Origin: a virus
IMG/VR virus record: IMGVR_UViG_3300042445_001685
Span: 1 to 64,000 of that record
Reading direction: 5' to 3' (one strand)
Length of the DNA stretch: 64,000 bases
Positions 1-64,000 of this stretch are shown in pieces. Numbering within the stretch: the first letter of the stretch is position 1; every line of letters starts with the position of its first letter. The translations under genes and the position numbers were made by a program. A model generated the notes under the pieces. It saw only the letters and a list, made by a program, of their open reading frames with translations. It did not search any database and was not told the DNA's origin.

Positions 1-210
1 AGCAAATACTGTTGTCCAATGGCTAGTTCCTTCAGCTTTAAATTGGATAGTCTGAAGAGCTCCTTTCTTCCATCTATTAAGAGAAGGTAATTCAGATCCT
101 ATTTCTGTAGCTATCATAAAGCCTGCTTGTACTTTTACTATGGCCTGGAAGATACCTTTTCTACCTCCGATGAAATCTACTACTGTTAATCCTTTGATTT
201 TGTTGATCAT
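1..210 (-). CDS. Hypothetical protein, 3' end outside window
   Basis: The start codon at 210 and 70 codons lie inside the window; the rest continues beyond base 1. The visible N-terminus (MINKIKGLTVVDFIGGRK) has no signal peptide or membrane segment and I recognise no domain. A promoter module (237-269) sits directly in front of it, so it can be transcribed on its own as well as from the promoter at 437-469. Confidence 0.6.
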   Translation of the reverse strand, partial: MINKIKGLTVVDFIGGRKGIFQAIVKVQAGFMIATEIGSELPSLNRWKKGALQTIQFKAEGTSHWTTVFA

Positions 211-236
211 GATATATGTCGTTTTAATTATTGATA

Positions 237-269
237 CCTAAAGATAAGAAGAAGCCTCCGAAGAGGCAA
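237..269 (-). promoter_or_regulatory. Phage promoter with internal TTCG hairpin
   Basis: TTG at 267-269, a 20-nt gap, then TATCTTTAGG at 237-246, facing the gene that starts at 210. The gap contains a GCCTC/GAGGC stem capped by TTCG and begins right after the stop codon of the upstream gene, so it may also attenuate read-through. Confidence 0.8.
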
Positions 270-277
270 CTTTTTTT

Positions 278-412
278 TTAAAAATAAGGGAAATATTTTT
301 CTTTTAAATAAGTGATAACATCTTCTGCTGCTAATGCTTTGGCGTCTGCTAATGACATTTCTGATAAATAATCTTTTGCAATTTCTTCAACTAACTGATC
401 GATTTTTGACAT
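278..412 (-). CDS. Small hypothetical protein, 44 aa
   Basis: Starts at ATG 410-412 and ends with TAA at 278-280. The peptide is charged and probably helical (MSKIDQLVEEIAKDY at its start), with no membrane segment. A perfect phage promoter (437-469) lies just upstream, which supports expression. The stop codon runs straight into the next promoter module. No family recognised. Confidence 0.6.
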   Translation of the reverse strand: MSKIDQLVEEIAKDYLSEMSLADAKALAAEDVITYLKEKYFPYF

Positions 413-436
413 ATTATATTGTTTTAATTATTGATG

Positions 437-469
437 CCTAAATATATGCATTTATATGGTAGGATCCAA
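437..469 (-). promoter_or_regulatory. Phage promoter
   Basis: TTG at 467-469, 20-nt gap, TATATTTAGG at 437-446. It drives the 44-aa gene starting at 412. Confidence 0.8.
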
Positions 470-522
470 CCCTTATATGTTATTTATATTCATTATAAAT
501 TAAAAAAAAGTTAATAAAAAAG

Positions 523-555
523 TTGCTAGTTACAAAGATCGTTCGTATCTTTAGG
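523..555 (+). promoter_or_regulatory. Phage promoter on the plus strand
   Basis: TTG at 523-525, 20-nt gap, TATCTTTAGG at 546-555. It has the same layout as the minus-strand promoters but the opposite direction; it is the only plus-strand copy I found. It fires into the gene-free, hairpin-rich stretch at 557-757 and is divergent from the promoter at 437-469. Confidence 0.75.
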
Positions 556-556
556 T

Positions 557-757
557 ATGTTAGAAGGGAATAAGGGGCCTGGCTTTGAAAGAGAGTCGGA
601 AGAGTAGAAGGGCCGGTACGCCATGTTCGTTACTTAAAGCAAAGCTTTAACTTAAAGTGATGCTTTAACTGAATATTTTACTTAAAGGAAAGCTTTAGAT
701 AAAAAGGAAAGGGCCCTTGTGAGGCCCCTGCTTGGAAGAGGAGTGCTTCTCCTTCCT
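557..757 (+). ncRNA. Candidate structured non-coding RNA with own promoter
   Basis: Region 413-868 has no convincing gene. Downstream of the plus-strand promoter there is a long-range helix between AGGGGCCT (573-580) and AGGCCCCT (722-729), 8 of 8 paired. Inside it are three tandem small hairpins with TTAAAG and CTTTAA or CTTTAG arms: 634-650, 652-668 and 682-698. A GGAAG..CTTCC-type hairpin (734-757) follows. The only plus-strand ORF from the start is 16 codons (557). The nested structure plus a dedicated promoter suggests an RNA gene. Its 3' end is a guess, as no U-tract is visible. It may also act antisense to the leftward transcript. Confidence 0.55.
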
Positions 758-868
758 GGTGTAGGTCTTCTTAGACTTCTGAATGGTATGCCGTGAGGCT
801 GCCCATCTCTCTTGCATTGTAATCTGAATCTGTTTCATAGGTGCTGAGTATTATTTTTAATATATAGG

Positions 869-1066
869 CTACATTAAAGTAGTACCCCAAGTATAGAACA
901 GGAAGAACATTACTAATACTGCTAGGAAGATTATCTTTTCCCCTATAGAAGAAGTAAATATCCATTTAATAGCCTCATAGATAAGTACAAGGAATATCAG
1001 TATACTAAATAAATGTACTATTCCAGAAAGAAATCCACCTTTGTTCTTATTTGTTTCCATACCCAT
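869..1066 (-). CDS. Small membrane protein, 65 aa
   Basis: Starts at 1066, 15 bases after a perfect promoter box (1082-1114). After a polar N-terminus it has two hydrophobic segments, about residues 14-36 and 43-62. A competing reading frame at 771-965 lacks a promoter of its own and overlaps this gene, so I prefer this one. Function unknown. Confidence 0.65.
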   Translation of the reverse strand: MGMETNKNKGGFLSGIVHLFSILIFLVLIYEAIKWIFTSSIGEKIIFLAVLVMFFLFYTWGTTLM

Positions 1067-1081
1067 ACCTGTTTTTATATA

Positions 1082-1114
1082 CCTAAAGATAAGAAGAATA
1101 GATCATATAGGCAA
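1082..1114 (-). promoter_or_regulatory. Phage promoter
   Basis: TTG at 1112-1114, 20-nt gap, TATCTTTAGG at 1082-1091. It serves the membrane-protein gene starting at 1066. A C5/G5 hairpin with a TTC loop lies just upstream at 1136-1148. Confidence 0.8.
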
Positions 1115-1157
1115 CTTTTTTATAGGCTTTTTTTACCCCCGAAGGGGGATAAGGACA

Positions 1158-1289
1158 GGGTCTCTAACGGGTAAAGAGAACGGGTCTCAATTGGGTCACT
1201 AGACGGGTAACAAAACGGGTAGCTAGAACGGGTTTGTAAAGGGTAACGAATCGGGTTACTAGAGAGTGAAACGGGTCTATAGAACGGGT
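1158..1289. repeat. Phased GGGT repeat cluster 1 (12-nt period)
   Basis: GGGT starts at 1158, 1169, 1182, 1193, 1205, 1217, 1230, 1241, 1253, 1273 and 1286. Steps are 11-13 nt, except one of 20 that contains a degenerate GAGT at 1264. The commonest unit is ACGGGT plus 6 variable bases. The variable step length rules out a coding repeat. It lies in the 566-nt gene-free stretch 1067-1632. Iterons of an origin or protein or RNA binding sites are possible roles. Confidence 0.8.
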
Positions 1290-1567
1290 ATCTACTATAG
1301 ATTTTCCTTATTATAGAAAAAAACTATTAAGGAGACACACAAGCCACATTTTTCCTATCCTTATTTTACCATCCCTACTTCCTTTTTTTACACATCATAT
1401 ATACTATACAATACCTTTTCATACCAAGTACTATATGTCTTTATACTCTTCCATTCCTTTTACTACTCTTTATGTTTAATCAGAGTCGTACCCTTTTACT
1501 ATGTATTTCCAGTAGTTCTCCCTATGTCTCTCCCTTTATCTCTCCAGGTCCATACGTATGTATAAAC
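1290..1567. other. AT- and pyrimidine-rich gap between the two GGGT clusters
   Basis: This 278-nt stretch separates the two repeat clusters and has no gene. The plus strand is rich in T and C with short TATATACTATA-like segments. An AT-rich, easily melted block flanked by phased short repeats is the usual layout of an iteron origin, but nothing here proves that role. Confidence 0.4.
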
Positions 1568-1630
1568 GGGTATCGATTGGGTAGAGAAACGGGTAATTGG
1601 ACGGGTATCAAAGTGGGTATTTTAACGGGT
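1568..1630. repeat. Phased GGGT repeat cluster 2 (12-nt period)
   Basis: GGGT starts at 1568, 1579, 1591, 1603, 1615 and 1627, with steps of 11, 12, 12, 12 and 12. The unit resembles cluster 1 (ACGGGTAT plus four variable bases). It begins immediately after the stop codon of the 84-aa gene at 1633-1887, so in the minus transcript it forms the start of that gene's 3' untranslated region. Confidence 0.8.
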
Positions 1631-1632
1631 AT

Positions 1633-1887
1633 CTAGGCTTGTTCTTCAAAGAAATAAGACCATAATCCTAATGAGAATTTACCTACATACTTTCCACTGT
1701 AATGACTTATATCATATGGTAGGTAAGTAGTTTCTCCTATAGGGGTAAATAAACATCTTCTTACATTACCCTCTTCTAGTATACCTTCATATACTCCTTC
1801 CTCTTCTCCAAGTCTATCTAAGTAATATGTCTTTCCTATTATTAGATTATTACCATCTACTTGTATTAACTTCTTATTTGTCTTCAT
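1633..1887 (-). CDS. Hypothetical protein, 84 aa
   Basis: An 84-residue soluble protein, starting MKTNKKLIQVDGNN, with a beta-rich pattern and acidic patches (GEEEGVYEGILEEG). No signal peptide and no family recognised. It is the last gene of the 2.9-1.6 kb leftward run, and its stop abuts GGGT repeat cluster 2. Confidence 0.65.
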   Translation of the reverse strand: MKTNKKLIQVDGNNLIIGKTYYLDRLGEEEGVYEGILEEGNVRRCLFTPIGETTYLPYDISHYSGKYVGKFSLGLWSYFFEEQA

Positions 1888-1943
1888 TGTACTATTGCTG
1901 GATATATTATTTCTTTCTATAGTATTTACCCCTCTACGGATAC

Positions 1944-2150
1944 TTATATCTTTCTAATTTGTATTTGCCAAACTTCTTTTACCTTTATGTAACCATTCTC
2001 ATCTGGCTTTCCTACATATTTTAGTAAGGCCATATGACTATTCTTTTTTATTAGATTGAATGTCTTTGAATCATAATAGTCCATAAGGACTATTCTATAC
2101 CCTATCCTTCTACATATTCTCCAATATAGATTTGCTATTAGCTTTTTCAT
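1944..2150 (-). CDS. Hypothetical protein, 68 aa
   Basis: A basic 68-residue protein (MKKLIANLYWRICRRIGYR at its start). It begins one base after the upstream gene ends at 2152, so it is translationally coupled. The N-terminal third is amphipathic and could sit on the membrane. No known domain. Confidence 0.65.
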   Translation of the reverse strand: MKKLIANLYWRICRRIGYRIVLMDYYDSKTFNLIKKNSHMALLKYVGKPDENGYIKVKEVWQIQIRKI

Positions 2151-2151
2151 A

Positions 2152-2337
2152 CTATTCGTCCATTGACATAAAGAATGATACTATAAGAGCTATTACCATA
2201 TACAATCTAACAATTGGCCATTCAATGTTTACTTGAATACTCCATGTCATAAAACATCCTATTGCATACAGTACTATACAAAGTGCTAATGGTAATGCTA
2301 TAAAAAATCCTAAATAAATTTCTAAAAACTTTTTCAT
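2152..2337 (-). CDS. Small membrane protein, 61 aa
   Basis: I take the start at 2337, where ATG overlaps the upstream stop as ATGA; a longer form from 2367 would overlap that gene by 34 bases. The protein starts MKKFLEIYLGFFIALPLAL and has two hydrophobic segments, about residues 5-27 and 38-57. Function unknown. Confidence 0.65.
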   Translation of the reverse strand: MKKFLEIYLGFFIALPLALCIVLYAIGCFMTWSIQVNIEWPIVRLYMVIALIVSFFMSMDE

Positions 2338-2531
2338 ATTTCTTCTAATGTTAATATTGATATACAATGTGGAAAGTTATCATAGTCTCTGAGTATTATC
2401 AATCCTCCTTGTTCCTTTACTACCTGGACAGCTATTCCTTCTATAACCTTTCCTGCTCCTTTTCTAGAGTTAAAGGTTACTTTATTACCTCTATACTTTT
2501 TATGATATAATACTACGTCTTCAATTTTCAT
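2334..2531 (-). CDS. Hypothetical protein, 65 aa
   Basis: A 65-residue soluble protein with a small beta-barrel-like pattern (MKIEDVVLYHKKYRGNKVTF). It overlaps its upstream neighbour by 11 bases and its downstream neighbour by 4, which is typical of a tightly packed phage operon. No domain recognised. Confidence 0.65.
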   Translation of the reverse strand: MKIEDVVLYHKKYRGNKVTFNSRKGAGKVIEGIAVQVVKEQGGLIILRDYDNFPHCISILTLEEI

Positions 2532-2661
2532 CTTCTATAACTAAATAAGGTTTATCATTCTCTGTCTTCTTTATTGTACCCCTTTGTATCAATTCCTGAG
2601 TACCTTGAGGATCTTTTTGAGACATTATTAGGATTGTCTCCTCCATATAGATTACTTTCAT
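2521..2661 (-). CDS. Small hypothetical protein, 46 aa
   Basis: A 46-codon frame from ATG 2659-2661 to TGA 2521-2523, overlapping the start of the next gene. Two internal ATGs (codons 6 and 13) could be the real start; the form starting MSQKDPQGTQELIQRG looks natural. Upstream lies a structured repeat element (2682-2760). No family recognised. Confidence 0.5.
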   Translation of the reverse strand: MKVIYMEETILIMSQKDPQGTQELIQRGTIKKTENDKPYLVIEDEN

Positions 2662-2681
2662 ATAACTTTTGTTTAGATTTT

Positions 2682-2700
2682 ACCTCCTACAACTCGGAGG
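2682..2700. other. CCTCC/GGAGG hairpin
   Basis: CCTCC at 2682-2686 pairs with GGAGG near 2696-2700. It sits between the repeat element at 2709-2760 and the start at 2661, in the leader of the 46-aa gene, and could sequester an initiation region. Confidence 0.4.
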
Positions 2701-2708
2701 GTTGGGAG

Positions 2709-2760
2709 AATTTGCGCGTGACACCTTCGGTGAGGAGAGAGAAGCGCCCCCTCCTCCCCT
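2709..2760 (-). repeat. Structured repeat element, copy 1
   Basis: Bases 2709-2737 are identical (29 of 29) to 25515-25543. After a 7-base divergent segment, a common CGCCCCCTCC block follows. On the minus strand a CACC..GGTG hairpin lies inside a GCGC/GCGC pairing; copy 2 keeps that pairing as GCGT/ACGC, which looks compensatory. Both copies lie between the stop of one gene and the start of the next. Confidence 0.75.
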
Positions 2761-2766
2761 AAGTCT

Positions 2767-2865
2767 CTATATTGAATCTATTTGTTCTTGTGTTAAACTA
2801 TCTCTCCATTCATTGATGTAAGCCTCTTCCTCATCAAGTAATGCCTGTAATTCCTCTTCTGTCAT
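2767..2865 (-). CDS. Small acidic protein, 32 aa
   Basis: A 32-codon gene (MTEEELQALLDEEEAY at the start), highly acidic and probably one helix. The start at 2865 is the first ATG after a perfect promoter (2890-2922), which is the main support for it. Confidence 0.55.
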   Translation of the reverse strand: MTEEELQALLDEEEAYINEWRDSLTQEQIDSI

Positions 2866-2889
2866 AACCTTTATTTGTTTGTTTCTATA

Positions 2890-2922
2890 CCTAAATATAC
2901 GAAAAAAGAGCTGCGCTAGCAA
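2890..2922 (-). promoter_or_regulatory. Phage promoter fused to terminator-like hairpin
   Basis: TTG at 2920-2922, 20-nt gap, TATATTTAGG at 2890-2899. The TTGC is the end of the left arm of an AGAGTTGC/GCAGCTCT hairpin followed on the minus strand by six Ts, so one short sequence can end the SPFH transcript and start the next. Confidence 0.8.
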
Positions 2923-2950
2923 CTCTTTTATCAATTATTTTTAAAATATT

Positions 2951-3790
2951 TTACTTTAATCCGTACAATACACTAGTACCTGATCCTAATTGTGTTGTCG
3001 GTACATTACCTTTCCACTTCTCAATCCATTGCTGTTGTATTAACATTGGAGTTAATGTTTGTTGTCTCAATCTATTTGATTCAGCTTCAGCTCTTGCATT
3101 CGCTAGTAATGCTTCAGCGTTACCATTTGCTGTTGCTACTTTGATTTTAGCTTCTGCTTCTGCTTGCTTAACTTTATTCTCTGCCATTAAAGCTGACTGT
3201 ACTGCATTGTTCTTAGCATTAATAGCTTTCTTAAATGAATCTGGATAGATTAGATTTGATGTGAATTGATTTAGTATGAATCCTTCTTTCTGTAATTGTG
3301 TTACCAATATTCTTCTTACTTCAGTTTCAAATACTTCTCTATTTGAAATCAATCCATCTGCTGTATACTTATTTGCTGCTAATCTAAAAGCATCGTACAC
3401 GGCCGTTTTTAAGAATCCTTCTTCAATTTCTGGTAAGCTTCTTCTATATTTTGCAAAGATAGCTGGTACTTTATCTCTCTGTACTGAGTAATTCATAATA
3501 GGTGATACACTGAATTCAGATCCATCTTTACTATTTACAATGAATGAATTGTCTCCTTCTTCTGATTTCTTATACTCTTTATGTTGAATATAAGTTGGAA
3601 ATTCATAGATCTTTGTTGACATAGGATTGTAAAATACTAATCCAGTACATTCTGTAACATCGCTTACTCCTTTACCTGACCCATATAGATTTACTTTTAC
3701 ACCTACATGCCCGGCATCAATACGTTCACATGAGAATACTCCCACTACTAATAACACTACTAATCCTAATACTACTAAAATTCTGTTCAT
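2951..3790 (-). CDS. SPFH/band 7 (prohibitin-like) membrane protein
   Basis: 279 residues. An N-terminal hydrophobic anchor (about 2-20) ends in FSC, a weak lipobox, so it may be a lipoprotein or a single-pass protein. Residues 25-180 fit the band 7/SPFH fold, and 190-250 are an Ala/Glu-rich helix with NKVKQAEAEAKIKVATANG and GNAEALLANARAEAESNR, typical of SPFH coiled coils. Host SPFH proteins form ring-like scaffolds that control membrane proteases. A phage copy might protect the infected envelope or a phage protein from proteolysis (inference). Promoter at 3837-3869. Confidence 0.85.
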   Translation of the reverse strand: MNRILVVLGLVVLLVVGVFSCERIDAGHVGVKVNLYGSGKGVSDVTECTGLVFYNPMSTKIYEFPTYIQHKEYKKSEEGDNSFIVNSKDGSEFSVSPIMNYSVQRDKVPAIFAKYRRSLPEIEEGFLKTAVYDAFRLAANKYTADGLISNREVFETEVRRILVTQLQKEGFILNQFTSNLIYPDSFKKAINAKNNAVQSALMAENKVKQAEAEAKIKVATANGNAEALLANARAEAESNRLRQQTLTPMLIQQQWIEKWKGNVPTTQLGSGTSVLYGLK

Positions 3791-3836
3791 AACTTGTTGT
3801 TTAAATTTGATTTATAATTAATTATTTATTACTATA

Positions 3837-3869
3837 CCTAAATATACGAAATATATTCTTAGGAGGCAA
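3837..3869 (-). promoter_or_regulatory. Phage promoter
   Basis: TTG at 3867-3869 directly follows the TAG stop of the upstream gene; 20-nt gap; TATATTTAGG at 3837-3846. It drives the SPFH gene. Confidence 0.8.
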
Positions 3870-4259
3870 CTAATCCAGCCCTAATTTTTTTCTTTTATCT
3901 GTTTTATAAGTAGAATTTTCAATGTTATCTTTAAATAACTTTTTAACTCTACTGTAAGCTTTGCTCCATATTGGAATTACTCCTACATCTGTAATGTGAT
4001 ATGGAAATATCAATGAGTACTGTGTTTGAAAAATGGAAGGATTATTTCCATGTCTGACTGTATATCCTTTTACATTTAAAACAAACTTATCATTCCATCT
4101 TTTAGTTACTCCGTTTATAAGATTTTCATTTTCAATTCTATCTAAATAATCTGAAATGTCTTTATCTGAGATTGGAGATCCTAGCTCACATGTTGTAACA
4201 GTTTCTATAATTCCTAAAACTACTAAACCTGCAATTAATAATATTAATAACACTACCAT
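3870..4259 (-). CDS. Hypothetical membrane-anchored protein, 129 aa
   Basis: One N-terminal hydrophobic segment (MVVLLILLIAGLVVLGI) followed by a polar domain of about 105 residues. It lies at the end of a run of small membrane-protein genes (4262-4928) just ahead of the SPFH gene, so an envelope role is plausible. No family recognised. Confidence 0.7.
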   Translation of the reverse strand: MVVLLILLIAGLVVLGIIETVTTCELGSPISDKDISDYLDRIENENLINGVTKRWNDKFVLNVKGYTVRHGNNPSIFQTQYSLIFPYHITDVGVIPIWSKAYSRVKKLFKDNIENSTYKTDKRKKLGLD

Positions 4260-4261
4260 AA

Positions 4262-4486
4262 CTATTCTTCTTTTTCTTGTTTAACTTCTTCTTTCTCTGG
4301 CTTAATTATCTTCATCAGATATAGTCCTAAGTATCCAAATGCTACAAACACTACTCCAAATAATACTATTCCAATATTAAATAAGTAAGTATCTTCTTGA
4401 TTCATCAAATAAAATACTAAGTCTACTAACTGAACTAATCCTAATCCTAAGAATAGTCCTACTAAAACTTTAATAACTGTCTTCAT
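4262..4486 (-). CDS. Small membrane protein, 74 aa
   Basis: Two hydrophobic segments (about residues 5-24 and 34-58) and a charged C-terminal tail (PEKEEVKQEKEE). Its ATG overlaps the previous stop by one base (TAATG). Unknown function. Confidence 0.65.
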   Translation of the reverse strand: MKTVIKVLVGLFLGLGLVQLVDLVFYLMNQEDTYLFNIGIVLFGVVFVAFGYLGLYLMKIIKPEKEEVKQEKEE

Positions 4487-4689
4487 TACTTTGAACTTGA
4501 GCTTGTATTTCTAAATAAAATTCCACATAGGATATTAATTCCTAATGCTTGCCAAAAGCCAATTGGATTGAATCCATCTGCTGCTCCTACTAAAGCGTTG
4601 TTCCAAAGCCATTGTGTTGGCCATGCTAATAAAATCGCTATTACAACTAGCGCTCCTAATCCTGCTAATACTAATCCTACTTTTTCCAT
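4486..4689 (-). CDS. Small membrane protein, 67 aa
   Basis: An N-terminal hydrophobic segment (residues 4-23) and a weaker second one near 45-60, ending in a Ser-rich tail. It is coupled to its neighbours by one- and two-base junctions. No family recognised. Confidence 0.6.
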   Translation of the reverse strand: MEKVGLVLAGLGALVVIAILLAWPTQWLWNNALVGAADGFNPIGFWQALGINILCGILFRNTSSSSK

Positions 4690-4691
4690 AA

Positions 4692-4928
4692 TTATAATTC
4701 GTTTTCTGGTGTTCCTGTTACTGCATCAATTTCTGTATACCTTGAGTTAACTTGCTCTTTAAGAACCTCTCTAAGGTATTTTATATTCTCTACTCCTACC
4801 GATCGTACTGCTCTCTGAGGATCTTTAAACAATTTGTCGTGAGTCTTTCCATTCTTTTTTATAACTTGAATGTAATTTCCTTTTAAGTCTGCCATCAATT
4901 CCTTTGGTGTTTTTACTTTGCCTTCCAT
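4692..4928 (-). CDS. Hypothetical protein, 78 aa
   Basis: A soluble basic protein (MEGKVKTPKELMADLKGNY at its start) without cysteine clusters or membrane segments. It lies in the same leftward operon as the DUF932 gene. Function unknown. Confidence 0.65.
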   Translation of the reverse strand: MEGKVKTPKELMADLKGNYIQVIKKNGKTHDKLFKDPQRAVRSVGVENIKYLREVLKEQVNSRYTEIDAVTGTPENEL

Positions 4929-4931
4929 GTT

Positions 4932-5171
4932 TTAATTTATGTATAATAAGTTTCCTTGTTGATCTTCTATCTTTGTTACTTCCATTTTCTTATCCATATG
5001 GTCTAAAATAAATCCTCCATGCATTTGGAAGTACATATTAAAGGCTTGATGGAAAGCTTCATAGGGAGGAGTCATTCTATTCTCATCCTTATGCTTTAAG
5101 AAGTATTCGTAAAACCAAGCCAGATCATACTGGCCTGATTTTCTCATCTGTATATACTTTTCTCTATCCAT
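4932..5171 (-). CDS. Hypothetical protein, 79 aa
   Basis: A soluble, aromatic-rich protein (YDLAWFYEYFLKHKDENRM). Its start overlaps the stop of the DUF932 gene by one base, so the two are probably co-translated. No family recognised. Confidence 0.65.
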   Translation of the reverse strand: MDREKYIQMRKSGQYDLAWFYEYFLKHKDENRMTPPYEAFHQAFNMYFQMHGGFILDHMDKKMEVTKIEDQQGNLLYIN

Positions 5172-5989
5172 TAGTTAACCAATGCTGTAGCTAATTTAAA
5201 AAGCTTTTGATTAACTTCTAGATCTTTCTCGAATGATTTAATCTTTCTAACCTTTCTTACTTTAGCACCATTCAATGCTGCTGAATATCCTCCTTGAGTA
5301 ATCTTCTCTTGGATTACATTAAATACTTTCCAGAGATCATTTCCTTTATCAGCATCTCTTACAGGAGTTAGAACGTCTTGAATAGTCTCTTCATCCCACT
5401 CAGCATCGATTCTATTAGTTCTCAATTGCATTGCATCAATTGCTAACTGTCTTTGCTCTGCAGGAGTCAATTCTCTTAACTGCATTTTGTTAAGAATGTC
5501 TACTTTATTAGGAAGATCAGCTACTGCTTGAGATACTACTCCTCTTAATTCTTCGAAGGTATATCCTGTATGTCTGATTCTGAATGCTGAGAATTCTTCA
5601 TCAGCTACTACTAATCCATTTGAGCATACTAATCTGTAGATACCAATTCTGAATTGAAAAGAATTAAATCCATCATGAGAGTTCGTTAAAATGATTCTTG
5701 GGAAAGCATCATCACCATTCTTACCTTTGATCATAAGATCTGGATTTTGAAATGATACCATATGTTTTGAGAAGATTGTATCTTTACCTCTAGATTTTCT
5801 TTGAGAGGCAGTTACTGGCTTCCATCCTAACTTCTCTAAGTCATCGATGATAGTCTCAGTATTAACATGTAAATATTTACCACTTACTTTAGTACTTGTC
5901 GGTGCTGTAGCGAATGCTACTGGTGCTAAAGCTTTTACTTGATCTTTTGAAAGGTAAGAATCTAAACCTGTAGTGAATTTTGATAACAT
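5171..5989 (-). CDS. DUF932 (phage/plasmid-like) protein
   Basis: 272 residues matching the DUF932 family, which is widespread in phages and plasmids and of unknown biochemical role. The family signature around residues 100-125 reads TNSHDGFNSFQFRIGIYRLV followed by CSNGLVV. Length is normal. It is the first gene after the promoter at 6018-6050, so it is probably strongly expressed early. I do not assign a function beyond the family. Confidence 0.85.
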   Translation of the reverse strand: MLSKFTTGLDSYLSKDQVKALAPVAFATAPTSTKVSGKYLHVNTETIIDDLEKLGWKPVTASQRKSRGKDTIFSKHMVSFQNPDLMIKGKNGDDAFPRIILTNSHDGFNSFQFRIGIYRLVCSNGLVVADEEFSAFRIRHTGYTFEELRGVVSQAVADLPNKVDILNKMQLRELTPAEQRQLAIDAMQLRTNRIDAEWDEETIQDVLTPVRDADKGNDLWKVFNVIQEKITQGGYSAALNGAKVRKVRKIKSFEKDLEVNQKLFKLATALVN

Positions 5990-6017
5990 AACTTATTGTT
6001 TTTAATTGATTAACATA

Positions 6018-6050
6018 CCTAAATATATGAACTATATCTTTGGTAGGCAA
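6018..6050 (-). promoter_or_regulatory. Phage promoter
   Basis: TTG at 6048-6050, 20-nt gap, TATATTTAGG at 6018-6027, facing the DUF932 gene. Confidence 0.8.
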
Positions 6051-6073
6051 CTTTTTTAGTAACTTTTTTTAAA

Positions 6074-6328
6074 TTATTTTACTAATCCTAATGCTTTAGC
6101 TCTATAGTAACTTACTTCCTTACCTGTCTTAGGATTTAAGAACATTTGTTTTGTTTTCGGAAGATTCTTTTGATATTTTTCCTTTTTATTGAATTCATCC
6201 AAGTATTCTTTAGGATATTCGAACTCTGCTTTTACTATGCCGCTTACAATACTTTCACTGTTGTATGTATAGGTTGTCTTGATTCCAGTCAACTCACATA
6301 CAAATACTTTTACATAGGGCTTTGTCAT
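6074..6328 (-). CDS. Hypothetical protein, 84 aa
   Basis: A Lys-rich soluble protein (MTKPYVKVFVCELTGIKTTY), the last of three genes joined by 4-base overlaps (6325-6328, 6615-6618). No domain recognised. Confidence 0.65.
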   Translation of the reverse strand: MTKPYVKVFVCELTGIKTTYTYNSESIVSGIVKAEFEYPKEYLDEFNKKEKYQKNLPKTKQMFLNPKTGKEVSYYRAKALGLVK

Positions 6329-6618
6329 GCTTTCAATTCTTTGATTAGTAAATAAGTGTCAATGGCTTCATCTCCCATCTCCCATTCGCTGTAATGCTTC
6401 AAGCAATTCTCTAAAGCAATAATCCATTCTTTTTTTGAGAGTGATATCTCAAAAGAAGTATCCATTCCTTCCATAAAGATCTCAAATAGTATAGCTGTCT
6501 TCTTCTTAGCCTTCATAGCTTCCTCAATACCTTCTCGAATGTTATTTGTCATATCGACTGATCTTTCTCTAAAGATTGCTTCTAATTCTTCTAAAGATTC
6601 TATTTCTAATTTTCTCAT
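6325..6618 (-). CDS. Hypothetical protein, 97 aa
   Basis: A helical, acidic 97-residue protein (RKLEIESLEELEAIFRERS). It is joined to both neighbours by ATGA overlaps, so all three are probably made together. Unknown function. Confidence 0.65.
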   Translation of the reverse strand: MRKLEIESLEELEAIFRERSVDMTNNIREGIEEAMKAKKKTAILFEIFMEGMDTSFEISLSKKEWIIALENCLKHYSEWEMGDEAIDTYLLIKELKA

Positions 6619-6944
6619 ATACGATTACTATTTGCTTCTGATTTTTGATTAACCGGCATCTCTGGATTAGTTACAATTGTCTCTGTATCCATTCTGATTA
6701 CCTCTACGTTTGATTGTACAATATAGACTGGACCATTATAATCATATGTATGCATAGGAACATTGAACATACTATCTCCTAAGCCTGGCTGTTTGATAGG
6801 CTCAGTTATTCTTCTCTTTCCATCAAATGATCTGAATTCTCTAGCTGTAGTACGGTACCAATTACCTTTTATACAAACCTCACATACTCCTGAAGTATTA
6901 AAATCGTATACTAATTTTGCGGTATTACCAGTCTTTTCTCCCAT
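6615..6944 (-). CDS. Hypothetical protein, 109 aa
   Basis: A soluble beta-rich protein (MGEKTGNTAKLVYDFNTSG), first gene after the promoter at 6967-6999. No known family. Confidence 0.65.
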   Translation of the reverse strand: MGEKTGNTAKLVYDFNTSGVCEVCIKGNWYRTTAREFRSFDGKRRITEPIKQPGLGDSMFNVPMHTYDYNGPVYIVQSNVEVIRMDTETIVTNPEMPVNQKSEANSNRI

Positions 6945-6966
6945 AACCTTTATCTTTTTATTTATA

Positions 6967-6999
6967 CCTAAATATATGAATAAAGATTCGTACTAGCAA
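6967..6999 (-). promoter_or_regulatory. Phage promoter
   Basis: TTG at 6997-6999 directly follows the TAG stop of the 42-aa gene; 20-nt gap; TATATTTAGG at 6967-6976. Confidence 0.8.
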
Positions 7000-7128
7000 C
7001 TATTTTCCAAACAATTTCCAAAAAGAATTATTAATTGTTTTCTCTCTCAGCTTTTCATTCTGCTCTGATTGTTTTACTAATTGATTGGCTACAATTCTTT
7101 CTCTAGTAGGCTTAGTCTTCTTTTTCAT
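7000..7128 (-). CDS. Small basic protein, 42 aa
   Basis: A 42-codon gene, very basic at the N-terminus (MKKKTKPTRERIVANQLVKQ), overlapping the end of the HNH-like gene by 17 bases and ending immediately before the promoter at 6967-6999. It may bind nucleic acid, judged by charge only. Confidence 0.5.
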   Translation of the reverse strand: MKKKTKPTRERIVANQLVKQSEQNEKLREKTINNSFWKLFGK

Positions 7129-7765
7129 TCCTCTTAAAGTTTTCTGAGATGTATTGTGAACCATCTGTAGGTTCTTCTTTCCAAAGTCCTAATGATTCTA
7201 AATGCTCTTTCATAGCATCATCTACCTCCCAATCAAAATCTCTTACTTGTCTGTCTACAGAATCCTCTGCTGCTGCTACTTGCTTGTCGGTAATAGGTGA
7301 TACCGAGTACAGAAAAGAACAATTGTAACACATAAGTTCTATATTGGTAAGCTCATAGTTGACTTTATTCTTATCCTTGAATTGAAGTATCAAAGGTATT
7401 TTATGATCTGTTACCCTCTCTTCATGAAAGCCACATCGACTACATTCCTCTTTCAAGTACCCTTCAAAGATTAATCTCTGTTTGATCTTGGCTGGCTCAA
7501 AAGAAGCAACTGATATCTTCCCTTCTATTAATTCTTTAAGAGGTGCTTGCTTTCCTTTGTTAGGAAGATATTTAGGAATACCTATACCGGCTGGATTCTT
7601 ATGAACCTCCCATAGAGATATTCCTTCTTCATTCACATAAGTCTTAGCATACTTTTTGTAATGGACAAAGCTACAACGAAGAAATCGAGCTGCTCCTCTA
7701 TTACTTCTAGTATTGGCCATTGCTCTTAAGCAATCATCTTTGGATATAAATTTAGCTGGAGGCAT
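7112..7765 (-). CDS. HNH-like endonuclease domain protein
   Basis: 217 residues. The middle part carries an HNH/zinc pattern: CSRCGF (about 109-114), then DHKIPLIL, then NIELMCYNCS. This is the usual CxxC..DH.IPL..NLELMCxNC layout of phage HNH proteins, although the last expected His/Asn of the motif is replaced by Ser-Phe. The N-terminus has a helix-turn-helix-like pattern (SNRGAARFLRCSFVHYKKYA). It may be a homing or DNA-processing nuclease; activity is uncertain. Confidence 0.6.
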   Translation of the reverse strand: MPPAKFISKDDCLRAMANTRSNRGAARFLRCSFVHYKKYAKTYVNEEGISLWEVHKNPAGIGIPKYLPNKGKQAPLKELIEGKISVASFEPAKIKQRLIFEGYLKEECSRCGFHEERVTDHKIPLILQFKDKNKVNYELTNIELMCYNCSFLYSVSPITDKQVAAAEDSVDRQVRDFDWEVDDAMKEHLESLGLWKEEPTDGSQYISENFKRNEKED

Positions 7766-8172
7766 TAATCGTCGTCTTCGTCTTCTAGGTCTACATCTTC
7801 TACATCCTCTAGATCTTCTAAGTCTTCTTCTACCTCTTCGACTTCTAATTCATCGTCTAAGGCCTTTTCAATAACAGCATCTAATGCTTTAGCATCATCT
7901 GTTACTTCATCTTCGTCATAGTTTAAGATCTCTAATGGAACATTTCTAACTCCTCTTGCAGTGTTCTCCATCTCTTGAAGTCTTCTAGCAGTATCCTGAT
8001 CTAAGATATCAAGCTCTGTTACTGTATAGTCTCCTTCTCCTACTACTCTAATACGTCCTACCTTAGGCTTTACATCTGAGCAGTTAACACAGAAATCGTA
8101 TCCGTATTTTTCTAATCGGAGCTTTGGCATATCATTGCCACATCTTGTACAAGGAATCATTTCTAAATTCAT
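7765..8172 (-). CDS. Zinc-ribbon protein with long acidic tail
   Basis: 135 residues. The N-terminus has CTRCGN and CVNCS, a four-cysteine zinc ribbon. The last 30 residues are almost only Glu, Asp, Leu and Val (for example EEDLEDLEDVEDVDLEDEDDD without its last residue). Such tails can mimic nucleic acid or act as protein docking regions. First gene after the promoter at 8197-8229. Role unknown. Confidence 0.7.
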   Translation of the reverse strand: MNLEMIPCTRCGNDMPKLRLEKYGYDFCVNCSDVKPKVGRIRVVGEGDYTVTELDILDQDTARRLQEMENTARGVRNVPLEILNYDEDEVTDDAKALDAVIEKALDDELEVEEVEEDLEDLEDVEDVDLEDEDDD

Positions 8173-8196
8173 AACCGTTTTTGTTTATTAATTATA

Positions 8197-8229
8197 CCTA
8201 AATATAAGAACAATAGTCTTCTTAGGCAA
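8197..8229 (-). promoter_or_regulatory. Phage promoter
   Basis: TTG at 8227-8229, 20-nt gap, TATATTTAGG at 8197-8206, facing the zinc-ribbon gene. Confidence 0.8.
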
Positions 8230-8565
8230 CTATTTTTTAACTTCTTTTAAGCTAGTTATTACATTCCAAACCTGCTCAGGTGTTTCAAAGTCAACTGTAA
8301 TCATTTTCTTTCCGTCTGAGAGATCTATCTTTCCATCCCAATTGTCTATGGTAGGTACTTGATATAAATAATACTGTATTAATGCAAATTGTTCTTTGCT
8401 GAAGTGTATCTTAAATAGATTTTCTATTATTTGTAGGAACTTCTCTTCGTAGATAGACATATCTACTCCGATCTCTTCTTCCATGAAGTCTCTCCTATCC
8501 TCTATCTCTCTTAAAAGGATAATGTTTTCTATGAAGAGTTTCTTTTCGATTACCTCTCTAGCCAT
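8230..8565 (-). CDS. Hypothetical protein, about 111 aa
   Basis: I choose the start at 8565 (MAREVIEKKLF), which leaves a 22-base gap after the preceding gene; a longer form from 8640 would overlap that gene by 53 bases. It is helical with many charged residues. No family recognised. Confidence 0.55.
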   Translation of the reverse strand: MAREVIEKKLFIENIILLREIEDRRDFMEEEIGVDMSIYEEKFLQIIENLFKIHFSKEQFALIQYYLYQVPTIDNWDGKIDLSDGKKMITVDFETPEQVWNVITSLKEVKK

Positions 8566-8587
8566 ATCCTTTTCCTTTATACTAATA

Positions 8588-8800
8588 CTAGCCTTTAAGA
8601 AGCTGTTTAGTGTTTTCCTTAAGTCCTTCTTGTGTACCATACGTGTAGTTCTTTACTTCAAAAATTGTTAGAAAATCGTTAACTGGTAACTGTTTTGATA
8701 ATGAGAAGAATTTTACTGCTTCTTCTCTACTTGCTGCATGCAATACTCCTATTGGTTCTTGTGAAGGATTATTTTTTGAATAAAAACAAAACTGTGGCAT
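8588..8800 (-). CDS. Small phage protein, 70 aa
   Basis: It starts MPQFCFYSKNNPSQEPIGV and has the pattern of small phage proteins in which a sequence-feature word (here AASREEAVKFFSLSKQ) precedes a short beta strand. No biochemical role known. It lies between two unknown genes. Confidence 0.6.
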   Translation of the reverse strand: MPQFCFYSKNNPSQEPIGVLHAASREEAVKFFSLSKQLPVNDFLTIFEVKNYTYGTQEGLKENTKQLLKG

Positions 8801-8811
8801 AATTAATTTAT

Positions 8812-9162
8812 TTAGTCGTTACTTGATTGTGCTGCTTGATTTAAAGCATTGATAATAATCTTATCTAGATATTCGATATAGATAAAGAAACCTATAATCG
8901 TCTTATCCTTTAGTTCTCTGTCTCTCTCAACTGCTAAGCCTAGTTGTGATAGTCCTTGATTCAGTTTAGCTCCTAACTCCATAGCGATGTCGTCTTGTTG
9001 TTGCTTAGACATCCCTGCAAAGGTAGTTGGAAGGAATTGTACTTTGATTCCTTTCTTATTTGGATCTTCGTTTACATCTATCTTAAGTACAAATTTATTT
9101 CCTTTGAAATTTACTTTTGTTACTTCAGATAACATCTCTTTTATTTCGTTGATTAAGCTCAT
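8812..9162 (-). CDS. Hypothetical protein, 116 aa
   Basis: A soluble 116-residue protein (MSLINEIKEMLSEVTKVNF). It follows the saccharide operon without a clear promoter of its own, so it may be the distal part of that transcript. No domain recognised. Confidence 0.65.
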   Translation of the reverse strand: MSLINEIKEMLSEVTKVNFKGNKFVLKIDVNEDPNKKGIKVQFLPTTFAGMSKQQQDDIAMELGAKLNQGLSQLGLAVERDRELKDKTIIGFFIYIEYLDKIIINALNQAAQSSND

Positions 9163-9187
9163 ATGTTTTTATTATAAATAGTTATTA

Positions 9188-10495
9188 CTATGCAAATATA
9201 AACTTCTGTGAAGCTATTAGTGCATCTGTGGTTAACTGTTTTTTATATGTCTGCATTATATTCTCTTTCTTCTTTATATCAAATGTAAAAGGTCCGTAAC
9301 TAAAAACACCTTCTTCGTTTTGATCTACAACAGTATGTATATTTTCTATTAAATTCCTTAACTCTGCATTAAAACTCTCTTTTAGTTCTGAATACTTAAA
9401 AGAAATTACAATATCTTCTTCTATTTCTGAGTCTATATCTGTAGTTACTATCCTTGTGTTAAAGTCTGTAGGATTAAAAAACTCCTTTACAGATTCCCAA
9501 TACTCTTTAGTATACTTCCATCGAAGATTACTGTAGTAGTGTGCTTCAAACTCTATCCTATTTTTAAGTTCCTCTGCAACTTGACTATCTGTTAGGTACA
9601 TTTTCTTACAATAAGGCTCTAACCATTGAAGTAATTCAAAATTAACCATTCTATCTATCTCTACCTTAAATGCTATATTATAGACAGGTTGTGGATGATG
9701 TCCAAAGAATCCCCACTTACGGATAAATCTCTTTAACTCTTGCATGTCTGCTTGCTGCTGTAATTCATTCTTATACGCTGCATCTGCATTAGTTTTATAC
9801 CAATCTGTACCTCTACTTGATACGCAAGTAAAATGGTATACACAAGCATTCCAAGTCTGTACCATTTCTAAATCACAAAGCTCCATTCTAATAATAGTAT
9901 CAGAGTCTTCTCTAGAGCATCTGAATTGTGTGTCAAAGCCTCCTAGTATATCAAACCATGTCTTTTTATATACAGCAAATGGAGCAAAGTGTCCAACCAT
10001 GGTAGGTCTATTCTCTTTTTGTAACTCATCTACAAATAAATTAAAAGCTTCATAGTCAAATTCTTCAGGAGTAATTCCAAAGTCTTTTACAATCTTTTCT
10101 GGAGAGCCTGGATGAAGTGGAGGTTCTATTCTAGCCATCGACAATACTCTCTTCTCCGATGTTAGATTTTCTAATATATGTTTATCAAAGTCCTTACCTA
10201 CTACCATGTCTGATTGTAAGTAACATACTAGATCATTCTTAGCTGCATCAAACATTACTGATATGTTCCTTTGCCCCCCTACAGGGTAGGGGTTAGGATT
10301 TTTACATATACGTAAGTTACTTATAGAGCTTTTGTACTCATTAAGTGCTTCGTATGTATTTTGATTGTCTGAATCTATAAAGATTAATACTTCATGTTTG
10401 TCTATAGTAGTATGATCTATTAAAGAATTCAGTAATAGTTTTGTATACTCTCTTTCGTTGTTAGCTGAAGCTATGCAAAACGTAATTGATTTCAT
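9188..10495 (-). CDS. Glycosyltransferase, GT-A fold (family 2-like)
   Basis: 435 residues. The N-terminal 230 fit a GT2 enzyme: SITFCIASANNEREYTKLL at the start, the donor-site acidic motif in CYLQSDMVVG (about 93-102), and the GGFDTQFRCSREDSDTI segment near 190 typical of the acceptor and catalytic region. The C-terminal 200 residues are unlike known domains and may bind the acceptor. It lies at the 3' end of the sugar operon and is a candidate for transferring the sugar made upstream. Confidence 0.8.
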   Translation of the reverse strand: MKSITFCIASANNEREYTKLLLNSLIDHTTIDKHEVLIFIDSDNQNTYEALNEYKSSISNLRICKNPNPYPVGGQRNISVMFDAAKNDLVCYLQSDMVVGKDFDKHILENLTSEKRVLSMARIEPPLHPGSPEKIVKDFGITPEEFDYEAFNLFVDELQKENRPTMVGHFAPFAVYKKTWFDILGGFDTQFRCSREDSDTIIRMELCDLEMVQTWNACVYHFTCVSSRGTDWYKTNADAAYKNELQQQADMQELKRFIRKWGFFGHHPQPVYNIAFKVEIDRMVNFELLQWLEPYCKKMYLTDSQVAEELKNRIEFEAHYYSNLRWKYTKEYWESVKEFFNPTDFNTRIVTTDIDSEIEEDIVISFKYSELKESFNAELRNLIENIHTVVDQNEEGVFSYGPFTFDIKKKENIMQTYKKQLTTDALIASQKFIFA

Positions 10496-10496
10496 A

Positions 10497-11255
10497 TTAC
10501 TTTTTTCTTAAAACCGCTAAGTAATTTATTTGTGAAGGATCTAATACTATCTCTACTAATTCAAAGTTATCTTGAATATCTTTGTTCTGTTGGTCATTTA
10601 AGAAGCTTGAGTATAATTCTCCTGTAGATAAAGTCTGTAGAAATTCTTCTGCGATTAATGCATTATCGTATTTAAACCATCCTCTTGACTTAAGTGGATT
10701 TTGTATATCTTCCATAAAGTAGTACCCTCCTGATTTTAACACTCCTATAGCTTTCCAAAGACTCACCATCATATGATTAGGCCAGTGGCTTCCGTCTTCA
10801 ACTACAAAATCAAATCTATTAGGAAATAATTCATTTAACTCATTCCAATCATCAAAGCTTCCTTGATCAGCATAAATAAAATTAACACCTTCACTGTTTA
10901 GTTTAGTAATATCCTCTAACTTATCTCCTATTTTATGCCCCCAGAAGTTATCTACAGCATATAGATCTAAGTCTTTAAAATAACTTTTCCACATCTTAAT
11001 AGATGCATAAGGAAATCTCTTATCACAAACACCTATTTCAAGCATACTGATAGAATCGTTTTTACTACTGTTCATATATTTTTCATAAGTAGTTGAATAA
11101 TGCCAACTTCTATGTGTGGCGTATTCTGTTCCCCATGATAAATTTACTGAATCGGATGTTCCTTTATCTGTTTCAAATTGATTTGCTAATTCTGATAAAG
11201 ATTTCTCCGGGCTGTGGTAAGGGTTATTGCTGTTTGTTTTTAAAAATAATTCCAT
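10497..11255 (-). CDS. SAM-dependent methyltransferase (sugar O-methyltransferase-like)
   Basis: 252 residues with the class I methyltransferase pattern: SMLEIGVCDKRFPYASIKMW (glycine-containing motif I region), DLYAVDNFWG, and FDFVVEDGSHWPNHMM followed by SGGYYFMEDIQ. This layout resembles macrolide-sugar O-methyltransferases and related cephalosporin-hydroxylase-like proteins. It overlaps the upstream epimerase gene by 32 bases and could methylate the dedicated sugar. Confidence 0.75.
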   Translation of the reverse strand: MELFLKTNSNNPYHSPEKSLSELANQFETDKGTSDSVNLSWGTEYATHRSWHYSTTYEKYMNSSKNDSISMLEIGVCDKRFPYASIKMWKSYFKDLDLYAVDNFWGHKIGDKLEDITKLNSEGVNFIYADQGSFDDWNELNELFPNRFDFVVEDGSHWPNHMMVSLWKAIGVLKSGGYYFMEDIQNPLKSRGWFKYDNALIAEEFLQTLSTGELYSSFLNDQQNKDIQDNFELVEIVLDPSQINYLAVLRKK

Positions 11256-12024
11256 TTTTTTCTAATTGTATATAAGTGTTAATAATTCCTTGTTTTAATC
11301 CTACGAAAGCTATTGGAAGCTCGTTATAAATTCCTATGTAATTCTGTCCTGGTAAAGGATCTTGTATATTGATTGGTACTTTATTTATTGATAAGTTATT
11401 TATTTGCTGAGCTATATTACTTAACGAGACAGTATCATCATATATACAATCTACTTCTTTCAGAAGATCTTTTCCTACGATATAATACTCAATTATAGAG
11501 ATTAGATCAGGCATATAAATAAAGTCCATTAACTTATCTTGATGTATAACTATTGGATCATTATTTAGATAGCGTTGTATGTTAGATTTAATAAAGCGTG
11601 TATCTTTTTCTTTTTCATCAAACACAGCATATATTCTTAAGTTGTAAAAACTATCATACTTGTGTATAAGCTTATTTATTATCTTCTTACTAAAGCCATA
11701 TGGAGTATATTCTGTTCTATATTCAGCTCCTGAACCAAATGATATTAATTTGTTAAACTGTTCTTTTTTTCTGATTAAATTATAGAACATAATCAAGTTA
11801 TAGAAGCTAACAGTCTCATCTTCTTCTTTCAATCTATTTCCTCCTAGTGTTGCAGTATGTATTACAACATCAAAATATTTTCCTTCAAAAAAAGTATCTA
11901 CAGATTTAGAATCAAATAAATCCAGTTCTTCTCTTCCAGGAGCTATTATATGATACTTCTCCCAAAGCCTATTAGCAATACTCTTTGCTATGTATCCGTT
12001 TCCTCCTGTGATTAATATTTTCAT
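11224..12024 (-). CDS. NAD(P)-dependent sugar epimerase/reductase (SDR)
   Basis: 266 residues of the extended short-chain dehydrogenase family. TGGNGYIA (residues 6-13) is the Rossmann GxxGxxA loop, and YGFSKK near residue 113 supplies the Tyr-xxx-Lys pair. It directly follows the thiamine-enzyme gene (1-base junction), the position a ketone reductase would occupy in a yersiniose-type pathway. Confidence 0.8.
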   Translation of the reverse strand: MKILITGGNGYIAKSIANRLWEKYHIIAPGREELDLFDSKSVDTFFEGKYFDVVIHTATLGGNRLKEEDETVSFYNLIMFYNLIRKKEQFNKLISFGSGAEYRTEYTPYGFSKKIINKLIHKYDSFYNLRIYAVFDEKEKDTRFIKSNIQRYLNNDPIVIHQDKLMDFIYMPDLISIIEYYIVGKDLLKEVDCIYDDTVSLSNIAQQINNLSINKVPINIQDPLPGQNYIGIYNELPIAFVGLKQGIINTYIQLEKNGIIFKNKQQ

Positions 12025-13773
12025 CTATAAATTAAATACATCTGAGATATGCATGTCAGTTAATTCTCCTGGTATTATTCTACCTTCAGAGTCTATTCCT
12101 TTATGCACAACCTTTGGTTCGTGAATTTCATATGGATATGTAAATAGTTCGCATACAACTGGACCTTCTGTAGAGTAAACTTGTGGTATCTTACTATCAT
12201 ACTCGCTATTAGATCTTATACCTATGTAGGGTAGTCCGTAAGCTTTACATATCTTTTCTAAGTCTGGGAAGCTTATTCCACTCTCTTTACCTGATGCAAC
12301 TTGTGTACCGTTGAAGAAAGCTTGCTGAGTTATCTTAATAGATAGGTACCCATCGTTGTTTATTACAAATAACTTAACTGGCACTTTGTGATGCACTAAG
12401 GTCTGTAACTCTTGAATGTTCATCTGTAAGCTTCCATCTCCTTCTATGCATGTGATGTCTTGTCCAGGGCTTGCAAATGCTGCTCCTATTGCAGCAGGAA
12501 GCCCATACCCCATACTCGCACAGCCTACATTTGTAAATAACCTCTGACCTTGCTTTAGTTGGTAGGTCTGTAGTGTTACTACATGTGCAGATCCATTACT
12601 GGTTATAATTGGTGCTCCGTTATCAAACTCTTTTAACCTATCCGTAAAGTAATATGCACTGGCATAGTCCTTCATATTAATATGCTTATCATAGAAATAC
12701 TTCTGTGTAGATCTTGTACCCTTAATATAGTTTTGCCATACTGAGATATCTGGATTGGTAAGTACTTTTCCTTCTATTTGTTTTAAGAACGTATTAATGT
12801 CTCCTAGTATCTTTTGCTCTATATTAAAAGTATGCTTATTAGATTCATACTTATCAATATCAATAAAGATCTTTTTAGCATTTGGAGCAAATTGAGGTGT
12901 ATTATACCCTGTCATCTTTACACTCAACCTACTTCCTAGTACTATAATAAGGTCTGCTTGTTGTACAATCGTATTAGAAGTTATTTGTCCTAAGATTCCA
13001 ATACGTCCTGCATAGTATTCGTAAGTATTATCTATACAATCCACTCCTGAATGTACTCCGGAGATTACCGGTATGTTAGTTTCTTTTAATATCTTATCGA
13101 AGAGATCAAAACTATTTGAAAGTCTTATTCCATTTCCAACTAAGAATAATGGCTTTTTTGCTTGCTTAATATGCTCTAGGAATGTATTAATTTCTTCCTC
13201 CGGTATTAAACTCTCTGTCTGAGATGCTTCTGTAGGCTTTAAGTCTTCCTCTGCTACTTCAGCTCCTTGTATATCCAAAGGAATATCTATCCATACTGGA
13301 CCTGGCCTACCTCCTACTGCTATACTGTATGCTTTTTCTAATTCAAATAAGATATCTCTCTTATCTGTAATCATTGTAGCATACTTAGTCATAGGAGTAA
13401 CTGCTGATACTATATCAAATTCTTGATCTCCTATTTGTCTACAACCGCTCTTACCTACTGTCTGGGATAGAGATACTTGCCCTGATATGAATAGGGTAGG
13501 TATGCTATCTAACCAACATCCTAATACGCCTGTCAGTGTATTAGTTCCTCCTGGTCCTGTTGTAACAATACAAGCTCCTACATCTTGTTTCAACCTTGCA
13601 TAACCTTCAGCAGCCATTGCAGCAGATTGCTCATGATGAACACATACGTAGTCTAGATTTTCTGCCTTACCTAAAGAGTCTATTAGATGTATACAACCTC
13701 CTCCTGAAACTGTAAATACATGTTTGATCTTTTTAGATTCTAAAAATTGTATTACTATATCAGATACTTTCAT
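12025..13773 (-). CDS. Thiamine-diphosphate enzyme, acetolactate-synthase-like (YerE-like candidate)
   Basis: 582 residues with the three acetolactate-synthase-type domains. The Pyr domain has the catalytic Glu in CVHHEQSAAMAAEGYARL (about 44-61) and TTGPGGTNTLTG. The PP domain has the GDGSLQMNIQELQTL segment with a downstream NN, which binds Mg-ThDP. Acetolactate synthases make amino acids, but in surface-sugar clusters a close relative, YerE, adds a two-carbon unit from pyruvate to a 3,6-dideoxy-4-keto sugar. The RfbH-type gene nearby makes that role attractive (inference). Confidence 0.8.
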   Translation of the reverse strand: MKVSDIVIQFLESKKIKHVFTVSGGGCIHLIDSLGKAENLDYVCVHHEQSAAMAAEGYARLKQDVGACIVTTGPGGTNTLTGVLGCWLDSIPTLFISGQVSLSQTVGKSGCRQIGDQEFDIVSAVTPMTKYATMITDKRDILFELEKAYSIAVGGRPGPVWIDIPLDIQGAEVAEEDLKPTEASQTESLIPEEEINTFLEHIKQAKKPLFLVGNGIRLSNSFDLFDKILKETNIPVISGVHSGVDCIDNTYEYYAGRIGILGQITSNTIVQQADLIIVLGSRLSVKMTGYNTPQFAPNAKKIFIDIDKYESNKHTFNIEQKILGDINTFLKQIEGKVLTNPDISVWQNYIKGTRSTQKYFYDKHINMKDYASAYYFTDRLKEFDNGAPIITSNGSAHVVTLQTYQLKQGQRLFTNVGCASMGYGLPAAIGAAFASPGQDITCIEGDGSLQMNIQELQTLVHHKVPVKLFVINNDGYLSIKITQQAFFNGTQVASGKESGISFPDLEKICKAYGLPYIGIRSNSEYDSKIPQVYSTEGPVVCELFTYPYEIHEPKVVHKGIDSEGRIIPGELTDMHISDVFNL

Positions 13774-14155
13774 TTGCGAAAAGTGCTATATCTTTTAGGG
13801 ATTGTTCCCAATTTAAAAATCTAATTGCTTTATCATCTACATAGCAGATTGCTCTAGGCTTCTCTGCTGTAACCTCAGCAATATAACTATCCATATTATA
13901 CTTTGCAAGCCAAAGCCAAACTAATTCTATACCTGTCTTACCATTTATTAAAGGCCTATCTGCTTTTGCTTTAGCAGTATAGAGTACAATCTTATACTTG
14001 CTTGCTAGAGTTTTTAAAGCTTCTAAAGAACCTTCTATAGGAGTTCCGTAAATAGTTCCATCGTGAAATCCTAATTCATGGCTATGTATAACTCCGTCAA
14101 AATCTACTGCTACAGTATTTGACTCTTCTGATAAAACTTTATTACTGTAATTCAT
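13760..14155 (-). CDS. HAD-superfamily phosphatase-like protein
   Basis: 131 residues. VAVDFDGVIHS (about 16-26) carries the nucleophile Asp and its partner, VLYTAKAK the conserved Thr, and ICYVDDKAIRF the C-terminal Asp pair. It overlaps the thiamine-enzyme gene by 14 bases and the aldolase gene by one. It could dephosphorylate a sugar or act on a nucleotide; the substrate is unknown. Confidence 0.8.
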   Translation of the reverse strand: MNYSNKVLSEESNTVAVDFDGVIHSHELGFHDGTIYGTPIEGSLEALKTLASKYKIVLYTAKAKADRPLINGKTGIELVWLWLAKYNMDSYIAEVTAEKPRAICYVDDKAIRFLNWEQSLKDIALFANESI

Positions 14156-14955
14156 TATTTAGAGGTTATAGATTGATTAATACGGTCTTGAATCATTTTG
14201 ATTCGTTTGATATCTTGATTTGCTAAAGCTGTATAGTATTCATGCTTACTTGTCATCCATTCATATTCAAACATCTGAGCTTTTGATAAAGCTCTTGATA
14301 AGTTCTTTAACGCTATTGAAGGATCAAAGATACAGTATCTAGTTTCAAATTTGTCTAGTAACCCTTCTGAGTGTAATTTTTTAAGGAAGTCTAATGACTC
14401 AATAGATACAGCTCCTCCTAAACAAGCTTTTAGTCCATTAGCTTTTGCTTTAGTAAATACTTGTTTTGCAAGTTTATAAACCTCTTCACTGTTTACATAA
14501 GACCTATCCTTACCCATTGACGATACTAAGTCAACTCTACCTACAGTTACTCCGTATAAGTCTTGAATCTCAGGAATAGATAATATCTTATCTGAATTAT
14601 TCATAGCAGTAATTGTCTCTAGGTTTACGTTTAATTGTAAGGTACTTAGAACATCTTCTGAGATATGAGCTTTGGTGGCTTGTAAGAACTTCACTAATCC
14701 AAATTCAGACTCAACCATAGGGGCTACAATTCCTTTTACTCCAATAACAGTAGAGTCTTTTAAATCTCTAATTGCTTCTGGACCTCCGATCTTTAATGTA
14801 ACTTTAGTATTAGCTTCATTACATACTTGCTTAAGCCTAACTGTTTCGTTAAAGGTAGCACCTTCATCTTCGAAACTAGTTTTAATACCTACTAACCCTT
14901 CGTTATCGATAAGGTCAGCTAGGATTTTTACGCATTTTGATTCTCTTGTGTTCAT
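14155..14955 (-). CDS. HpcH/HpaI-type aldolase (citrate lyase superfamily)
   Basis: 266 residues in a TIM-barrel pattern: VTLKIGGPEAIRDLKD, KGIVAPMVESEFGLVKFL (the metal-binding Glu), and LQLNVNLETI. These enzymes make or break bonds to pyruvate. In bacterial O-antigen clusters such genes accompany thiamine enzymes and RfbH. Here it may feed pyruvate to the thiamine enzyme or add a pyruvyl unit to a sugar (inference). Confidence 0.75.
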   Translation of the reverse strand: MNTRESKCVKILADLIDNEGLVGIKTSFEDEGATFNETVRLKQVCNEANTKVTLKIGGPEAIRDLKDSTVIGVKGIVAPMVESEFGLVKFLQATKAHISEDVLSTLQLNVNLETITAMNNSDKILSIPEIQDLYGVTVGRVDLVSSMGKDRSYVNSEEVYKLAKQVFTKAKANGLKACLGGAVSIESLDFLKKLHSEGLLDKFETRYCIFDPSIALKNLSRALSKAQMFEYEWMTSKHEYYTALANQDIKRIKMIQDRINQSITSK

Positions 14956-14957
14956 AT

Positions 14958-15911
14958 TTACCAGATAAATTTTTCTCTACTATTTTCTACAATATACTTT
15001 AATTCAGTATCAAAGTTAATTTGAGGCTTCCATCCTAATGCTCTTAGCTTATCATCATTCAAAGCATACCTAACATCCTGTCCTTGTCTATTACATGAGA
15101 AGTCTATAAAGTCTTCTAGTATGTAAACCTGATCCTTATTATACAATGTAAGAACTTTTTTGATAGTATCCAAATTACTTTGTTCAAATCCTCCACAAAT
15201 ATTAAAGATTTCATTCTGTACTCCTGATTCAATAATTGTTATAACTGCCTTGGCAGTATCCTGAGCATGAAGCCAAGTCCTTATTGGAGTACCTCCATTA
15301 TGTAGAGGAATCTTTTTTCCTAGTTTTAAGTACTTCAAAGCTTTAGGAATTAACTTCTCAACATATTGCCCTATTCCGTAATTGTTTGTTGGTCGAACTA
15401 TTACATATGGAAGATTATAAGTCCTACCCCATGCCGTTACTAACATATCTGCTGCTGCTTTAGTAGCTGAATATGGATTAGAAGGTTTAAGTAGATCTGT
15501 TTCGATATGCTCTCCCTCTTCAATATCTCCATATACTTCGTCTGTACTGAAGTGAAGGAGTATAGGTTTAGATACGTTCTCTCCTCTGTGGTTCTTAATT
15601 AACTCTAATAGGTTATGAACTCCGTTTATATTTGAAGATACAAAATCATCTGAATTAGCAATTGAATTACCTACATGAGTTTCAGCTGCTGTATTGATAA
15701 TATAATCGCAATCGTATAAGAACTTTAAATCATTTATATCACAATCTACAAAAGAAAAGTTACTGTACTCTTTGAAATCTTTTAGTAGAGTTTTATTAGC
15801 TGCATAGGTTCCTTTATCAACTCCCTTAACATACCATCCTTTATTAAGACATGCTCTTGTTATATAGGATCCTATAAACCCTAAGCACCCTGTTACATAA
15901 ACTACTTTCAT
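14958..15911 (-). CDS. NDP-sugar 4,6-dehydratase/epimerase (RmlB-like SDR)
   Basis: 317 residues. TGCLGFIGSYI (residues 7-17) is the NAD loop. The segment HFSTDEVYGDIEEGE followed by NPYSATKAAADML gives the dehydratase-type Thr-Asp-Glu and Tyr-xxx-Lys residues. RPTNNYGIGQY and RQGQDVRYALNDDKLRALGW (nucleotide end) complete the RmlB/RfbG pattern. It is expected to turn an NDP-hexose into the 4-keto-6-deoxy form that the next enzyme, RfbH-type, dehydrates. Confidence 0.85.
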   Translation of the reverse strand: MKVVYVTGCLGFIGSYITRACLNKGWYVKGVDKGTYAANKTLLKDFKEYSNFSFVDCDINDLKFLYDCDYIINTAAETHVGNSIANSDDFVSSNINGVHNLLELIKNHRGENVSKPILLHFSTDEVYGDIEEGEHIETDLLKPSNPYSATKAAADMLVTAWGRTYNLPYVIVRPTNNYGIGQYVEKLIPKALKYLKLGKKIPLHNGGTPIRTWLHAQDTAKAVITIIESGVQNEIFNICGGFEQSNLDTIKKVLTLYNKDQVYILEDFIDFSCNRQGQDVRYALNDDKLRALGWKPQINFDTELKYIVENSREKFIW

Positions 15912-17219
15912 TTAATCAAAAAATTTATCTACAATTGTTCCAATGTATTCTATTTGCTCTAGTGTAATGATTGGAGAACATCCTAAGAAGAAAGTATCTG
16001 TTGTTACTTTTCTTGATACTGGATATTTTTCAATTACTTCTTTTGAATCAATCAAATGAGAGTATCCTGGTTGAAGCATTATGTTACCTGCAAAGTAAGG
16101 TCTTGTTTGAATCTTATGCTTCTCTAAGAATTGACAGAACTCTGATCTTGTAAACCCTACTCCGTCTCTTAATGTCAATGCAACTGCAAACCAATCTGGA
16201 TCTGATTTAGCTGTAGCTTTAGGAAGGATAAATTTATCTTCATACTTCTTAAAGATATCGACAATTGCTTTATGATTTCTTCTTCTTAGTACTCCAATCT
16301 CTTCTAACTTACCTAACTGAACATTACCCATTGCTGCTTGTAACTCAGTTGGTTTTAGATTGTACCCAATCTCTTCGTAAGTATATTTGTGATCAAATAT
16401 CTCATTAGGTAGACTTGGTAACCAATTGCTAAATCTAATACCGCATGAACCACATTCTAAAGCATTTGCTTTACCTTGACAGTAACATCCTCTACCCCAG
16501 TCTCTAAAACTTCTTAAGATCTTTTCTGTTTGAGCATCTTGACAAGCTACAAATCCTCCTTCACCCATTGTAATGTGATGTGCTGGGTAGAATGAACATG
16601 AAGCCATTTTACCAAATGATCCTAACATCTTACCGTCATAGGTTGTTCCTAAAGCATCACAGCAGTCTTCTAATAAGATCAAATTGTATTTATTTACAAT
16701 TTCCATTAATCGATCCATGTTAGGTGGATTACCTAATACGTGAGCAAATGTAATTACCTTTGCATCTGGATGATCAATACATGCTTGCTCTACTTGATCT
16801 AAATCTAGGTTAAGAGATTCTAATTCAATATCAACAAAGATTGGTGTAAAGCCTACCTGAATGGCAGGACTAAGTGTTGCAGGGAACCCTGCTATTGGAG
16901 TAATAACTTTAGTACCTTTTGGTAAGTTCATTCCTCTTTTTGATGTTAAAGCTAACATCATTAGTAGATTAGCACTTGAACCGCTATTAACAATAACTCC
17001 GGTCTTTTGTCCTAGCTTCTTAGGAAACTTTCTTTCGAACATTGCTCCTTCTTTTCCTAGAACCAGCCATCCTTCTAGCATAGTTCTAACAACTGCTTGT
17101 GCTTCTTGTCCATCAAAATAAGGTCCAGCATATTGGACTAAGTCCTCTCCTGCTACCCATTTCTTCTCGCTATCCTTTTTTGTAATGTACTCTTGTACTA
17201 AATTTAAAATACTATCCAT
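15912..17219 (-). CDS. RfbH-type 3-dehydrase (NDP-4-keto-6-deoxyhexose, PMP and [2Fe-2S])
   Basis: 435 residues from the start at 17219; a start at 17270 would overlap the glycosyltransferase by 44 bases. It belongs to the DegT/DnrJ fold but has His in place of the usual PLP-binding Lys: SFYPAHHITMGEGG (about 210-223). It also has a Cys cluster, GRGCYCQGKANALECGSCG, fitting the [2Fe-2S] site of E1/RfbH. Family enzymes remove the 3-hydroxyl of a 4-keto-6-deoxy sugar and need a reductase partner (E3); none is visible in the window, so a host reductase may serve. Confidence 0.9.
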   Translation of the reverse strand: MDSILNLVQEYITKKDSEKKWVAGEDLVQYAGPYFDGQEAQAVVRTMLEGWLVLGKEGAMFERKFPKKLGQKTGVIVNSGSSANLLMMLALTSKRGMNLPKGTKVITPIAGFPATLSPAIQVGFTPIFVDIELESLNLDLDQVEQACIDHPDAKVITFAHVLGNPPNMDRLMEIVNKYNLILLEDCCDALGTTYDGKMLGSFGKMASCSFYPAHHITMGEGGFVACQDAQTEKILRSFRDWGRGCYCQGKANALECGSCGIRFSNWLPSLPNEIFDHKYTYEEIGYNLKPTELQAAMGNVQLGKLEEIGVLRRRNHKAIVDIFKKYEDKFILPKATAKSDPDWFAVALTLRDGVGFTRSEFCQFLEKHKIQTRPYFAGNIMLQPGYSHLIDSKEVIEKYPVSRKVTTDTFFLGCSPIITLEQIEYIGTIVDKFFD

Positions 17220-17226
17220 AACTGGT

Positions 17227-17847
17227 TTATAAAGTGTTGTAATAATTATTCTGCCTTTCTTGTCTGTCAATTGTCTTTGGATGGTACAAAGCCCATTCCT
17301 CTTCTACTGGAAGCATACCATGTATTTTAAATCCTTCTAATACTTCGTGTACTTTATTTTTCCATCTAATGTGAGGAGCATTTTTATAGATTCTCATTTG
17401 CCAATCAGCCCAGTTCACCCATCCTTTTTCATTTACATGCCATCCCCATTTCTGAATATGCTCTTGAGTTAAACCCTCTACGGTATTTACTCTAGGAACT
17501 CTAACCATATCAACATCGTTAGTGCTCAACATTGTAGGAAGGTTTTGTATTAAATTGATATGAGGAATCTCATCAGCATCTATCTGAAAGATATAATCTC
17601 CTGAGCATACTTTAAAGAATTTATTCTTCCAATCGGCAAAGTGTCCTTCAAATTGACTTTCGATTAACTTAATCCAATTTGCAGAAGAAAATCTATATAA
17701 CTGATCTTGTAACTCTTGAGACATTTTAGGACTATCTGCTAGTACTACTATCTCGTCTTGTTCTCGTTTGTTTGAATGAAGGAAGTTGACTAGTCTTTTC
17801 ACTTCCTCCAATTCGTTACAAACTGTTATTGCATAACTTATTTTCAT
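17227..17847 (-). CDS. Glycosyltransferase family 2-like (WaaE/KdtX-like)
   Basis: 206 residues, a minimal GT-A domain. KISYAITVCNELEEVKRLV is the donor-binding start, and YIFQIDADEIPH (about 89-100) holds the DxD-like metal motif. NWADWQMRIYKNAPHIRW and KVHEVLEG match the C-terminal region of lipopolysaccharide-type GT2 enzymes. Its promoter (17849-17881) ends one base before the ATG, so the mRNA may be leaderless. Confidence 0.8.
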   Translation of the reverse strand: MKISYAITVCNELEEVKRLVNFLHSNKREQDEIVVLADSPKMSQELQDQLYRFSSANWIKLIESQFEGHFADWKNKFFKVCSGDYIFQIDADEIPHINLIQNLPTMLSTNDVDMVRVPRVNTVEGLTQEHIQKWGWHVNEKGWVNWADWQMRIYKNAPHIRWKNKVHEVLEGFKIHGMLPVEEEWALYHPKTIDRQERQNNYYNTL

Positions 17848-17848
17848 A

Positions 17849-17881
17849 CTTAAATATATGAAATTTATTCTTTATCTGCAA
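17849..17881 (-). promoter_or_regulatory. Phage promoter inside a coding region
   Basis: TTG at 17879-17881, 20-nt gap, TATATTTAAG at 17849-17858. It lies over the end of the zinc-ribbon gene, and its -7 box is only one base from the start codon at 17847. It allows separate expression of the sugar-making half of the operon. Confidence 0.75.
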
Positions 17882-18323
17882 CTTCTACATCAAAGAAGTT
17901 GATAGCATCTAATGCTTCCATAAAGTCTTCTTTCTCAAAATGTTTGATATTTTTCATATCCATTTTAGTTGTTTGACCTTTTGGGAACTTAGCTTTTTCT
18001 TCTTCTAAGATCTCTATAGAGTTTACTGCAGCCCATCTCCAATTATCTTTTGAATTTCCATCTAGGAATACCATTCCTTTCTCAGGAAGAGTAACTGTGG
18101 AAGGGAACCATACTTTCTTATTCTCATCAACGAACATAAGGTCTTTATACAGTTCTGGTGATGCTTCTAAAGTCTTATTAACTAATTCTCCTCCTTCAAC
18201 CATTAGAGTCGAAGTTGAATATCCACAACCAAAGCAAAAGCTTGTTGTTACTTCTTCTGTTACTGCTTGTTCATAGCAAGCATTTCCTCCACAATGTGGA
18301 CAGATTGACATTTTTTCTTCCAT
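17865..18323 (-). CDS. Zinc-ribbon protein in the saccharide operon
   Basis: 152 residues. CPHCGG (about 8-13) and CFGCGY (about 30-35) form a zinc ribbon; the rest is a mixed domain with WFPSTVTLPEKGMVFLDG. It sits between glycosyltransferase genes and shares a TAATG junction with the upstream one. Role unknown. Confidence 0.65.
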   Translation of the reverse strand: MEEKMSICPHCGGNACYEQAVTEEVTTSFCFGCGYSTSTLMVEGGELVNKTLEASPELYKDLMFVDENKKVWFPSTVTLPEKGMVFLDGNSKDNWRWAAVNSIEILEEEKAKFPKGQTTKMDMKNIKHFEKEDFMEALDAINFFDVEVADKE

Positions 18324-19609
18324 TATAATTTTTTCAATTTAGGTAATTCTATTTTCTTAAGCGTAGGTAGCTTTAATTCAACTTGTTTAGGGAATTCAGG
18401 AATAGACTGTGTTAGAAGATTATCCAACGTCTCTCTCATCTTATCGTAGGAGAACTCAGTTCTACTTCTATGCCCTTGTCTTTTAGCTAATTCTTTATAG
18501 GCTTTATAGTCATCAAAGACATCTTTTAATGCCTTACCTACTAGTATATCGTCTGGTGTAAACCATTGACTCTCTCTTAAGATCATCTTATCAATTGCAG
18601 CTGATGGATGTACGTTTGTAAGTTGTCCTCCTATCTGTTTTGTGAACTTATTATCTAGGAAGTCTGTATGCCCTGACCATCCTGATACTATAATTGGTTT
18701 ATTTACTAAACTAAATTCAAGTAATGGTCTTCCAAATCCTTCTCCTTTTGTTAGAGAGATCATTGCTTTTACCTTACCGTGGTTGTATAGTTCATTCATC
18801 TCACCATCAGATAGTTCTCCATGTAGAAGGTATATGTTCGGTAACTTACCCTTCACAGTCTTTCTTATTTCATCAATTTTATCCAATACAGCTTCTCTAT
18901 CCATAATAGATGTTCCTGAACCTGCCTGTACTTTTAATAAAAGGGCTGGTGGTGTTTGTTTATTTTTAAATGTTTCTAAGAATGCTTTGATAGTATATCC
19001 AATATTTTTTCTATCCTCTCCTAATACTCCTGGTAGCCAATGTCCTACTACTAAGAAACAAAACATCTCTGGAATTTCATTTAAGTCTAGTTTAACTGGT
19101 AATGCCAATGGCATATACTTCTCCACATCTGCTCCTTCAAATACTACTTCAACTCTAGTAGTTAATTCCACTACTCCGGTTACTTGTCCAGTTCTTTCGT
19201 CCTGTATATTATACTTACTTTTCTCGAAAGTCTCCTTAGCATGTTGTGCAGATACTATTACTAGGTCCATATTGTTACATCCTTGAATCCAAGAAGGATC
19301 ACAAAGTGTTGTTTCAATTCCTGCTGTTACTCCTATATTGTACTTACCGACCTTTTGGAATTCATTTGGTACAGTAATTTGTATCCAGATGTCTGGTTGT
19401 TGTGTTAGTTGTGTAATAACTCTAGAATGTAATGATTCATTCTTATGATCTTTTAAATATCCAAATCTAGTATTACCCCATCTTTGTGATAATATTTTTA
19501 CATCATACTTGTCTGTATCAATGATTGACTGTACAAAGTCTCTTGCTCTTGCTCCGTATCCTGAATATGTATCGATAGGGCAACTTACTACTAATGTAGG
19601 TTTACTCAT
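18323..19609 (-). CDS. Glycosyltransferase, GT-B fold (family 4-like)
   Basis: 428 residues. The N-terminal half has SGYGARARDFVQSII and an inner Rossmann pattern; the C-terminal half has FLVVGHWLPG and TKGEGFGRPLLEFSLVNKPI, the nucleotide-sugar binding segment with the conserved Glu-x7-Glu style spacing. Substrates cannot be told from sequence. Confidence 0.8.
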   Translation of the reverse strand: MSKPTLVVSCPIDTYSGYGARARDFVQSIIDTDKYDVKILSQRWGNTRFGYLKDHKNESLHSRVITQLTQQPDIWIQITVPNEFQKVGKYNIGVTAGIETTLCDPSWIQGCNNMDLVIVSAQHAKETFEKSKYNIQDERTGQVTGVVELTTRVEVVFEGADVEKYMPLALPVKLDLNEIPEMFCFLVVGHWLPGVLGEDRKNIGYTIKAFLETFKNKQTPPALLLKVQAGSGTSIMDREAVLDKIDEIRKTVKGKLPNIYLLHGELSDGEMNELYNHGKVKAMISLTKGEGFGRPLLEFSLVNKPIIVSGWSGHTDFLDNKFTKQIGGQLTNVHPSAAIDKMILRESQWFTPDDILVGKALKDVFDDYKAYKELAKRQGHRSRTEFSYDKMRETLDNLLTQSIPEFPKQVELKLPTLKKIELPKLKKL

Positions 19610-19611
19610 AA

Positions 19612-21054
19612 CTAATATATTAATTTATGTGTGATGTATTTTTTTGGTCTGTCTGTAATTTTATGTAGTTCAAATCTAGGTCTAGGGACAAACTTCTCAA
19701 ATGATTCATCCATTGCATCAATTACATTCTCACACATCTGACGTGCTGACATTCCTGATTCATCTGATGTTACCCATTCTCTTGCTAAAGCTCCTCTTCT
19801 ATCTCTTTCCTCTTTACCCATGTTATAAACTTCTTCTAAAGCTTTTGCTACGTCTTCTGGTTTACATCTATCATCGAAGATATAAGGAGTCGGAACTGAG
19901 CCAACCATTGAAATGTTTGAAGGGAATACAGGGACTGCCCATTCTCCACACTCCTTATATGTTCCTCTATGATTAGAAGGGAAGTCAGGAGTAAAGTCAA
20001 TCCACTTACCATTCTCGTCTGTAAATCTCATCTGATCTTGCATACCGCCTGTTACGTTAGCAATAATCATTTTTCCTGCCATCATAGTTTCTGTTAGAGA
20101 TAATCCCCATCCTTCGTTAGAAGTGATAAGCATTCCAACATCTGCTATATTATAAAGTAAGTTCATATGCGGAGTGTCTAATCTCTCTTGTGAGAAGAAT
20201 ACATTTACATAACTGTCATCACAGATAGCTTCTCTTACTGCATAAAGATCTGTACCATTTTCATCCACAGCTTGTGTATGCATTACAAGAGCACATTTCT
20301 TAGCTTTCTCTTCTCCGATTAAATCACAGAACATTCTATAAGAAAGAATTACATCTCCTGGAGATTTTCTTCTGATGTTCCTAGAATTAAAGAATGCTAC
20401 GAATTCGATATCTTTTCCTTGAAATAGATTCTTTTTAAACTCATCTAAGTTTTTAATATCCTCTACTGAGGTCATTGGAAAGAAGTGTTCGTGGTTTATT
20501 CCATGAGGTACGTATCTAGTTATTTTACCCTTAACAGCATCTCCTAAAACTATTTCATTAATATTTTTAGTTTGTTTTGAGATTGCCATTAATAAATCAC
20601 ATGACTCGTAGTAAGGTCTGTTGTACAAAGGTGCTGGATAGTCATCCCAAATGTTTAAGTACATCAAAGGAATTTCATTTCTAATCTCTCTTTCTATTTC
20701 AAACAACCAAGTCCAGTATCTTGGATCAGTAAAGATGAAAATAGCGTCTGGTTTTTCTTGAGCGATTAAACCTCTTATTTGCATTGCTTCACCATAGCCG
20801 TTGTTAGGGAGTACCTTTACATCAGCATCTTCTATACCGTTTAACTTATTTATCTCAGCTGATATATCAAATGCTTTACCTACTTCTGGATGATTGATGG
20901 CTGCTGCTAGATTAACCCAGTTGAAATGATGAGCTGTTCCTACAACAATCTCTCTGGCCATAGTTGCGATACCGGAATGCATCCTAATATCATCGCATAA
21001 CAAAAGAATCTTTTTACGATCCTCTTTCTTAACATAACGAAATTTTTCTTTCAT
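19612..21054 (-). CDS. Glycosyltransferase, GT-B fold (family 4-like)
   Basis: 480 residues. MHSGIATMAREIV marks the N-terminal acceptor domain; RYVPHGINHEHFFP and FFNSRNIRRKSPGDVILSY the linker and donor domain; TSNEGWGLSLTETMMAGKMI the donor-binding Glu pair. With its neighbour at 18323-19609 it forms a pair of GT-B enzymes that probably build one glycan sequentially. Confidence 0.8.
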   Translation of the reverse strand: MKEKFRYVKKEDRKKILLLCDDIRMHSGIATMAREIVVGTAHHFNWVNLAAAINHPEVGKAFDISAEINKLNGIEDADVKVLPNNGYGEAMQIRGLIAQEKPDAIFIFTDPRYWTWLFEIEREIRNEIPLMYLNIWDDYPAPLYNRPYYESCDLLMAISKQTKNINEIVLGDAVKGKITRYVPHGINHEHFFPMTSVEDIKNLDEFKKNLFQGKDIEFVAFFNSRNIRRKSPGDVILSYRMFCDLIGEEKAKKCALVMHTQAVDENGTDLYAVREAICDDSYVNVFFSQERLDTPHMNLLYNIADVGMLITSNEGWGLSLTETMMAGKMIIANVTGGMQDQMRFTDENGKWIDFTPDFPSNHRGTYKECGEWAVPVFPSNISMVGSVPTPYIFDDRCKPEDVAKALEEVYNMGKEERDRRGALAREWVTSDESGMSARQMCENVIDAMDESFEKFVPRPRFELHKITDRPKKYITHKLIY

Positions 21055-21058
21055 GTAA

Positions 21059-21241
21059 CTATTTTAATTTAATATTTGTCTGTGTGTGAAGCTTTTGTTT
21101 AAACCCCTCTTCTGTAAGATAGAGAAAAATTGCTCTGTCTACAAGCTTCTGTAGAGAAAATTTATGCCTTACGCATTGCTCTTTAAATTCCTGTAGAAGA
21201 TCTTCTTCTACTTTAACCGATGTTAATTTTTTAGTGTTCAT
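21059..21241 (-). CDS. Ribbon-helix-helix DNA-binding protein
   Basis: 60 residues with the RHH layout: a beta strand (KLTSVKVEEDLLQEF), then helix A (KEQCVRHKFS) and helix B (LQKLVDRAIFLYLTEEGF). RHH proteins bind operators as dimers. As first gene of the saccharide operon it is a natural candidate to regulate it (inference). Confidence 0.7.
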   Translation of the reverse strand: MNTKKLTSVKVEEDLLQEFKEQCVRHKFSLQKLVDRAIFLYLTEEGFKQKLHTQTNIKLK

Positions 21242-21263
21242 TGTTTATATAATTATATGTATA

Positions 21264-21296
21264 TATAAATATACCCTTATCCTAAAACACCTGCAT
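21264..21296 (-). promoter_or_regulatory. Possible weak promoter for the saccharide operon
   Basis: TATATTTATA at 21264-21273 has the expected -7 pattern, but the position 20 nt upstream (21294-21296) reads ATG instead of TTG. It is just upstream of the RHH gene and could be a weak or activator-dependent promoter. Confidence 0.4.
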
Positions 21297-22218
21297 GGCA
21301 ATGCTCTGTTCCTTTAAATTCACAAAACATACAGTTTGACTTAGAAGGAGTCTTGTCATACTCTTTATCAATATACTGTCCATGACTATCAAAGGCATCG
21401 TTAATAAACTTAGAAAGTGCTGTAGTAGCTTGACCTCTCTTAATCTTTCCTGAAGGAGGAATAAATTCTTGAACTCTTCTTCCCATTACTGCAAATTCTG
21501 GATTGGCAGGAACCTTTCTCTTAACAATAAAGTACTTTACATCTACCTTATCAACATCTATACCGAATTGTCTTGCTAAAAATTCTTTGTAGAGTAGTAA
21601 CTGTGCTAACTTCTTATCATCCTTCTTTGCATAGTCATTCCATCCTGAGGTTGATGTTTTGATATCTAAAATAATATACTTATCATCTTGCTCATCATAA
21701 AGTACAATATCGATATACCCTTTGAAGAAAACATTCTCAGCTATCTTATGTACTAGTGGAATTTCTACTCCAACCAGCTTATAGTACTTGGTACCGAAGT
21801 AAACAGAGCGTTTCTTACGAACGTATTGTAGTATTTCAACTCCATCATTATGAAACTCAGAAAGCTCTTGAGAGGTAGAGAAATGTTTTCCATACTTCTC
21901 TTTCTCTTCAGCATAGATACTAAAGATTTTTTCCTGTAACATCTGTTTGAAGTCCATTTCATTTGACTTCTTTACTGTACCTTCATAGAGTTCTGTTAAC
22001 CATTCCTGCATTACTTCGTGTACTGCTGTACCAAAGACTGTATGAATGGAAGGTTTATACTCTTGTAATCCTTTAACATACTTTAATGCCCATTGGTGCG
22101 GGCAAGTATTGTATGATAGAGTTTGACTATATGAAATTGATTTTTGAAAGGAATAATCTATATCAGGCTTACAGAAGTCTTTTATCAGGCTTACCTGCTT
22201 AAGAACTTTTTTTGCCAT
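21277..22218 (-). CDS. PD-(D/E)XK nuclease with iron-sulfur cysteines (Cas4/RecB-like)
   Basis: 313 residues. N-terminal YNTCPHQWALKYV gives the first Cys; FGTAVHEVMQEW the His motif; FFKGYIDIVLY and YIILDIKTSTSG the Asp and Asp-x-Lys core; LAQLLLYKEF motif IV with the Gln; and CMFCEFKGTEHC the C-terminal three Cys. Four cysteines around a RecB-type core are typical of 4Fe-4S AddB/Cas4-like exonucleases. Likely roles are phage DNA processing or recombination. Confidence 0.85.
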   Translation of the reverse strand: MAKKVLKQVSLIKDFCKPDIDYSFQKSISYSQTLSYNTCPHQWALKYVKGLQEYKPSIHTVFGTAVHEVMQEWLTELYEGTVKKSNEMDFKQMLQEKIFSIYAEEKEKYGKHFSTSQELSEFHNDGVEILQYVRKKRSVYFGTKYYKLVGVEIPLVHKIAENVFFKGYIDIVLYDEQDDKYIILDIKTSTSGWNDYAKKDDKKLAQLLLYKEFLARQFGIDVDKVDVKYFIVKRKVPANPEFAVMGRRVQEFIPPSGKIKRGQATTALSKFINDAFDSHGQYIDKEYDKTPSKSNCMFCEFKGTEHCHAGVLG

Positions 22219-22468
22219 CTTTTAAGTTTTTGATTTCTCTTTCCAAATACCATAAAGCTTTTTCAAGCTCTTGGACTGTAGCATCTTTCTTTCCAGCTCT
22301 GGCAATATACTTAACGGTATTACCTAAACAGAATCCTAAGTTCCAGGCTTCGATAACTTTTATGGCTTCGTATGGATTATCCTTTCCTCCGTAATGTTTA
22401 GGATGGTTGACTAATTCTTTTTTGAATTCTTCTTTATCAATAGTAAAGGTTGCTTCTCTATCGTTCAT
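22199..22468 (-). CDS. DUF3310 protein (T7 gp1.7-related)
   Basis: 89 residues with the DUF3310 signature: NHPKHYGG (about 21-28), then FCLGNTVKYIARAGKK and LEKALWYLEREI. Family members are common in phages; T7 gp1.7, a relative, has nucleotide kinase activity. It overlaps the nuclease gene by 20 bases and has its own promoter (22487-22519). Confidence 0.85.
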   Translation of the reverse strand: MNDREATFTIDKEEFKKELVNHPKHYGGKDNPYEAIKVIEAWNLGFCLGNTVKYIARAGKKDATVQELEKALWYLEREIKNLKDGKKSS

Positions 22469-22486
22469 AATAACATTTTTATATAA

Positions 22487-22519
22487 CTATAATATATGAA
22501 AAAAGGCCTGTAAAAACAA
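22487..22519 (-). promoter_or_regulatory. Phage promoter with terminator hairpin
   Basis: TTG at 22517-22519, 20-nt gap, TATATTATAG at 22487-22496. An AAGGCTTGT/ACAGGCCTT hairpin followed by Ts lies in the gap and can terminate the lysis transcript. Confidence 0.75.
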
Positions 22520-22531
22520 GCCTTAATTTAT

Positions 22532-22930
22532 TTATTTTACAAAAAATACTGTTGTGGATAAACTCACAAAAGCTAGTACCTTATACCAGAAGGTTTTATT
22601 CCTTTGACTTTTTAATTCTTTCTTTAAATCATCAGTCATGCCTTTATATTCTCCAATTTGAACATCTTTCTGACCAATAATGAATTGATTGTTTTTGTCT
22701 TTAACAGTTAGAAAATTAATGATAGTATCTTTCTGTACTTCTCTTTCTTGTAATTTAATTACTTTATCTTGAGTAAGTTTTAATTCTAACTTACATCCAT
22801 CATATTTAATTAAATCTTTTGCTGCTAGTCTTACTACCTTAGTTGGTAGTGTTACCTTGGTTGTATCTGTTTGTGAAAAAGAATTCAAGCTCAGCGTTAG
22901 AAAACTTATCAACAGTATTAATTTTTTCAT
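22532..22930 (-). CDS. Signal-peptide protein with coiled coil, spanin-like candidate
   Basis: 132 residues: a signal peptide ending LNSFSQ (about 14-19), a Lys/Glu-rich coiled coil (50-110) and a C-terminal hydrophobic segment (VLAFVSLSTTVFFV). This bipartite anchoring fits a spanin that bridges the two membranes at lysis. It overlaps the next gene by 92 bases in another frame, as Rz/Rz1-type pairs do. Confidence 0.55.
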   Translation of the reverse strand: MKKLILLISFLTLSLNSFSQTDTTKVTLPTKVVRLAAKDLIKYDGCKLELKLTQDKVIKLQEREVQKDTIINFLTVKDKNNQFIIGQKDVQIGEYKGMTDDLKKELKSQRNKTFWYKVLAFVSLSTTVFFVK

Positions 22931-23192
22931 CTGTTTGTTTTTTTACAATTGTTATGGTATTATCTATGTGATGTATTTCTTTTGTAATAGAAACTACATT
23001 TTCTTTTACTGAATCGATTTTAACATCGATTTGTTTATTAATTACTTGTGCTGAATCTATTTTGGTCTGTACTGAGTCGATTCTCATTTCGTAACCTTTT
23101 ACATCAGTTCTAATACTGTTTGTAGTAAAAATGTTATAACCTAATAGTGCAATAACAATTAATATAAGAATGTTTTGTTTATTTAGCAACAT
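22839..23192 (-). CDS. Inner-membrane coiled-coil protein, Rz-like candidate
   Basis: 117 residues: an N-terminal membrane segment (ILILIVIALLGYNIF, about 7-21), then a long coiled coil with IDSVQTKIDSAQVINKQIDV heptads. It overlaps the holin-type gene by 14 bases. It is a likely inner-membrane spanin partner of 22532-22930. Confidence 0.55.
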   Translation of the reverse strand: MLLNKQNILILIVIALLGYNIFTTNSIRTDVKGYEMRIDSVQTKIDSAQVINKQIDVKIDSVKENVVSITKEIHHIDNTITIVKKQTDEKINTVDKFSNAELEFFFTNRYNQGNTTN

Positions 23193-23604
23193 CTCTATCT
23201 CCTTTGTGTTTATCTAACTTATCCAATATCTGAGTAAGTAATTCGTTTTTTACCACACCTACCATTGAGGCATTTTTTAGAATAGAAATTAACTGGAACA
23301 CTAGGAAGGGAGCCATAATTGTCTCGCTTAACCAACCTGTTCCAGTGAATCCTTTTTCTATTGTTAATATAGCTGAAAGCATTACTACCCAAAATACAAA
23401 TGTTCTTAGTACACTTAATGCTTTATAAGTTCTGAATCCTTCTCTTTTAACTCCAGCCCATACACCAAAGAACCCGTCAGCAAATATTACAAATGCTACT
23501 GAAAGGTATTGTTCGATGTTTTCTGCTGTTAGATTCATAAAGTATGAACCTATAAATGCGCATGCTGTTGTCAATGATAATGTAATTAAAAGTGAAGTCT
23601 TCAT
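23179..23604 (-). CDS. Holin-like membrane protein
   Basis: 141 residues with four hydrophobic segments (about 5-25, 33-52, 65-83 and 92-112) and a charged C-terminus (DKLDKHKGDRDVAK), the pattern of the phage holin 4 family. It lies next to the endolysin gene, which supports the role. Confidence 0.7.
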   Translation of the reverse strand: MKTSLLITLSLTTACAFIGSYFMNLTAENIEQYLSVAFVIFADGFFGVWAGVKREGFRTYKALSVLRTFVFWVVMLSAILTIEKGFTGTGWLSETIMAPFLVFQLISILKNASMVGVVKNELLTQILDKLDKHKGDRDVAK

Positions 23605-23615
23605 CTTATAGTTTA

Positions 23616-24227
23616 CTATTTAACGTATTCGTAGTACTTTTTAGTTTTTTGATTTCTGTCTTCTAACCCGTGAGTACCACCGTTAATTCTTTTCGTAAGA
23701 GCTAATATGGCTGCATCGTTAATTCCTTTGTCGCATATCTCCCACAATTTGTTTTTGTCAAAGAAGAACATTGCTGATTCAAAAGAATAAGTCGTTGCTA
23801 CTAGATCTGGATTAGTCATAATTTCTGGTTTGTTTAAATACTTAGCAAATGCTGCGTAGTTATCTTTACCAGTTAATTGAAGAGCACCTCTTCCTCTAAA
23901 TTTAAAACCATCTCCTGATTTTTCATCTCCGTTACCCATTCTTGATGCGTAAACTCTATTGGCAATCTTTTCAGGATTTCTAGCGTAAGACTCTTCTAAG
24001 TTACCAGGAAAGTATTTTCCAAAGATACCTTGAAGTCCTTGTGCTGAATAGTTTAAGTTTTCTGAGAATGCTTTAAATCCTCCTGTTTCGTGTGACGTTT
24101 GTGCAAAGAAGTGAGCCGCTCTAACTGGTGTTAGTTTGTAAAACTCCATTGCTTTTTTCATTGTTCCAGGACCGAAAGCTCCATCTGCAGCTACTCCGAT
24201 CTTTTCTTGTAAACTTTTTAAGCTCAT
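23616..24227 (-). CDS. Endolysin, glycoside hydrolase family 19
   Basis: 203 residues. The N-terminus (LQEKIGVAADGAFGPGTMKK) resembles a peptidoglycan-binding motif. AAHFFAQTSHETGGFKAFSE (about 37-56) carries the catalytic Glu of GH19, followed by NYSAQGLQGIFGKYFPG and KFRGRGALQLTGKDNYAAF. It should hydrolyse the peptidoglycan glycan strands at lysis. There is no signal peptide, so holin release is expected. Confidence 0.9.
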   Translation of the reverse strand: MSLKSLQEKIGVAADGAFGPGTMKKAMEFYKLTPVRAAHFFAQTSHETGGFKAFSENLNYSAQGLQGIFGKYFPGNLEESYARNPEKIANRVYASRMGNGDEKSGDGFKFRGRGALQLTGKDNYAAFAKYLNKPEIMTNPDLVATTYSFESAMFFFDKNKLWEICDKGINDAAILALTKRINGGTHGLEDRNQKTKKYYEYVK

Positions 24228-24237
24228 AATCTAATTT

Positions 24238-24546
24238 TTATTCTTCGTTATTTGATTTGTTTCCGTTTTTCATTGCTGCAAACTTCTCTAATACATCTGG
24301 AAGGAATGAACCTAATGTGATGTACATAAATGCATCAAAGATGTACTCGTTTAATTCTAACGCTTTACCTAGGTAACCTGTTACAAGGTCTACTGCAATT
24401 GCAATTACCATTACCATGAACGACATGAATCCAATTACAACTTTCTCGTTGTAATCATTTGATTTTTTAAAGATACTGAAAAATCCCATAAAATAATTAT
24501 TTAGTTTAGTTAAGATGTAACTAATTGGTAATAACAAATTTTTCAT
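24238..24546 (-). CDS. Membrane protein, possible second holin
   Basis: 102 residues from the start at 24546; a longer form from 24594 would begin inside the terminator. Hydrophobic segments lie about residues 35-58 and 64-85, with a polar tail (KFAAMKNGNKSNNEE). It is the first gene after the terminator (24578-24603) and directly precedes the endolysin. Confidence 0.6.
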   Translation of the reverse strand: MKNLLLPISYILTKLNNYFMGFFSIFKKSNDYNEKVVIGFMSFMVMVIAIAVDLVTGYLGKALELNEYIFDAFMYITLGSFLPDVLEKFAAMKNGNKSNNEE

Positions 24547-24577
24547 AGTAACTGGTTTAATTTCTAATAAATAGCAC

Positions 24578-24603
24578 AAAAAAAAGAGGCACAAGGCCTC
24601 TTT
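24578..24603 (-). terminator. Rho-independent terminator
   Basis: On the minus strand AAGAGGC pairs with GCCTCTT (7 bp, 5-nt loop) and is followed by a run of Ts. It closes the 25.7-24.6 kb unit before the lysis genes. Confidence 0.85.
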
Positions 24604-24624
24604 GATGTTTAAGTAAAGTCTCTC

Positions 24625-24861
24625 TTACTCTCCTATATTCATGTGCTTTAATTCCTTTGGAAGGAACTCAGTATTGACATGGCCGCAGGCCTTGCACGCA
24701 AATACCGGAATAGGCATGTAGGTTGTTTGACCTGTTCCTGTAAGGATTCCACTTGCCTTTCTAATGTGAAGAGCTTCTTCAAAAAATGTATGGTTACATT
24801 TTTCGCACTCTACCGGAAGTGTTTGATCAATCGATAGATTCATTCTTGGTTGTTGTTCCAT
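24625..24861 (-). CDS. Zinc-ribbon protein, 78 aa
   Basis: VECEKCNHTFF (about 17-27) and CKACGHVN (about 55-62) give a four-cysteine zinc ribbon. It is cotranscribed with two small genes upstream and ends before a strong terminator. Its target is unknown; a transcription or DNA-binding accessory role is possible. Confidence 0.65.
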   Translation of the reverse strand: MEQQPRMNLSIDQTLPVECEKCNHTFFEEALHIRKASGILTGTGQTTYMPIPVFACKACGHVNTEFLPKELKHMNIGE

Positions 24862-25118
24862 TGTTCTTGTTTTTCTTTACCACATAACTCGTCTACCTTT
24901 ACCTCATCACCTGCAATTTGAAATACAGTGGCCGGGGTAAGGTTCGGACTTTTTTTGCATATGTCTGTTGCTTTCTCTAGAAGTGTTTTCATATTACCGG
25001 CACAATCGGAAGCACGAAGTATCTCTATGATGGTCATAGTACTTCTCTGATGTGCTGTAACGGTAAACGTTCTACCTTCTTCTAGTAACTCTTGATATTT
25101 TTTTATTGAGTCTGACAT
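24840..25118 (-). CDS. Hypothetical protein, 92 aa
   Basis: A helical soluble protein (MSDSIKKYQELLEEGRTFTV) overlapping the zinc-ribbon gene by 22 bases. Three cysteines are scattered. No family recognised. Confidence 0.65.
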   Translation of the reverse strand: MSDSIKKYQELLEEGRTFTVTAHQRSTMTIIEILRASDCAGNMKTLLEKATDICKKSPNLTPATVFQIAGDEVKVDELCGKEKQEQWNNNQE

Positions 25119-25130
25119 ACACTTTACGTA

Positions 25131-25496
25131 TTATTTTTTCTTAGGGTAGTACTTTCTTTTTTTCTTTGGCTTTGCTGCTTCTACTACTGCTGTTACTTCT
25201 GGAGATATTTTGTTAATCTCTTCTACCAAAGTATCGTGTGCTTCTACTACTTTTTTCATAGACTCTACCTGCTCTGTTACTTTGTCTTTCTTAGGTGCTT
25301 TCTTTGCTACAATAGGACGTAAGTCTTTATTGTACAATTCTTTAGATAACTCTACTAACTCTTGAGCTTCTTTGTTGTTGTCAAAGTCCATTTTAAATTC
25401 TTTTAAGGGCTTTGTTCCTCTTTGCATATAGTATGCAAGGAATGCTGTTCCTGCTACTATAACTAACACTAAAATAATTGATGTTAAAATTGTCAT
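25131..25496 (-). CDS. Membrane-anchored basic protein, 121 aa
   Basis: An N-terminal membrane anchor (about 5-24), a charged helical region and a very basic C-terminus (AAKPKKKRKYYPKKK). The basic tail could bind nucleic acid or the membrane. Its start lies just after the structured repeat element, copy 2. Confidence 0.6.
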   Translation of the reverse strand: MTILTSIILVLVIVAGTAFLAYYMQRGTKPLKEFKMDFDNNKEAQELVELSKELYNKDLRPIVAKKAPKKDKVTEQVESMKKVVEAHDTLVEEINKISPEVTAVVEAAKPKKKRKYYPKKK

Positions 25497-25514
25497 ATGT
25501 TTGTTTATTTGTTA

Positions 25515-25564
25515 AATTTGCGCGTGACACCTTCGGTGAGGAGGTTTTGACGCCCCCTCCCCTC
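25515..25564 (-). repeat. Structured repeat element, copy 2
   Basis: Bases 25515-25543 are identical to 2709-2737. On the minus strand CACC..GGTG forms a small hairpin inside a GCGT/ACGC helix. Bases 25534-25548 also match 54706-54720 in the tRNA array (15 of 15). The element is between the Hc1 gene stop and the start at 25496. Confidence 0.75.
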
Positions 25565-25575
25565 TCGGTCCTTGC

Positions 25576-25743
25576 TTACTTGCTCTCTGCTGTTGAAGCT
25601 TTTCTATAATCTGTGATTAATTTCTTAACCTCTCCGATAGACTTTCTTGCTTGTGCTTGCGATTTTTTAGTAGTTCCGTTATGGCTTGCTACAAAACTTT
25701 GATACAATTCATCGATTTGTTCGAATAATTCTTGCTTGTTCAT
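25576..25743 (-). CDS. Histone H1-like (Hc1 family) protein, 55 aa
   Basis: A 55-residue protein matching the small Bacteroidota Hc1 proteins: acidic start (MNKQELFEQIDELYQSF), then TKKSQAQARKSIGEVKKL and a Lys-rich C-terminus with ITDYRKAST. Family members bind DNA and compact it. A phage copy may condition phage or host DNA; start at 25743, stop at 25576. Confidence 0.65.
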   Translation of the reverse strand: MNKQELFEQIDELYQSFVASHNGTTKKSQAQARKSIGEVKKLITDYRKASTAESK

Positions 25744-25765
25744 CTTTTTTTCTTTTTAATTAATA

Positions 25766-27400
25766 TTACATGAACTGAGAAGGATCGATTCCTGCTCCTT
25801 GTTCATCTTTTGGTTTTATACTTGTGATAACACACTCTGTGATTAACATTGTTCCTGCAACTGATGCTGCATTCTCTAAAGCTAGTCTTGTTACTTTAGT
25901 TGGATCAATAATACCTTCCTCTAACATATCAACATACTCCCCTGTTCTTGGATTAAATCCAATCCATTTGTGATTGTCAAAGATGTAGTTTACTCTCTCT
26001 TCAATTACTTCTGAAGTCTCTCCTGCATTTGCTAAGATCTGTTTGAATGGCTTCTGAAGTGCTTTGATTATAATGTCAAATCCTTTTTCTTGATCTGGAT
26101 GTTGAGCTACTAATGGATGCTCTGTTAAGTGGAAAGAAGCATTTAGTAAAGCAATTCCTCCTCCAGGTAAAATACCTTCTTGTAAAGCTGCTTTAGTTGC
26201 ATGAAGAGCATCATCTACTCTATCTTTTTTCTCTCTCATTTCAACCTCTGTATGACCTCCAACATGAATCATAGCTACTCCTCCGATAAGTTTTGCTAAT
26301 CTGTCTTGTAAGATTTCAATCTCGTAAGGTGAAACTGTATTCTCGATTTGTTCTTTTAATTGCTCAATTCTCTCTGCAATAGCTTCTTCAGTTCCTTTAC
26401 CATCTACAATGGTAGTATCATCTTTACCTACTGTTACTTTTCTTGAATTACCAAACCACTGTAAATCGAATTTGTCTAGCTTCATTCCTTTCTCCTCAGA
26501 TACAACTGTACCCCCAGTAAGAGCTGCAATGTCTTCAAGCATAGCTTTCTTCTTATCTCCAAATTCAGGAGCTTTAACTGCTACTACTCTAAGAATTCCT
26601 CTCATCTTATTTACAACCAATGTCGATAAAGCCTCTCCGTCAATATCATCTGCAATGATAAGTAAGTCTTTATTTTGTTGTGATACTGATTCCAATAAAG
26701 GAAGCATCTCTTTTACGTGCTGGATTCTTTTATCTGTGATAAGGATTAAAGGATTGTTCAATACTGAAGTCATAGTATTGTTATCTGTAACGAAGTAAGG
26801 TGACTTGTATCCTCTGTTGAATTGCATACCCTCTACAGTTTCGAGATAAGTCTCTCCTGTTTTAGATTCTTCAATAGTTACTAATCCATCTCTACCAACT
26901 TTATCCATTGCTGTTGCAATAAGATTTCCTACTTCTGGGTCATTATTACCTGAGATTGTTGCTACTTGTTTGATTTGTTCTTCTTCTGTAACTTCTTTAG
27001 AGTACTTCTCTCTTAAGTATTCGACTACTGCTTTAGTGGCAATATCGATTCCTCTTTTTACTTCTACTGCATTTGCATTTTGTAGCTCAGATAATCCTTG
27101 GCTATAAATTTCTCTTGCAAGTAATGTTGCTGTTGTAGTACCATCTCCAGCCAATCTAGCTGATTCGATTGCTACTTGTTTTACAGCTTGTGCTCCAGTA
27201 TTCTCAATTGGATCTTCCAATTCTACTTCTTTGGCTACTGTTACACCATCCTTTGTTGAGGTTGGATTACCTCCTTGTTGTTGAATAAATACATTCCTAC
27301 CTGACGGTCCCAATGTACATACTACTGCGTCTGCTAGTTGGTTTACTCCTGATAGTAATTTCTCTCTAGCTTCTTTTGAAAAACTAATTTGTTTTGACAT
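25766..27400 (-). CDS. groL: Chaperonin GroEL
   Basis: 544 residues, full length for Gro[17 protein letters not shown] (about 84-98) holds the ATP-binding loop and [12 protein letters not shown] (about 400) the equatorial Gly-rich segment. The C-terminus ends DPSQFM, without the usual GGM repeat. The gene lies 2 bases after GroES, forming a groES-groEL operon on the phage. A phage chaperonin should fold phage proteins during infection and may replace or dominate the host machine (inference). Confidence 0.95.
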
Positions 27401-27402
27401 AA

Positions 27403-27708
27403 CTACTCTTGTGATTTTCTGATTGTTGCTAAAATTTCTCTGTCTGGAAGTATAAAGTATTCTTGACCTTCAAAGTCAATACGGATTGTTCCTATCTTAG
27501 GAATCAATACCACATCTCCTACACTGGCTTCTACTCTAATAAATTGTCCAAATTCAGACTGGCGTCCTGGACCTACGGAAACTACTTCACCCATTTCTGG
27601 CTTTTCTTTTCCCATATCCGGAATGATAATACTTCCGAATCTTTCTTCTCCTGATTCAACAGGCTTTACAATAACTCTGTCGCTGTTAGCTGATAACTCT
27701 TGTGACAT
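27403..27708 (-). CDS. groS: Co-chaperonin GroES
   Basis: 101 residues, normal for GroES. RVIVKPVESGEERFGSIIIP (residues 11-30) contains the start of the mobile loop, and FGQFIRVEASVGDVVLIPKI the beta barrel. It caps GroEL in the chaperonin cycle. Promoter at 27736-27768. Confidence 0.95.
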   Translation of the reverse strand: MSQELSANSDRVIVKPVESGEERFGSIIIPDMGKEKPEMGEVVSVGPGRQSEFGQFIRVEASVGDVVLIPKIGTIRIDFEGQEYFILPDREILATIRKSQE

Positions 27709-27735
27709 AAACTTGATTTGGTTAATAACTTATTT

Positions 27736-27768
27736 TAATAATATATGAATAAATATCTAAGGAAACAA
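27736..27768 (-). promoter_or_regulatory. Phage promoter
   Basis: TTG at 27766-27768, 20-nt gap, TATATTATTA at 27736-27745, in front of groES and downstream of the polymerase stop. Confidence 0.7.
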
Positions 27769-27771
27769 CTT

Positions 27772-30105
27772 CTAATGACCTTCTGCAAAGTTATTTGCTA
27801 TCTGTGGTGGTGCCTTTAGAGTTACTCCCGGTAGTTGTGTTGTTAATTCCATCAACTCTTGAACGTAAGGCATAAACATTTCTGCTTGATCTTCTCTTAC
27901 ATTTATGATCAACTGGTCATGAATCTGAGCTTGTACTCTACCGTCTATTCCTAACTCTTTTGCTTTTCTATTAATCTGAATTGCTGCTCTATTCACAACC
28001 GCTGCCGCTAAAGACTGTAACTGGTAGTTCAAGCAGTTGTTTAATCCATTTCGATAATCTCTATACATCTGCATTACAGGATCTTTTCCGTACTGCTGTT
28101 CAAGACTCTTTCTAAATCTCCAATCCAATACTTGATCTCCAAACTTTTCAAAGATCAATTTCACTTTTGGTAAGTGTCTGATTCGTCCTACTTTATTTTG
28201 GATATACCCTAGCCTTTTTACTTGCTCTCTAGAGTTAACTCTCCACTCTTTTAATTGAGGAAAACCATCTAGGTAACCTGCTACAAGAGTATCAGCTTCT
28301 TTCTGAGATATGTTTAGAGTCTTTGCCAATGCATATGCTTCCATTCCGTAGGCAATTCCTAATGAATAAGCCTTAGCTTGATTTCTTTTTACTGGATCTA
28401 ATTTCTTTAAAAAGATAGGAGATTTAGTATCAGGTGAAACACCATTTGGATACTTTACTTTATCTTGATCTAGCTTCTCAGTTCTTATGGCAACAGTAGA
28501 ATAAAAATCCCATCCGTTGTTAAAGATCTCTTGAAGATTAATATCACCTGCTACAGAAGCAAAGCAGTGAGGTTCTAGAGAAGTATAATCATTATCGATT
28601 AACTTTCTTCCTTCTCCTGCAATTAAGAACTCTCTTACTACATTTGTATATTTTACAAGTAGTGGAGTATCTTCTCCTTCTTCTTTAGGCTTTGGTAATT
28701 GCTGAGCATCTGAACCATATCGTCCTGATACTGTACCGTTTTGTTTATAGTAGAAGTAGTATCTTCCATCCTCTTGACCATCCAGGAATCTATCGATGTA
28801 AGTTGATTTAATCTTCAATAACTTATTATACGTTCTAAGATTATTTGCCCATTCGTATGTCTTAGATAACTCCTCTAACATATCCATATCGAATTGATCT
28901 TGACCTTTCTTAGTCTGAGTAAGAGGTTTGATTCCCATATACTTGAATGCAATCTCACCTAAGTGTTTCTTAGACTGAATATTCAAATACTCTCCTTCAT
29001 TCTCTTCCTTCCACATCGACATAGAGATTCTAACAACTTCCATTTCATCTAGTAGATCTAACTCTCCTGTCAGTAAGAATTGTTTTACGTTACTCTCTTC
29101 TAACTCTTCAATAGCTTTTTTAGTTAATGAATACTTTCCAGTCTTCTCACTTCTTTCTAATGGTAGGGAATGAAGCATGATTAAATTCTGTGCCCAGTTA
29201 CCTTTATGTGAAGGAGGGTAAGTATATAGTGCTGTATCAACTACCCATTCTTTTGCTTCTGGAATAGCTAAGATGCTATTGATTACAATTCTCTTATTCG
29301 ATTCTAAATCGTTTGTAATATCTTCTTTAGTCTTTTCTAGTAACGGAAGATCTAAAGCTACTCCTAACTCTTCCATTGGAACAGTTACTTCTTTGTAAAG
29401 AGGCATTACTTCTTCTTCAAAGAAGAATTTCTCTAGTCCTTCTTCTTTTAAAACTTTTAGGAAGTGATTACAAACCCTTAAAGTTAAATCCGTATCGGCA
29501 GCAGCATACTTAGAGAGGATTGCCATATCTGCTTTAAAGATTTCGTAAAGATCTTTTGTAGTTGATCCTCCATTTGCTTTGATAGATTCTTTTAGCTCTA
29601 CCTGCTCTTTGTTGGCTGCTTCTTCTACATTCAGACCTATCTCTTTCTGAATTGAGATTGCTAATGCTTTTAGTCCAAATACTCCCATGCCGGCTCCTTC
29701 TTCCTGTACTGTATGAACAAGGAGAGCTGTATCTACCCATAGATCTTCCAATAAAGATACTCCGTAATAGTTCTTAGTAATACGGCAGTCAAAAGAAGCA
29801 TTGTGCATTACCAGTTTCTTACCCTTAAGCAGCGGGAGTAACTTTTTAGTAATGTCATGTGCTCCTTTTCCGCCGATAGTACATTCCTCTAATTGATTTG
29901 TTTCTGTATTCCACTTCTGAGTAGGAAGGTAGAATCCTATTCCTTCTTCTCCTGATACAGACCATCCTACAACTTGATCCCTTCTTACATTTAGTCCAGT
30001 TGTCTCAGTATCGTAGGAAATAACCTCCGACTGATTAATATGTTCGATAAGTAAATTGACAGTTTCAATACTGTCGACGTGGTAATATTTTTTTTCTATT
30101 TGCAT
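27772..30105 (-). CDS. DNA polymerase I, family A, with 3'-5' exonuclease
   Basis: 777 residues. Exonuclease motifs: SYDTETTGLN (about 35-44), KLVMHNASFDCR, and KYAAADTDLTLRV. Polymerase motif A is DNDYTSLEPHCFA, keeping the Asp and Glu; motif B is RNQAKAYSLGIAYG, with Leu in place of the usual Phe; motif C is QIHDQLIINV, where the usual HDE reads HDQ. There is no 5'-3' exonuclease domain. It is probably the replicative polymerase of this phage. The motif C Gln is unusual and worth checking. Confidence 0.92.
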   Translation of the reverse strand: MQIEKKYYHVDSIETVNLLIEHINQSEVISYDTETTGLNVRRDQVVGWSVSGEEGIGFYLPTQKWNTETNQLEECTIGGKGAHDITKKLLPLLKGKKLVMHNASFDCRITKNYYGVSLLEDLWVDTALLVHTVQEEGAGMGVFGLKALAISIQKEIGLNVEEAANKEQVELKESIKANGGSTTKDLYEIFKADMAILSKYAAADTDLTLRVCNHFLKVLKEEGLEKFFFEEEVMPLYKEVTVPMEELGVALDLPLLEKTKEDITNDLESNKRIVINSILAIPEAKEWVVDTALYTYPPSHKGNWAQNLIMLHSLPLERSEKTGKYSLTKKAIEELEESNVKQFLLTGELDLLDEMEVVRISMSMWKEENEGEYLNIQSKKHLGEIAFKYMGIKPLTQTKKGQDQFDMDMLEELSKTYEWANNLRTYNKLLKIKSTYIDRFLDGQEDGRYYFYYKQNGTVSGRYGSDAQQLPKPKEEGEDTPLLVKYTNVVREFLIAGEGRKLIDNDYTSLEPHCFASVAGDINLQEIFNNGWDFYSTVAIRTEKLDQDKVKYPNGVSPDTKSPIFLKKLDPVKRNQAKAYSLGIAYGMEAYALAKTLNISQKEADTLVAGYLDGFPQLKEWRVNSREQVKRLGYIQNKVGRIRHLPKVKLIFEKFGDQVLDWRFRKSLEQQYGKDPVMQMYRDYRNGLNNCLNYQLQSLAAAVVNRAAIQINRKAKELGIDGRVQAQIHDQLIINVREDQAEMFMPYVQELMELTTQLPGVTLKAPPQIANNFAEGH

Positions 30106-30113
30106 AACTGATT

Positions 30114-30518
30114 TTACTTAAACATTATTGTAGAACTATAATACTCTTTCCATTTTTTCTCGGCTGCGAAAACACAATCTGTTTGTAGTACTTCTTCCCC
30201 CCATTCGTCTACTCTGGTAAGAGCTTGGTCATAAAACCTTACATAAAGTTCTATATCAGAACCATTATCTACTATCATTTTATTTAAGACAGGAGTAAGT
30301 ACTGCACAAGCATACCCTTGTCTGTACTTGTAATTATCCATTCTTCTATAGAAATCTATAGACTGCCCTACTTTAATAACCTTTCCTTTCTGTACAAGTA
30401 AGTATACAGCTTTTCTAGTCTGTCTTGACTTATAAGGCCAGTTATCTAATCTTAACTTGTTTGGATCTTCATGTGCAGAAAAAGTATTAACCTTTTCAAA
30501 ACTTTGATGGACTTTCAT
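30114..30518 (-). CDS. GIY-YIG-like nuclease domain protein
   Basis: 134 residues. AVYLLVQKGKVIKVGQSIDF (about 37-56) followed by YRRMDNY resembles the GIY-YIG fold, where VYLL and KVGQS replace GIY and YIG. The catalytic Arg is probably in YRRM. A Glu near the C-terminal third could be the metal ligand. Possibly a homing or DNA-repair nuclease. Confidence 0.55.
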   Translation of the reverse strand: MKVHQSFEKVNTFSAHEDPNKLRLDNWPYKSRQTRKAVYLLVQKGKVIKVGQSIDFYRRMDNYKYRQGYACAVLTPVLNKMIVDNGSDIELYVRFYDQALTRVDEWGEEVLQTDCVFAAEKKWKEYYSSTIMFK

Positions 30519-30543
30519 ACATAACCTTTTTTAATTTATATAA

Positions 30544-30576
30544 TATAAAGATACGAAAAGAGCTGCGGTTAAGCAA
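30544..30576 (-). promoter_or_regulatory. Phage promoter fused to hairpin
   Basis: TTG at 30574-30576, 20-nt gap, TATCTTTATA at 30544-30553. An AGAGTTGC/GCAGCTCT hairpin overlaps the TTG and is followed by Ts. It lies after the preceding gene's stop at 30587 and faces 30518. Confidence 0.75.
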
Positions 30577-30586
30577 CTCTTTTTTA

Positions 30587-30856
30587 TTAATATTCCCCGT
30601 AAAGGTCAAACTTTTCTGGCTCTGGAGGTGTCCAAGTAACTGTCTGTGTTTTAATAGCGTAGAGCTCTCCTTTTAAAGGTTCTAATCTATAAGCTCCTTT
30701 AAATTCTGTCGCTCTCATATAAGCCGATAGAGTTGGTACTAGTCCTTCAATTACTCCAGGAGGAAATCCATACCACTCTCCTTTCCAATTATCACCTGGC
30801 GGTACTCTCCTTGCAATCAACTCAAGTACTTCTTCTTGTCTTGAATTAGCTTCCAT
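30587..30856 (-). CDS. Hypothetical protein, 89 aa
   Basis: I choose the start at 30856, joined to queF as TAATG; a longer form from 30886 would overlap queF by 31 bases. It is rich in Pro and aromatic residues (TVTWTPPEPEKFDLYGEY). No family recognised, but its place in the deazaguanine operon may be meaningful. Confidence 0.6.
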   Translation of the reverse strand: MEANSRQEEVLELIARRVPPGDNWKGEWYGFPPGVIEGLVPTLSAYMRATEFKGAYRLEPLKGELYAIKTQTVTWTPPEPEKFDLYGEY

Positions 30857-31779
30857 TATTGGCGTAATGTTTTTTCCATTCTGCATTTTACATCTGCAAA
30901 GAAGCTTGGGATTAATTCCTTATGTGAAGCTCTTACTGGATTAATATCTAATCCTCCTCTACGAGTGTAAAGACAAGCTACCATTAATTCTTCTGGATTG
31001 TAAGCTTCTCTTAAGTGCATGTAAACCATTTCACAAATCTCTTCGTGGAAGTGACTTACTTGTCTGTGACTTACAATATATTTTGCTAATGATTCTAAAT
31101 TAGGAACAACTCCTGCTTTAGGTTTAATGTGAATAAATACATCACCCCAGTCTGGTTGATTTGTTACTCTACAATTTGATCTTAAAAGATTTGATTGTAT
31201 TTTGATTACTCCAATTTCGAAATCATCATCTACTTCTTCTGTTTCCAATTGTGTAGCATCTGAATGATAAGAAGTAAATTCAATATTATCTAGATTAGCT
31301 ATTTGATCCAATTGTGCATATCCTTTAAATGCATATGCTGGTCCAAAGTCTGAAGTAAACATCTCTACTTCTACATTTGTTTGTAACTTCTCAGATAAAT
31401 CTCTCTTTACTCTATCTTTTAAAATTGCAATACACTCTGCTGCTGTATCTCCCATTTGAGTCATATTGAATGAATTCAAATACAATTTGATAGATTTAGA
31501 CTCTACGTGAAGTTTTGAATCTGCTGGATAGTAAATTTTCAACATCCCTACTACTGGAAGTCCTTTTGTAGTGATTGCTGATACTTCGTATGCATTCCAA
31601 ACATCTCCTCCAACAAATGGTAAGTTGTTATCGTCTATTCCGTATGCTTCTCTGTTTAAGTAACGAGGAATCTCTACTAATAATTCTGGATCATAAGTAT
31701 CCTTATAACCTTCTCCTCCTACTTTACCAAGATGCTTTCCGGCAATCTTTACTACTTCTGCTTGATTTAATTCTGCCAT
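30856..31779 (-). CDS. queF: 7-cyano-7-deazaguanine reductase QueF
   Basis: 307 residues, the long two-domain QueF form. ESKSIKLYLNSFNMTQMGD (about 94-112) is the family NADPH-site motif, and LRSNCRVTNQPDWGDVFI holds the Cys that forms the thioimide with preQ0 and the nearby Asp. The enzyme reduces preQ0 to preQ1. Its neighbours, a formyltransferase and a DpdA-like transglycosylase, suggest preQ1 is destined for phage DNA. Confidence 0.9.
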   Translation of the reverse strand: MAELNQAEVVKIAGKHLGKVGGEGYKDTYDPELLVEIPRYLNREAYGIDDNNLPFVGGDVWNAYEVSAITTKGLPVVGMLKIYYPADSKLHVESKSIKLYLNSFNMTQMGDTAAECIAILKDRVKRDLSEKLQTNVEVEMFTSDFGPAYAFKGYAQLDQIANLDNIEFTSYHSDATQLETEEVDDDFEIGVIKIQSNLLRSNCRVTNQPDWGDVFIHIKPKAGVVPNLESLAKYIVSHRQVSHFHEEICEMVYMHLREAYNPEELMVACLYTRRGGLDINPVRASHKELIPSFFADVKCRMEKTLRQ

Positions 31780-31780
31780 G

Positions 31781-32305
31781 TTATTTTATATAGTTTAATA
31801 TTTGTTCAACTCTTTGTTTAGGACTTCCTGATACTGTTAAGTAATCTCCTCCTAATGCTTTAATTGCTTTTAAGTTATTCTCAAATTGCTTATCGATTGC
31901 ATCTCTCCATCCTTCGTTAACACTTCTTACTCCATCATCTACAGAAGCAAATTCAATAGGGAAATAAATAAAATGTGTATATTGATCCTTAACTCTCATC
32001 CAAGTATCTAAGATATAATTGTATGTACTATCAGAAATGTTTTCCATATAAGTAGAATATACTACTAGGTCTAAATAACATCTGTCAAGTATTACATCTC
32101 CTGGCTGTAGTAAAGCCTCTAAATGAAAAGAAGAAATAGCAAGCTGTGTTTCAGAAGTTCCATCTTCGTTAATAGGAAATCCATATTTACCAACCGTTCT
32201 TGTTGATTCGTTTATAAAATTAAACTCTGGAAGTCTATCTTTTAATAATTCGTATACAGTAGTCTTTCCTACTGATGATGCTCCTACTAATGCTATTCTT
32301 TTCAT
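31781..32305 (-). CDS. P-loop ATPase/nucleotide kinase-like protein
   Basis: 174 residues from the ATG at 32305, 2 bases after the previous stop. IALVGASSVGKTTVYELLKD is the Walker A segment; VILDRCYLDLVVYS resembles the lid or DR motif of nucleoside kinases (AAA_28/NadR-like). Substrate unknown; it could phosphorylate a nucleoside or a deazaguanine intermediate (inference). Confidence 0.7.
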   Translation of the reverse strand: MKRIALVGASSVGKTTVYELLKDRLPEFNFINESTRTVGKYGFPINEDGTSETQLAISSFHLEALLQPGDVILDRCYLDLVVYSTYMENISDSTYNYILDTWMRVKDQYTHFIYFPIEFASVDDGVRSVNEGWRDAIDKQFENNLKAIKALGGDYLTVSGSPKQRVEQILNYIK

Positions 32306-32307
32306 AA

Positions 32308-32835
32308 CTAATTTTTTAAGAAGTCTACCCAAAGACTTACTGATATACTATGTAATATATGAAATAATTCTCCAATCTCCAACCCTTTTATAGAAACTTT
32401 TCTACTACGGAGTATCTCTCCTTCATCAACTCCTTCTGTTACTCTATGAATAACACATCCTGAGGATTCTAATCCTAGGTCGAAAGCTTTTTGCTGAGGA
32501 TCTTTTCCTTTTAGTTCTGGATATTCAGTTATAAGTCCTGGATGTCCGTTATAGATTTCAAATCGATTACAGATATATGGAGGCATAATTCTCAACCATC
32601 CATGAAGAGTTACTAAAGGATTTCCATATTGGCCAAGTATCATTGACAATTCTTCTTCTGTAGGTTTATTCTCTACAAAGACTAAATGCTTTGATTCTAA
32701 AGCCGGATGAATCTTTCTAAGATGTTCTGGTCTTTCGTTTGTTACTATCATATCAGGCCATCTTCCTAAAAGCTTTGACACTTCTACGATCTCTGATCCT
32801 GTTTGACTAAAGAATGCTATCCAAGGCCTACTCAT
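32308..32835 (-). CDS. PurN-like formyltransferase, DpdN candidate
   Basis: 175 residues of the glycinamide ribonucleotide formyltransferase fold. LHGWLRIMPPYICNRF leads into EIYNGHPGLI, whose Asn and His match the catalytic pair of PurN, and GCVIHRVTEGVDEGEIL contains the third catalytic Asp. It is shorter than PurN and lies between QueF and a DpdA-like gene, not in a purine operon. As I recall, a phage formyltransferase of this kind (DpdN) makes 7-(formylamino)methyl-7-deazaguanine in DNA; that is the predicted activity. Confidence 0.8.
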   Translation of the reverse strand: MSRPWIAFFSQTGSEIVEVSKLLGRWPDMIVTNERPEHLRKIHPALESKHLVFVENKPTEEELSMILGQYGNPLVTLHGWLRIMPPYICNRFEIYNGHPGLITEYPELKGKDPQQKAFDLGLESSGCVIHRVTEGVDEGEILRSRKVSIKGLEIGELFHILHSISVSLWVDFLKN

Positions 32836-33013
32836 GTGATATACTTATTATTCTACTTTCATCTACAAAGATAAAATTACCTTTTACTCTTAAACTGTAC
32901 GAAGGTTTTCCTGAAGTGTTATTTACTATTCCAAATACTTCAGCATCTATAATCTCATTATCGAGATTAATAATAACCATCTCTCCTACTTTATACTTTG
33001 CGTCCATTTGCAA
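32828..33013 (-). CDS. Small hypothetical protein, 61 aa
   Basis: A compact beta-rich protein (KYKVGEMVIINLDNEIIDAE), overlapping both neighbours (8 and 23 bases). Its SH3-like pattern suggests a small accessory protein in the DNA-modification operon. Confidence 0.6.
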   Translation of the reverse strand: MQMDAKYKVGEMVIINLDNEIIDAEVFGIVNNTSGKPSYSLRVKGNFIFVDESRIISISHE

Positions 33014-33785
33014 ACCATCTGAATTTGTGAATGTTCTGAAGAATCATATTCGTATCTTCTGGTACGTAATTGATTAGTTCAAATAACTTTTGAGACTCTT
33101 TTGACCATAATCCGTCTGCTCTATACTCAATTCCTTTTATACCATGTACAACTGGATTAGAAGTATCTAAAGAATAGATCCATTTATAATCTGAGTAAAA
33201 AGAAAACTCTTGAGGTAATCCACATCCTAATAAGTGATGCTTCTTCTCTTCGTTTATTACACCGTCTCTCAACAGATCTCCTAGTAGCTTAACCCTTCCT
33301 AACATCCAGCTAACATACTTGTTAGGATGAGAAATAGTATTAGTATAGTACGAATAGTCGAATGAAATTGCAATCATATCTACATTTGCAATCTTATCCA
33401 TATACTCATAACAAGTCTTAATTTGACTATAAGTCTTTCCTTGAACAACTCCTATTTTCTTTCCTGGAAGATTTTTATATTTGTTATTCCATTCAGTCAT
33501 CTGCTTAACAGTCTTCTTTGCATCTTCTAAAGCATCTGGAACTATATACCAATCTGGCTTTAATTCTAATACCCATCCTGCAAACTTCTCTGCATCAAAA
33601 GCTTCTTCTAATTCAAATATAGAATTATCTAAAATAATTTCTCTACCTGCTTCTTTAGCTTCTTGAAACTGTTTTAAGTATTCTGGATCTTCTTCAAATA
33701 AGTGAACAAGTGCATAGTCGTAATCAGTATGCTTTTGTACTTCTTTAAATATACTCTTCGGTGATTCGTGTGCTATCTTAATCAT
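32991..33785 (-). CDS. dpdA: DpdA-like DNA guanine transglycosylase
   Basis: 264 residues resembling the short phage members of the tRNA-guanine transglycosylase superfamily. REIILDNSIFELEEAFD (about 48-64) holds the likely catalytic Asp, and PDWYIVPDALEDAKKTV a second conserved Asp region; KKIGVVQGKT and MIAISFDYSYY continue the TIM barrel. DpdA exchanges guanine for a deazaguanine in DNA. It is much shorter than bacterial DpdA, matching phage subfamilies. The assignment rests on motifs plus context. Confidence 0.75.
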   Translation of the reverse strand: MIKIAHESPKSIFKEVQKHTDYDYALVHLFEEDPEYLKQFQEAKEAGREIILDNSIFELEEAFDAEKFAGWVLELKPDWYIVPDALEDAKKTVKQMTEWNNKYKNLPGKKIGVVQGKTYSQIKTCYEYMDKIANVDMIAISFDYSYYTNTISHPNKYVSWMLGRVKLLGDLLRDGVINEEKKHHLLGCGLPQEFSFYSDYKWIYSLDTSNPVVHGIKGIEYRADGLWSKESQKLFELINYVPEDTNMILQNIHKFRWFANGRKV

Positions 33786-33981
33786 TATTTTCTGGTGTTA
33801 TATCTTCTAAATCTTCTACTAACCCTCCTAGCTGTGTCTGTAATGTTTCCATAACTTCTGCCAGCTGACTATCAATAGATTTCTCAACTGCTTTATAAGC
33901 CTCTGATAAAGGAATCATATCTATACCTAAAGTATCAATAAACACTTTATGCTTTTCTAAATGGTCTAGTGCTGCTTGCAT
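33778..33981 (-). CDS. Hypothetical protein, 67 aa
   Basis: A helical acidic protein (HLEKHKVFIDTLGIDMIPL) overlapping the DpdA-like gene by 8 bases and joined to the MazG-like gene by one base. Unknown function. Confidence 0.6.
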   Translation of the reverse strand: MQAALDHLEKHKVFIDTLGIDMIPLSEAYKAVEKSIDSQLAEVMETLQTQLGGLVEDLEDITPENND

Positions 33982-34493
33982 TATTTACTTCTATTAAATT
34001 TACTTAACTGCTCTTGAGTAAAAAACTGAGAAAGATCTGGTCGGAAGTAGTTTACATTCTTCATTACTTTTCTATCTCTTGTTCTATAAACAACGTAATA
34101 CTCTCCAACTTTTTCGTAATGACACTCCTCACCTTGCTCACTCGATCTCTGAATGACAGTTGCTTTAGCGTCTTCTTCTGTTTGGCAAGCTTTTGATAGA
34201 TTTGAAGCTTGAACTTCTTGATATGCTGGCCATATCTTATCCTTAAGGCCATGTAACATAGTACCGTTCCCAGTGGCAACATAAGTAATATCGCACAAAG
34301 CATCCAGAACCTCAACGATGTCTCCTGCTTCGCAAGCTGCTCTATATTCTTCCAATTCCTCAAGGATGAAATTGTATACAAACTCCCATTCTTTTCTTTC
34401 GGGGATAGTTGGTTCATAGTTATTAGGTTTGCCCATTACGGCGTTAAATTCTTCTACTTCGTCAATAAAAGGTACTTTTGGATCTGTAATCAT
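33981..34493 (-). CDS. MazG-like nucleotide pyrophosphohydrolase
   Basis: 170 residues. NFILEELEEYRAACEAGDIV (about 45-64) followed by EVLDALCDITYVATG gives the ExxE..ExxD..D metal pattern of the all-alpha NTP pyrophosphohydrolases, and KVMKNVNYFRPDLSQF is the usual C-terminal signature of phage forms. It probably removes non-canonical dNTPs or shapes the nucleotide pool for modified DNA synthesis. Confidence 0.75.
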   Translation of the reverse strand: MITDPKVPFIDEVEEFNAVMGKPNNYEPTIPERKEWEFVYNFILEELEEYRAACEAGDIVEVLDALCDITYVATGNGTMLHGLKDKIWPAYQEVQASNLSKACQTEEDAKATVIQRSSEQGEECHYEKVGEYYVVYRTRDRKVMKNVNYFRPDLSQFFTQEQLSKFNRSK

Positions 34494-34508
34494 ATCTTTT
34501 TACTTTTT

Positions 34509-34541
34509 TATTAATATAAGAAATTGGCTCCGAAGAGCCAA
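34509..34541 (-). promoter_or_regulatory. Phage promoter with TTCG hairpin
   Basis: TTG at 34539-34541, 20-nt gap, TATATTAATA at 34509-34518. The gap contains a TTGGCTC/GAGCCAA stem with a TTCG loop. Confidence 0.75.
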
Positions 34542-34545
34542 CTTA

Positions 34546-34743
34546 TTATTCAATTACTTTTAGGATTTTAGATTGGTTAACTCCTACTACTGTAAAGTTA
34601 GACTCTCCTTCAAACTCTTTATAGATTTTTGCTTCAGCATCTGTTGCTGAAATTGCATCTACTAAATAAAGTTCTTTTACTCTTTGGATACGACCTCGGT
34701 CATTTTCGTGCTCCAATTGCACAGTTACTTGCCAATAATTCAT
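34546..34743 (-). CDS. DUF4494 protein
   Basis: 65 residues matching DUF4494: MNYWQVTVQLEHEND, then DAISATDAEAKIYKEFEGES. This family is known mainly from Bacteroidota and their phages, and its function is unknown. It lies right after folE in the transcript. Confidence 0.7.
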   Translation of the reverse strand: MNYWQVTVQLEHENDRGRIQRVKELYLVDAISATDAEAKIYKEFEGESNFTVVGVNQSKILKVIE

Positions 34744-34755
34744 AATGTTTGGTTT

Positions 34756-35466
34756 TTATTTACAACTATATCCTTTTACAAATTCGTAAAATTCTGCTCT
34801 TGCTGATGCTTCGTCTAAGAAACATCCTGTTAATTTTGCTGTCTTCATTGAAGCACCTTGATGCTTAATACCTCTACAGCTTACACAATTATGTCCTGCT
34901 TCAATCATAACTGCTACTCCTAGATTACCTTCACAGATCTTATCTACTGCATTATGAATTGCAACTGTTAATTGTTCTTGGATAGCTCCTCTACGAGCAA
35001 ATTGCTCTACAATTCTATTCAATTTAGAAAGTCCAACTACTTTTCCATCTGCTGAAGGAACATATCCGATATGAACTCTTCCTGTGATTGTTTGGTGATG
35101 ATGAGAGCACATTGAAGTAATTGGAATGTTTCCTTCGAATACTATTCCGTCATACCCATCAGAAGGGAATGCTGTGATCTTAGTCATTGGTTCAAATCGA
35201 CCTGCCCATAAATCATTTACATATGCTTTTGCAACTCTCTTAGGAGTATCAGATGAATTTGGATCATTACTCCAATCACACCCTAAAGCTGAAAGGAATT
35301 GCCCAAAAGCTACTGCAGCATTCTCGATAATAGCTTGCTTTTCTTCTTCAGTTAGTCTTGCTTCTGGACCATCTATTAATTGTTTTTTTGCTAATTGTGT
35401 TGAGATTCCATTAGCGAATCCGGCTTGTACTAATTCTGTACCGTCGATAAATTTTTTATTTGACAT
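34756..35466 (-). CDS. folE: GTP cyclohydrolase I FolE
   Basis: 236 residues. PITSMCSHHHQTITGRVHIG (about 115-134) contains the zinc Cys and His, and HNCVSCRGIKHQG the second zinc Cys. FolE turns GTP into dihydroneopterin triphosphate, the first step of both folate and 7-deazaguanine synthesis. Since QueD, QueE and QueF genes surround it, it most likely feeds the phage deazaguanine pathway. Confidence 0.92.
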   Translation of the reverse strand: MSNKKFIDGTELVQAGFANGISTQLAKKQLIDGPEARLTEEEKQAIIENAAVAFGQFLSALGCDWSNDPNSSDTPKRVAKAYVNDLWAGRFEPMTKITAFPSDGYDGIVFEGNIPITSMCSHHHQTITGRVHIGYVPSADGKVVGLSKLNRIVEQFARRGAIQEQLTVAIHNAVDKICEGNLGVAVMIEAGHNCVSCRGIKHQGASMKTAKLTGCFLDEASARAEFYEFVKGYSCK

Positions 35467-35504
35467 ATAAGATTGTTTTTATGGAGGTTCTACGACTCCG
35501 TTTT

Positions 35505-35537
35505 ATTTAATATAACATTTTTTATTCTATCCTGCAA
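35505..35537 (-). promoter_or_regulatory. Phage promoter
   Basis: TTG at 35535-35537, 20-nt gap, TATATTAAAT at 35505-35514, in front of folE. Confidence 0.7.
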
Positions 35538-35933
35538 CTATTTTTTCAAATAATCTTGAATAGTTTCTGAATCATTTCTTTCCCAAGGGTAAACAATCCA
35601 CTCTGTTCCTACTTCTTTTGAATAGAAGTCTGGGGTAAATATTGCTGTTGGTTTGTAATGAAGCGTTGCAGTATACATTCCAATAGTCTTTTTTAACGTC
35701 TCTCCTGTATCACAAATGTCATCTACAACAAGAGTATCTTTATTTATTCTACTAACGAAAGGTATATGGAGCTTGTGGGAGATCATTACTGCTGGTATTA
35801 ACCCTCCTCTTTGAATACCTGTTATCGATTTAATTTCTGCTCCTGATGAAGCTATTGTCTGACATAAATCTTCTACTAAGATATTAATATCATCCCAGCT
35901 TAAATAAACTTTGTTTCCTATTTTTAGTGCCAT
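35538..35933 (-). CDS. Phosphoribosyltransferase (PRTase type I)
   Basis: 131 residues. TLVVDDICDTGETLKK (about 86-101) is the PRPP-binding loop, and SITGIQRGGLIPAVMIS the N-terminal core. The length and pattern fit a Gpt/xanthine-guanine phosphoribosyltransferase-like enzyme. It might salvage guanine released when DpdA swaps bases in DNA (inference). Confidence 0.8.
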   Translation of the reverse strand: MALKIGNKVYLSWDDINILVEDLCQTIASSGAEIKSITGIQRGGLIPAVMISHKLHIPFVSRINKDTLVVDDICDTGETLKKTIGMYTATLHYKPTAIFTPDFYSKEVGTEWIVYPWERNDSETIQDYLKK

Positions 35934-35935
35934 AA

Positions 35936-36520
35936 CTAGTTAAGTTTTACTTGATAATCTACAAACGTTGCTTTCTTTGGTGCTTCATTTAAGAAATAGA
36001 AAGCAAGTGTTTTATTTTTAGTTTTGATAATTTTATAGAAAGCTGTTGGTATAGCTGCACCTGCAGGTACTCTTTTAGGTACTTTGTCAAATACTATTTT
36101 TATTTCTACATTGACTGGTCCTTCTGAAAAGGCTAGAAGTCTTTCATAGTCTTCTAATAATCTCCAATGAACTCTGTTCAGTCTTTCATTCTGTAGGGTA
36201 CAGTTTAAGTATGAAAATGTTTTAAGTAACATTTCTCTAGTGCAGTTAAAGTCTGCCGCTGGAGCACAATGTCCTTTGTCGTAAACATTATTTACATAAT
36301 CTTTTGCATCTGAAGTATGAATTGTTTTATCTGTATAAAAATCCATTCCTTTTCTAGATGCTCCAGCACCTGTACATAGTACTTGGTACTTTACCCACAA
36401 TGGTTGTTCTAGTGTCTCTGAATACATCACTTCGTAGATGTCTGTCTTTACATAAACGCTATCTCTTAACTGTCCAAACCCTACTAACGGAAGTAAGAGT
36501 AATAATAAAAACTTCTTCAT
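35936..36520 (-). CDS. Secreted DNA/RNA non-specific endonuclease
   Basis: 194 residues from the ATG at 36520, 1 base past the previous stop. A signal peptide (FLLLLLLPLVGFG) ends near residue 15. The NUC-type motif reads YDKGHCAPAADFNCT (about 86-100), close to the family DRGH signature but with Lys for Arg; the catalytic His is present, and CTLQNERLNRVHW supplies the metal Asn. It should act in the periplasm or outside, for example on incoming DNA (inference). Confidence 0.8.
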   Translation of the reverse strand: MKKFLLLLLLPLVGFGQLRDSVYVKTDIYEVMYSETLEQPLWVKYQVLCTGAGASRKGMDFYTDKTIHTSDAKDYVNNVYDKGHCAPAADFNCTREMLLKTFSYLNCTLQNERLNRVHWRLLEDYERLLAFSEGPVNVEIKIVFDKVPKRVPAGAAIPTAFYKIIKTKNKTLAFYFLNEAPKKATFVDYQVKLN

Positions 36521-36521
36521 A

Positions 36522-36821
36522 TTATACCTTTGCAATTGTAATTCCTTCCACGTCTACTATTGGTAGTTGTGAGATAATTTCATCTCCTGATACTTCTGGA
36601 TCTGTTGACTCCAGTACGTAGTTTACTAATTCTTCGATAGATACTTTATCTTTAAATCCTGTCTTACCTGAGTCGCTTGGTATTAGTACTAACTCTAATT
36701 CAAAATTTTTAGTACCGTTAAACTGTAACTTATAGTCCCAGATGTAAAGGCCATCTGCTTTTGGATATGCTTTTGATAATTCTCTGTCTCCTGCTAAATC
36801 GATTAGATCTTTTAATGTCAT
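36522..36821 (-). CDS. Hypothetical protein, 99 aa
   Basis: A soluble acidic protein (MTLKDLIDLAGDRELSKAY). It lies between the secreted nuclease and a small gene next to queE. No family recognised. Confidence 0.65.
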   Translation of the reverse strand: MTLKDLIDLAGDRELSKAYPKADGLYIWDYKLQFNGTKNFELELVLIPSDSGKTGFKDKVSIEELVNYVLESTDPEVSGDEIISQLPIVDVEGITIAKV

Positions 36822-36832
36822 AACTTTATTTT

Positions 36833-37018
36833 TTATTTAATTGAATATTTAATTTTTCCGTCTGGTGATTGTGCTGTGATGCCTCCGTTTGTTATACTTG
36901 TTAGTTCTAGGAAGCAGCTAGTCTTAATTAAGTGCTTTACCTGTGCTGTTTGTAATTGACCCTTTCTCCATAGTGTATGAAGAGTGTACAATGTTTCTAC
37001 TGTAGTTGCTGGTCTCAT
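36833..37018 (-). CDS. Small hypothetical protein, 61 aa
   Basis: I choose the start at 37018, two bases past the queE stop; the frame is open from 37048. The protein begins MRPATTVETLYTLHTLW and is basic. Unknown function. Confidence 0.55.
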   Translation of the reverse strand: MRPATTVETLYTLHTLWRKGQLQTAQVKHLIKTSCFLELTSITNGGITAQSPDGKIKYSIK

Positions 37019-37019
37019 C

Positions 37020-37793
37020 CTACACTTCTCTTTTGTCCTCAAATGCAATGATGTGAGGTCTCCAAGTCAATCTGTAACCATTATCTCTCACCCAATCAAA
37101 CATTTTTGGATATGATTTGAATAAAGCTTCTCTTGAATCTCCAGCTGGCATGAACCATACTTTGTCTTGAGGTATGTCTAGCATTTTAATACAAGCCATA
37201 ATTTCTGCTAACGCTTCTTGATCCTCTCCATCCCATACTGGCTTTAAGTGGTAATCGGAATGATACGAGATTGATTTAGAAATTGCATCGTAGTTTAATC
37301 TTAACTTGTTATGCTGTTTGATCATTCTTTCATCTGTAACGTCTCCTTGAGGTGTGAGTACGCCAACCTTAGGGACAGAATTACTGAACTTAGGGGAGAT
37401 TGATAATAGATTAATTGGGTAATCCGTTTCAAGAAAATGACTTCCTTCGGTCTCAATTGTAATGAAAATATTTCTTTCATGTGCAAAATGTGTTAATTCA
37501 TTTACTAATGCTGGATGCATTGTTGGTGATCCTCCTGTTAGCATCATCTCTGTGATGTGAGGATTCTTATCGTACATGTTGATAATGTCTTGGAAACTAA
37601 TATGTCCTTTTTCAGGATGAATACTTGTGTACCAAGAATCACACCATCCACCTTCACCAAACCAACATCTGTGAGTACAGCCTGTTGTTCTGATTACTAC
37701 TGTTGGATAGCCTGCTCTACTTCCTTCTGATTGTACAGCTGTATAAAGCTCTACAATTGGAAGTGTTTTGTTATAATCTTCTATTCTTTTCAT
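37020..37793 (-). CDS. queE: 7-carboxy-7-deazaguanine synthase QueE (radical SAM)
   Basis: 257 residues. TTGCTHRCWFGEGGWCDSWY (about 36-55) contains the 4Fe-4S cysteines in a CX3CX7C spacing, different from the usual radical-SAM CX3CX2C. EMMLTGGSPTMHP is the SAM-binding GGxP-like motif. QueE converts 6-carboxytetrahydropterin to 7-carboxy-7-deazaguanine. Start overlaps the upstream stop as ATGA. Confidence 0.88.
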   Translation of the reverse strand: MKRIEDYNKTLPIVELYTAVQSEGSRAGYPTVVIRTTGCTHRCWFGEGGWCDSWYTSIHPEKGHISFQDIINMYDKNPHITEMMLTGGSPTMHPALVNELTHFAHERNIFITIETEGSHFLETDYPINLLSISPKFSNSVPKVGVLTPQGDVTDERMIKQHNKLRLNYDAISKSISYHSDYHLKPVWDGEDQEALAEIMACIKMLDIPQDKVWFMPAGDSREALFKSYPKMFDWVRDNGYRLTWRPHIIAFEDKREV

Positions 37794-37921
37794 CTACCTG
37801 TTATTTGTTTTATATACATTTCTACCGCTACTACTTTCTGTCTTAGATTTAATTTAGAGTCTATTACATCCTGTAAGTATTTGTGGAACTCTTCCATTGT
37901 TAAATTAGGTTTTGCTACCAT
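37790..37921 (-). CDS. Small hypothetical protein, 43 aa
   Basis: A 43-codon gene (MVAKPNLTMEEFHKYLQDVI) whose TGA overlaps the queE ATG. Probably translated as part of the operon. No family recognised. Confidence 0.55.
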   Translation of the reverse strand: MVAKPNLTMEEFHKYLQDVIDSKLNLRQKVVAVEMYIKQITGR

Positions 37922-37922
37922 A

Positions 37923-38132
37923 CTATCCGATATCGTAATGTTCCCAAATAGCATCGATATGCTCTCTTAACTTTTCCATAGCTGCTCTAGCTTCTTTACA
38001 TAGTTGAACTAATTCCGGATCTTCTTCTCCTTTATATCCATAATGCTCAACCCAATATCCAAATCCTTGATTATCAATTTCTCCGAATAATTGTTCTGCT
38101 TCTTCTTCTGATAGTTTAATTTTACTCTCCAT
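37923..38132 (-). CDS. Hypothetical protein, 69 aa
   Basis: An acidic helical protein (MESKIKLSEEEAEQLFGEI) overlapping queD by 11 bases. Unknown function. Confidence 0.65.
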   Translation of the reverse strand: MESKIKLSEEEAEQLFGEIDNQGFGYWVEHYGYKGEEDPELVQLCKEARAAMEKLREHIDAIWEHYDIG

Positions 38133-38583
38133 ATATCGCTGAGTTTTTGTTATGTTCTTTAAATTCTACACTCACTACTCTTACTCTACCTTCTGTTTCT
38201 ATTTGTATAAATTCAGATACTTTATCATAGATAAATTTAGCGAATTGTTCTGCTCCTGTAGCTGGAATTATTCTTAGTTGGATTATTTCTTCGTTGTGCA
38301 TCTCTAATGCTTTTGGTAAGAATGGATCATCTTTTGCAATGATGTAAGTATGGTCGAACATATGGTCCATCCATGCTTTAGGAGGCATACCATCAATAGT
38401 GTTTTTAGCTCTCTTCATTCCTCCAAAGTCCCATACCCAGTTTCTTTCGTCTAGATCTCCTTCAAAAGTAATTTTGAAAGAAATACCATAACCGTGTAGG
38501 AACCTGCAATGAGTACCTTCTGCTCTCCATTGACGAAATACTGTTGAGTATCCATCAAAGACTTTTGTTGATTGAAATTTCAT
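38122..38583 (-). CDS. queD: 6-carboxytetrahydropterin synthase QueD
   Basis: 153 residues of the PTPS fold. GTHCRFLHGYGISFKI (about 23-38) gives the catalytic Cys and the zinc His pair; WVWDFGGMKRA and FDHTYIIAKDDPFLPK the remaining active-site features; EHNKNSAIYGE the C-terminal Glu. It turns FolE product into carboxytetrahydropterin for QueE. The spacing C..H..H follows QueD rather than eukaryotic PTPS. Confidence 0.9.
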   Translation of the reverse strand: MKFQSTKVFDGYSTVFRQWRAEGTHCRFLHGYGISFKITFEGDLDERNWVWDFGGMKRAKNTIDGMPPKAWMDHMFDHTYIIAKDDPFLPKALEMHNEEIIQLRIIPATGAEQFAKFIYDKVSEFIQIETEGRVRVVSVEFKEHNKNSAIYGE

Positions 38584-38586
38584 TTG

Positions 38587-38736
38587 TTAAAATATTAAAT
38601 TGTAAATTGTTGTCCATATAGCAACTGTTATAGCTCCTAGTAGGATCCATACAAATGCTTTTGTGTAGTCTTTCTTAAATCTCTTTTTAGGCTTTATTCC
38701 TAAAGCTTCTTTTACGTGATCGTTTACCTGTCTCAT
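38587..38736 (-). CDS. Small membrane protein, 49 aa
   Basis: A 49-codon gene, basic start (MRQVNDHVKEALGIKPKKR), then one membrane segment (FVWILLGAITVAIWTTIYNL, about 29-48). It lies four bases upstream of the queD start. Unknown function. Confidence 0.6.
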   Translation of the reverse strand: MRQVNDHVKEALGIKPKKRFKKDYTKAFVWILLGAITVAIWTTIYNLIF

Positions 38737-38745
38737 AACTCTAAT

Positions 38746-39069
38746 TTAAACTAATTCTTCGTAAATACCAACTATTTCACTTAAAATTAATACTCCGGCT
38801 CCTATTAGAAGATTAAAAGGTAGTAGGAAGTATCCGAGTATTCTTATACCGGATTTAATAAATGAAATTGTTTGATGTAATTTTGGATCTGGAATTGCTA
38901 ATAGATTTCTTCTAGCTGCTTCTTCAAGTAGTTCTTGCTGAGTTGTAAAGTTTGTATAGGTTTTGAAATCCTCAGGTGAAAGTTCTTTCTTTTTTTGTTC
39001 TAGAACTCTATCCATTATAACCGATTGTTCTGCTCTCTCTATGGAGGGCTTCTTAAAATATGTTGCCAT
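38746..39069 (-). CDS. Hypothetical protein with C-terminal membrane segments
   Basis: 107 residues: a charged helical first half and two hydrophobic segments near the C-terminus (ILGYFLLPFNLLIGAGVLIL). First gene after the promoter at 39115-39147. No family recognised. Confidence 0.65.
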   Translation of the reverse strand: MATYFKKPSIERAEQSVIMDRVLEQKKKELSPEDFKTYTNFTTQQELLEEAARRNLLAIPDPKLHQTISFIKSGIRILGYFLLPFNLLIGAGVLILSEIVGIYEELV

Positions 39070-39114
39070 AAGGTGTGTTTTTAAAGTGGTGCTACGACAC
39101 TGTTGTTATATGTT

Positions 39115-39147
39115 AATAAATATAAGAAATATCTTTTTATGATCCAA
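39115..39147 (-). promoter_or_regulatory. Phage promoter
   Basis: TTG at 39145-39147, 20-nt gap, TATATTTATT at 39115-39124. It faces the 107-aa gene and so the queD-queE transcript. Confidence 0.75.
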
Positions 39148-39159
39148 CTTACTAAAGTT

Positions 39160-40278
39160 TTATACTTTTGGAATGTCTGTTTGATACCATCCATCTCCTT
39201 CATATACGTTCATAACATCTTGAAAATATTTCTCATACATAGGAGCTACATTCTCTAATGAGAACTTTTCTCCATACTCTCTACAAGTCTTATAATCTAT
39301 TTCTCCGTTATTGACTTTTATAGTTGCTTTTAAATAATCGTCAAACGTTCTACATCTATAGCCAGTTACTCCGTTTATATTATTCTCTGCAAATGCTCCC
39401 CAGTCTGAAGTGATGGTAGGTGTTCCTGATAGAAGGTTTTCTATTTGCACTCCTCCAAATGGTTCAACATATTGTGAAGGTAAGAAGCATCCTTTTGCAT
39501 TCTTCATTAACTTTTTTCTCTTCTCAGTACCAGCATACCCTACAAACTCTACATGAGGAGGAAAGATTCCATCCTTATATGGTCCATCAGCGTCAATCTG
39601 TCCTGCTATCTTTAATTTATAACCTAAGTGTTCAGTAACCTGGATTGCTATATTAACTCCTTTTCCATCAAAGACTCTTCCTAAATATAAGAAGTAGTCT
39701 TCTTTTTTATCGCTAAATTCGAAATCAGAAAGATCAAAATAGTTTGGAATTACTACTTCATAGTTTTTCATATCGCAATAATTCACTCCCATCAGTCCGT
39801 AGTATGCATGATAGATTGCATAAGATTCAAATACCTTCCAATTGGCCCAATGACCTCCGGCGTAACCTATTCCTGGTTCAACAGTTATTAAATCTGGATG
39901 TCCATCACATACTGGACGTACTCCTGATCCCCAGAATGGAAGTATGAAGTCATTCTTCTGTTTTCTCTTTCCTATTTCCTCTATAGCATTTTTATAGAAG
40001 GTTTGATAGGCTTCATCCTCTACATTGTACTTAAAGAATTTAGATTTATAGTCGTGAGTACCATATACCTTTTTCCATACCTTATTGGTAATAACTGTTA
40101 CGTTTTCCGCATATGGAGCGTCGCTCTCCTCATGTCCGTAATGGTATATAGTATGCCCTCTCTCTCCCATCATCTTACAGAATTTCCAAGCTTTTTGTGT
40201 ATAAGCACATGCTACAAATTCTCTATTAGTGATTGTATGAGGAAGTCCTAATACGTGGAATGTAAATTTATTATTCAT
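39160..40278 (-). CDS. Glycosyltransferase, GT-B fold (family 4-like)
   Basis: 372 residues. KAWKFCKMMGERGHTIYHYG marks the acceptor domain; YFLYLGRVFDGKGVNIAIQV the domain linker; SQYVEPFGGVQIENLLSGTP the donor-binding Glu pair. It is separate from the main saccharide operon and has its own promoter (40282-40314), so it may act on a different acceptor, for example the modified DNA or a virion protein. Confidence 0.8.
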   Translation of the reverse strand: MNNKFTFHVLGLPHTITNREFVACAYTQKAWKFCKMMGERGHTIYHYGHEESDAPYAENVTVITNKVWKKVYGTHDYKSKFFKYNVEDEAYQTFYKNAIEEIGKRKQKNDFILPFWGSGVRPVCDGHPDLITVEPGIGYAGGHWANWKVFESYAIYHAYYGLMGVNYCDMKNYEVVIPNYFDLSDFEFSDKKEDYFLYLGRVFDGKGVNIAIQVTEHLGYKLKIAGQIDADGPYKDGIFPPHVEFVGYAGTEKRKKLMKNAKGCFLPSQYVEPFGGVQIENLLSGTPTITSDWGAFAENNINGVTGYRCRTFDDYLKATIKVNNGEIDYKTCREYGEKFSLENVAPMYEKYFQDVMNVYEGDGWYQTDIPKV

Positions 40279-40281
40279 AGT

Positions 40282-40314
40282 TTTTAATATACGAAATTTA
40301 TTTTAAGACTCCAA
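40282..40314 (-). promoter_or_regulatory. Phage promoter
   Basis: TTG at 40312-40314 inside the end of the zinc-ribbon gene, 20-nt gap, TATATTAAAA at 40282-40291; the start codon at 40278 follows closely, so the leader is at most a few bases. Confidence 0.7.
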
Positions 40315-40605
40315 ACTTTTTGGATAGTATTTTTCGTACAACTCTGCTTCTTTCTTTCCACAGTCCTCACATTGAACTCCTCTTCCAACAGTGCTTAACA
40401 TCTGATCGTACATTGATAGGTTATCTAGTTCTTTCATTTCTTCTTCAGTAAGATCTTCTCTTTCTAAATTATTCCACCAATCTTTTCTTCCCCATTTATC
40501 AATCATTGCTTCCATTTCAGGAACAGGAATGCACATTGTTATAAATCCGTGATAACAATTTTCTTTTTCTTCACCGCAGTGGTGACATGTTTCTAGTTTT
40601 TTCAT
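40303..40605 (-). CDS. Zinc-ribbon protein, 100 aa
   Basis: I choose the start at 40605, where ATG overlaps the upstream stop as ATGA. CHHCGEEKENC (about 6-16) and CEDCGKKEAEL near the C-terminus make a four-cysteine site, with an acidic helix between. Function unknown. Confidence 0.65.
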   Translation of the reverse strand: MKKLETCHHCGEEKENCYHGFITMCIPVPEMEAMIDKWGRKDWWNNLEREDLTEEEMKELDNLSMYDQMLSTVGRGVQCEDCGKKEAELYEKYYPKSLES

Positions 40606-40940
40606 TTCCAAAATAATTGAACCATCATTATTGCAAAAGCTAATCCAAGACATATAAGTGTCTTCAAAGTAAATGGTTCTTGAAACCATAAATGTGCCAT
40701 ATAACTAAATACTATTGCTCCTATTGAAAAGCCCATCAGTCTTGAAGGCCATAACTCTCCTCCAAAATGCGATACCATATACTTTACAGACATAATATAA
40801 AGAAAGGAAATTGGTACCCCCATTAGTGAAATAATCATTGGATGTTGTTTAAACCATTCCCATCTGAATTGTCCTTGTAGTTGTACAAATGTAAGTACTT
40901 GTGCCAGTACTCCGAAGCTAAAACCTATTATAAAATTCAT
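40602..40940 (-). CDS. Multi-pass membrane protein, 112 aa
   Basis: Hydrophobic segments near residues 2-20, 34-53, 68-85 and 93-110. It overlaps both neighbours by 4 bases. No family recognised; perhaps an inner-membrane effector of infection. Confidence 0.65.
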   Translation of the reverse strand: MNFIIGFSFGVLAQVLTFVQLQGQFRWEWFKQHPMIISLMGVPISFLYIMSVKYMVSHFGGELWPSRLMGFSIGAIVFSYMAHLWFQEPFTLKTLICLGLAFAIMMVQLFWK

Positions 40941-41251
40941 ATGTACTGTATTAAGTAGTAGCTCAACTTATACCCTACAAATGCTCCAAGTGCTGAAGGT
41001 ATTGGAAATACTATTAGTTTTCCTAAATCTGTAACGTATTTAGGCCTGTTTAATAGCCTACCCATAAAGGCATAGTATGCTAGATATCCCAGTAATACTG
41101 CAATGTCTGTTCTTGTTGCAATGAATACAACTAGAGTTGCTCCAATAAAGGCAAAAGTAAAATTATCTCTTACTCCTTCCCAGATTTCTTTTCTAGTGGC
41201 GTCTTTATACTCCTTAACTATTTTTTTTACTTTTGCTTTTGGTACTTTCAT
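40937..41251 (-). CDS. Membrane protein, 104 aa
   Basis: A basic N-terminus (KVPKAKVKKIVKEYKDATRK) followed by hydrophobic segments near 30-48, 52-65 and 80-102. Coupled to the genes on both sides. Unknown function. Confidence 0.65.
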   Translation of the reverse strand: MKVPKAKVKKIVKEYKDATRKEIWEGVRDNFTFAFIGATLVVFIATRTDIAVLLGYLAYYAFMGRLLNRPKYVTDLGKLIVFPIPSALGAFVGYKLSYYLIQYI

Positions 41252-41253
41252 TT

Positions 41254-42408
41254 CTAATTGCTTAAAGGTGCTTTAATTGCTGGATGTGATTGATAATTAA
41301 ATAACAATACATCTTCTATTGATGAACAATATATTCCATCTCTAACATGAACTGTTGGTAGTGGATAAGGTTCTCTTGTTCTTGTTGGTGTTGGTTTGTA
41401 ATATTCATTATCAAAGTCAGGTAATTCATTTGGGTTAAAAAATCTTTCCATACCCGTTTCATAATTGTTACTAAACCATATATTATACCTCTCTTCATTA
41501 GTTAAATCTCTCCCAATTTGTTCTTTGGCTTGTTCAATATGATTTGAATACAAATGAACATCTCCTAAATTACCAATCAATTGATCAGGAACCATATTTA
41601 CTTCATCTGCTAACATCATCAATAATAATCCATAAGAAGCAATGTTGAATGGTAAACCTAAGAATGTATCTACTGAACGTTGATTCCACATTAAAGAGAT
41701 TGCTCTGGTTGGTATTCCTTTACTGTCAAAATCTTCTTTAGTGTAACAATCTGCGGTACATCTATCTTTAAATTTAATATTATATTCATTATACCTTTCT
41801 TCGTGACTCAACTCTCTTGTATAAACTTGAAATCCATAATGACAAGGTGGAAGTACCATTTGATCTAATTCTCCAACATTCCAAGCATTAACCATCATTC
41901 GTCTTGAGTCTGGATTGTTGGTAAGGTCTGCGATAAGTCTACGGATTTGGTCTACTTCATATATATTCATCCTCATATCAAAATCAGAGTTATCTATTGA
42001 GTTCCAACCTCTCCATTGTTTACCGTAGATTGGTCCTAAATTACCCCATCTTTCAGCAAACTTATCATTTGTTTTAATAGTTTCAATAAACTCTTCCATA
42101 CCCATTGGAAAGTTTCCTTTGTATGTGTTCACATAATTTTTAAAGGCATCACCATCCCAAATATGGCAATTATTATCGACCAAATATTTTATATTAGTAC
42201 TACCCTGTAAAAACCATAACAGTTCAGTTACAATTGTTTTGAATGGCATTTTCTTAGTTGTAAGCAAAGGAAAACCATCCTTCATGTTATGTCTGATAGT
42301 ATAACCGAAGATTGATTTTGTTCCTGTACCTGTTCTATCTTTCTTATCAACACCATGTTCTAGTATTGTCTGGAGTAAGTCTGTGTATTGTTTATCTAGT
42401 TTATTCAT
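41254..42408 (-). CDS. thyA: Thymidylate synthase ThyA, extended form
   Basis: 384 residues, about 120 more than most ThyA. RTGTGTKSIFGYTIRH (about 25-40) and LPPCHYGFQVY (active Cys) are canonical. LGLPFNIASYGLL keeps the Asn that selects dUMP, unlike dCMP hydroxymethylases, and GDVHLYSNHIEQ is normal. Extra sequence appears as three insertions; two contain a similar EERYN word. It makes dTMP for phage DNA synthesis. Confidence 0.9.
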   Translation of the reverse strand: MNKLDKQYTDLLQTILEHGVDKKDRTGTGTKSIFGYTIRHNMKDGFPLLTTKKMPFKTIVTELLWFLQGSTNIKYLVDNNCHIWDGDAFKNYVNTYKGNFPMGMEEFIETIKTNDKFAERWGNLGPIYGKQWRGWNSIDNSDFDMRMNIYEVDQIRRLIADLTNNPDSRRMMVNAWNVGELDQMVLPPCHYGFQVYTRELSHEERYNEYNIKFKDRCTADCYTKEDFDSKGIPTRAISLMWNQRSVDTFLGLPFNIASYGLLLMMLADEVNMVPDQLIGNLGDVHLYSNHIEQAKEQIGRDLTNEERYNIWFSNNYETGMERFFNPNELPDFDNEYYKPTPTRTREPYPLPTVHVRDGIYCSSIEDVLLFNYQSHPAIKAPLSN

Positions 42409-42592
42409 TCAAATACTTATTAAACATTTCTTTTGCTTTTTCTATATTGTTAGTATCTTCTTCTAGAATAGCTAGAATAATAAAGTTTGCTTCTTCTTCA
42501 GTACATTTTTCAATTATGTCAATGTATACTTCTACATCAACTCCTAATTCATCTGCGATGGCCATATCCATCATGTCAAATAGTCCTGCCAT
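42401..42592 (-). CDS. Small hypothetical protein, 63 aa
   Basis: An acidic helical protein (EEDTNNIEKAKEMFNKYL) overlapping thyA by 8 bases. No family recognised. Confidence 0.65.
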   Translation of the reverse strand: MAGLFDMMDMAIADELGVDVEVYIDIIEKCTEEEANFIILAILEEDTNNIEKAKEMFNKYLNE

Positions 42593-42595
42593 ACT

Positions 42596-42814
42596 TTAGT
42601 TTTTTATATTTTCTTCTAAATGCCATAAGATGCCTTCAAACTTATCTCTAATGTGGGTATATTGGTAGTAAGGCATTCCTTCGTCCTGTAATCTTTTTAC
42701 ATAAAGTCTTACTAATTTATAAGCATTCATACGATGTGCTAGCGTCTCACATGAATTGATTACTTTCTCAATCCAAATTTCAATATCTACTGGTGTGTTA
42801 CTTTCTGCTGCCAT
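42596..42814 (-). CDS. Hypothetical protein, 72 aa
   Basis: A helical soluble protein (VDIEIWIEKVINSCETLAHR), joined to its upstream neighbour by one base. Unknown function. Confidence 0.65.
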   Translation of the reverse strand: MAAESNTPVDIEIWIEKVINSCETLAHRMNAYKLVRLYVKRLQDEGMPYYQYTHIRDKFEGILWHLEENIKN

Positions 42815-43032
42815 TATAATCTACTAAATTTTAATACTCTAGTTGCTTCTACTGCTTCCATAAATTGTTTATGTGCTGAGTTCTGTGAAGGCTTTCTTCC
42901 AGATGGAGTTGTTATCTTCTTTACTGCTCTAGGCTTTCCTTGCTCTCCCCAATGAATGAAATAATGTCCTGCATCTTTTATAAATGCAATTTCATTTCCA
43001 TTCACCGTCACTGTCAATAATGTTTTTACCAT
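42814..43032 (-). CDS. Hypothetical basic protein, 72 aa
   Basis: A beta-rich N-terminus followed by a basic stretch (KPRAVKKITTPSGRKPSQNS). It might bind nucleic acid; this is inferred from charge only. Confidence 0.6.
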   Translation of the reverse strand: MVKTLLTVTVNGNEIAFIKDAGHYFIHWGEQGKPRAVKKITTPSGRKPSQNSAHKQFMEAVEATRVLKFSRL

Positions 43033-43400
43033 TTTACTTTAACGTATAAATTGTCTAATATGTTTTGTTTTTTACCTCTGATTGTATCTTCAAGGTCTGC
43101 TCTTTGTTTTGATACTTCTTCTTTGATTCTCTGTACAGCACGCTCTGTTACTTTCTTATCAAGGTTAAGAGGGTAGATTTGTTTTGTATTTACAATTTCT
43201 GCTTTCTCTATATCGATGATCAGATCAAGGTGAAGGCAAGGTACTTGAATAAAGTATTTAGCTACCTCTGGATCTTTAAGGGGTGTTTCTGCTTTAGGAT
43301 GATAAAGCAATTTAAGTATATTTCTATACCCTCTTAAGTCTTCTTGAGTTAATTGTTGTCTAAATTTCTTAGCAATCTTAATTCTAGTTCTTCTAAACAT
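43026..43400 (-). CDS. Hypothetical protein, 124 aa
   Basis: A basic helical protein (FRRTRIKIAKKFRQQLTQED) with no known domain. First gene after the promoter at 43424-43456, at the head of the unit that leads to thyA. Confidence 0.65.
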   Translation of the reverse strand: MFRRTRIKIAKKFRQQLTQEDLRGYRNILKLLYHPKAETPLKDPEVAKYFIQVPCLHLDLIIDIEKAEIVNTKQIYPLNLDKKVTERAVQRIKEEVSKQRADLEDTIRGKKQNILDNLYVKVKW

Positions 43401-43423
43401 AACCTTTTTGTTTTTAATTAATA

Positions 43424-43456
43424 CTTAAAGATAAGAAAAAAGACTCACATATGCAA
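43424..43456 (-). promoter_or_regulatory. Phage promoter with imperfect terminator hairpin
   Basis: TTG at 43454-43456, 20-nt gap, TATCTTTAAG at 43424-43433. An AAAGGCT/AGTCTTT stem with one mismatch, followed by Ts, spans the gap. Confidence 0.75.
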
Positions 43457-43468
43457 GCCTTTTTCTAT

Positions 43469-44170
43469 TTATTTTACAAATAATATATTACTTTCAGAAT
43501 CCCATTCTATATTCCAAGGCTTCTGAGTATATTCGTATCTTTCGTCTAATACTGAGGCATTTATATAATGTATGCCGTCAATAGTCTCAACTCCATATCC
43601 TGAATGAATATGTCCACAGACATGGATCTTTGGTCTAAATCTCTGAATTCTTTCTGCTAATAATTCACATCCTAAATTGTCCCAAGGTCTTCCTTCTACT
43701 GTATCAACAGAACCCCAAGCCGGGCCGTGTGTGATTAAGATGTCTGTGTTGTCAGGAATTGCTTCCCACTTGCCTGATAATTCAAGACTGTTTCTTTGTA
43801 AATTAAATGCCCATGAATAGAATTCTGGTTGCCAAGGTGATCCGTAAATCTTAATGCTCTTATCTGTTGCTAAGTCATATATCTCGTATGCCTCGTCTTG
43901 CAGATAGATTATGTTTGGAAATTTAGATAACCATTCTTTTACATCTTCAGGATGGTTTTGAAACATTCTATCATGATTACCTGCTATGAACACTTTCTTA
44001 TCGTAGCCTGGAATTGAATCATACCAGTGTAAGAAATCAAAGATATCATTCTTATTGTATCCTGAGTTCATAATATCACCAGCATGGATTAGTAAATCAC
44101 CACCAGGTAAATCTGAATATGGTATTTGTCCTTGCCGTGTATGTGTATCTGATATGAATGTTATTTTCAT
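43469..44170 (-). CDS. Calcineurin-like metallophosphoesterase
   Basis: 233 residues with all five family motifs: FISDTHTRQG (4-13), LIHAGDIMNSG, FIAGNHDRMF, LITHGPAWGS and HVCGHIHSGYG. The enzyme cleaves phosphoesters with two metal ions; phage relatives act on nucleic-acid ends or small phosphate esters. It overlaps the next gene by one base. Confidence 0.85.
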   Translation of the reverse strand: MKITFISDTHTRQGQIPYSDLPGGDLLIHAGDIMNSGYNKNDIFDFLHWYDSIPGYDKKVFIAGNHDRMFQNHPEDVKEWLSKFPNIIYLQDEAYEIYDLATDKSIKIYGSPWQPEFYSWAFNLQRNSLELSGKWEAIPDNTDILITHGPAWGSVDTVEGRPWDNLGCELLAERIQRFRPKIHVCGHIHSGYGVETIDGIHYINASVLDERYEYTQKPWNIEWDSESNILFVK

Positions 44171-44400
44171 TATAGTTTTTTGTTTTTAAAGTTCTGCCAA
44201 GATTCATCTTCATCTAGAAATTTCTCAATAAGAAAATATATACCTACTACCACAGCAGCAATATTAAGTAAGGGAATGAGTAAATAAGGTAGTGGTTCTA
44301 AAAATTCTTTTACAGCCCCTCCATCTCTTTTAACTAAAAAATAAACACCTACTATTGATATTAGTAGAGGTAAAACGTAAAGTAATAAAATCCAAATCAT
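44170..44400 (-). CDS. Small membrane protein, 76 aa
   Basis: Two hydrophobic segments (about 2-22 and 34-58) with a charged C-terminal tail. Coupled to the metallophosphoesterase gene. Function unknown. Confidence 0.6.
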   Translation of the reverse strand: MIWILLLYVLPLLISIVGVYFLVKRDGGAVKEFLEPLPYLLIPLLNIAAVVVGIYFLIEKFLDEDESWQNFKNKKL

Positions 44401-44421
44401 ATCTTTTGCTTTTAAATTATA

Positions 44422-44454
44422 CCTAAATATATGAAATTATATTTGGCTTTCCAA
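44422..44454 (-). promoter_or_regulatory. Phage promoter
   Basis: TTG at 44452-44454 inside the end of the SGNH gene, 20-nt gap, TATATTTAGG at 44422-44431. Confidence 0.8.
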
Positions 44455-44913
44455 ACTTTTCATTATAATTTTATAAACTTTTTTACCCTTATGTGGATCT
44501 CCTTTTCCAATTGCCGGATGTATTATTGTTCCTGGAAATTGTTTGTAGTACCTGTCTAGAGTACTTTGGTTCATTCTTCTTACTGTACCCCAACCCCATG
44601 AGCCTTGAATGATAAAAAGACGAGCATTTGGAAAAGTTCTCTTAATAGTATTTAATAAAACATCTATACCTCTGTCCTTGTATCCATCGTTTACTCCTAT
44701 GCATACACATACGCTTTTAACTGCAGGAGATACAGGGTATTTAAGTGTCTTCCTATTCAATTTAACAACACCTATACCTGATTGGCATAACTGTTTTACT
44801 TGTTTAATTTCAGTTGAATGCCTGGCCAGTAGGTATGTTTGCGAATCACCTATTAGGATATGTTCCTGACTAAAACTAAATATTGTAAATAGTAAAAGTA
44901 AATATTTTATCAT
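44437..44913 (-). CDS. Secreted SGNH/GDSL-family hydrolase
   Basis: 158 residues with a short signal peptide (LLLLFTIFSFS). SGNH blocks: GDSQT (about 22-26) with the nucleophile Ser, a Gly in GIGVVKL, IGVNDG (GxND) and KGDPHKGKK (DxxH). Such enzymes are esterases or lipases, often removing acetyl groups from sugars. It probably works in the periplasm on cell-wall or surface sugars. Confidence 0.75.
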   Translation of the reverse strand: MIKYLLLLFTIFSFSQEHILIGDSQTYLLARHSTEIKQVKQLCQSGIGVVKLNRKTLKYPVSPAVKSVCVCIGVNDGYKDRGIDVLLNTIKRTFPNARLFIIQGSWGWGTVRRMNQSTLDRYYKQFPGTIIHPAIGKGDPHKGKKVYKIIMKSLESQI

Positions 44914-45056
44914 TTATCTTTTTTTGGTTCATCTTCTCCAAACAAATCCTCTCCTTTATAGTCTGGATGTTTTGTATGCATTTCATCTATTCCTCTAACC
45001 CATAGTGCTACTATTCCAATTAGCACAAATATTCCTATAGTAATTAATCCCACCAT
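44910..45056 (-). CDS. Small membrane protein, 48 aa
   Basis: A 48-codon gene, one membrane segment (LITIGIFVLIGIVALWV, about 4-20) and an acidic C-terminus (KGEDLFGEDEPKKDK). Its stop overlaps the SGNH start as ATGA, and it overlaps the upstream gene by 13 bases. Unknown function. Confidence 0.55.
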   Translation of the reverse strand: MVGLITIGIFVLIGIVALWVRGIDEMHTKHPDYKGEDLFGEDEPKKDK

Positions 45057-45661
45057 CCTTCAATATTTTCTTCCATTATTCTAAACAGTAATTTTCTTGC
45101 TCTGTCGTGATTTATATGAGCAATATTCATTGCGATAATTCTTTTTATTTCAGATTCATCTCTATCATCTAAAGTAAATGGTCCTTCACCTTTTAACACT
45201 CTCTTATAGACTAAAGGATACTTTTTAAAGAACTCATCATAATTTTCCCATATCTCTTCTGAATTATATAAAGATGATCCTTCACGATCCTCACAAGGTG
45301 TAAACCAAACTCTGTCCTTATGGTAATCCATATACTCCATTAAATAAGGCTCATCTTGACATGCTTGAATTAATTTAACACATATTCTCATATTACGAGC
45401 ATCTTGCTGTGCTCGAGTATGAAAATCTCTTCTTCCAATATAATTGGCTTGAGCTTTCAACTTATGTTTCATTACTTCATAAATGTAATGCCCGTCCCAA
45501 TTTCTATCTTTCCATATAATTGGAAACCAGTAAATAAGATTTTGAATACCCCATTTAATTTCTTTATGTAAGTATTTACCATCATGTTCCCACCACAGAT
45601 ATATTCTTCTAAAGAAGTTTGGTCTTGGTTGGTTTTTTAAATCTTCAAAAAAATCTTCCAT
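45044..45661 (-). CDS. Conserved-type hypothetical protein, 205 aa
   Basis: A Trp/Tyr-rich soluble protein (MEDFFEDLKNQPRPNFFRRI); DGHYIYEVMKHKLKAQANYI is a recurrent-looking phage segment. No catalytic motif recognised. Its upstream neighbour is the cyclic-phosphate receiver protein. Confidence 0.65.
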   Translation of the reverse strand: MEDFFEDLKNQPRPNFFRRIYLWWEHDGKYLHKEIKWGIQNLIYWFPIIWKDRNWDGHYIYEVMKHKLKAQANYIGRRDFHTRAQQDARNMRICVKLIQACQDEPYLMEYMDYHKDRVWFTPCEDREGSSLYNSEEIWENYDEFFKKYPLVYKRVLKGEGPFTLDDRDESEIKRIIAMNIAHINHDRARKLLFRIMEENIEGWWD

Positions 45662-45666
45662 AATTT

Positions 45667-46596
45667 TTATACTGTATGTTCAATTTGTACTCTTACACAA
45701 TTCTGAGGTAATCTATGGATGTGTCTGTAGTTGTTTATGTAACCCATCATATTTGCACTACCAACTGCATTTGCAGAATGTATTACAACATCAACAACAG
45801 GAGATCCATCAAGCCACTGATTGACCAACCATTTAGTGCAATCCATTCCAGTTTTCTCTTCAATGTTATCATAATTTAATTCGTAGTTGTGATACACGTT
45901 TGAGTGCCATTCAGCCATTGCTGAAGGTCCTAAATCATGATCTAATGAAATTATATCAATGTTTTCTAACCCGTAATAAGTAATTTGATCTACAAATTGT
46001 TCATAGTTTCTAACTACTTTCCAAGTTGGATCAACTGGTGTTCTTACGTCGTCTAGGTATATTTTTATTTTATTCATATCAACAGTATTTTCAATACAAG
46101 TACAATCTGTTAAATTGTCATTACAGTCTTTACATTGCAGTTTAGGTTCTTCTTTAGGAATGATGATTTTGTATTTACCCTTTAAACATTCTTTAGCATT
46201 TGGACAACTATCATAATTCCATTCACAATTAAGACAAACACCTAATTCTTGTTTAATCTCAACAAACTCACAACTCTGATTCTTAACAAACCATTCTAGG
46301 AATTTATCATCAATAGCTTGTACACCATCTTTGATTAACTCTTGGTCTGTTGTTAGAATGATTTTTCTCCAATCTCTTCTATCAAACAATCCTTGAGCAT
46401 CTACTAATTTTGGAGTTGCTTGTATAAGGTAAATTCCATCAGTACACCATTCTCTTTCTTTAATTTCTTCATCAGAAGTGATATAGATATTTTGAGTATT
46501 CTTTCTCCATTGAAGTCTGTGTAATTCTAATACACCATCTTTGTTGTAAGATAATCTACTTGAATTTTCCGTTGGTAATACGTGTATGTTTTTCAT
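45667..46596 (-). CDS. Protein with cyclic-phosphate-processing receiver domain
   Basis: 309 residues. The N-terminal part (MKNIHVLPTENSSRLSYNK) resembles a domain common in Bacteroidota phage proteins; a cysteine-rich middle (CLNCEWNYDSCPNAKEC) follows. Residues 175-300 form a CheY-like receiver: IKIYLDDVRTPVDPTWK and IDIISLDHDLGPS, with the acidic pair but not an ordinary signalling layout. Such receivers are linked with 2',3'-cyclic phosphate ends of RNA. It is near the RNA ligase and kinase genes. Confidence 0.65.
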   Translation of the reverse strand: MKNIHVLPTENSSRLSYNKDGVLELHRLQWRKNTQNIYITSDEEIKEREWCTDGIYLIQATPKLVDAQGLFDRRDWRKIILTTDQELIKDGVQAIDDKFLEWFVKNQSCEFVEIKQELGVCLNCEWNYDSCPNAKECLKGKYKIIIPKEEPKLQCKDCNDNLTDCTCIENTVDMNKIKIYLDDVRTPVDPTWKVVRNYEQFVDQITYYGLENIDIISLDHDLGPSAMAEWHSNVYHNYELNYDNIEEKTGMDCTKWLVNQWLDGSPVVDVVIHSANAVGSANMMGYINNYRHIHRLPQNCVRVQIEHTV

Positions 46597-46617
46597 AACC
46601 TTTACTTTAAATTAATA

Positions 46618-46650
46618 TCTAAATATACGAAATTTATTTTGATAAAACAA
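46618..46650 (-). promoter_or_regulatory. Phage promoter
   Basis: TTG at 46648-46650 inside the end of the upstream gene, 20-nt gap, TATATTTAGA at 46618-46627. Confidence 0.7.
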
Positions 46651-46996
46651 ACAATTCGTATACAGAATTTTCTGTATTAAATTTAATATAATCTTCTCTT
46701 TGTTCTACAATTTCTGTTACTGGTGTTGTTTGCCAAGTGAATGAAGGTCCGAATGGAGACATTAATAAACTTCTTCCAACAGCAATGTCTTTAAAGTCTG
46801 CTTTGTATCTTCCTTCTTCATCAAACTCTAACCATTTTATTCCTACTGATGTTTTAGTTAGTTGATCTCTTTCTCGAACTAATTTGTATTTTGGTTCTAG
46901 TTCTTTTCCGAAGATGGACTTAAATGCTTCATCTAGATCAAATGTACCTTGCTCATTTTGAGTTAGTAATATTTTTGGCTGTGCTCCTCCTATCAT
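46634..46996 (-). CDS. Hypothetical protein, 120 aa
   Basis: I take the start at 46996 (MIGGAQPKILLTQ), overlapping the upstream stop as ATGA; the frame stays open to 47080. It is a soluble beta-rich protein. No family recognised. Confidence 0.6.
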   Translation of the reverse strand: MIGGAQPKILLTQNEQGTFDLDEAFKSIFGKELEPKYKLVRERDQLTKTSVGIKWLEFDEEGRYKADFKDIAVGRSLLMSPFGPSFTWQTTPVTEIVEQREDYIKFNTENSVYELFVLSK

Positions 46997-47226
46997 AATC
47001 CTTTTTCTTTTTTGAATCGTTCTAATACACCATCCTGCAATACCAGTCCTTTCTCTCCTGCCACTCTTTCTACTAACCATATTGCAAACTCAGCAGCAAA
47101 TTCTTCTGCTATTTTTTCGCATTCCATAGCATTATCTTCTGCTACATCTTTATCGTATGTGTTGGATAACATCCCGCTACCCATAAAGCAGTACATTCTA
47201 GGTAAAAACTTTTCTTTTAGTGTCAT
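46993..47226 (-). CDS. Hypothetical protein, 77 aa
   Basis: An acidic helical protein (CEKIAEEFAAEFAIWLVERV) that directly follows the GH73-like gene. Unknown function. Confidence 0.6.
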   Translation of the reverse strand: MTLKEKFLPRMYCFMGSGMLSNTYDKDVAEDNAMECEKIAEEFAAEFAIWLVERVAGEKGLVLQDGVLERFKKEKGL

Positions 47227-47227
47227 A

Positions 47228-47788
47228 TTAAAATTTACTTTTTAAATCTTGTTTCTTAATAATCTGTTTCAATCTTTGAACGTATGTTGGATCCTCAGCA
47301 TAGTTCTGTCTTAAGTATTCAAAATACTCTCCTTCAGTTTTAATACTTCTTAAGTAAGATGAATAATACAAAGCATAATCGATAACTGATTCTTGCCACG
47401 AATCGTAATACGCATGATTTCTGTTTGTACCTTTTGCTAAATTAGCTCTTAACTTAGCTTCTTTCATACCGAACATGTTATTGTTCTCTAGAAAGATAGT
47501 TGATTTAAAATGCCCTGATTCTAATTTAGCTTGTGCTAGAATGATGTGAGGGTATCTAAAATTTAACTCTGTAATCTTTTCAATTAGTTTTTCTTCTGAG
47601 AACTCATTATATTCTCTAATTACTATTAATTTGTCTTCTTGAGATAAATTTTGTACCTCATTTGCTGGATTAGATGTGAATCCAAATAATAGTATTAATC
47701 CTACTGCTGCTCCTAAACCTGTTAATGTTTTGTTACTTACATTAACTTTTTCCGGTAACAATGTTTCTTCATTAAATTTGTAGTACAT
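47228..47788 (-). CDS. Membrane-anchored glucosaminidase (GH73-like)
   Basis: 186 residues. One membrane segment (LTGLGAAVGLILLFGF, about 22-37), then a peptidoglycan hydrolase domain: HIILAQAKLESGHFKSTIFL (about 81-100) holds the likely catalytic Glu, and NNNMFGMKEA is the typical glucosaminidase follow-up. It could open the wall at entry or exit, or remodel it during infection. The type II anchor suggests action in the periplasm. Confidence 0.75.
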   Translation of the reverse strand: MYYKFNEETLLPEKVNVSNKTLTGLGAAVGLILLFGFTSNPANEVQNLSQEDKLIVIREYNEFSEEKLIEKITELNFRYPHIILAQAKLESGHFKSTIFLENNNMFGMKEAKLRANLAKGTNRNHAYYDSWQESVIDYALYYSSYLRSIKTEGEYFEYLRQNYAEDPTYVQRLKQIIKKQDLKSKF

Positions 47789-47812
47789 AACCTTTTTGTT
47801 TTAATTATTATA

Positions 47813-47845
47813 CCTAAATATATGAAAAAAGAGTTGAACTAGCAA
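47813..47845 (-). promoter_or_regulatory. Phage promoter fused to terminator-like hairpin
   Basis: TTG at 47843-47845, 20-nt gap, TATATTTAGG at 47813-47822. An AAAGAGTTG/CAACTCTTT stem overlaps the TTG and is followed by Ts. Confidence 0.8.
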
Positions 47846-47862
47846 CTCTTTTAGTAATTATT

Positions 47863-48993
47863 TTAATGTGAATCTCCTACATCATGCTTCTCTCCGTAGA
47901 TCAAATAGTCTGGATTGATTACCTTTGCTACTTTCTTTCTATCACCTGAGGTATGTTTGATTACAATTCCTTCATGTGGTACTTTTGTTCCTTCAATGAA
48001 GTTATTAAATACAAACATGTCTTGAACTTCTTGATTCCAAGTTCCGGTGTAAAGTACTTCTACGTGAGGTAAGTGTAACATATTGATTATTTCATATTGA
48101 GCTGAATCTGTTGAGAGATATTCGTTATCCATTTTTAAATCAAATCCTACGAACTCAATATCTTTCAAACCATATTCATAGTTCTTTTGAATACCGGCTC
48201 CATAAATTTCTCCGTAAAGAATAATTCCATCACCTACATGATAAGTTCCAAGAATATCACATAGGTCCCAAAGTTTTTCTTTAATACTATATTTTTCAGC
48301 TATTGTTCTCCAAACATCAGTTGAGTAAAATCCTTGTGAGTCACTTCCTTTTTCACAGTTATGTGATCCATAAATGTATTCATAATCAATCCACTCATCA
48401 GCAAGTCTAAAGAATTTTTTTACTTTATCCCAGAATGATAACTTACCTTTCTTTACAATACCGTATCTAGCATTTGTACCATGAATCTTTCTAGTGATTT
48501 GAACCATATCTTCTTCAGTGAACATTCCTGCTACGTTTTTAAGATTCGGGAATTTGTAGTAGATGTGGAAGTTTTGATTGTCTCTCCACTTAATCTTTCT
48601 ACCTGAAGCCAATTGAATTTGTTTAACTGGTGGTTCATATTTTACAATACCAAATTTTTCCATCATGTCATCTCCATCTTGGTATCTGTCTCCATATCCT
48701 GGAATGTATTTAGTTGGGATGATTAGACATTCAGAATAAACTCCTCTTAATTTTACAGTTCTTACTCTACCTCCTTTTCTTAGGTAAGAAGTAACTCCCA
48801 TTTTTTCAGAAAATGCTTCTGGAATTACTGCATCTGTAGTTGCAATAACTGTTAAGTCACCTTCTTTAAATTCACCTTTTTTAGTGATAGCATTCCATCC
48901 TCCAACAATTACTTGTTCAATGTTGTCAGCATTTGGGATTGCTTTAATTTCGTTGATTGTTGCTACAAAGCAAACACTATTTTGATTTTCCAT
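47863..48993 (-). CDS. RNA ligase (DRB0094/Rnl5-like)
   Basis: 376 residues. An N-terminal OB-like domain (about 1-120) precedes the ligase core: MVQITRKIHGTNARYG (about 163-178) with the nucleotidyl Lys, ILYGEIYGAG (motif IIIa-like), HEGIVIKHTSG (motif IV) and KVAKVINPDYLIYG (motif V). Such ligases reseal broken RNA. It lies beside a polynucleotide kinase gene and close to the tRNA array, so tRNA repair is a good guess. Confidence 0.85.
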   Translation of the reverse strand: MENQNSVCFVATINEIKAIPNADNIEQVIVGGWNAITKKGEFKEGDLTVIATTDAVIPEAFSEKMGVTSYLRKGGRVRTVKLRGVYSECLIIPTKYIPGYGDRYQDGDDMMEKFGIVKYEPPVKQIQLASGRKIKWRDNQNFHIYYKFPNLKNVAGMFTEEDMVQITRKIHGTNARYGIVKKGKLSFWDKVKKFFRLADEWIDYEYIYGSHNCEKGSDSQGFYSTDVWRTIAEKYSIKEKLWDLCDILGTYHVGDGIILYGEIYGAGIQKNYEYGLKDIEFVGFDLKMDNEYLSTDSAQYEIINMLHLPHVEVLYTGTWNQEVQDMFVFNNFIEGTKVPHEGIVIKHTSGDRKKVAKVINPDYLIYGEKHDVGDSH

Positions 48994-49105
48994 TTTCTTT
49001 AATTTTGTTACACATAATACATTTAACTTCTTTCAATACTAACCTTGTCCCTCGATAATTTATTTTCCAAAATTCTCTGAAGTCATGTTTGCATTCTTTT
49101 TTCAT
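48977..49105 (-). CDS. Small Cys-rich protein, 42 aa
   Basis: A 42-codon gene with C5, H7 and C29/C32 (MKKECKHDFREF and VKCIMCNKIK), a possible zinc site. Its start overlaps the kinase stop as ATGA and its end overlaps the ligase start by 17 bases, tying the repair genes together. Confidence 0.55.
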   Translation of the reverse strand: MKKECKHDFREFWKINYRGTRLVLKEVKCIMCNKIKENGKSK

Positions 49106-49503
49106 AACTGTACCTCGAATCTATTTTTCATTTGTACTAATTTTTCTTCTGGGACTCCATGCTCATTTACTCCTCCATGTCTATTTTCTACAATTAAAGA
49201 ATAAACTCTGTATCCGTATTTTTCTGCTAGATCATAGTATGGTTGCATTTCCCATTCCTGAGTGAATGTATTTGATACTATAATTTTTTCATCAGGATTT
49301 ATTCCGTTCCAATTTGACATTGACTCTTCAACTACTTGTCTACACCATTCATGAGCTGCTTTTAAATTTGAAGCATTGAATTCATATTCTCCTTTCTCAT
49401 TAAGAAAGAAATGATCTGCTTCATACCAAGAACCCCCTATACAATTTGCAAATGTTGATTTACCTGCTCCAGGTAATCCTCTTAATAAAAATAACTCTTT
49501 CAT
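49102..49503 (-). CDS. Polynucleotide kinase-like P-loop protein
   Basis: 133 residues. LFLLRGLPGAGKSTFANCIG (about 4-23) is the Walker A loop, and SWYEADHFFLNEKGEYEFN holds the Asp that activates the 5' OH. It has no phosphatase domain, unlike T4 Pnk. It should phosphorylate 5' RNA or DNA ends, supplying a substrate for the adjacent ligase. Confidence 0.8.
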   Translation of the reverse strand: MKELFLLRGLPGAGKSTFANCIGGSWYEADHFFLNEKGEYEFNASNLKAAHEWCRQVVEESMSNWNGINPDEKIIVSNTFTQEWEMQPYYDLAEKYGYRVYSLIVENRHGGVNEHGVPEEKLVQMKNRFEVQL

Positions 49504-49504
49504 A

Positions 49505-49645
49505 CTATTCTCTTTTATCAGATAAATACTTTAAATAAAATGCCCATACTAAGTAGAATGTAGCTCTATCAATTTCTCCTGTCCATGTTGCTCCTACAGC
49601 CAAACCTGTACTTATTGCTGAGGCTATTAGTAGTGTTGTTTTCAT
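49505..49645 (-). CDS. Small membrane protein, 46 aa
   Basis: A 46-codon gene with a hydrophobic N-terminus (TTLLIASAISTGLAVGATW) and a second short hydrophobic stretch (FYLVWAFYL). It is 1 base upstream of the kinase start. Unknown function. Confidence 0.5.
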   Translation of the reverse strand: MKTTLLIASAISTGLAVGATWTGEIDRATFYLVWAFYLKYLSDKRE

Positions 49646-49648
49646 ATT

Positions 49649-49918
49649 TTATATTTTTATAATATTATTTACTACTAATGCTCCTATGGCGTAACCTAAA
49701 GCTAAAGCAAAGGCCATTTTTATACGTTCATTCCAGAATTTAGATTCTACCATATAACCTGCAAACGGTAAAGCTAGAAATGGACCAATAAAAGCAAAAA
49801 ATACCATTCCTATTGTATTAGCTTCTGCTGTAAAGCGAATATAGAATGTTGAACAAATCTCTATAATTAAAGCACTTGTAAAAATTATTCCATATTTTAT
49901 ATTAGATTCTTTTCTCAT
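49649..49918 (-). CDS. Membrane protein, 89 aa
   Basis: Three hydrophobic segments (about 9-28, 37-56, 68-86). It overlaps the metallophosphoesterase gene by 17 bases. No family recognised. Confidence 0.6.
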   Translation of the reverse strand: MRKESNIKYGIIFTSALIIEICSTFYIRFTAEANTIGMVFFAFIGPFLALPFAGYMVESKFWNERIKMAFALALGYAIGALVVNNIIKI

Positions 49919-50552
49919 GATGATCCTTTGGCAACTCTAACTTTCTTATTGGCTGTTTTTCCATCAACGATAATACTTCGTCTAATGAAATTGGCTCTAA
50001 ACCGTTTCCATCTACTCCAACATCCATTGCTTTACCCTCTGCTACTCTTATATCTGCCGGTAAATGAACGTGTCCATGTAAGTGAATTACTCCGATGTTC
50101 ATATCATGCCATGACGCAATTGGATAGTGCATACAAACAAAAGTAAACTTTTCAGTTGTTGCTTTGTTGATTGGTCTTCTTACTTCTAATCTCAAGTATT
50201 GCTGTACTGAAGAAAATAGTCTTTGAATACCTTCCTTGTTTCTTTCAATGTGGTGATCATGGTTTCCAAGTACCAAGTGAATGTTTTTACAGTTGATTTG
50301 ACTTCTGAATTCTTCAATCTTATCAAATCCTCCAAAGCTAAAATCCCCTAAGTGAATTAGAATATCATCTTCACCAACCATGTTGTTGATGTTATCCACC
50401 AAAGTCTTATTCATAGAGGCAAGTGAATCGAATTCTCTTGTCAAGTTTGAAGACTCAGTCCAGTTTGTAGTAGCACTGCAAATGTTTGAATGTGAGTAAT
50501 GTGTGTCTGATGTAAAGAACAATTGTTGTCCTTTTTCTAATACTAGTTTCAT
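49902..50552 (-). CDS. Calcineurin-like metallophosphoesterase
   Basis: 216 residues with the motif series FFTSDTHYSHSNI (12-24), LIHLGDFSFGG, LVLGNHDHHI, FVCMHYPIASWHD and HLHGHVHLP. It is a second, distinct phosphoesterase with no close resemblance to 43469-44170. Its promoter is 50568-50600. A role in end processing for RNA or DNA repair is possible given the neighbours. Confidence 0.85.
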   Translation of the reverse strand: MKLVLEKGQQLFFTSDTHYSHSNICSATTNWTESSNLTREFDSLASMNKTLVDNINNMVGEDDILIHLGDFSFGGFDKIEEFRSQINCKNIHLVLGNHDHHIERNKEGIQRLFSSVQQYLRLEVRRPINKATTEKFTFVCMHYPIASWHDMNIGVIHLHGHVHLPADIRVAEGKAMDVGVDGNGLEPISLDEVLSLMEKQPIRKLELPKDHHEKRI

Positions 50553-50567
50553 GTCTTATTAATTATA

Positions 50568-50600
50568 CCTAAATATACGAATAAAAGCCTGCCGAAGCAA
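50568..50600 (-). promoter_or_regulatory. Phage promoter with TTCG hairpin
   Basis: TTG at 50598-50600, 20-nt gap, TATATTTAGG at 50568-50577. AAAGCTTGC/GCAGGCTTT with a TTCG loop lies in the gap. Confidence 0.8.
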
Positions 50601-50620
50601 GCTTTTTGTTAATTATTTTT

Positions 50621-50934
50621 AAAAAAATTGTTGCTGGGATGTAAAGCATATAGACGATGTCGAATGCAAAATCAAGGTCAAAGACCTTCCTTACCACAAA
50701 GGCAAGGACAAGAACTAAGTCTCAAAGTTGTTAGCCAATTACCTCTTTCGAGCAGACCTGTCTAACGGTTGAGTTCTATCTCAGTTTTGTAAAGTTTGTA
50801 AGGAAGCGAGTGTTAAAGGGCACCTGGCCATTAAATGTAGTTGATTTGCTATCATATAGTTTTATATTTAAAACTCCACTATCCCAGCATAAAGCTTTGG
50901 AGGATCGGCTTGTGCTTACCTCCTTAGCACCAAA
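50621..50934 (-). ncRNA. Candidate structured RNA of about 310 nt
   Basis: This 382-base gap (50553-50934) has no gene. A perfect 9-bp pair joins TGCTGGGAT (50632-50640) with ATCCCAGCA (50881-50889). On the minus strand the 5' end can form an H-type pseudoknot: GTGCT/AGCAC (5 bp) whose loop holds GGAGG, pairing with CCTCC downstream. Inner hairpins are AAGGTC-TTT-GACCTT, CCTTGCC-TTTGT-GGTAAGG, TGAG-ATAGAA-CTCA and CTC-GAAA-GAG. The 3' end is followed by a run of seven Ts. It starts at the stop codon of the 303-aa gene, so it may be processed from that mRNA. Not tmRNA as far as I can see. Confidence 0.65.
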
Positions 50935-51846
50935 TTATTGTAACTGTTTTAAGAACATATCAACCACTGGCTGAAATCTAGAATCAATATCAATCTTCAT
51001 ATTAGCAGCTTCTTTGATTCTTTCTTGACGTTTTGCTTCAAATTCATTAGAAGCTTTTCTAAAATCAGCTCTCCATTTCTCCAACCCTGCATTGTAGTCA
51101 GCATCCTGTTTGCCGTTTATCTCATTCAATTCAGCTTGAATTTCTGCTCTTTCATTAGCAATACGAGCATTTTCAGTTGTTACTGAGTTCTTTACTTTAG
51201 ATTTAAAGTAGTTAACTTTTTGCTCATAGTTTCTATGAAGACTAGCTAACTCTTCGTGAATTGCAAGTAACCCTTCTGAGGTGTGGTGAATAGAAACTTT
51301 CATAGGAGTTTTCTTTCCTACTTCGATTTCCATAAACTCTAAAGTCTTAATGGTAGGTAATTCACTTCTTAATTTATCTAATTTACCTCCTTTGTGGATA
51401 AATTGTCCAATATGTGAAGCGTAAGCTTCTGCTTCTAAGTATTCGTTATACTCTGCTGTAGTCAATTGAGACCATCCCCATTCCTCATCTATTAAGGAAG
51501 GTAATTCTTTAGTTGCAGTTTTAGGTCTTTCTGGAGCTAGGATAGTATAGTCAAAGTCCTCAAATTGGATCTCTTTGATTAATTCGTCTTTTGCTTTGAT
51601 GTTCTCCATCAAGAAGGCTTGTGTAGCAGATAGTCTTGCTTTTTCTGTTAACAGTTCTACTGTATTTGCAGGCATTGGATTACCCTGAGTCTCAGTATAG
51701 GTCTCTGAGCCAATTACTAATGTTTTAGAAACATTATTAACATCTGCTAATTTATTAGAAATTTCTTTTGCTCTTTGATTGCACAAGTTTGAGATTGATT
51801 GTGCTTGAGACATTGATAACCCTTTTGTAGATAACGAATTTTTCAT
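50935..51846 (-). CDS. Hypothetical coiled-coil protein, 303 aa
   Basis: A soluble, strongly helical protein; residues 215-300 are a likely coiled coil (ERAEIQAELNEINGKQDADY). The middle (SLIDEEWGWSQLTTAEYNEY) is distinct. No enzyme motif. It is the longest unknown gene of this region and its mRNA continues directly into the structured RNA 50621-50934. Confidence 0.7.
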   Translation of the reverse strand: MKNSLSTKGLSMSQAQSISNLCNQRAKEISNKLADVNNVSKTLVIGSETYTETQGNPMPANTVELLTEKARLSATQAFLMENIKAKDELIKEIQFEDFDYTILAPERPKTATKELPSLIDEEWGWSQLTTAEYNEYLEAEAYASHIGQFIHKGGKLDKLRSELPTIKTLEFMEIEVGKKTPMKVSIHHTSEGLLAIHEELASLHRNYEQKVNYFKSKVKNSVTTENARIANERAEIQAELNEINGKQDADYNAGLEKWRADFRKASNEFEAKRQERIKEAANMKIDIDSRFQPVVDMFLKQLQ

Positions 51847-51873
51847 ATGATAACTTTTTAATTTTGATTTATA

Positions 51874-51906
51874 CTCTAATATAAGAAGAAAGGTTCAGGT
51901 TTCCAA
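51874..51906 (-). promoter_or_regulatory. Phage promoter with terminator-like hairpin
   Basis: TTG at 51904-51906, 20-nt gap, TATATTAGAG at 51874-51883. An AGAAAGGTT/AACCTTTCT stem spans the TTG and the gap. Confidence 0.75.
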
Positions 51907-51925
51907 ACCTTTCTCCGAATATTTC

Positions 51926-52159
51926 TTATTGGTGATGTTTGATATACCTCCCATGTCTGTCTACTCTGACATTCATTCTTGTTAAATCAAAATACCAATT
52001 GTTAAACTTACCCAAGCGAGATTTCTGTCTTGCTTGTAGGTTTGCAGATTTTTCTGCTTCTTCTCGTCCGTTCTCTGTTGTTTCAACAAAAAACGTGGGA
52101 GCCTGAACACCAGTCATGCTGGTTGGAACTACTCTCCAAATTCTCAATTTCTGAGTCAT
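51926..52159 (-). CDS. Hypothetical basic protein, 77 aa
   Basis: I choose the start at 52159 (MTQKLRIWRVVPTSM); the frame is open from 52177. A basic protein with NLQARQKSRLGKFNNWYFDL. It lies between the tRNA array and the promoter at 51874-51906. No family recognised. Confidence 0.6.
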   Translation of the reverse strand: MTQKLRIWRVVPTSMTGVQAPTFFVETTENGREEAEKSANLQARQKSRLGKFNNWYFDLTRMNVRVDRHGRYIKHHQ

Positions 52160-52226
52160 AATACTTGAACTAGTCAAGTACTACATTGGAGATGAGGGAA
52201 TTGCTCTCATATTGGATAAACTTTAG

Positions 52227-52300
52227 TGTCCTATACAGGATTCGAACCTGTGACCTTCTCGTTATGAGCGAGCTGCTCTAACCGGCTGAGCTAAAAGGAC
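52227..52300 (-). tRNA. tRNA-Met (CAT)
   Basis: Anticodon loop CTCATAA, G1-C72 acceptor stem, ACAGG-TTCGAAT-CCTGT T arm. It is the last tRNA of the array in the direction of transcription. CCA is not encoded, as for the other tRNAs here. Confidence 0.9.
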
Positions 52301-52306
52301 AATTTG

Positions 52307-52376
52307 TAGCGTAGCGTGGACTCGAACCACCCCCCAGGCTTATGAGACCTAGATGCAACCTTTACACCTTAACGCA
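52307..52376 (-). tRNA. tRNA with CAT anticodon (Met, initiator or Ile2)
   Basis: Anticodon loop CTCATAA again. The acceptor has only about four good pairs with a T-T mismatch at 1-72, and the D and anticodon stems rely on G-T pairs. The 1-72 mismatch recalls initiators, but it could be an Ile2-type or decaying gene. Confidence 0.6.
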
Positions 52377-52385
52377 ATTTATAAG

Positions 52386-52458
52386 CGGTCTGCACGGGGA
52401 TCGAACCCGCAATCTTCGCAGTGACAGTGCGACGTGTTACCAATAACACCTCCAGACC
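52386..52458 (-). tRNA. tRNA-Asp (GTC)
   Basis: Stem TCGCA, loop CTGTCAC, stem TGCGA; discriminator G. It is one of four tRNAs with a G34-U35 anticodon, which are natural substrates for queuosine. Confidence 0.9.
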
Positions 52459-52464
52459 AAAATG

Positions 52465-52499
52465 CCCGTCTGTTCCGAGCTGTCAACCACCAGCTGTTA
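52465..52499 (-). repeat. Inter-tRNA spacer repeat F, copy 1
   Basis: Shares CGTCT, TTCCGAG, GTCAA and AGCTG blocks in the same order with the spacer at 52590-52625. Both copies follow a tRNA by 6-7 bases. Confidence 0.6.
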
Positions 52500-52512
52500 T
52501 ACAGCTGTATAG

Positions 52513-52584
52513 TGGAGCTACCGGGATTCGAACCCGGAATAACAGAATGCAAATCTATCGTGATGCCAATTTCACTATAGCCCC
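52513..52584 (-). tRNA. tRNA-Ala (TGC)
   Basis: Loop TTTGCAT; the acceptor contains the G3-T70 pair that is the classic alanine identity element. Confidence 0.9.
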
Positions 52585-52589
52585 AGTTA

Positions 52590-52625
52590 CTCGTCTTTCC
52601 GAGTCGTCAAATCTAGAAGCTGATT
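52590..52625 (-). repeat. Inter-tRNA spacer repeat F, copy 2
   Basis: Same ordered blocks as 52465-52499, with an ACTCG/CGAGT hairpin at its left end. Confidence 0.6.
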
Positions 52626-52659
52626 AAGCTATTCCTCCTAATACGAATAAAGAGCTCTG

Positions 52660-52731
52660 TACTGCGTACGGGATTCGAACCCGTGCCTTATCATAGAAAG
52701 TGATACGTGTTTACCCCTTCACTAACGCAGC
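52660..52731 (-). tRNA. tRNA-Glu (TTC)
   Basis: Stem TATCA, loop CTTTCTA, stem TGATA; acceptor GCTGCGT/ACGCAGT with a G-T end pair. Confidence 0.9.
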
Positions 52732-52737
52732 AATTTG

Positions 52738-52809
52738 AGCGGCTAGAGAGAATCGAACTCTCATCTTTAGATTGGAAGTCTAAAGTAATGACCATTATAC
52801 GATAGCCGC
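52738..52809 (-). tRNA. tRNA-Gly (TCC)
   Basis: Stem TTAGA, loop CTTCCAA, stem TCTAA; acceptor GCGGCTA/TAGCCGC, discriminator T. Confidence 0.9.
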
Positions 52810-52814
52810 AGTTG

Positions 52815-52888
52815 AGCTTCTGGACGGGATCGAACCGACTCTATTCTGGGTTACAAATCCAGTGCACCACCATTTGTGCGTCAGAAGC
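52815..52888 (-). tRNA. tRNA-Thr (TGT)
   Basis: Loop TTTGTAA; D arm GCAC/GTGC; acceptor GCTTCTG/CCAGAAGC region, with one A-C mismatch at the top of the anticodon stem. Confidence 0.85.
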
Positions 52889-52893
52889 AAATT

Positions 52894-53000
52894 TAAACTA
52901 TTAGAGGCTATTGGGAGTCATCAGTGGCAGCCTTTCACCGTAAACTCGGCTTCCCAATCTTATCTGCACATCTATCTAACTTTTTACGCATAATAGTTTA
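52894..53000 (-). ncRNA. Candidate structured RNA A between tRNAs
   Basis: Closed by the 10-bp inverted repeat TAAACTATTA/TAATAGTTTA (52894-52903 with 52991-53000). Inside, ATTGGGA pairs with TCCCAAT. A GGC(T)GCCACTGATG segment precedes the 3' strand of that helix, and the same arrangement occurs in RNA B at 57177-57297, whose inner helix is ATTGAG/CTCAAT. Different sequences with preserved pairing suggest a real RNA family. Confidence 0.6.
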
Positions 53001-53008
53001 TATTTTAA

Positions 53009-53077
53009 TTAGAGCCGGGCTATGAATCCGTTCTGCAGGTTAGCCCCTGCTGCTTTAACCTTTATAAGCTAACTCTA
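53009..53077 (-). tRNA. Irregular tRNA-like RNA (anticodon unclear)
   Basis: It has an acceptor helix TAGAGTT/GGCTCTA and a D arm GCTT/AAGC. The anticodon arm is GCAGG/CCTGC with a 6-nt loop GGCTAA lacking U33, and the T arm is degraded (ATTCATA instead of TTCGAAT). The centre could read GCT (Ser) or CTA (amber). Pseudogene, decoy or suppressor. Confidence 0.5.
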
Positions 53078-53083
53078 ATTTTG

Positions 53084-53157
53084 TACCCAAGGAGGGACTC
53101 GAACCCTCAATATCTAGATCCTAAGTCTAGCGTGTCTGCCAATTCCACCACTCGGGC
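53084..53157 (-). tRNA. tRNA-Leu (TAG)
   Basis: Stem CTAGA, loop CTTAGGA, stem TCTAG. The variable region is only 5 nt, unusually short for leucine. Confidence 0.85.
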
Positions 53158-53252
53158 ATTTGCCGCATGTGCGGCCACTTATCAATCGGTAGCTCCCTCT
53201 CGTTGTCCATCTGTGGGTGTAACACATTTGGTAGAGGGTCGAACCTTCAATG
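53158..53252 (-). other. Structured spacer between Leu and Cys tRNAs
   Basis: No gene. It contains a GCCGC/GCGGC hairpin (53162-53175) and a CCCTCT/AGAGGG helix enclosing a TGTG/CACA hairpin. Function unknown. Confidence 0.45.
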
Positions 53253-53323
53253 AGGTCGGTGTTGGAATCGAACCAACGTTACAGAGTTTGCAATCCTGCG
53301 CCTAACCATTCGGCCAACCGACC
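53253..53323 (-). tRNA. tRNA-Cys (GCA)
   Basis: Loop TTGCAAA and discriminator T, the usual cysteine identity base; acceptor GGTCGGT/ACCGACC. Confidence 0.9.
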
Positions 53324-53328
53324 AATTT

Positions 53329-53392
53329 AAACATCTAGCCTGACCTGCCAGACAGTACGTGTCGTCGATCGTGCGTTACGTAGTAGATGTTT
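53329..53392 (-). ncRNA. Helix-closed spacer RNA
   Basis: AAACATCTA (53329-53337) and TAGATGTTT (53384-53392) form a perfect 9-bp closing helix. It is the first element transcribed from the promoter at 53409-53441, before tRNA-Cys. Confidence 0.5.
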
Positions 53393-53408
53393 TATCTTCT
53401 TTCTTATA

Positions 53409-53441
53409 CTTAAAGATATGAACTTTATTTCTTTCTAGCAA
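53409..53441 (-). promoter_or_regulatory. Promoter of the 52.2-53.4 kb tRNA block
   Basis: TTG at 53439-53441, 20-nt gap, TATCTTTAAG at 53409-53418, fired towards the tRNAs. Confidence 0.8.
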
Positions 53442-53450
53442 CTTTTTTTA

Positions 53451-53957
53451 CTAAAAAAATAAAAAAGTTTCCCATTCCTTTGGTATGTGTGTCATAGTTC
53501 TCATTAACATTAAATAGTGAGGTCTTTTTGGTTCTGGAATTTCCTTACCGTATTCCTCTAATGTTAAATCTGCTTTCTCATGATTACATGGTCTGCAGGC
53601 TGTTACTAAATTATCCCAAGCATCTTTTCCTCCTTTTGATTGAGGTATAACATGGTCAAGTGTTAGTGTTCTTTGATTTGAACATCCGCAGTAAACACAT
53701 TCGTAATTATCTCTTCTATAAATATTCTCTCTTGTTAGAGCTACTTTTTGAATATTATGTTTTACATATGTAAATACTCTAATAATAGAAGGTTTATAAA
53801 TTGTTAATTCTGGGTTATACAGATTAAATGTTTCTGGATGTTCAGCTATTACTTCAGCATTACCTTTATAAGAAATCACGAAAGCTCTTTCTGTACTTAT
53901 AACTGATCTTGCGATAAAGCTGGCATCTACTACTAGTGCTTTTTGATACTTACTCAT
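53451..53957 (-). CDS. HNH endonuclease
   Basis: 168 residues. RRDNYECVYCGCSNQRTLTL (about 82-101) leads to DHVIPQSKGGKDAWDNLV and TACRPCNHEKADL, the complete C..C..DH..N..C..C..N pattern of HNH nucleases. It splits the tRNA array in two, a common place for mobile endonuclease genes. It may cleave host DNA or promote its own spread. Confidence 0.85.
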   Translation of the reverse strand: MSKYQKALVVDASFIARSVISTERAFVISYKGNAEVIAEHPETFNLYNPELTIYKPSIIRVFTYVKHNIQKVALTRENIYRRDNYECVYCGCSNQRTLTLDHVIPQSKGGKDAWDNLVTACRPCNHEKADLTLEEYGKEIPEPKRPHYLMLMRTMTHIPKEWETFLFF

Positions 53958-53989
53958 GATTTACTTTTTTTAATGAAACAATATATTTG

Positions 53990-54060
53990 CGCGAACCCTA
54001 GGAATCGAACCCAGCCGTCGAGGTTTTGGAGACCTGACCGACACCTTGTCTGTGGAACGC
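53990..54060 (-). tRNA. tRNA-Trp (CCA)
   Basis: Loop CTCCAAA with anticodon CCA and discriminator G; the acceptor has two T-T mismatches at positions 4 and 5. Confidence 0.8.
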
Positions 54061-54132
54061 ATTTGTAGGGTATCGCTTAACCTACCTAGATTAGCCTCAT
54101 CTACTTAACCCTTATGAGGGACGATTTTTTTG
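54061..54132 (-). other. Spacer with CCCT/AGGG hairpin
   Basis: Contains CCCT-CATA-AGGG near 54111-54122 and a GTAGG/CCTAC pairing; no gene. Confidence 0.4.
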
Positions 54133-54204
54133 AACCCATACCTGGACTTGAACCAGGACTGAAACGTTAGAAGCGTTTAGTTCTTCCGATTAAACTATAC
54201 GGGC
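54133..54204 (-). tRNA. tRNA-Arg (TCT)
   Basis: Stem AAACG, loop CTTCTAA, stem CGTTT; CCTGG-TTCAAGT-CCAGG T arm. Confidence 0.9.
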
Positions 54205-54209
54205 AGTTG

Positions 54210-54281
54210 AGGTCTTAGTAGGAGTCGAACCTACGTTCTATCGTTCGTAGCGATAAGTTTTTCCAATTAAACTATAAGACC
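54210..54281 (-). tRNA. tRNA-Arg (ACG)
   Basis: Stem TATCG, loop CTACGAA, stem CGATA. A34 would need editing to inosine to read CGU, CGC and CGA. Confidence 0.9.
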
Positions 54282-54286
54282 AAATA

Positions 54287-54352
54287 AGAGAGGCTTTATT
54301 TAAGCTACTTTCTGCTATGCAACAGGGTAGGCAATTAGTCCTACATCTCTCT
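54287..54352 (-). ncRNA. Helix-closed spacer RNA, cloverleaf-like
   Basis: AGAGAG at both ends pairs (54287-54292 with 54347-54352). Inside are GTAGG/CCTAC, TGC/GCA and GCTT/AAGC hairpins, a three-arm layout. Confidence 0.4.
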
Positions 54353-54357
54353 CTTTG

Positions 54358-54437
54358 TACCCCTGACTGGAGTCGAACCAGCAAGCCTGAGCGCCAAGTT
54401 TTAAGCCTGGTGTGTTTACCATTTTCACCACAGGGAT
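54358..54437 (-). tRNA. tRNA-Leu (TAA)
   Basis: Loop CTTAAAA with a 12-nt long variable arm, as expected for leucine; acceptor ATCCCTG/CAGGGGT. Confidence 0.88.
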
Positions 54438-54444
54438 ATGTTTG

Positions 54445-54517
54445 TGTGAAAGATGGGACTCGAACCCACAATCTCCTGAACCACAATCAGACGCTTTACC
54501 AATTCAGCTACAATCAC
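54445..54517 (-). tRNA. tRNA-His (GTG)
   Basis: Loop TTGTGGT. A G is available at position -1 (base 54518), but position 73 is A rather than C, which is uncommon for bacterial tRNA-His. Two T-T mismatches occur in the acceptor. Confidence 0.8.
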
Positions 54518-54524
54518 CATATTG

Positions 54525-54594
54525 TACCGACTACAAGTTACGCTCTTGTCTGAGAATACTTATGAGATATTCTCGATCCTAGATCAAGTCGGTA
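54525..54594 (-). ncRNA. tRNA-shaped spacer RNA with CTCATAA loop
   Basis: TACCGACT and AGTCGGTA close a cloverleaf. It has a GATC-TAG-GATC arm, an 8-bp arm (GAGAATAT/GTATTCTC) with loop CTCATAA, and an ACAAG-AGCGTAA-CTTGT arm. The loop equals the Met anticodon loop of the tRNAs at 52227 and 52307, but the T loop is not TTCGAAT and the D arm is tiny. Confidence 0.5.
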
Positions 54595-54597
54595 GTT

Positions 54598-54722
54598 GAT
54601 AGGGAACCTCTTACCCTATCGCTGTACTATCTGATTTTAAAGTGTCTTACCACGGGGCCCCGTTCGTACTTCCTTCTCCTGCATTCCTTAGATGCGTTGT
54701 GAGGACGGTGAGGAGGTTTTTT
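54598..54722 (-). other. Hairpin-rich spacer, related to repeat element
   Basis: Contains a GATAGGG/CCCTATC hairpin (54598-54620), the perfect palindrome ACGGGGCCCCGT (54652-54663) and, at 54706-54720, 15 bases identical to repeat element copy 2. No gene is present. Confidence 0.5.
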
Positions 54723-54724
54723 TG

Positions 54725-54807
54725 AGGAAAGCAGAGGTATCGAACCCCATGCCCGAAGGCACGATACGCTTAGCAAGCGGTCTCAACTCCTAGTTGATTT
54801 ACTTTCC
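54725..54807 (-). tRNA. tRNA-Ser (GCT)
   Basis: Loop TTGCTAA and a long variable arm with a TGCC-TTCG-GGCA hairpin, typical of serine. Confidence 0.88.
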
Positions 54808-54812
54808 CTTTG

Positions 54813-54886
54813 TAGGTAATATAGGAATCGAACCTATAACCTCTCACGTATCAGGCGAGTGCTCTAACCAATTGAGCTAATTACCT
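54813..54886 (-). tRNA. tRNA-Ile (GAT)
   Basis: Stem CTCGC, loop CTGATAC, stem GTGAG; acceptor AGGTAAT/ATTACCT. Confidence 0.9.
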
Positions 54887-54893
54887 ATTTTTG

Positions 54894-55037
54894 TGCTCAT
54901 AGCTGGAATCGAACCAACCTCGATAAGTCACTTACTCCAACCAACTGCTACTTGTTACGTACCTTGAGCTTTTACGATTGACCGTCACGTTATCCCACTT
55001 CAGGTTGGGGAGCTACCACACTACCTGTTATACGAGC
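54894..55037 (-). tRNA. tRNA-like RNA with about 70-nt insertion
   Basis: The ends form an acceptor stem GCTCGTA/TATGAGC, and GTTGG-TTCGATT-CCAGC is a full T arm. The middle is far too long (144 nt in total). A CCCA/TGGG arm with loop ACCTGAAG could be the anticodon arm (GAA, Phe), followed by about 70 nt before the T arm. An intron, a fused gene or a new RNA are possible. Confidence 0.5.
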
Positions 55038-55046
55038 ATTTAATTG

Positions 55047-55118
55047 CGGGCCTGGGAGGAATCGAACCTCCATAAGATGATTAACAGTCATCCGTAATAA
55101 CCTTTATACGACAAACCC
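55047..55118 (-). tRNA. tRNA-Asn (GTT)
   Basis: Stem GATGA, loop CTGTTAA, stem TCATC; acceptor GGGTTTG/CAGGCCC with G-T pairs. A possible queuosine substrate. Confidence 0.9.
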
Positions 55119-55123
55119 GGTTG

Positions 55124-55196
55124 TGGACCCTACAGGAATCGAACCTGTTCCTCTAGTTCTTCAGACTAGCGTACGCACCAGCTATACAAAAGGTCC
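55124..55196 (-). tRNA. tRNA-Phe (GAA)
   Basis: Stem CTAGT, loop CTGAAGA, stem ACTAG; acceptor GGACCTT/AGGGTCC. Confidence 0.92.
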
Positions 55197-55201
55197 AATT
55201 G

Positions 55202-55284
55202 TGGGATACTGTGGAATCGAACCACACGCTTCTTACAGCAACGATTTTACAGACCGCTTATCACACCAGTGACTGAAGCATCCC
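55202..55284 (-). tRNA. tRNA-Tyr (GTA)
   Basis: Loop CTGTAAA with a long variable arm, acceptor GGGATGC/GTATCCC. A possible queuosine substrate. Confidence 0.9.
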
Positions 55285-55290
55285 AATTTG

Positions 55291-55362
55291 ATCATTCTAC
55301 AGGAATCGAACCTGCTTCTCCACCCTCCACGGGCAGCGTAGTCACCAATCTACCAAGAACGA
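55291..55362 (-). tRNA. tRNA-like RNA, anticodon ambiguous (TGG or GGA)
   Basis: All four helices form: acceptor TCGTTCT/AGAATGA, D arm GTAG/CTAC, anticodon stem CTGCC/GGTGG, T arm GCAGG-TTCGATT-CCTGT. The 7-nt loop CGTGGAG has G33 if the anticodon is TGG (Pro). If U33 is required, the anticodon would be GGA (Ser), with a poorer stem and no serine variable arm. Confidence 0.6.
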
Positions 55363-55381
55363 AACTATAACAAGCTTTCAT

Positions 55382-55434
55382 CGGCAAATTACTAACTCAT
55401 AATAGACTCCATATAGTCTTGAAAATACTTGCCG
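55382..55434 (-). ncRNA. Helix-closed spacer RNA
   Basis: CGGCAA (55382-55387) pairs with TTGCCG (55429-55434) around an AGACT-CCATAT-AGTCT hairpin. Confidence 0.4.
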
Positions 55435-55461
55435 GTATTTTACTTGCTACCCAGAATTTTG

Positions 55462-55532
55462 TACCTCGTGATAGAATCGAACTATCGCCCTTTGCATGTA
55501 AAACAAATACGCTACCATTACGCCAACGAGGC
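55462..55532 (-). tRNA. tRNA-Val (TAC)
   Basis: Stem TTTGT, loop TTTACAT, stem GCAAA; acceptor GCCTCGT/ACGAGGT. Confidence 0.9.
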
Positions 55533-55591
55533 AAATCTAATTCTACGCTTCGGTCTAAAAGCCCTTCTATGAATTAGTAACAGTCTTCTTT
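55533..55591 (-). repeat. Inter-tRNA spacer repeat D/E, copy 1
   Basis: CTAATTC (55537-55543) and GAATTAG (55571-55577) close a hairpin. The TCTAATTCTACGCTTCG start and the TTCTATGAATTAGTAACAGT end are shared with copy 2 at 55666-55725. Confidence 0.7.
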
Positions 55592-55593
55592 TG

Positions 55594-55666
55594 TACCCCC
55601 GGCTGGCCTCGAACCAGCTACCCCCGAGTTAAAAGCCCGGTGCCCGTCCACATGAGCTTCGAAGGC
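55594..55666 (-). tRNA. tRNA-Lys (TTT)
   Basis: Stem CCGGG, loop CTTTTAA, stem CTCGG. The acceptor relies on three G-T pairs. Confidence 0.85.
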
Positions 55667-55725
55667 AAATCTAATTCTACGCTTCGAGGACTTACTCGCG
55701 TGGTCTTCTATGAATTAGTAACAGT
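55667..55725 (-). repeat. Inter-tRNA spacer repeat D/E, copy 2
   Basis: CTAATTC (55671-55677) and GAATTAG (55712-55718) close the hairpin; outer sequences match copy 1, while the loop side differs. Confidence 0.7.
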
Positions 55726-55734
55726 CTCTTCTCG

Positions 55735-55810
55735 TCTGGTAGGCAGGATTCGAACCTGCGTGCTCTAGCGTCCAAGGCCAGCGAGATAAACCGGACTCCT
55801 CTACTACCAG
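55735..55810 (-). tRNA. tRNA-Pro (TGG)
   Basis: Stem CTGGC, loop CTTGGAC, stem GCTAG; acceptor CTGGTAG/CTACCAG with the C1-G72 pair typical of proline. Confidence 0.88.
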
Positions 55811-56025
55811 TGGTGAAGGGATTATTTTTTTAAAGTAGAATTCGCCCATCTCAAAACTACTGTAATTTCCGTAAGCAAAGCCATCGGGCTGATTCCCTGT
55901 ACTCATGTCTTGCATCGTTTTCTCCATATGGATTTCTCCACTACTTACTGATAATGCTTTCTTTACTAACCGTCCTACTTACTGATCAAGTGTTGGGATA
56001 GGCTTTCATTACTTACAATTATTTG
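55811..56025 (-). other. Spacer of unknown function
   Basis: A 215-base gap between Gln and Pro tRNAs. A reading frame from 55927 (MEKTMQDMSTGNQPDGFAYG) stays open into tRNA-Pro, so I do not call it a gene, but its first 35 codons look protein-like. Confidence 0.35.
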
Positions 56026-56097
56026 TTGGCTTACTAGGATTCGAACCTAGACTAAAACAGTCAAAGTGTTTTGTGCTAACCGTTACACTATAAGCCA
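56026..56097 (-). tRNA. tRNA-Gln (TTG)
   Basis: Stem AAACA, loop CTTTGAC, stem TGTTT; acceptor TGGCTTA/TAAGCCA. Confidence 0.9.
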
Positions 56098-56103
56098 ATA
56101 TTG

Positions 56104-56187
56104 AGGAAGACGTGGGACTCGAACCCACAACAGTATTACCTGCTACCACTTTTCAAGAGTGGCTCCTGATCCAGCCGGATGCCTTCC
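56104..56187 (-). tRNA. tRNA-Ser (TGA)
   Basis: Stem CCACT, loop CTTGAAA, stem AGTGG, with a long variable arm. First tRNA after the promoter at 56236-56268. Confidence 0.9.
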
Positions 56188-56235
56188 CTATGCTTTATCC
56201 AATATGTCAATGAACTCTTATTCTTTATTTCTGTA

Positions 56236-56268
56236 CCTAAAGATACGATTTTTTTTTCTTTCTAGCAA
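56236..56268 (-). promoter_or_regulatory. Promoter of the 54-56.2 kb tRNA block
   Basis: TTG at 56266-56268, 20-nt gap, TATCTTTAGG at 56236-56245; preceded by the terminator at 56279-56310. Confidence 0.82.
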
Positions 56269-56278
56269 CTTTTTTTTA

Positions 56279-56310
56279 ATAAAAAACCCGAATCTTTTTT
56301 TGATCCGGGT
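56279..56310 (-). terminator. Rho-independent terminator
   Basis: On the minus strand ACCCGGATC pairs with GATTCGGGT (one mismatch) around an A-rich loop, followed by six Ts. It ends the 47-aa gene's transcript. Confidence 0.8.
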
Positions 56311-56346
56311 ACCTTACTTATAATATGTATTTTATACTATATCATA

Positions 56347-56490
56347 TCATACCCCGGTACCTCCTTGTTTCGGTTCGTTATTATATCCAGCAAAGCCTAA
56401 AATGACATCCCCACATAACGAATCCGACCACGTATTCAATGCTCTTGTCGCTGTGCTAAGTTGTTGATGTATGTTTTGAATTGCTTTCAT
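56347..56490 (-). CDS. Small hypothetical protein, 47 aa
   Basis: A 47-codon gene (MKAIQNIHQQLSTATRALNT) with a promoter directly upstream (56508-56540) and a terminator directly downstream. This solitary, well-insulated placement supports a real gene. The C-terminus is Gly-rich. No family recognised. Confidence 0.6.
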   Translation of the reverse strand: MKAIQNIHQQLSTATRALNTWSDSLCGDVILGFAGYNNEPKQGGTGV

Positions 56491-56507
56491 TTTATTTGCT
56501 TTCTATA

Positions 56508-56540
56508 TATAAATATATGAACTTTTCCATTCCAGTCCAA
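56508..56540 (-). promoter_or_regulatory. Phage promoter, proximal
   Basis: TTG at 56538-56540, 20-nt gap, TATATTTATA at 56508-56517; serves the 47-aa gene. Confidence 0.75.
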
Positions 56541-56577
56541 CTATATTTTAATTTTTTTTCTTTGTGTTTTTATATAT

Positions 56578-56610
56578 TATAAATATACGAACTTTTATTT
56601 TATAAAACAA
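56578..56610 (-). promoter_or_regulatory. Phage promoter, distal tandem copy
   Basis: TTG at 56608-56610, 20-nt gap, TATATTTATA at 56578-56587, exactly 70 bases from the proximal copy. No gene lies between the two, so they act in tandem. Confidence 0.7.
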
Positions 56611-56630
56611 CTACTGTTCTTTGGATTAAT

Positions 56631-56942
56631 TTATCCGTTTATTAATTTTTTTTTCTTAACTGGCTCACATCCATCATTGTTAATTGACGTAAGTTTTTGT
56701 TCTAATTTGTCTACTCTGGAGTCTGTATAGGAAATACAGTCTGAGTGTAGTTTGTTTACTCGATCAACTTCCTGATCAATTCTACGATTTACTAATTCAT
56801 CGTTTCTAGAAATCCAGTTCTGTATTTCAGTTAACTCTTTTTCTTGCTTTGCTACTTTGCTTGCTGTTCTAAACGCTACCACAACCCCCCATGCAAGGAG
56901 AGCTATACCAACCCCTAAAACAAATGCTAAAATTTGTTCCAT
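56631..56942 (-). CDS. Membrane-anchored coiled-coil protein, 103 aa
   Basis: An N-terminal membrane segment (ILAFVLGVGIALLAWGVVVA, about 4-23) and a long heptad-rich coiled coil (RRIDQEVDRVNKLHSDCISY). Its mRNA would also carry the two irregular tRNA-like genes upstream. Unknown function. Confidence 0.65.
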   Translation of the reverse strand: MEQILAFVLGVGIALLAWGVVVAFRTASKVAKQEKELTEIQNWISRNDELVNRRIDQEVDRVNKLHSDCISYTDSRVDKLEQKLTSINNDGCEPVKKKKLING

Positions 56943-56983
56943 AATTTATAATTTTTATTTCAAAGAACAGTAGTTTAATTTTG

Positions 56984-57080
56984 TAGTCAGGACAGGATTC
57001 GAACCTGCTCCAGCTTTGCCATAAATAGTATATTTCAACTAAACCTTGGGGAGGTGCCACCAACCAATGGTCTCCTGACT
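56984..57080 (-). tRNA. tRNA-like RNA, 97 nt, anticodon unclear
   Basis: Acceptor AGTCAGG/CCTGACT (7 of 7 pairs) and GCAGG-TTCGAAT-CCTGT T arm are perfect. The best anticodon arm (ACC/GGT) has loop TCCCCAA, which would give CCC (Gly) but without U33. A variable region of about 30 nt contains an AAATA-TAC-TATTT hairpin. Confidence 0.55.
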
Positions 57081-57085
57081 GTTTG

Positions 57086-57172
57086 GAATCGGTGAGGGAT
57101 TCGAACCCTCATCCCGCTTAGAAGCGGTGTTACCCTCTGTCGGTATTCATTCCCGATTACACCAACCGATTC
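57086..57172 (-). tRNA. tRNA-like RNA with 8-bp acceptor, anticodon unclear
   Basis: Acceptor AATCGGT/ACCGATT plus an additional G-C pair, the pattern of G-1:C73 histidine tRNA. T arm GAGGG-TTCGAAT-CCCTC is perfect. Two arms compete as anticodon arm: TACC/GGTA with loop GACAGAG and CCGC/GCGG with loop TTCTAA. One may be a variable arm or an insertion. Confidence 0.55.
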
Positions 57173-57176
57173 TTTT

Positions 57177-57297
57177 TTTACCAACCTTGGTCTTTCAGGG
57201 TTTCTGATTGAGTGCAATAAGTGGCGCCTTCCTACTATAAACCCTTGTTCGGAAATTAATACACTCTACCTCTCAATTAACAGCGAGCATTGGTAAA
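57177..57297 (-). ncRNA. Candidate structured RNA B
   Basis: Closed by TTTACCAA/TTGGTAAA (8 bp). Inside, ATTGAG/CTCAAT crosses AGGGTTT/AAACCCT, which would make a pseudoknot. The GGCGCCACTTATT segment before the 3' strand of ATTGAG/CTCAAT matches the equivalent part of RNA A (52894-53000). It follows the stop of the lipoprotein gene. Confidence 0.6.
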
Positions 57298-57495
57298 TTA
57301 CTTTGTAGTTGCAGCGTCGATTGAATCTTGTACTGCTTCTGTTGCGATAATTGCAGCCTCTTGAGTTGTATCAACTGCTACTGAATCAACTACTACTGCT
57401 GTTGAGTCTACTGTTGAGGTTTCAGCTGTGTTTACTTTGTTACAAGAAACTAATACTGTTGCTACTAATGCTAATGCTAAAAATACTTTTTTCAT
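57298..57495 (-). CDS. Small lipoprotein, 65 aa
   Basis: A signal peptide ending in lipobox LVSC (Cys 18), then a Thr/Val/Asp-rich low-complexity body (AVVVDSVAVDTTQEAAIIAT). It should be anchored to the envelope by lipid. First gene after the promoter at 57523-57555, and its transcript also carries RNA B and two tRNA-like genes. Confidence 0.7.
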   Translation of the reverse strand: MKKVFLALALVATVLVSCNKVNTAETSTVDSTAVVVDSVAVDTTQEAAIIATEAVQDSIDAATTK

Positions 57496-57522
57496 TTTTA
57501 TTTTCTTTTGTTGTTAATAATA

Positions 57523-57555
57523 CTTAAAGATAAGAACTTTAATTCAATTGAGCAA
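57523..57555 (-). promoter_or_regulatory. Phage promoter
   Basis: TTG at 57553-57555, 20-nt gap, TATCTTTAAG at 57523-57532. Confidence 0.8.
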
Positions 57556-57563
57556 CTTTTTTA

Positions 57564-57953
57564 TTAAAAAGATACTGTTGATAAAACTTTAATAACTGTA
57601 GTTTCTGGATCAAAATCTTTATCTAAATGTTTTGCAACAATTAAATCAATTGATGCTCCGTTTTTTTGCTCAACCCATAATTCTTTTACAAATTTTGTTG
57701 AATTGATTTCATTTGTATCCGCATCTCTTGTGATTGTGAATACTGCTACTTTTGCTTGAGTTGGTCTCATATTATTTGGTATTAAATTTGAATGTGAATA
57801 ATTAATTGTTGAATTTCCTGATAAGGTTAGTCCAGATGTTACTTCTAATTTTGTTGATGGATTAATATTACCCATTCCTACTGTTCCGAGGTTTGTGTTG
57901 ATAGTTGTTCCTGAATATCCGTTTATTGTTGCTGTTCCTGTTGCTTCAAACAT
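57564..57953 (-). CDS. Hypothetical protein with fibre-like start, 129 aa
   Basis: The first half (GTVGMGNINPSTKLEVTSGL) recalls the repeat ahead of the chaperone domain in tail fibres. The second half is a mixed domain. As a short free-standing gene downstream of queC it may be a virion decoration or a fibre fragment. Low certainty. Confidence 0.5.
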   Translation of the reverse strand: MFEATGTATINGYSGTTINTNLGTVGMGNINPSTKLEVTSGLTLSGNSTINYSHSNLIPNNMRPTQAKVAVFTITRDADTNEINSTKFVKELWVEQKNGASIDLIVAKHLDKDFDPETTVIKVLSTVSF

Positions 57954-57957
57954 AATC

Positions 57958-58848
57958 TTAATTGTTATGGTTATTTAATACTTTTGTTACTTCTGTTACT
58001 ACATGTTCCCATGTTACTGGTCCTGTTTCGTCTGCGTAAGGAGCTGGATCAGGTCTTCCTAATTTAATAAATGCTTCTACTCTTTCAACTGATGAAGCTG
58101 ATTTATAATCTGAGAACCATTCTTCAAATTTTTCAAATGTTACTGGGTCATGGTATACCATTTTAATTGGTTTGTAAGATGTATTAGTTCTTGAATAAAC
58201 TTCATCAAAGTCTAATCCTAACTCTTTACATAATACTTCTCCGTCTTGTAAGATAGTAAATTTATCTCCTTCTAAGTAAGGTGTAAAATACCCTACTCTT
58301 TCTGCTTCCCAGTTACCCATTCTAAAAGCTGCATCATCTGCATCTCTAAATTCTTGTCTACAGTCTGGATAAATTGCATGATCACCTGCATGGATACCCA
58401 TTGCAATATCACAAGTCTCTCCTGTTCTATTTGCAACTGATAAAGCTACTGCTTGAGTAATAGAAGCAAATATTTTGTTTCTGTTAGGAACAACTGTTGC
58501 TTTCATATTATCTTCTGCATAGTGACCTTCTGGTACATCTTCACCTCCTGTTACTAAAGCTGAATCTAGTAAATCAACTAATCCTTTTAATTGGATTTGG
58601 CGATACATAACTTCATTGTAGTTTTTTCCTACTACCGTAATTGTACCTAATTGATCTTGTTCCGCTTTTTCAGAGCAACCATTAAGGTACTCTACTAATG
58701 ATTGAGCTCTCTCTAACTCTACTCTGTGTTTTTGACCATAGTCAAAGCTAATAGCTGTAACTGTGTCATACTCTTTTAGACATCTAAGTAATAAGGTACT
58801 TGAGTCCATTCCTCCTGATAAGGATACTACAACATGTTTTTTAGACAT
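57958..58848 (-). CDS. queC: 7-cyano-7-deazaguanine synthase QueC
   Basis: 296 residues. VVSLSGGMDSSTLLLRC (7-23) is the PP-loop ATP site, AISFDYGQKHRVELERA follows, and MGIHAGDHAIYPDCRQEF (about 147-164) is a QueC signature. It converts 7-carboxy-7-deazaguanine to preQ0. The usual C-terminal four-Cys zinc site is missing; the region reads TNTSYKPIKMVYHDPV and SSVERVEAFIKLGRPDPAPY. It is 20 kb from the other deazaguanine genes. Confidence 0.85.
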   Translation of the reverse strand: MSKKHVVVSLSGGMDSSTLLLRCLKEYDTVTAISFDYGQKHRVELERAQSLVEYLNGCSEKAEQDQLGTITVVGKNYNEVMYRQIQLKGLVDLLDSALVTGGEDVPEGHYAEDNMKATVVPNRNKIFASITQAVALSVANRTGETCDIAMGIHAGDHAIYPDCRQEFRDADDAAFRMGNWEAERVGYFTPYLEGDKFTILQDGEVLCKELGLDFDEVYSRTNTSYKPIKMVYHDPVTFEKFEEWFSDYKSASSVERVEAFIKLGRPDPAPYADETGPVTWEHVVTEVTKVLNNHNN

Positions 58849-58899
58849 AATTTATAATTTTAAATAAGCCAGGTATTTTAAGCGTATAGGCAAACGCTT

Positions 58900-59094
58900 T
58901 TAGTTTTCTCTTAATTCAAATTCTAATTCAGGATCACCGACTTTGTCATAACTGAATTCCCAATCTAAATCGCTATCGAATGTTTCCCAGAAAAGATCTT
59001 CATTTTCTTTATACATTGTTAATTGTTCGTCAGTAAGATTTACTTCATAAACATTAACATCTGTTACAGTTTCGTATTTTCTTAATGTAGCCAT
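58900..59094 (-). CDS. Small acidic protein, 64 aa
   Basis: An acidic protein (DLDWEFSYDKVGDPELEFEL) with no cysteine cluster or membrane segment. Joined to the next gene by 5 bases. Unknown function. Confidence 0.6.
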   Translation of the reverse strand: MATLRKYETVTDVNVYEVNLTDEQLTMYKENEDLFWETFDSDLDWEFSYDKVGDPELEFELREN

Positions 59095-59099
59095 AACTT

Positions 59100-59345
59100 T
59101 TATAATTGATAACTTTGACGATCTCCTAAGGAAGGTTCTACTTCTGATTGTTCAGTTTTAAAATACTCTTGTAAAAATTCCCTCTTATAAAGCATTACCT
59201 TTCCTTTGTATCGAGTATTTGAAATTTCTCTAGTTCCTACTTCCTGTTTTGCTTTAAGAGCTGCTTTATATACTTTGTCTCCTAACTCTTGTCCTGCAGC
59301 ATAACCTAAGTAATCGTATAAAGATATTAATCCTCTTTCTTCCAT
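59100..59345 (-). CDS. Hypothetical protein, 81 aa
   Basis: A soluble Tyr- and Glu-rich protein (MEERGLISLYDYLGYAAGQE). It overlaps the upstream 49-aa gene by 19 bases. No family recognised. Confidence 0.6.
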   Translation of the reverse strand: MEERGLISLYDYLGYAAGQELGDKVYKAALKAKQEVGTREISNTRYKGKVMLYKREFLQEYFKTEQSEVEPSLGDRQSYQL

Positions 59346-59476
59346 AACGATTTAATTCTGTATTTAATATACGAAATACTTCCTCCTACTGCAACAAAAA
59401 ATGCAGAAATGTTTAGTAAATTAGGATGCCAATGCTCTCCACATAGTCCCAACGCATGTTTAAATGTCTCTACCAT
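59327..59476 (-). CDS. Small membrane protein, 49 aa
   Basis: A 49-codon gene from ATG 59474-59476. A polar start (MVETFKHALGLCGEHWHPN) is followed by one membrane segment (LNISAFFVAVGGSISYIKY) and a basic end. Promoter 59362-59394 lies inside it. Unknown function. Confidence 0.5.
   Translation of the reverse strand: MVETFKHALGLCGEHWHPNLLNISAFFVAVGGSISYIKYRIKSLWKKED
59362..59394 (-). promoter_or_regulatory. Phage promoter
   Basis: TTG at 59392-59394, 20-nt gap, TATATTAAAT at 59362-59371, facing the 81-aa gene and the queC transcript. Confidence 0.7.
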
Positions 59477-59486
59477 ACTCTCTTTC

Positions 59487-59795
59487 TTAATCGATAGTAG
59501 TCATTGTTCGCATCTTTTGCTCAATAGAGTTCCAAGTTTCAATATATTCCTTTATTGTCTTGAAATGTTTATTTTCATTAAAGTTTAGTAACTCTTTTGA
59601 AACTGTTTTTAATGCATGATTGAATGTGGCTGGATAGCTTACAGTTCTTAGGTATGCTTTATCGTCTTTACCTCTGTTTACTCTTTCATAAACTGTGTAA
59701 CCTCCTGATGGAGAATGTGTAATGAAGAATGGCTCCATGATTGGATCCTCGATAAGGGTATCGCCTGCCGGTATTGTATCTGGATTACGTAACAT
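59487..59795 (-). CDS. Hypothetical protein, 102 aa
   Basis: A soluble protein with SPSGGYTVYERVNRGKDDKA then a helical C-terminal half (YIETWNSIEQKMRTMTTID). The layout of a beta hairpin plus helices is common in small phage proteins. No family assigned. Confidence 0.6.
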   Translation of the reverse strand: MLRNPDTIPAGDTLIEDPIMEPFFITHSPSGGYTVYERVNRGKDDKAYLRTVSYPATFNHALKTVSKELLNFNENKHFKTIKEYIETWNSIEQKMRTMTTID

Positions 59796-59807
59796 TTGTT
59801 TTGATTT

Positions 59808-60074
59808 TTAGTTTAAAATTAATTCTTTTAATTCTTCTACCCCTAGTCTTCCAGATGCAGCTTTTACTTCTACTCCGTCTTGAAGAACTACTGTGTGAGG
59901 AATTCCTCTTACCTTATGCTGACCTGATAAGTTTTCTGTATCTTCCTCTACATTAATTTCTAAGAAAGTAATCTCATCACTTTCTAACTCTTCTCTTACT
60001 TTTGTAAATGTAGGTCCATATACTTTACACGGACCACACCAATTAGCATAAAACTTAATTACCTGCTTTGCCAT
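59808..60074 (-). CDS. Thioredoxin
   Basis: 88 residues with the active-site motif KFYANWCGPCKVYGP (8-22) and the cis-Pro in VRGIPHTVV. It has no signal peptide, so it acts in the cytoplasm. Possible roles are ribonucleotide reduction, polymerase processivity or redox control. Confidence 0.9.
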   Translation of the reverse strand: MAKQVIKFYANWCGPCKVYGPTFTKVREELESDEITFLEINVEEDTENLSGQHKVRGIPHTVVLQDGVEVKAASGRLGVEELKELILN

Positions 60075-60213
60075 ATGCTCCTTTTGATTTGTAGTGATCA
60101 GCTTTGCTGAATTTACTTTGTGATTGTTCTTGTTTAGGAACTGATGTTCTTCCTAAGGTTGGAATCCATTCCATTAGTTGAGTATAAATACTCTTTGCTG
60201 AATTTTTAGACAT
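60055..60213 (-). CDS. Small hypothetical protein, 52 aa
   Basis: A 52-codon gene (MSKNSAKSIYTQLMEWIPTL) with a basic, Ser-rich C-terminus. It overlaps the thioredoxin gene by 20 bases and has a promoter upstream (60234-60266). Unknown function. Confidence 0.55.
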   Translation of the reverse strand: MSKNSAKSIYTQLMEWIPTLGRTSVPKQEQSQSKFSKADHYKSKGAYGKAGN

Positions 60214-60233
60214 ATCCTTTATTTTTGATTATA

Positions 60234-60266
60234 CTATAATATAGGTATTTTAATTGAGAAATACAA
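60234..60266 (-). promoter_or_regulatory. Phage promoter
   Basis: TTG at 60264-60266, 20-nt gap, TATATTATAG at 60234-60243; serves the thioredoxin unit. Confidence 0.7.
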
Positions 60267-60473
60267 CTATTTCTCTACCTTTTTTATACCTCCCCACTTG
60301 AGCATATTGTTTATTCTATTTTCTAAGGTAATAAAATCTCCTACCTCTACACAGTATTTAAGTTGACTCAATTGAAACTCTCTAGTACTATTAGGCTGTT
60401 CTTCGTCCCAATATTCTGGATCTAGTTCGTACTTCTGTTTTTTGTATGTAATAGTATATTCTTTACCTTTCAT
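60267..60473 (-). CDS. Hypothetical protein, 68 aa
   Basis: A charged protein (KGKEYTITYKKQKYELDPEY). Its start codon is two bases from the -7 box of its promoter (60476-60508), so the mRNA should be leaderless. No family recognised. Confidence 0.6.
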   Translation of the reverse strand: MKGKEYTITYKKQKYELDPEYWDEEQPNSTREFQLSQLKYCVEVGDFITLENRINNMLKWGGIKKVEK

Positions 60474-60475
60474 AT

Positions 60476-60508
60476 GATAAAGATACGAAATTTATTACAT
60501 TTCTCCAA
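60476..60508 (-). promoter_or_regulatory. Phage promoter adjacent to start codon
   Basis: TTG at 60506-60508 (inside the end of the upstream gene), 20-nt gap, TATCTTTATC at 60476-60485. Confidence 0.7.
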
Positions 60509-60950
60509 CAGCTTCTACTAAAGCTTTTTTAACTGCTCCTGAGAATGATGTTTTATTAAATGGTAAATTATCGTCGTTCAAATCTAAGAAAGTCGATTGA
60601 ACTGTAGTGTTTGCTTCTCCTTGACCCCAATATTCTTCTCCTTTTACTAATAGTCTTAATTTTACAATAGTAATTTTTTTAGTTTTAGAGAATGGTCCTA
60701 AAGAGGTATTTGTGGAAGGTGCTTCAACTGATAACACTTCTACTTCAACTGGAGTTCCATCTTCACATATATCGTATTTTTCAGATAGAATTTCTTCAGT
60801 CATTTGTTTAATTCCGAATACAACTCTTTCTTTTTTCATTTCTGGTGCTTCAACTTGTGAAGACACTTTTGTTACTTTATAACATTCTTTAGTAGCTGTA
60901 TCAGCTGATACTAGAAATACTAATGCTAATAATAAAAATAATTTTTTCAT
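60495..60950 (-). CDS. Secreted protein of the CsgG-like cluster, 151 aa
   Basis: A signal peptide (LFLLLALVFLVSAD) precedes a domain with two cysteines (about 23 and 62) that may pair. It lies beside the large outer-membrane-type protein and the CsgG-like lipoprotein, so a shared secretion role is possible. No family recognised. Confidence 0.6.
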   Translation of the reverse strand: MKKLFLLLALVFLVSADTATKECYKVTKVSSQVEAPEMKKERVVFGIKQMTEEILSEKYDICEDGTPVEVEVLSVEAPSTNTSLGPFSKTKKITIVKLRLLVKGEEYWGQGEANTTVQSTFLDLNDDNLPFNKTSFSGAVKKALVEAVGEM

Positions 60951-60964
60951 AATACTAAACTGTT

Positions 60965-61033
60965 TTATCTTCCAAAAAGGAAATTTGATACCTTATCGTA
61001 AAACCTTTCAAATAATTGATTTAATTTTTTCAT
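60965..61033 (-). CDS. Tiny peptide gene, 22 aa
   Basis: A 22-codon frame (MKKLNQLFERFYDKVSNFLF) starting 3 bases after the upstream stop. It is amphipathic. Weakly supported by context and good coding spacing only. Confidence 0.35.
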   Translation of the reverse strand: MKKLNQLFERFYDKVSNFLFGR

Positions 61034-61035
61034 AA

Positions 61036-62463
61036 TTAAAATGTTAATTTACCTCCTGTTAATATTTGGTAATTTAAAAATTCTTTACCTGCTTCGTATA
61101 CTCCTGTAAAACTTACATTAAACTTAAATGTCTTAGTTATTTTTAAATCCCATGAATTAAATGGTACTACTATTATACCTGCATCCCACCATTTACCTTC
61201 ATAGAACTGAGTGAATGGAGAGTAAACTCCTAATACTAGTACGCTAGTACTAACTCTATCACTTAGTTTAAAACTACTATGTGCTCCACCTACAGCAGAT
61301 AGGTTTAGTAGAGATCTTTCTCCCATTTTACCCGCTGTAAAATTAACACCAAACATTCCTGTTAGTTTATTATTTACTTTATAAGATTCTAATACGGTAG
61401 TTGTACTAAAGAAGTTTTTATCAAAATCCATCATAATAGATTGAGCACCTACTGTATTTAATTTTTTAGATTTATTAATCCAAGACTTATAAAAAGTAAC
61501 GTTCAAATTATTAACACCTGAAGTAAAATTAAATAATACTCCTTTAATTCTAGTTCCCCTAGTATTGGCGTGAGTTATACTTCCTACAAATCTAAAATTC
61601 TGAGTTTGATCAGTATTTGCAATAGCTACTATATCCCCAGAAGCAATTAAACTTCCTACACTCTTAGCTGCATTGTTAGATTTTTTACCACCACCTGATG
61701 TTCCTCCGCCTGAACTTCCTCCGTCAGCTGATCCTCCATCTACAGAGTTCGATAAAGAGTTAGCTAAGTTGTTACTACTCCCGCTTGACCCTTCTACAGA
61801 CGACTCAGACGTAGGACTTCCTGTCGAAGCTGGTTGATTTGGATTTGTAGTGTCTCCTCCTTGCTGAGGTGTTCCTGTTGAAGATCCTGTAGGTGTTCCT
61901 CCAGAAGGGTTAGGATTGGTTTGGCTTCCTTGATTTTGGTTACCTGTTGGGCTTGTTCCAGCAGTTCCTGTATTTGTTCCTGAATTGGTATTTGAATCGG
62001 ATTTTTTTTCATCTTTTGAGTTTTGGTTAGTACTACCTCCTTCACTTTGTGAAGAATTTGTTACGCCTCCGGCTGTAGCTGTCATAGAGCTTCCCATAGA
62101 TCCTCCTATGGTTGCTATGGATTGAGCTACGTTTGTTACTGATATTACATTTGTAACAACAGTTAATGTATTAGCGACTGTTATATTAGTTATACTATTT
62201 ACAATTGCTGTAGTTACTGATTCACAAGGTGAGTTAGAATTTTGTTGAGATACTTGAGCTATCCAGTTATCAAAGACTCCTGAGGAGAAATCATTTGCGG
62301 AAAATGTACTTTGGTTATCGAAGTAGTTTACCATTACCCCTCCACCGGCTGGTACGTAAATACTCTTTGATACTAGGGTACAAGGATCTTTGTAGGTATA
62401 GGTGTACTGGCCCCAGGAGGTCAGGACTGAAAATAGTGAAAATAATAATATCCATTTTTTCAT
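61036..62463 (-). CDS. Secreted outer-membrane-type protein with low-complexity linker
   Basis: 475 residues. A signal peptide (LLFSLFSVLTSWGQ) and an N-terminal domain are followed by a 120-residue Ser/Gly/Thr/Asn-rich linker (about 140-265). The C-terminal 200 residues alternate hydrophobic strands and end in NYQILTGGKLTF, with a terminal Phe typical of beta barrels. It is coupled to the CsgG-like gene by one base. A secretion channel or surface protein is possible. Confidence 0.65.
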   Translation of the reverse strand: MKKWILLFSLFSVLTSWGQYTYTYKDPCTLVSKSIYVPAGGGVMVNYFDNQSTFSANDFSSGVFDNWIAQVSQQNSNSPCESVTTAIVNSITNITVANTLTVVTNVISVTNVAQSIATIGGSMGSSMTATAGGVTNSSQSEGGSTNQNSKDEKKSDSNTNSGTNTGTAGTSPTGNQNQGSQTNPNPSGGTPTGSSTGTPQQGGDTTNPNQPASTGSPTSESSVEGSSGSSNNLANSLSNSVDGGSADGGSSGGGTSGGGKKSNNAAKSVGSLIASGDIVAIANTDQTQNFRFVGSITHANTRGTRIKGVLFNFTSGVNNLNVTFYKSWINKSKKLNTVGAQSIMMDFDKNFFSTTTVLESYKVNNKLTGMFGVNFTAGKMGERSLLNLSAVGGAHSSFKLSDRVSTSVLVLGVYSPFTQFYEGKWWDAGIIVVPFNSWDLKITKTFKFNVSFTGVYEAGKEFLNYQILTGGKLTF

Positions 62464-63173
62464 TAACTACGAAATATCCCCTTTTTAATCATTTTACTTA
62501 CTACTCTTGAAGAAGCAGTTTCTAATGACTTTTTGGTAGATACTCCGATTGTTGATTGATTGAATTTTGTATCGTCGAGTCCGTCTAGTAGATTTGCTTT
62601 CTTCACTGTAACTGCTTCACCGGAACCTGATCCAGTAATTATTTCACCAGTTTGTGCATCCACAAATCTTATCTGTAACCCTATTATTGTTTTTTGTTTT
62701 ATTTCTATTCCGTTGCCTCCTATTTCTTCATCTTCTCCAACTGAGAAATCATATACTTCAATGTATACAAAATATCTAGCTAAAACAACATTTCCTTTGA
62801 CAACTATTTTATTTGATGAGATTCCTTTTGCTGATGCTTTATCTTGAGCAATCATGTTTTGTTTTATCTCATTTCTTTCTTCTGTAAATACAAATCTATT
62901 TGTTGATTCTAAATACTCTAATACAATATTTGAAACCCCTAAACCAACTCTTTTGTCTTTTAATTCAGGATACATTTCATATAACTCTTCATTAATACCA
63001 ATTTTTAATATTTGAATTGGTATTTGAATAGTATCAGTATAATCAGATACAACTTCTAGAGACTGTTTCTTTTCGAAATCAGCCTTATACTCTTCAGTTT
63101 TAGTAGATCCTACCTTTTGGGCACAACCTACTATACTGAAAGCTAGAAATAATATTGTGAATAATCTTACCAA
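62463..63173 (-). CDS. CsgG-family lipoprotein
   Basis: 236 residues. Lipobox IVGC at Cys 17. The CsgG-type core has GLGVSNIVLEYLESTNRFVF (about 78-97) and VVKGNVVLARYFVYIEVYDF. CsgG forms the curli export channel in the outer membrane. Phage versions might build a pore or help export of phage-coded surface proteins. The neighbouring secreted proteins fit that idea. Confidence 0.75.
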   Translation of the reverse strand: MVRLFTILFLAFSIVGCAQKVGSTKTEEYKADFEKKQSLEVVSDYTDTIQIPIQILKIGINEELYEMYPELKDKRVGLGVSNIVLEYLESTNRFVFTEERNEIKQNMIAQDKASAKGISSNKIVVKGNVVLARYFVYIEVYDFSVGEDEEIGGNGIEIKQKTIIGLQIRFVDAQTGEIITGSGSGEAVTVKKANLLDGLDDTKFNQSTIGVSTKKSLETASSRVVSKMIKKGIFRS

Positions 63174-63490
63174 GGTTCTTCTTCTGTTTTTGGTTTAGCT
63201 GGAGCAGGTGCTGCTTGAACAGGTGCTGCTTGTTGCTTAACGTTGTTAGAGTTTGAATTGTTTGATTGTTGTTTTTGTTGGTTAGTGTTATTGTTTTGTA
63301 AGTTAATAACAACAGGTGCTGCAGCTGGAGCTGCTACTTCAGTTTTTGGTTCTTCTTTATCTTCAGAGTGACCTCCAAATAGTTGTGTTGATAACCAAAT
63401 ACCTCCTCCACCAATTACTGTAGTTAATGTTCCAATAATTGTTTTTTTCAATCCTGACCAAGTACCGTCGTTGTTTGTTTCTTCTGACAT
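63167..63490 (-). CDS. Membrane-anchored low-complexity protein, 107 aa
   Basis: A membrane segment (TIIGTLTTVIGGGGIWLSTQ, about 17-36) and an Ala/Pro/Asn/Gln-rich tail. It overlaps the CsgG-like gene by 7 bases. Probably an envelope component; no family recognised. Confidence 0.6.
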   Translation of the reverse strand: MSEETNNDGTWSGLKKTIIGTLTTVIGGGGIWLSTQLFGGHSEDKEEPKTEVAAPAAAPVVINLQNNNTNQQKQQSNNSNSNNVKQQAAPVQAAPAPAKPKTEEEPW

Positions 63491-63493
63491 AGC

Positions 63494-64000
63494 TTATTTT
63501 TTTATTATTTTAAATGTTTTTGCGAAGTTCTTACTTCTTATATTTAATAAATAGTTACCACTTGGGTAAGCAGTTAAATCTCCATAAGTAGTATTAGGTC
63601 CTTTTGCAAAACGCTCTTTCCTTATATTTAGAAGATTACCTCCCATATCGAAGATTATGATTTCATAATCCCCACTTACCGGTAAAGACATCTCCATTGT
63701 TACAATTCCGTCTGTAGGTACTGGGTATGCTCTTCCATGGATTCCATCTTCATCTAATGGTGCTGCATTTCTATTATAGTTGATATATCCATCCGTATTA
63801 GTTACAGCGATATCCCACCCCTGTACATCTCCTGCTGTCTTTCTTCCTACTGTTATAGGAGTCTGAGCCCAGTTAGTACTAAGTACTGTGAATTTTAATA
63901 TGAATAGTTCTGTTGGATTTGTTATAGAATGCTGTCCATGAGTCTTATCATACCCACCCCATCTTACTTTTCCACTTCCAGTATCCATTGTATATGTTAA
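63494..64000 (-). CDS. Protein with T9SS-type C-terminal domain, 5' end outside window
   Basis: The frame is open to the window edge, so the true start is outside. The visible part has a cohesin-like strand pattern and ends with about 75 residues that fit the type IX secretion type-A sorting domain: YPVPTDGIVTMEMSLPVSG, IIIFDMGGNLLNIRKE and YPSGNYLLNIRSKNFAKTFK. Such domains direct Bacteroidota proteins through the outer membrane. A phage gene with one suggests surface display or a virion adhesin. Confidence 0.7.
   Translation of the reverse strand, partial: LTYTMDTGSGKVRWGGYDKTHGQHSITNPTELFILKFTVLSTNWAQTPITVGRKTAGDVQGWDIAVTNTDGYINYNRNAAPLDEDGIHGRAYPVPTDGIVTMEMSLPVSGDYEIIIFDMGGNLLNIRKERFAKGPNTTYGDLTAYPSGNYLLNIRSKNFAKTFKIIKK

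Follow-up and report, generated by a model that had tools for sequence, protein, structure and literature searches.

The 64,000-nt window analysed here is part of a virus record of 86,649 bases (G000, an 86.6-kb contig), and close to its start, at about 1130-1635, lies an element of three parts: an array of short direct repeats (array A, 1158-1289, + strand), a pyrimidine-rich non-coding core of about 260 nt, and a second array in the same orientation (array B, 1568-1630, + strand). Specifically, array A holds 11 GGGT words, which start at 1158, 1169, 1182, 1193, 1205, 1217, 1230, 1241, 1253, 1273 and 1286, and array B holds six, at 1568, 1579, 1591, 1603, 1615 and 1627. The words stand mostly within ACGGGT (11 of the 17) and follow each other at steps of 11-13 nt, or 11-12 nt in array B, with the single exception of a 20-nt step in array A (1253 to 1273) that encloses a degenerate site, GAGTG, at about 1265. 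The recount thus bears out the 17 words, the clusters of 11 and 6 copies, the 278-nt gap between them and the phasing given in an earlier note on this sequence, apart from that one longer step.

The outer edge of array A carries a G+C hairpin, CCCCC-GAA-GGGGG (1136-1148), which has no T-run at the position of a terminator and has similar counterparts in the relatives immuto (introduced below), L132, L139, L011 and L234. Beyond it lies a promoter-like site, TTG-N20-TATCTTTA (1084-1114, - strand), for a 65-aa membrane-like open reading frame that adjoins array A (869-1066, - strand); the site is conserved in relatives and resembles the Bacteroidetes -33/-7 promoter consensus. At the other end, an 84-aa open reading frame (1633-1887, - strand) ends just past array B. 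Other genes take the place of the 65-aa frame in most relatives, and the 84-aa frame is likewise replaced in relatives. Further out, an array of TTAAAG-N5-CTTTAA inverted repeats (634-697), the densest in the window, recurs in several relatives at a distance of about 700 nt from the core and is tied to the region by position only.

The phased direct repeats are far beyond chance. The longest chain of GGGT words at 10-14-nt steps has nine members, compared with a maximum of three in 60 Markov-1 copies of the window, and 5000 local shuffles yielded phased chains of at most three and GGGT counts of at most five, against the nine and 17 observed. Outside the element, the rest of the 86.6 kb holds no more than four GGGT per 160 nt. 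The repeat unit is a 12-nt motif, RWCGGKTnnCYA (K is G in the window type and T in a CGGTT type described below), which is non-palindromic and about one helical turn long. The earlier note had taken the sequence between the words to be free, which proved wrong: over 13 relatives, GGGT is followed by C at position +3 in 72% of cases and by A at position +5 in 75%. As tandem direct repeats of shared orientation in a non-coding region, the units are arranged in the manner of iterons.

The relatives compared are mostly metagenome contigs, some of them possibly chimeric (L258 being the suspect case), and near-identical contigs were merged prior to counting. The nearest isolate to the window's record is Flavobacterium phage vB_FspM_immuto_2-6A (hereafter immuto), a Baltic Sea phage of Flavobacterium sp. 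LMO8 with a genome of 160,410 bp and about 82% identity around the element. One strand of its genome carries nearly all genes, among them replication genes for a DnaB-type helicase, a DnaG-type primase, family A polymerase, a single-strand-binding protein and a recombinase, as well as a 7-deazaguanine DNA-modification set (DpdA, QueC, QueD, QueE, QueF and FolE). The window additionally contains 23 tRNA genes clustered at 52226-57171, in a stretch richer in G+C.

The three-part element is present in immuto and in at least 16 other distinct relatives, so that its absence from close relatives, which the earlier note had named as counting against its reading, is not what was found. In immuto, L132, L139 and L166 the layout is identical, with whole units of 11-12 nt gained or lost, and in immuto the element lies in the longest intergenic stretch of the genome (735 nt). 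The genes flanking it are replaced or shuffled among relatives, and the element itself persists. Each of five long records has the phased pattern at a single locus; 20 other contigs, retrieved with the SPFH and DUF932 genes, lack it, and a reversed control pattern scored zero everywhere searched. One locus per genome would also suit a terminase or recombination site, that is, a role in packaging, recombination or late replication instead of a primary origin. This reading is very unlikely, as the immuto terminase gene lies about 52 kb from the element, no termini are known at the element and nothing specific speaks in its favor.

The core between the arrays (1290-1567, with the core of the profile HMM at 1299-1565) was matched by a profile search in 18 distinct sequences, including those of the other word type. 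Its + strand is rich in pyrimidine and poor in G (G 7.5%, C 24.7%). Of the earlier description of this block as rich in A, T and pyrimidine, the strong pyrimidine bias holds, but the A+T content of 68% does not set it apart from the phage genome at about 66% in the way that an A+T-rich unwinding region would be. A coding reading of the element was rejected: variable core columns are spread evenly over the three frames (49/48/48) and indels are mostly of 1 nt, which agrees with the non-coding character proposed before. An origin based on DnaA boxes was also discarded, the sole relaxed match in the core (1386-1394) being within chance.

In immuto, an intrinsic terminator in the sense of the genes precedes array B, and a promoter-like site of the same TTG-N20-TATCTTTA form lies on the other side. 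The position between these two signals, ahead of a series of small genes that are probably early, would suit a transcription control region in which many operator or activator sites serve a phage regulator of the early-gene block that starts at the promoter-like site. Yet the first gene downstream of the element is not conserved between relatives, the phased pattern occurs in no other region of these genomes, and 17 sites, spread over about 470 nt and flanking a conserved core of about 260 nt, exceed the needs of one promoter, all of which makes this explanation distinctly unlikely. The same terminator bears on a role in RNA, either as protein-binding sites or as structured RNA in a transcript across the region. 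In the window, no terminator was detected between array B and the adjacent end of the upstream gene, which would allow such a transcript; the earlier note had suggested RNA-binding sites in a minus-strand 3' UTR. In immuto, however, the terminator stands between the array and the genes upstream of it; relatives differ in which gene lies upstream, folding of either strand is no better than that of shuffled sequences (z-scores of +0.41 and +1.64), and no Rfam family scored above threshold. The 3'-UTR proposal is thereby disfavored and a role in RNA is highly improbable, with a structured RNA or riboswitch in particular rejected on the folding and Rfam results.

The words themselves change in step. 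Specifically, L258, L244, L237, L235 and L239 keep the core but carry CGGTT in place of CGGGT, 12 nt apart and with the C and A preferences unchanged. The exchange is nearly complete on both sides, 13 relatives together having 163 CGGGT and one CGGTT, and these five having 76 CGGTT and one CGGGT. Among more distant relatives, whose core homology is supported by no more than a short similar junction, L273 and L288 have a single CGGTT array, and L255 (at about 14337) and L280 (at about 3773) have phased arrays of a third, GTGAGGA-like word beside the core-like junction. A G-quadruplex was rejected as an explanation, since relatives with CGGTT words lack the GGG runs that it would have to conserve. 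The rewriting of all sites at unchanged spacing is the trace expected from a trans-acting DNA-binding protein whose specificity has changed; the turnover thus accords with joint evolution of the words and a sequence-specific DNA-binding protein and points to a dedicated binding protein for the words in immuto-like phages. Alternatively, the change could stem from a host factor, if this factor is not the same in all hosts. In either case, the repeated protein-binding sites suggested in the earlier note gain support from the 12-nt motif, its single locus, its retention in relatives and the concerted change of words. In a different phage contig, L307 (G006), the reverse complement shows several stretches of 12-nt GATTCAGTAAGG-like repeats at 3183-5568, which would read as a DSVR tetrapeptide and are possibly an analogous array.

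Which protein might read the words was approached through the genes of these phages. Pfam scans of 30 proteins returned no initiator family, and near the element no gene family separates both word types throughout with good sampling. A reasonable candidate for binding the words is an Arc-like (ribbon-helix-helix) protein of 60 aa (21059-21241, - strand), which is conserved in 18 of 25 records; as the switch between words it was rejected, its N-terminal strand being identical in both word types. The clade of a DUF932 protein (5171-5989, - strand) matches the iteron word except in L258, which combines CGGTT words with a CGGGT-type DUF932, and the protein was set aside as specificity factor on this ground; its model found no useful PDB match. 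A T5orf172-domain protein (immuto 75473-76105, L127:25473-26105) is conserved in all five genomes and shares its domain with the origin-directed nuclease Odn of ICP1.

Across the five genomes, four of the 111 families present in all of them follow the word split, namely DpdA, FolE, DUF4494 and DUF932, a link that is weak because it sets only three genomes against two. In immuto, the first three lie in one neighborhood (32.4-34.9 kb) and DUF932 lies at 63.2 kb; the match of the word split to the DpdA cassette and DUF932 may serve as a weak lead. The window encodes a DpdA-type DNA guanine transglycosylase (32991-33785, - strand), named after the annotation of its immuto homologue, and the two complete genomes with CGGTT words have an enzyme of about 26% identity instead. 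The DpdA type agrees with the word in all seven genomes readable for both (five CGGGT, including the window's contig, and two CGGTT; L221 is among the seven), a 5 + 2 concordance that, for a single binary character, would arise by chance about once in 21 before correction for the number of families examined and is not significant; L244, with CGGTT words, has neither DpdA type on its contig. The DpdA/FolE modification cassette has been exchanged as a unit among close relatives (window 32991-33785 versus G003/G004), and the formyltransferase-like, kinase and QueF genes beside the immuto cassette have no blastp counterpart in G003 or G004. It is a speculative and quite improbable idea that the swap of the cassette led to rewriting of the G pattern of the iterons from CGGGT to CGGTT, with an initiator that would read modified or unmodified guanines and a DNA chemistry that would thereby set the identity of the origin.

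The available data are most compatible with a model in which the element is an iteron-type replication origin of the immuto-like phages, to which we assign a probability of roughly 55% on the sequence evidence. An origin would account for the repeats in direct orientation, for a conserved core placed between them, for the single locus and for the co-evolving words. Of the functions offered in the earlier note, it is the best supported, although the lack of a known initiator family in the 30 scanned proteins and a core no richer in A+T than the genome count to some extent against it. In this model, a DNA-binding protein of the phage (or host) would load side by side on the approximately 17 direct 12-nt sites, RWCGG[G/T]TnnCYA, and the two resulting nucleoprotein arrays would strain or open the core that they flank. 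The phage-encoded replisome, with its DnaB-type helicase, DnaG-type primase and family A polymerase, could then be loaded at the core. Binding, melting and initiation at the element are thus predicted steps. In immuto, the residual GC skew peaks at 74-82 kb and the element lies at 66.4-67.0 kb; with nearly all genes on one strand, the skew is uninformative.

The 12-nt pitch and the two arrays also resemble plasmid centromeres, which speaks against an origin. Type II and III plasmid centromeres typically consist of two clusters of 10-12-bp direct repeats, and those of ParMRC (R1 parC) and TubZRC (tubC), with two clusters of about 11-12 bp, share this plan with the element. A small ParR/TubR-like or Arc-like protein, such as the conserved ribbon-helix-helix protein of these phages, might polymerize on the arrays and thereby anchor the phage DNA, segregate it or condense it. 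Unlike ParMRC and TubZRC, however, the element has no partition operon, and hence no operon for a filament-forming NTPase, among the inspected neighboring genes. No tubulin/TubZ match was found in five genomes with a search whose control was positive, and a ParM search gave no match, but its positive control failed. The conserved core of about 260 nt is furthermore far longer than the gap of known centromeres, and partition would be of little use to a lytic phage. A centromere-like or genome-organizing site is, as such, unlikely, but together with a regulatory array it is the main rival to an origin.

For an iteron-type origin, the closest parallels come from a large phage and from plasmids and satellites. 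The oriE iterons of T4 are 12-nt direct repeats at the proposed origin of a large myovirus, syntenic in relatives and of unproven role (PMC3016281), and the immuto-type element likewise combines 12-nt direct repeats, a proposed origin and conservation in relatives. In the T4 sequence, the array found close to the annotated oriE repeats every 24 nt within the coding sequence of gene 5, so that the resemblance is one of idea, not of anatomy: the repeats of the immuto-type element are non-coding, form two arrays at a spacing of 11-13 nt with a core between them, and switch their word in concert. Iteron origins of plasmids and of the satellite PLE pair a RepA_N initiator with tandem direct repeats in a non-coding region (PMC7145576, PMC8263062). 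In the PLE of Vibrio cholerae, the origin iterons and the DNA-binding domain of RepA change together (PMC8263062), which by analogy offers the best precedent for the co-evolution of word and protein argued here. PLE iterons are, in contrast, semi-palindromes of about 30 bp with a known cognate RepA, whereas the immuto-type units are non-palindromic, 12 nt long and have no initiator family found to match.

If the element is an origin, large aquatic Bacteroidetes phages of a widespread group would have a single origin that is exchangeable, and its natural two-way, possibly three-way, specificity variants could reveal the initiator. The in-step rewriting of approximately 17 sites makes the co-evolution of origin and binding protein directly testable. 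Finally, the element bears on the long-unexplained 12-nt repeats near oriE of T4.
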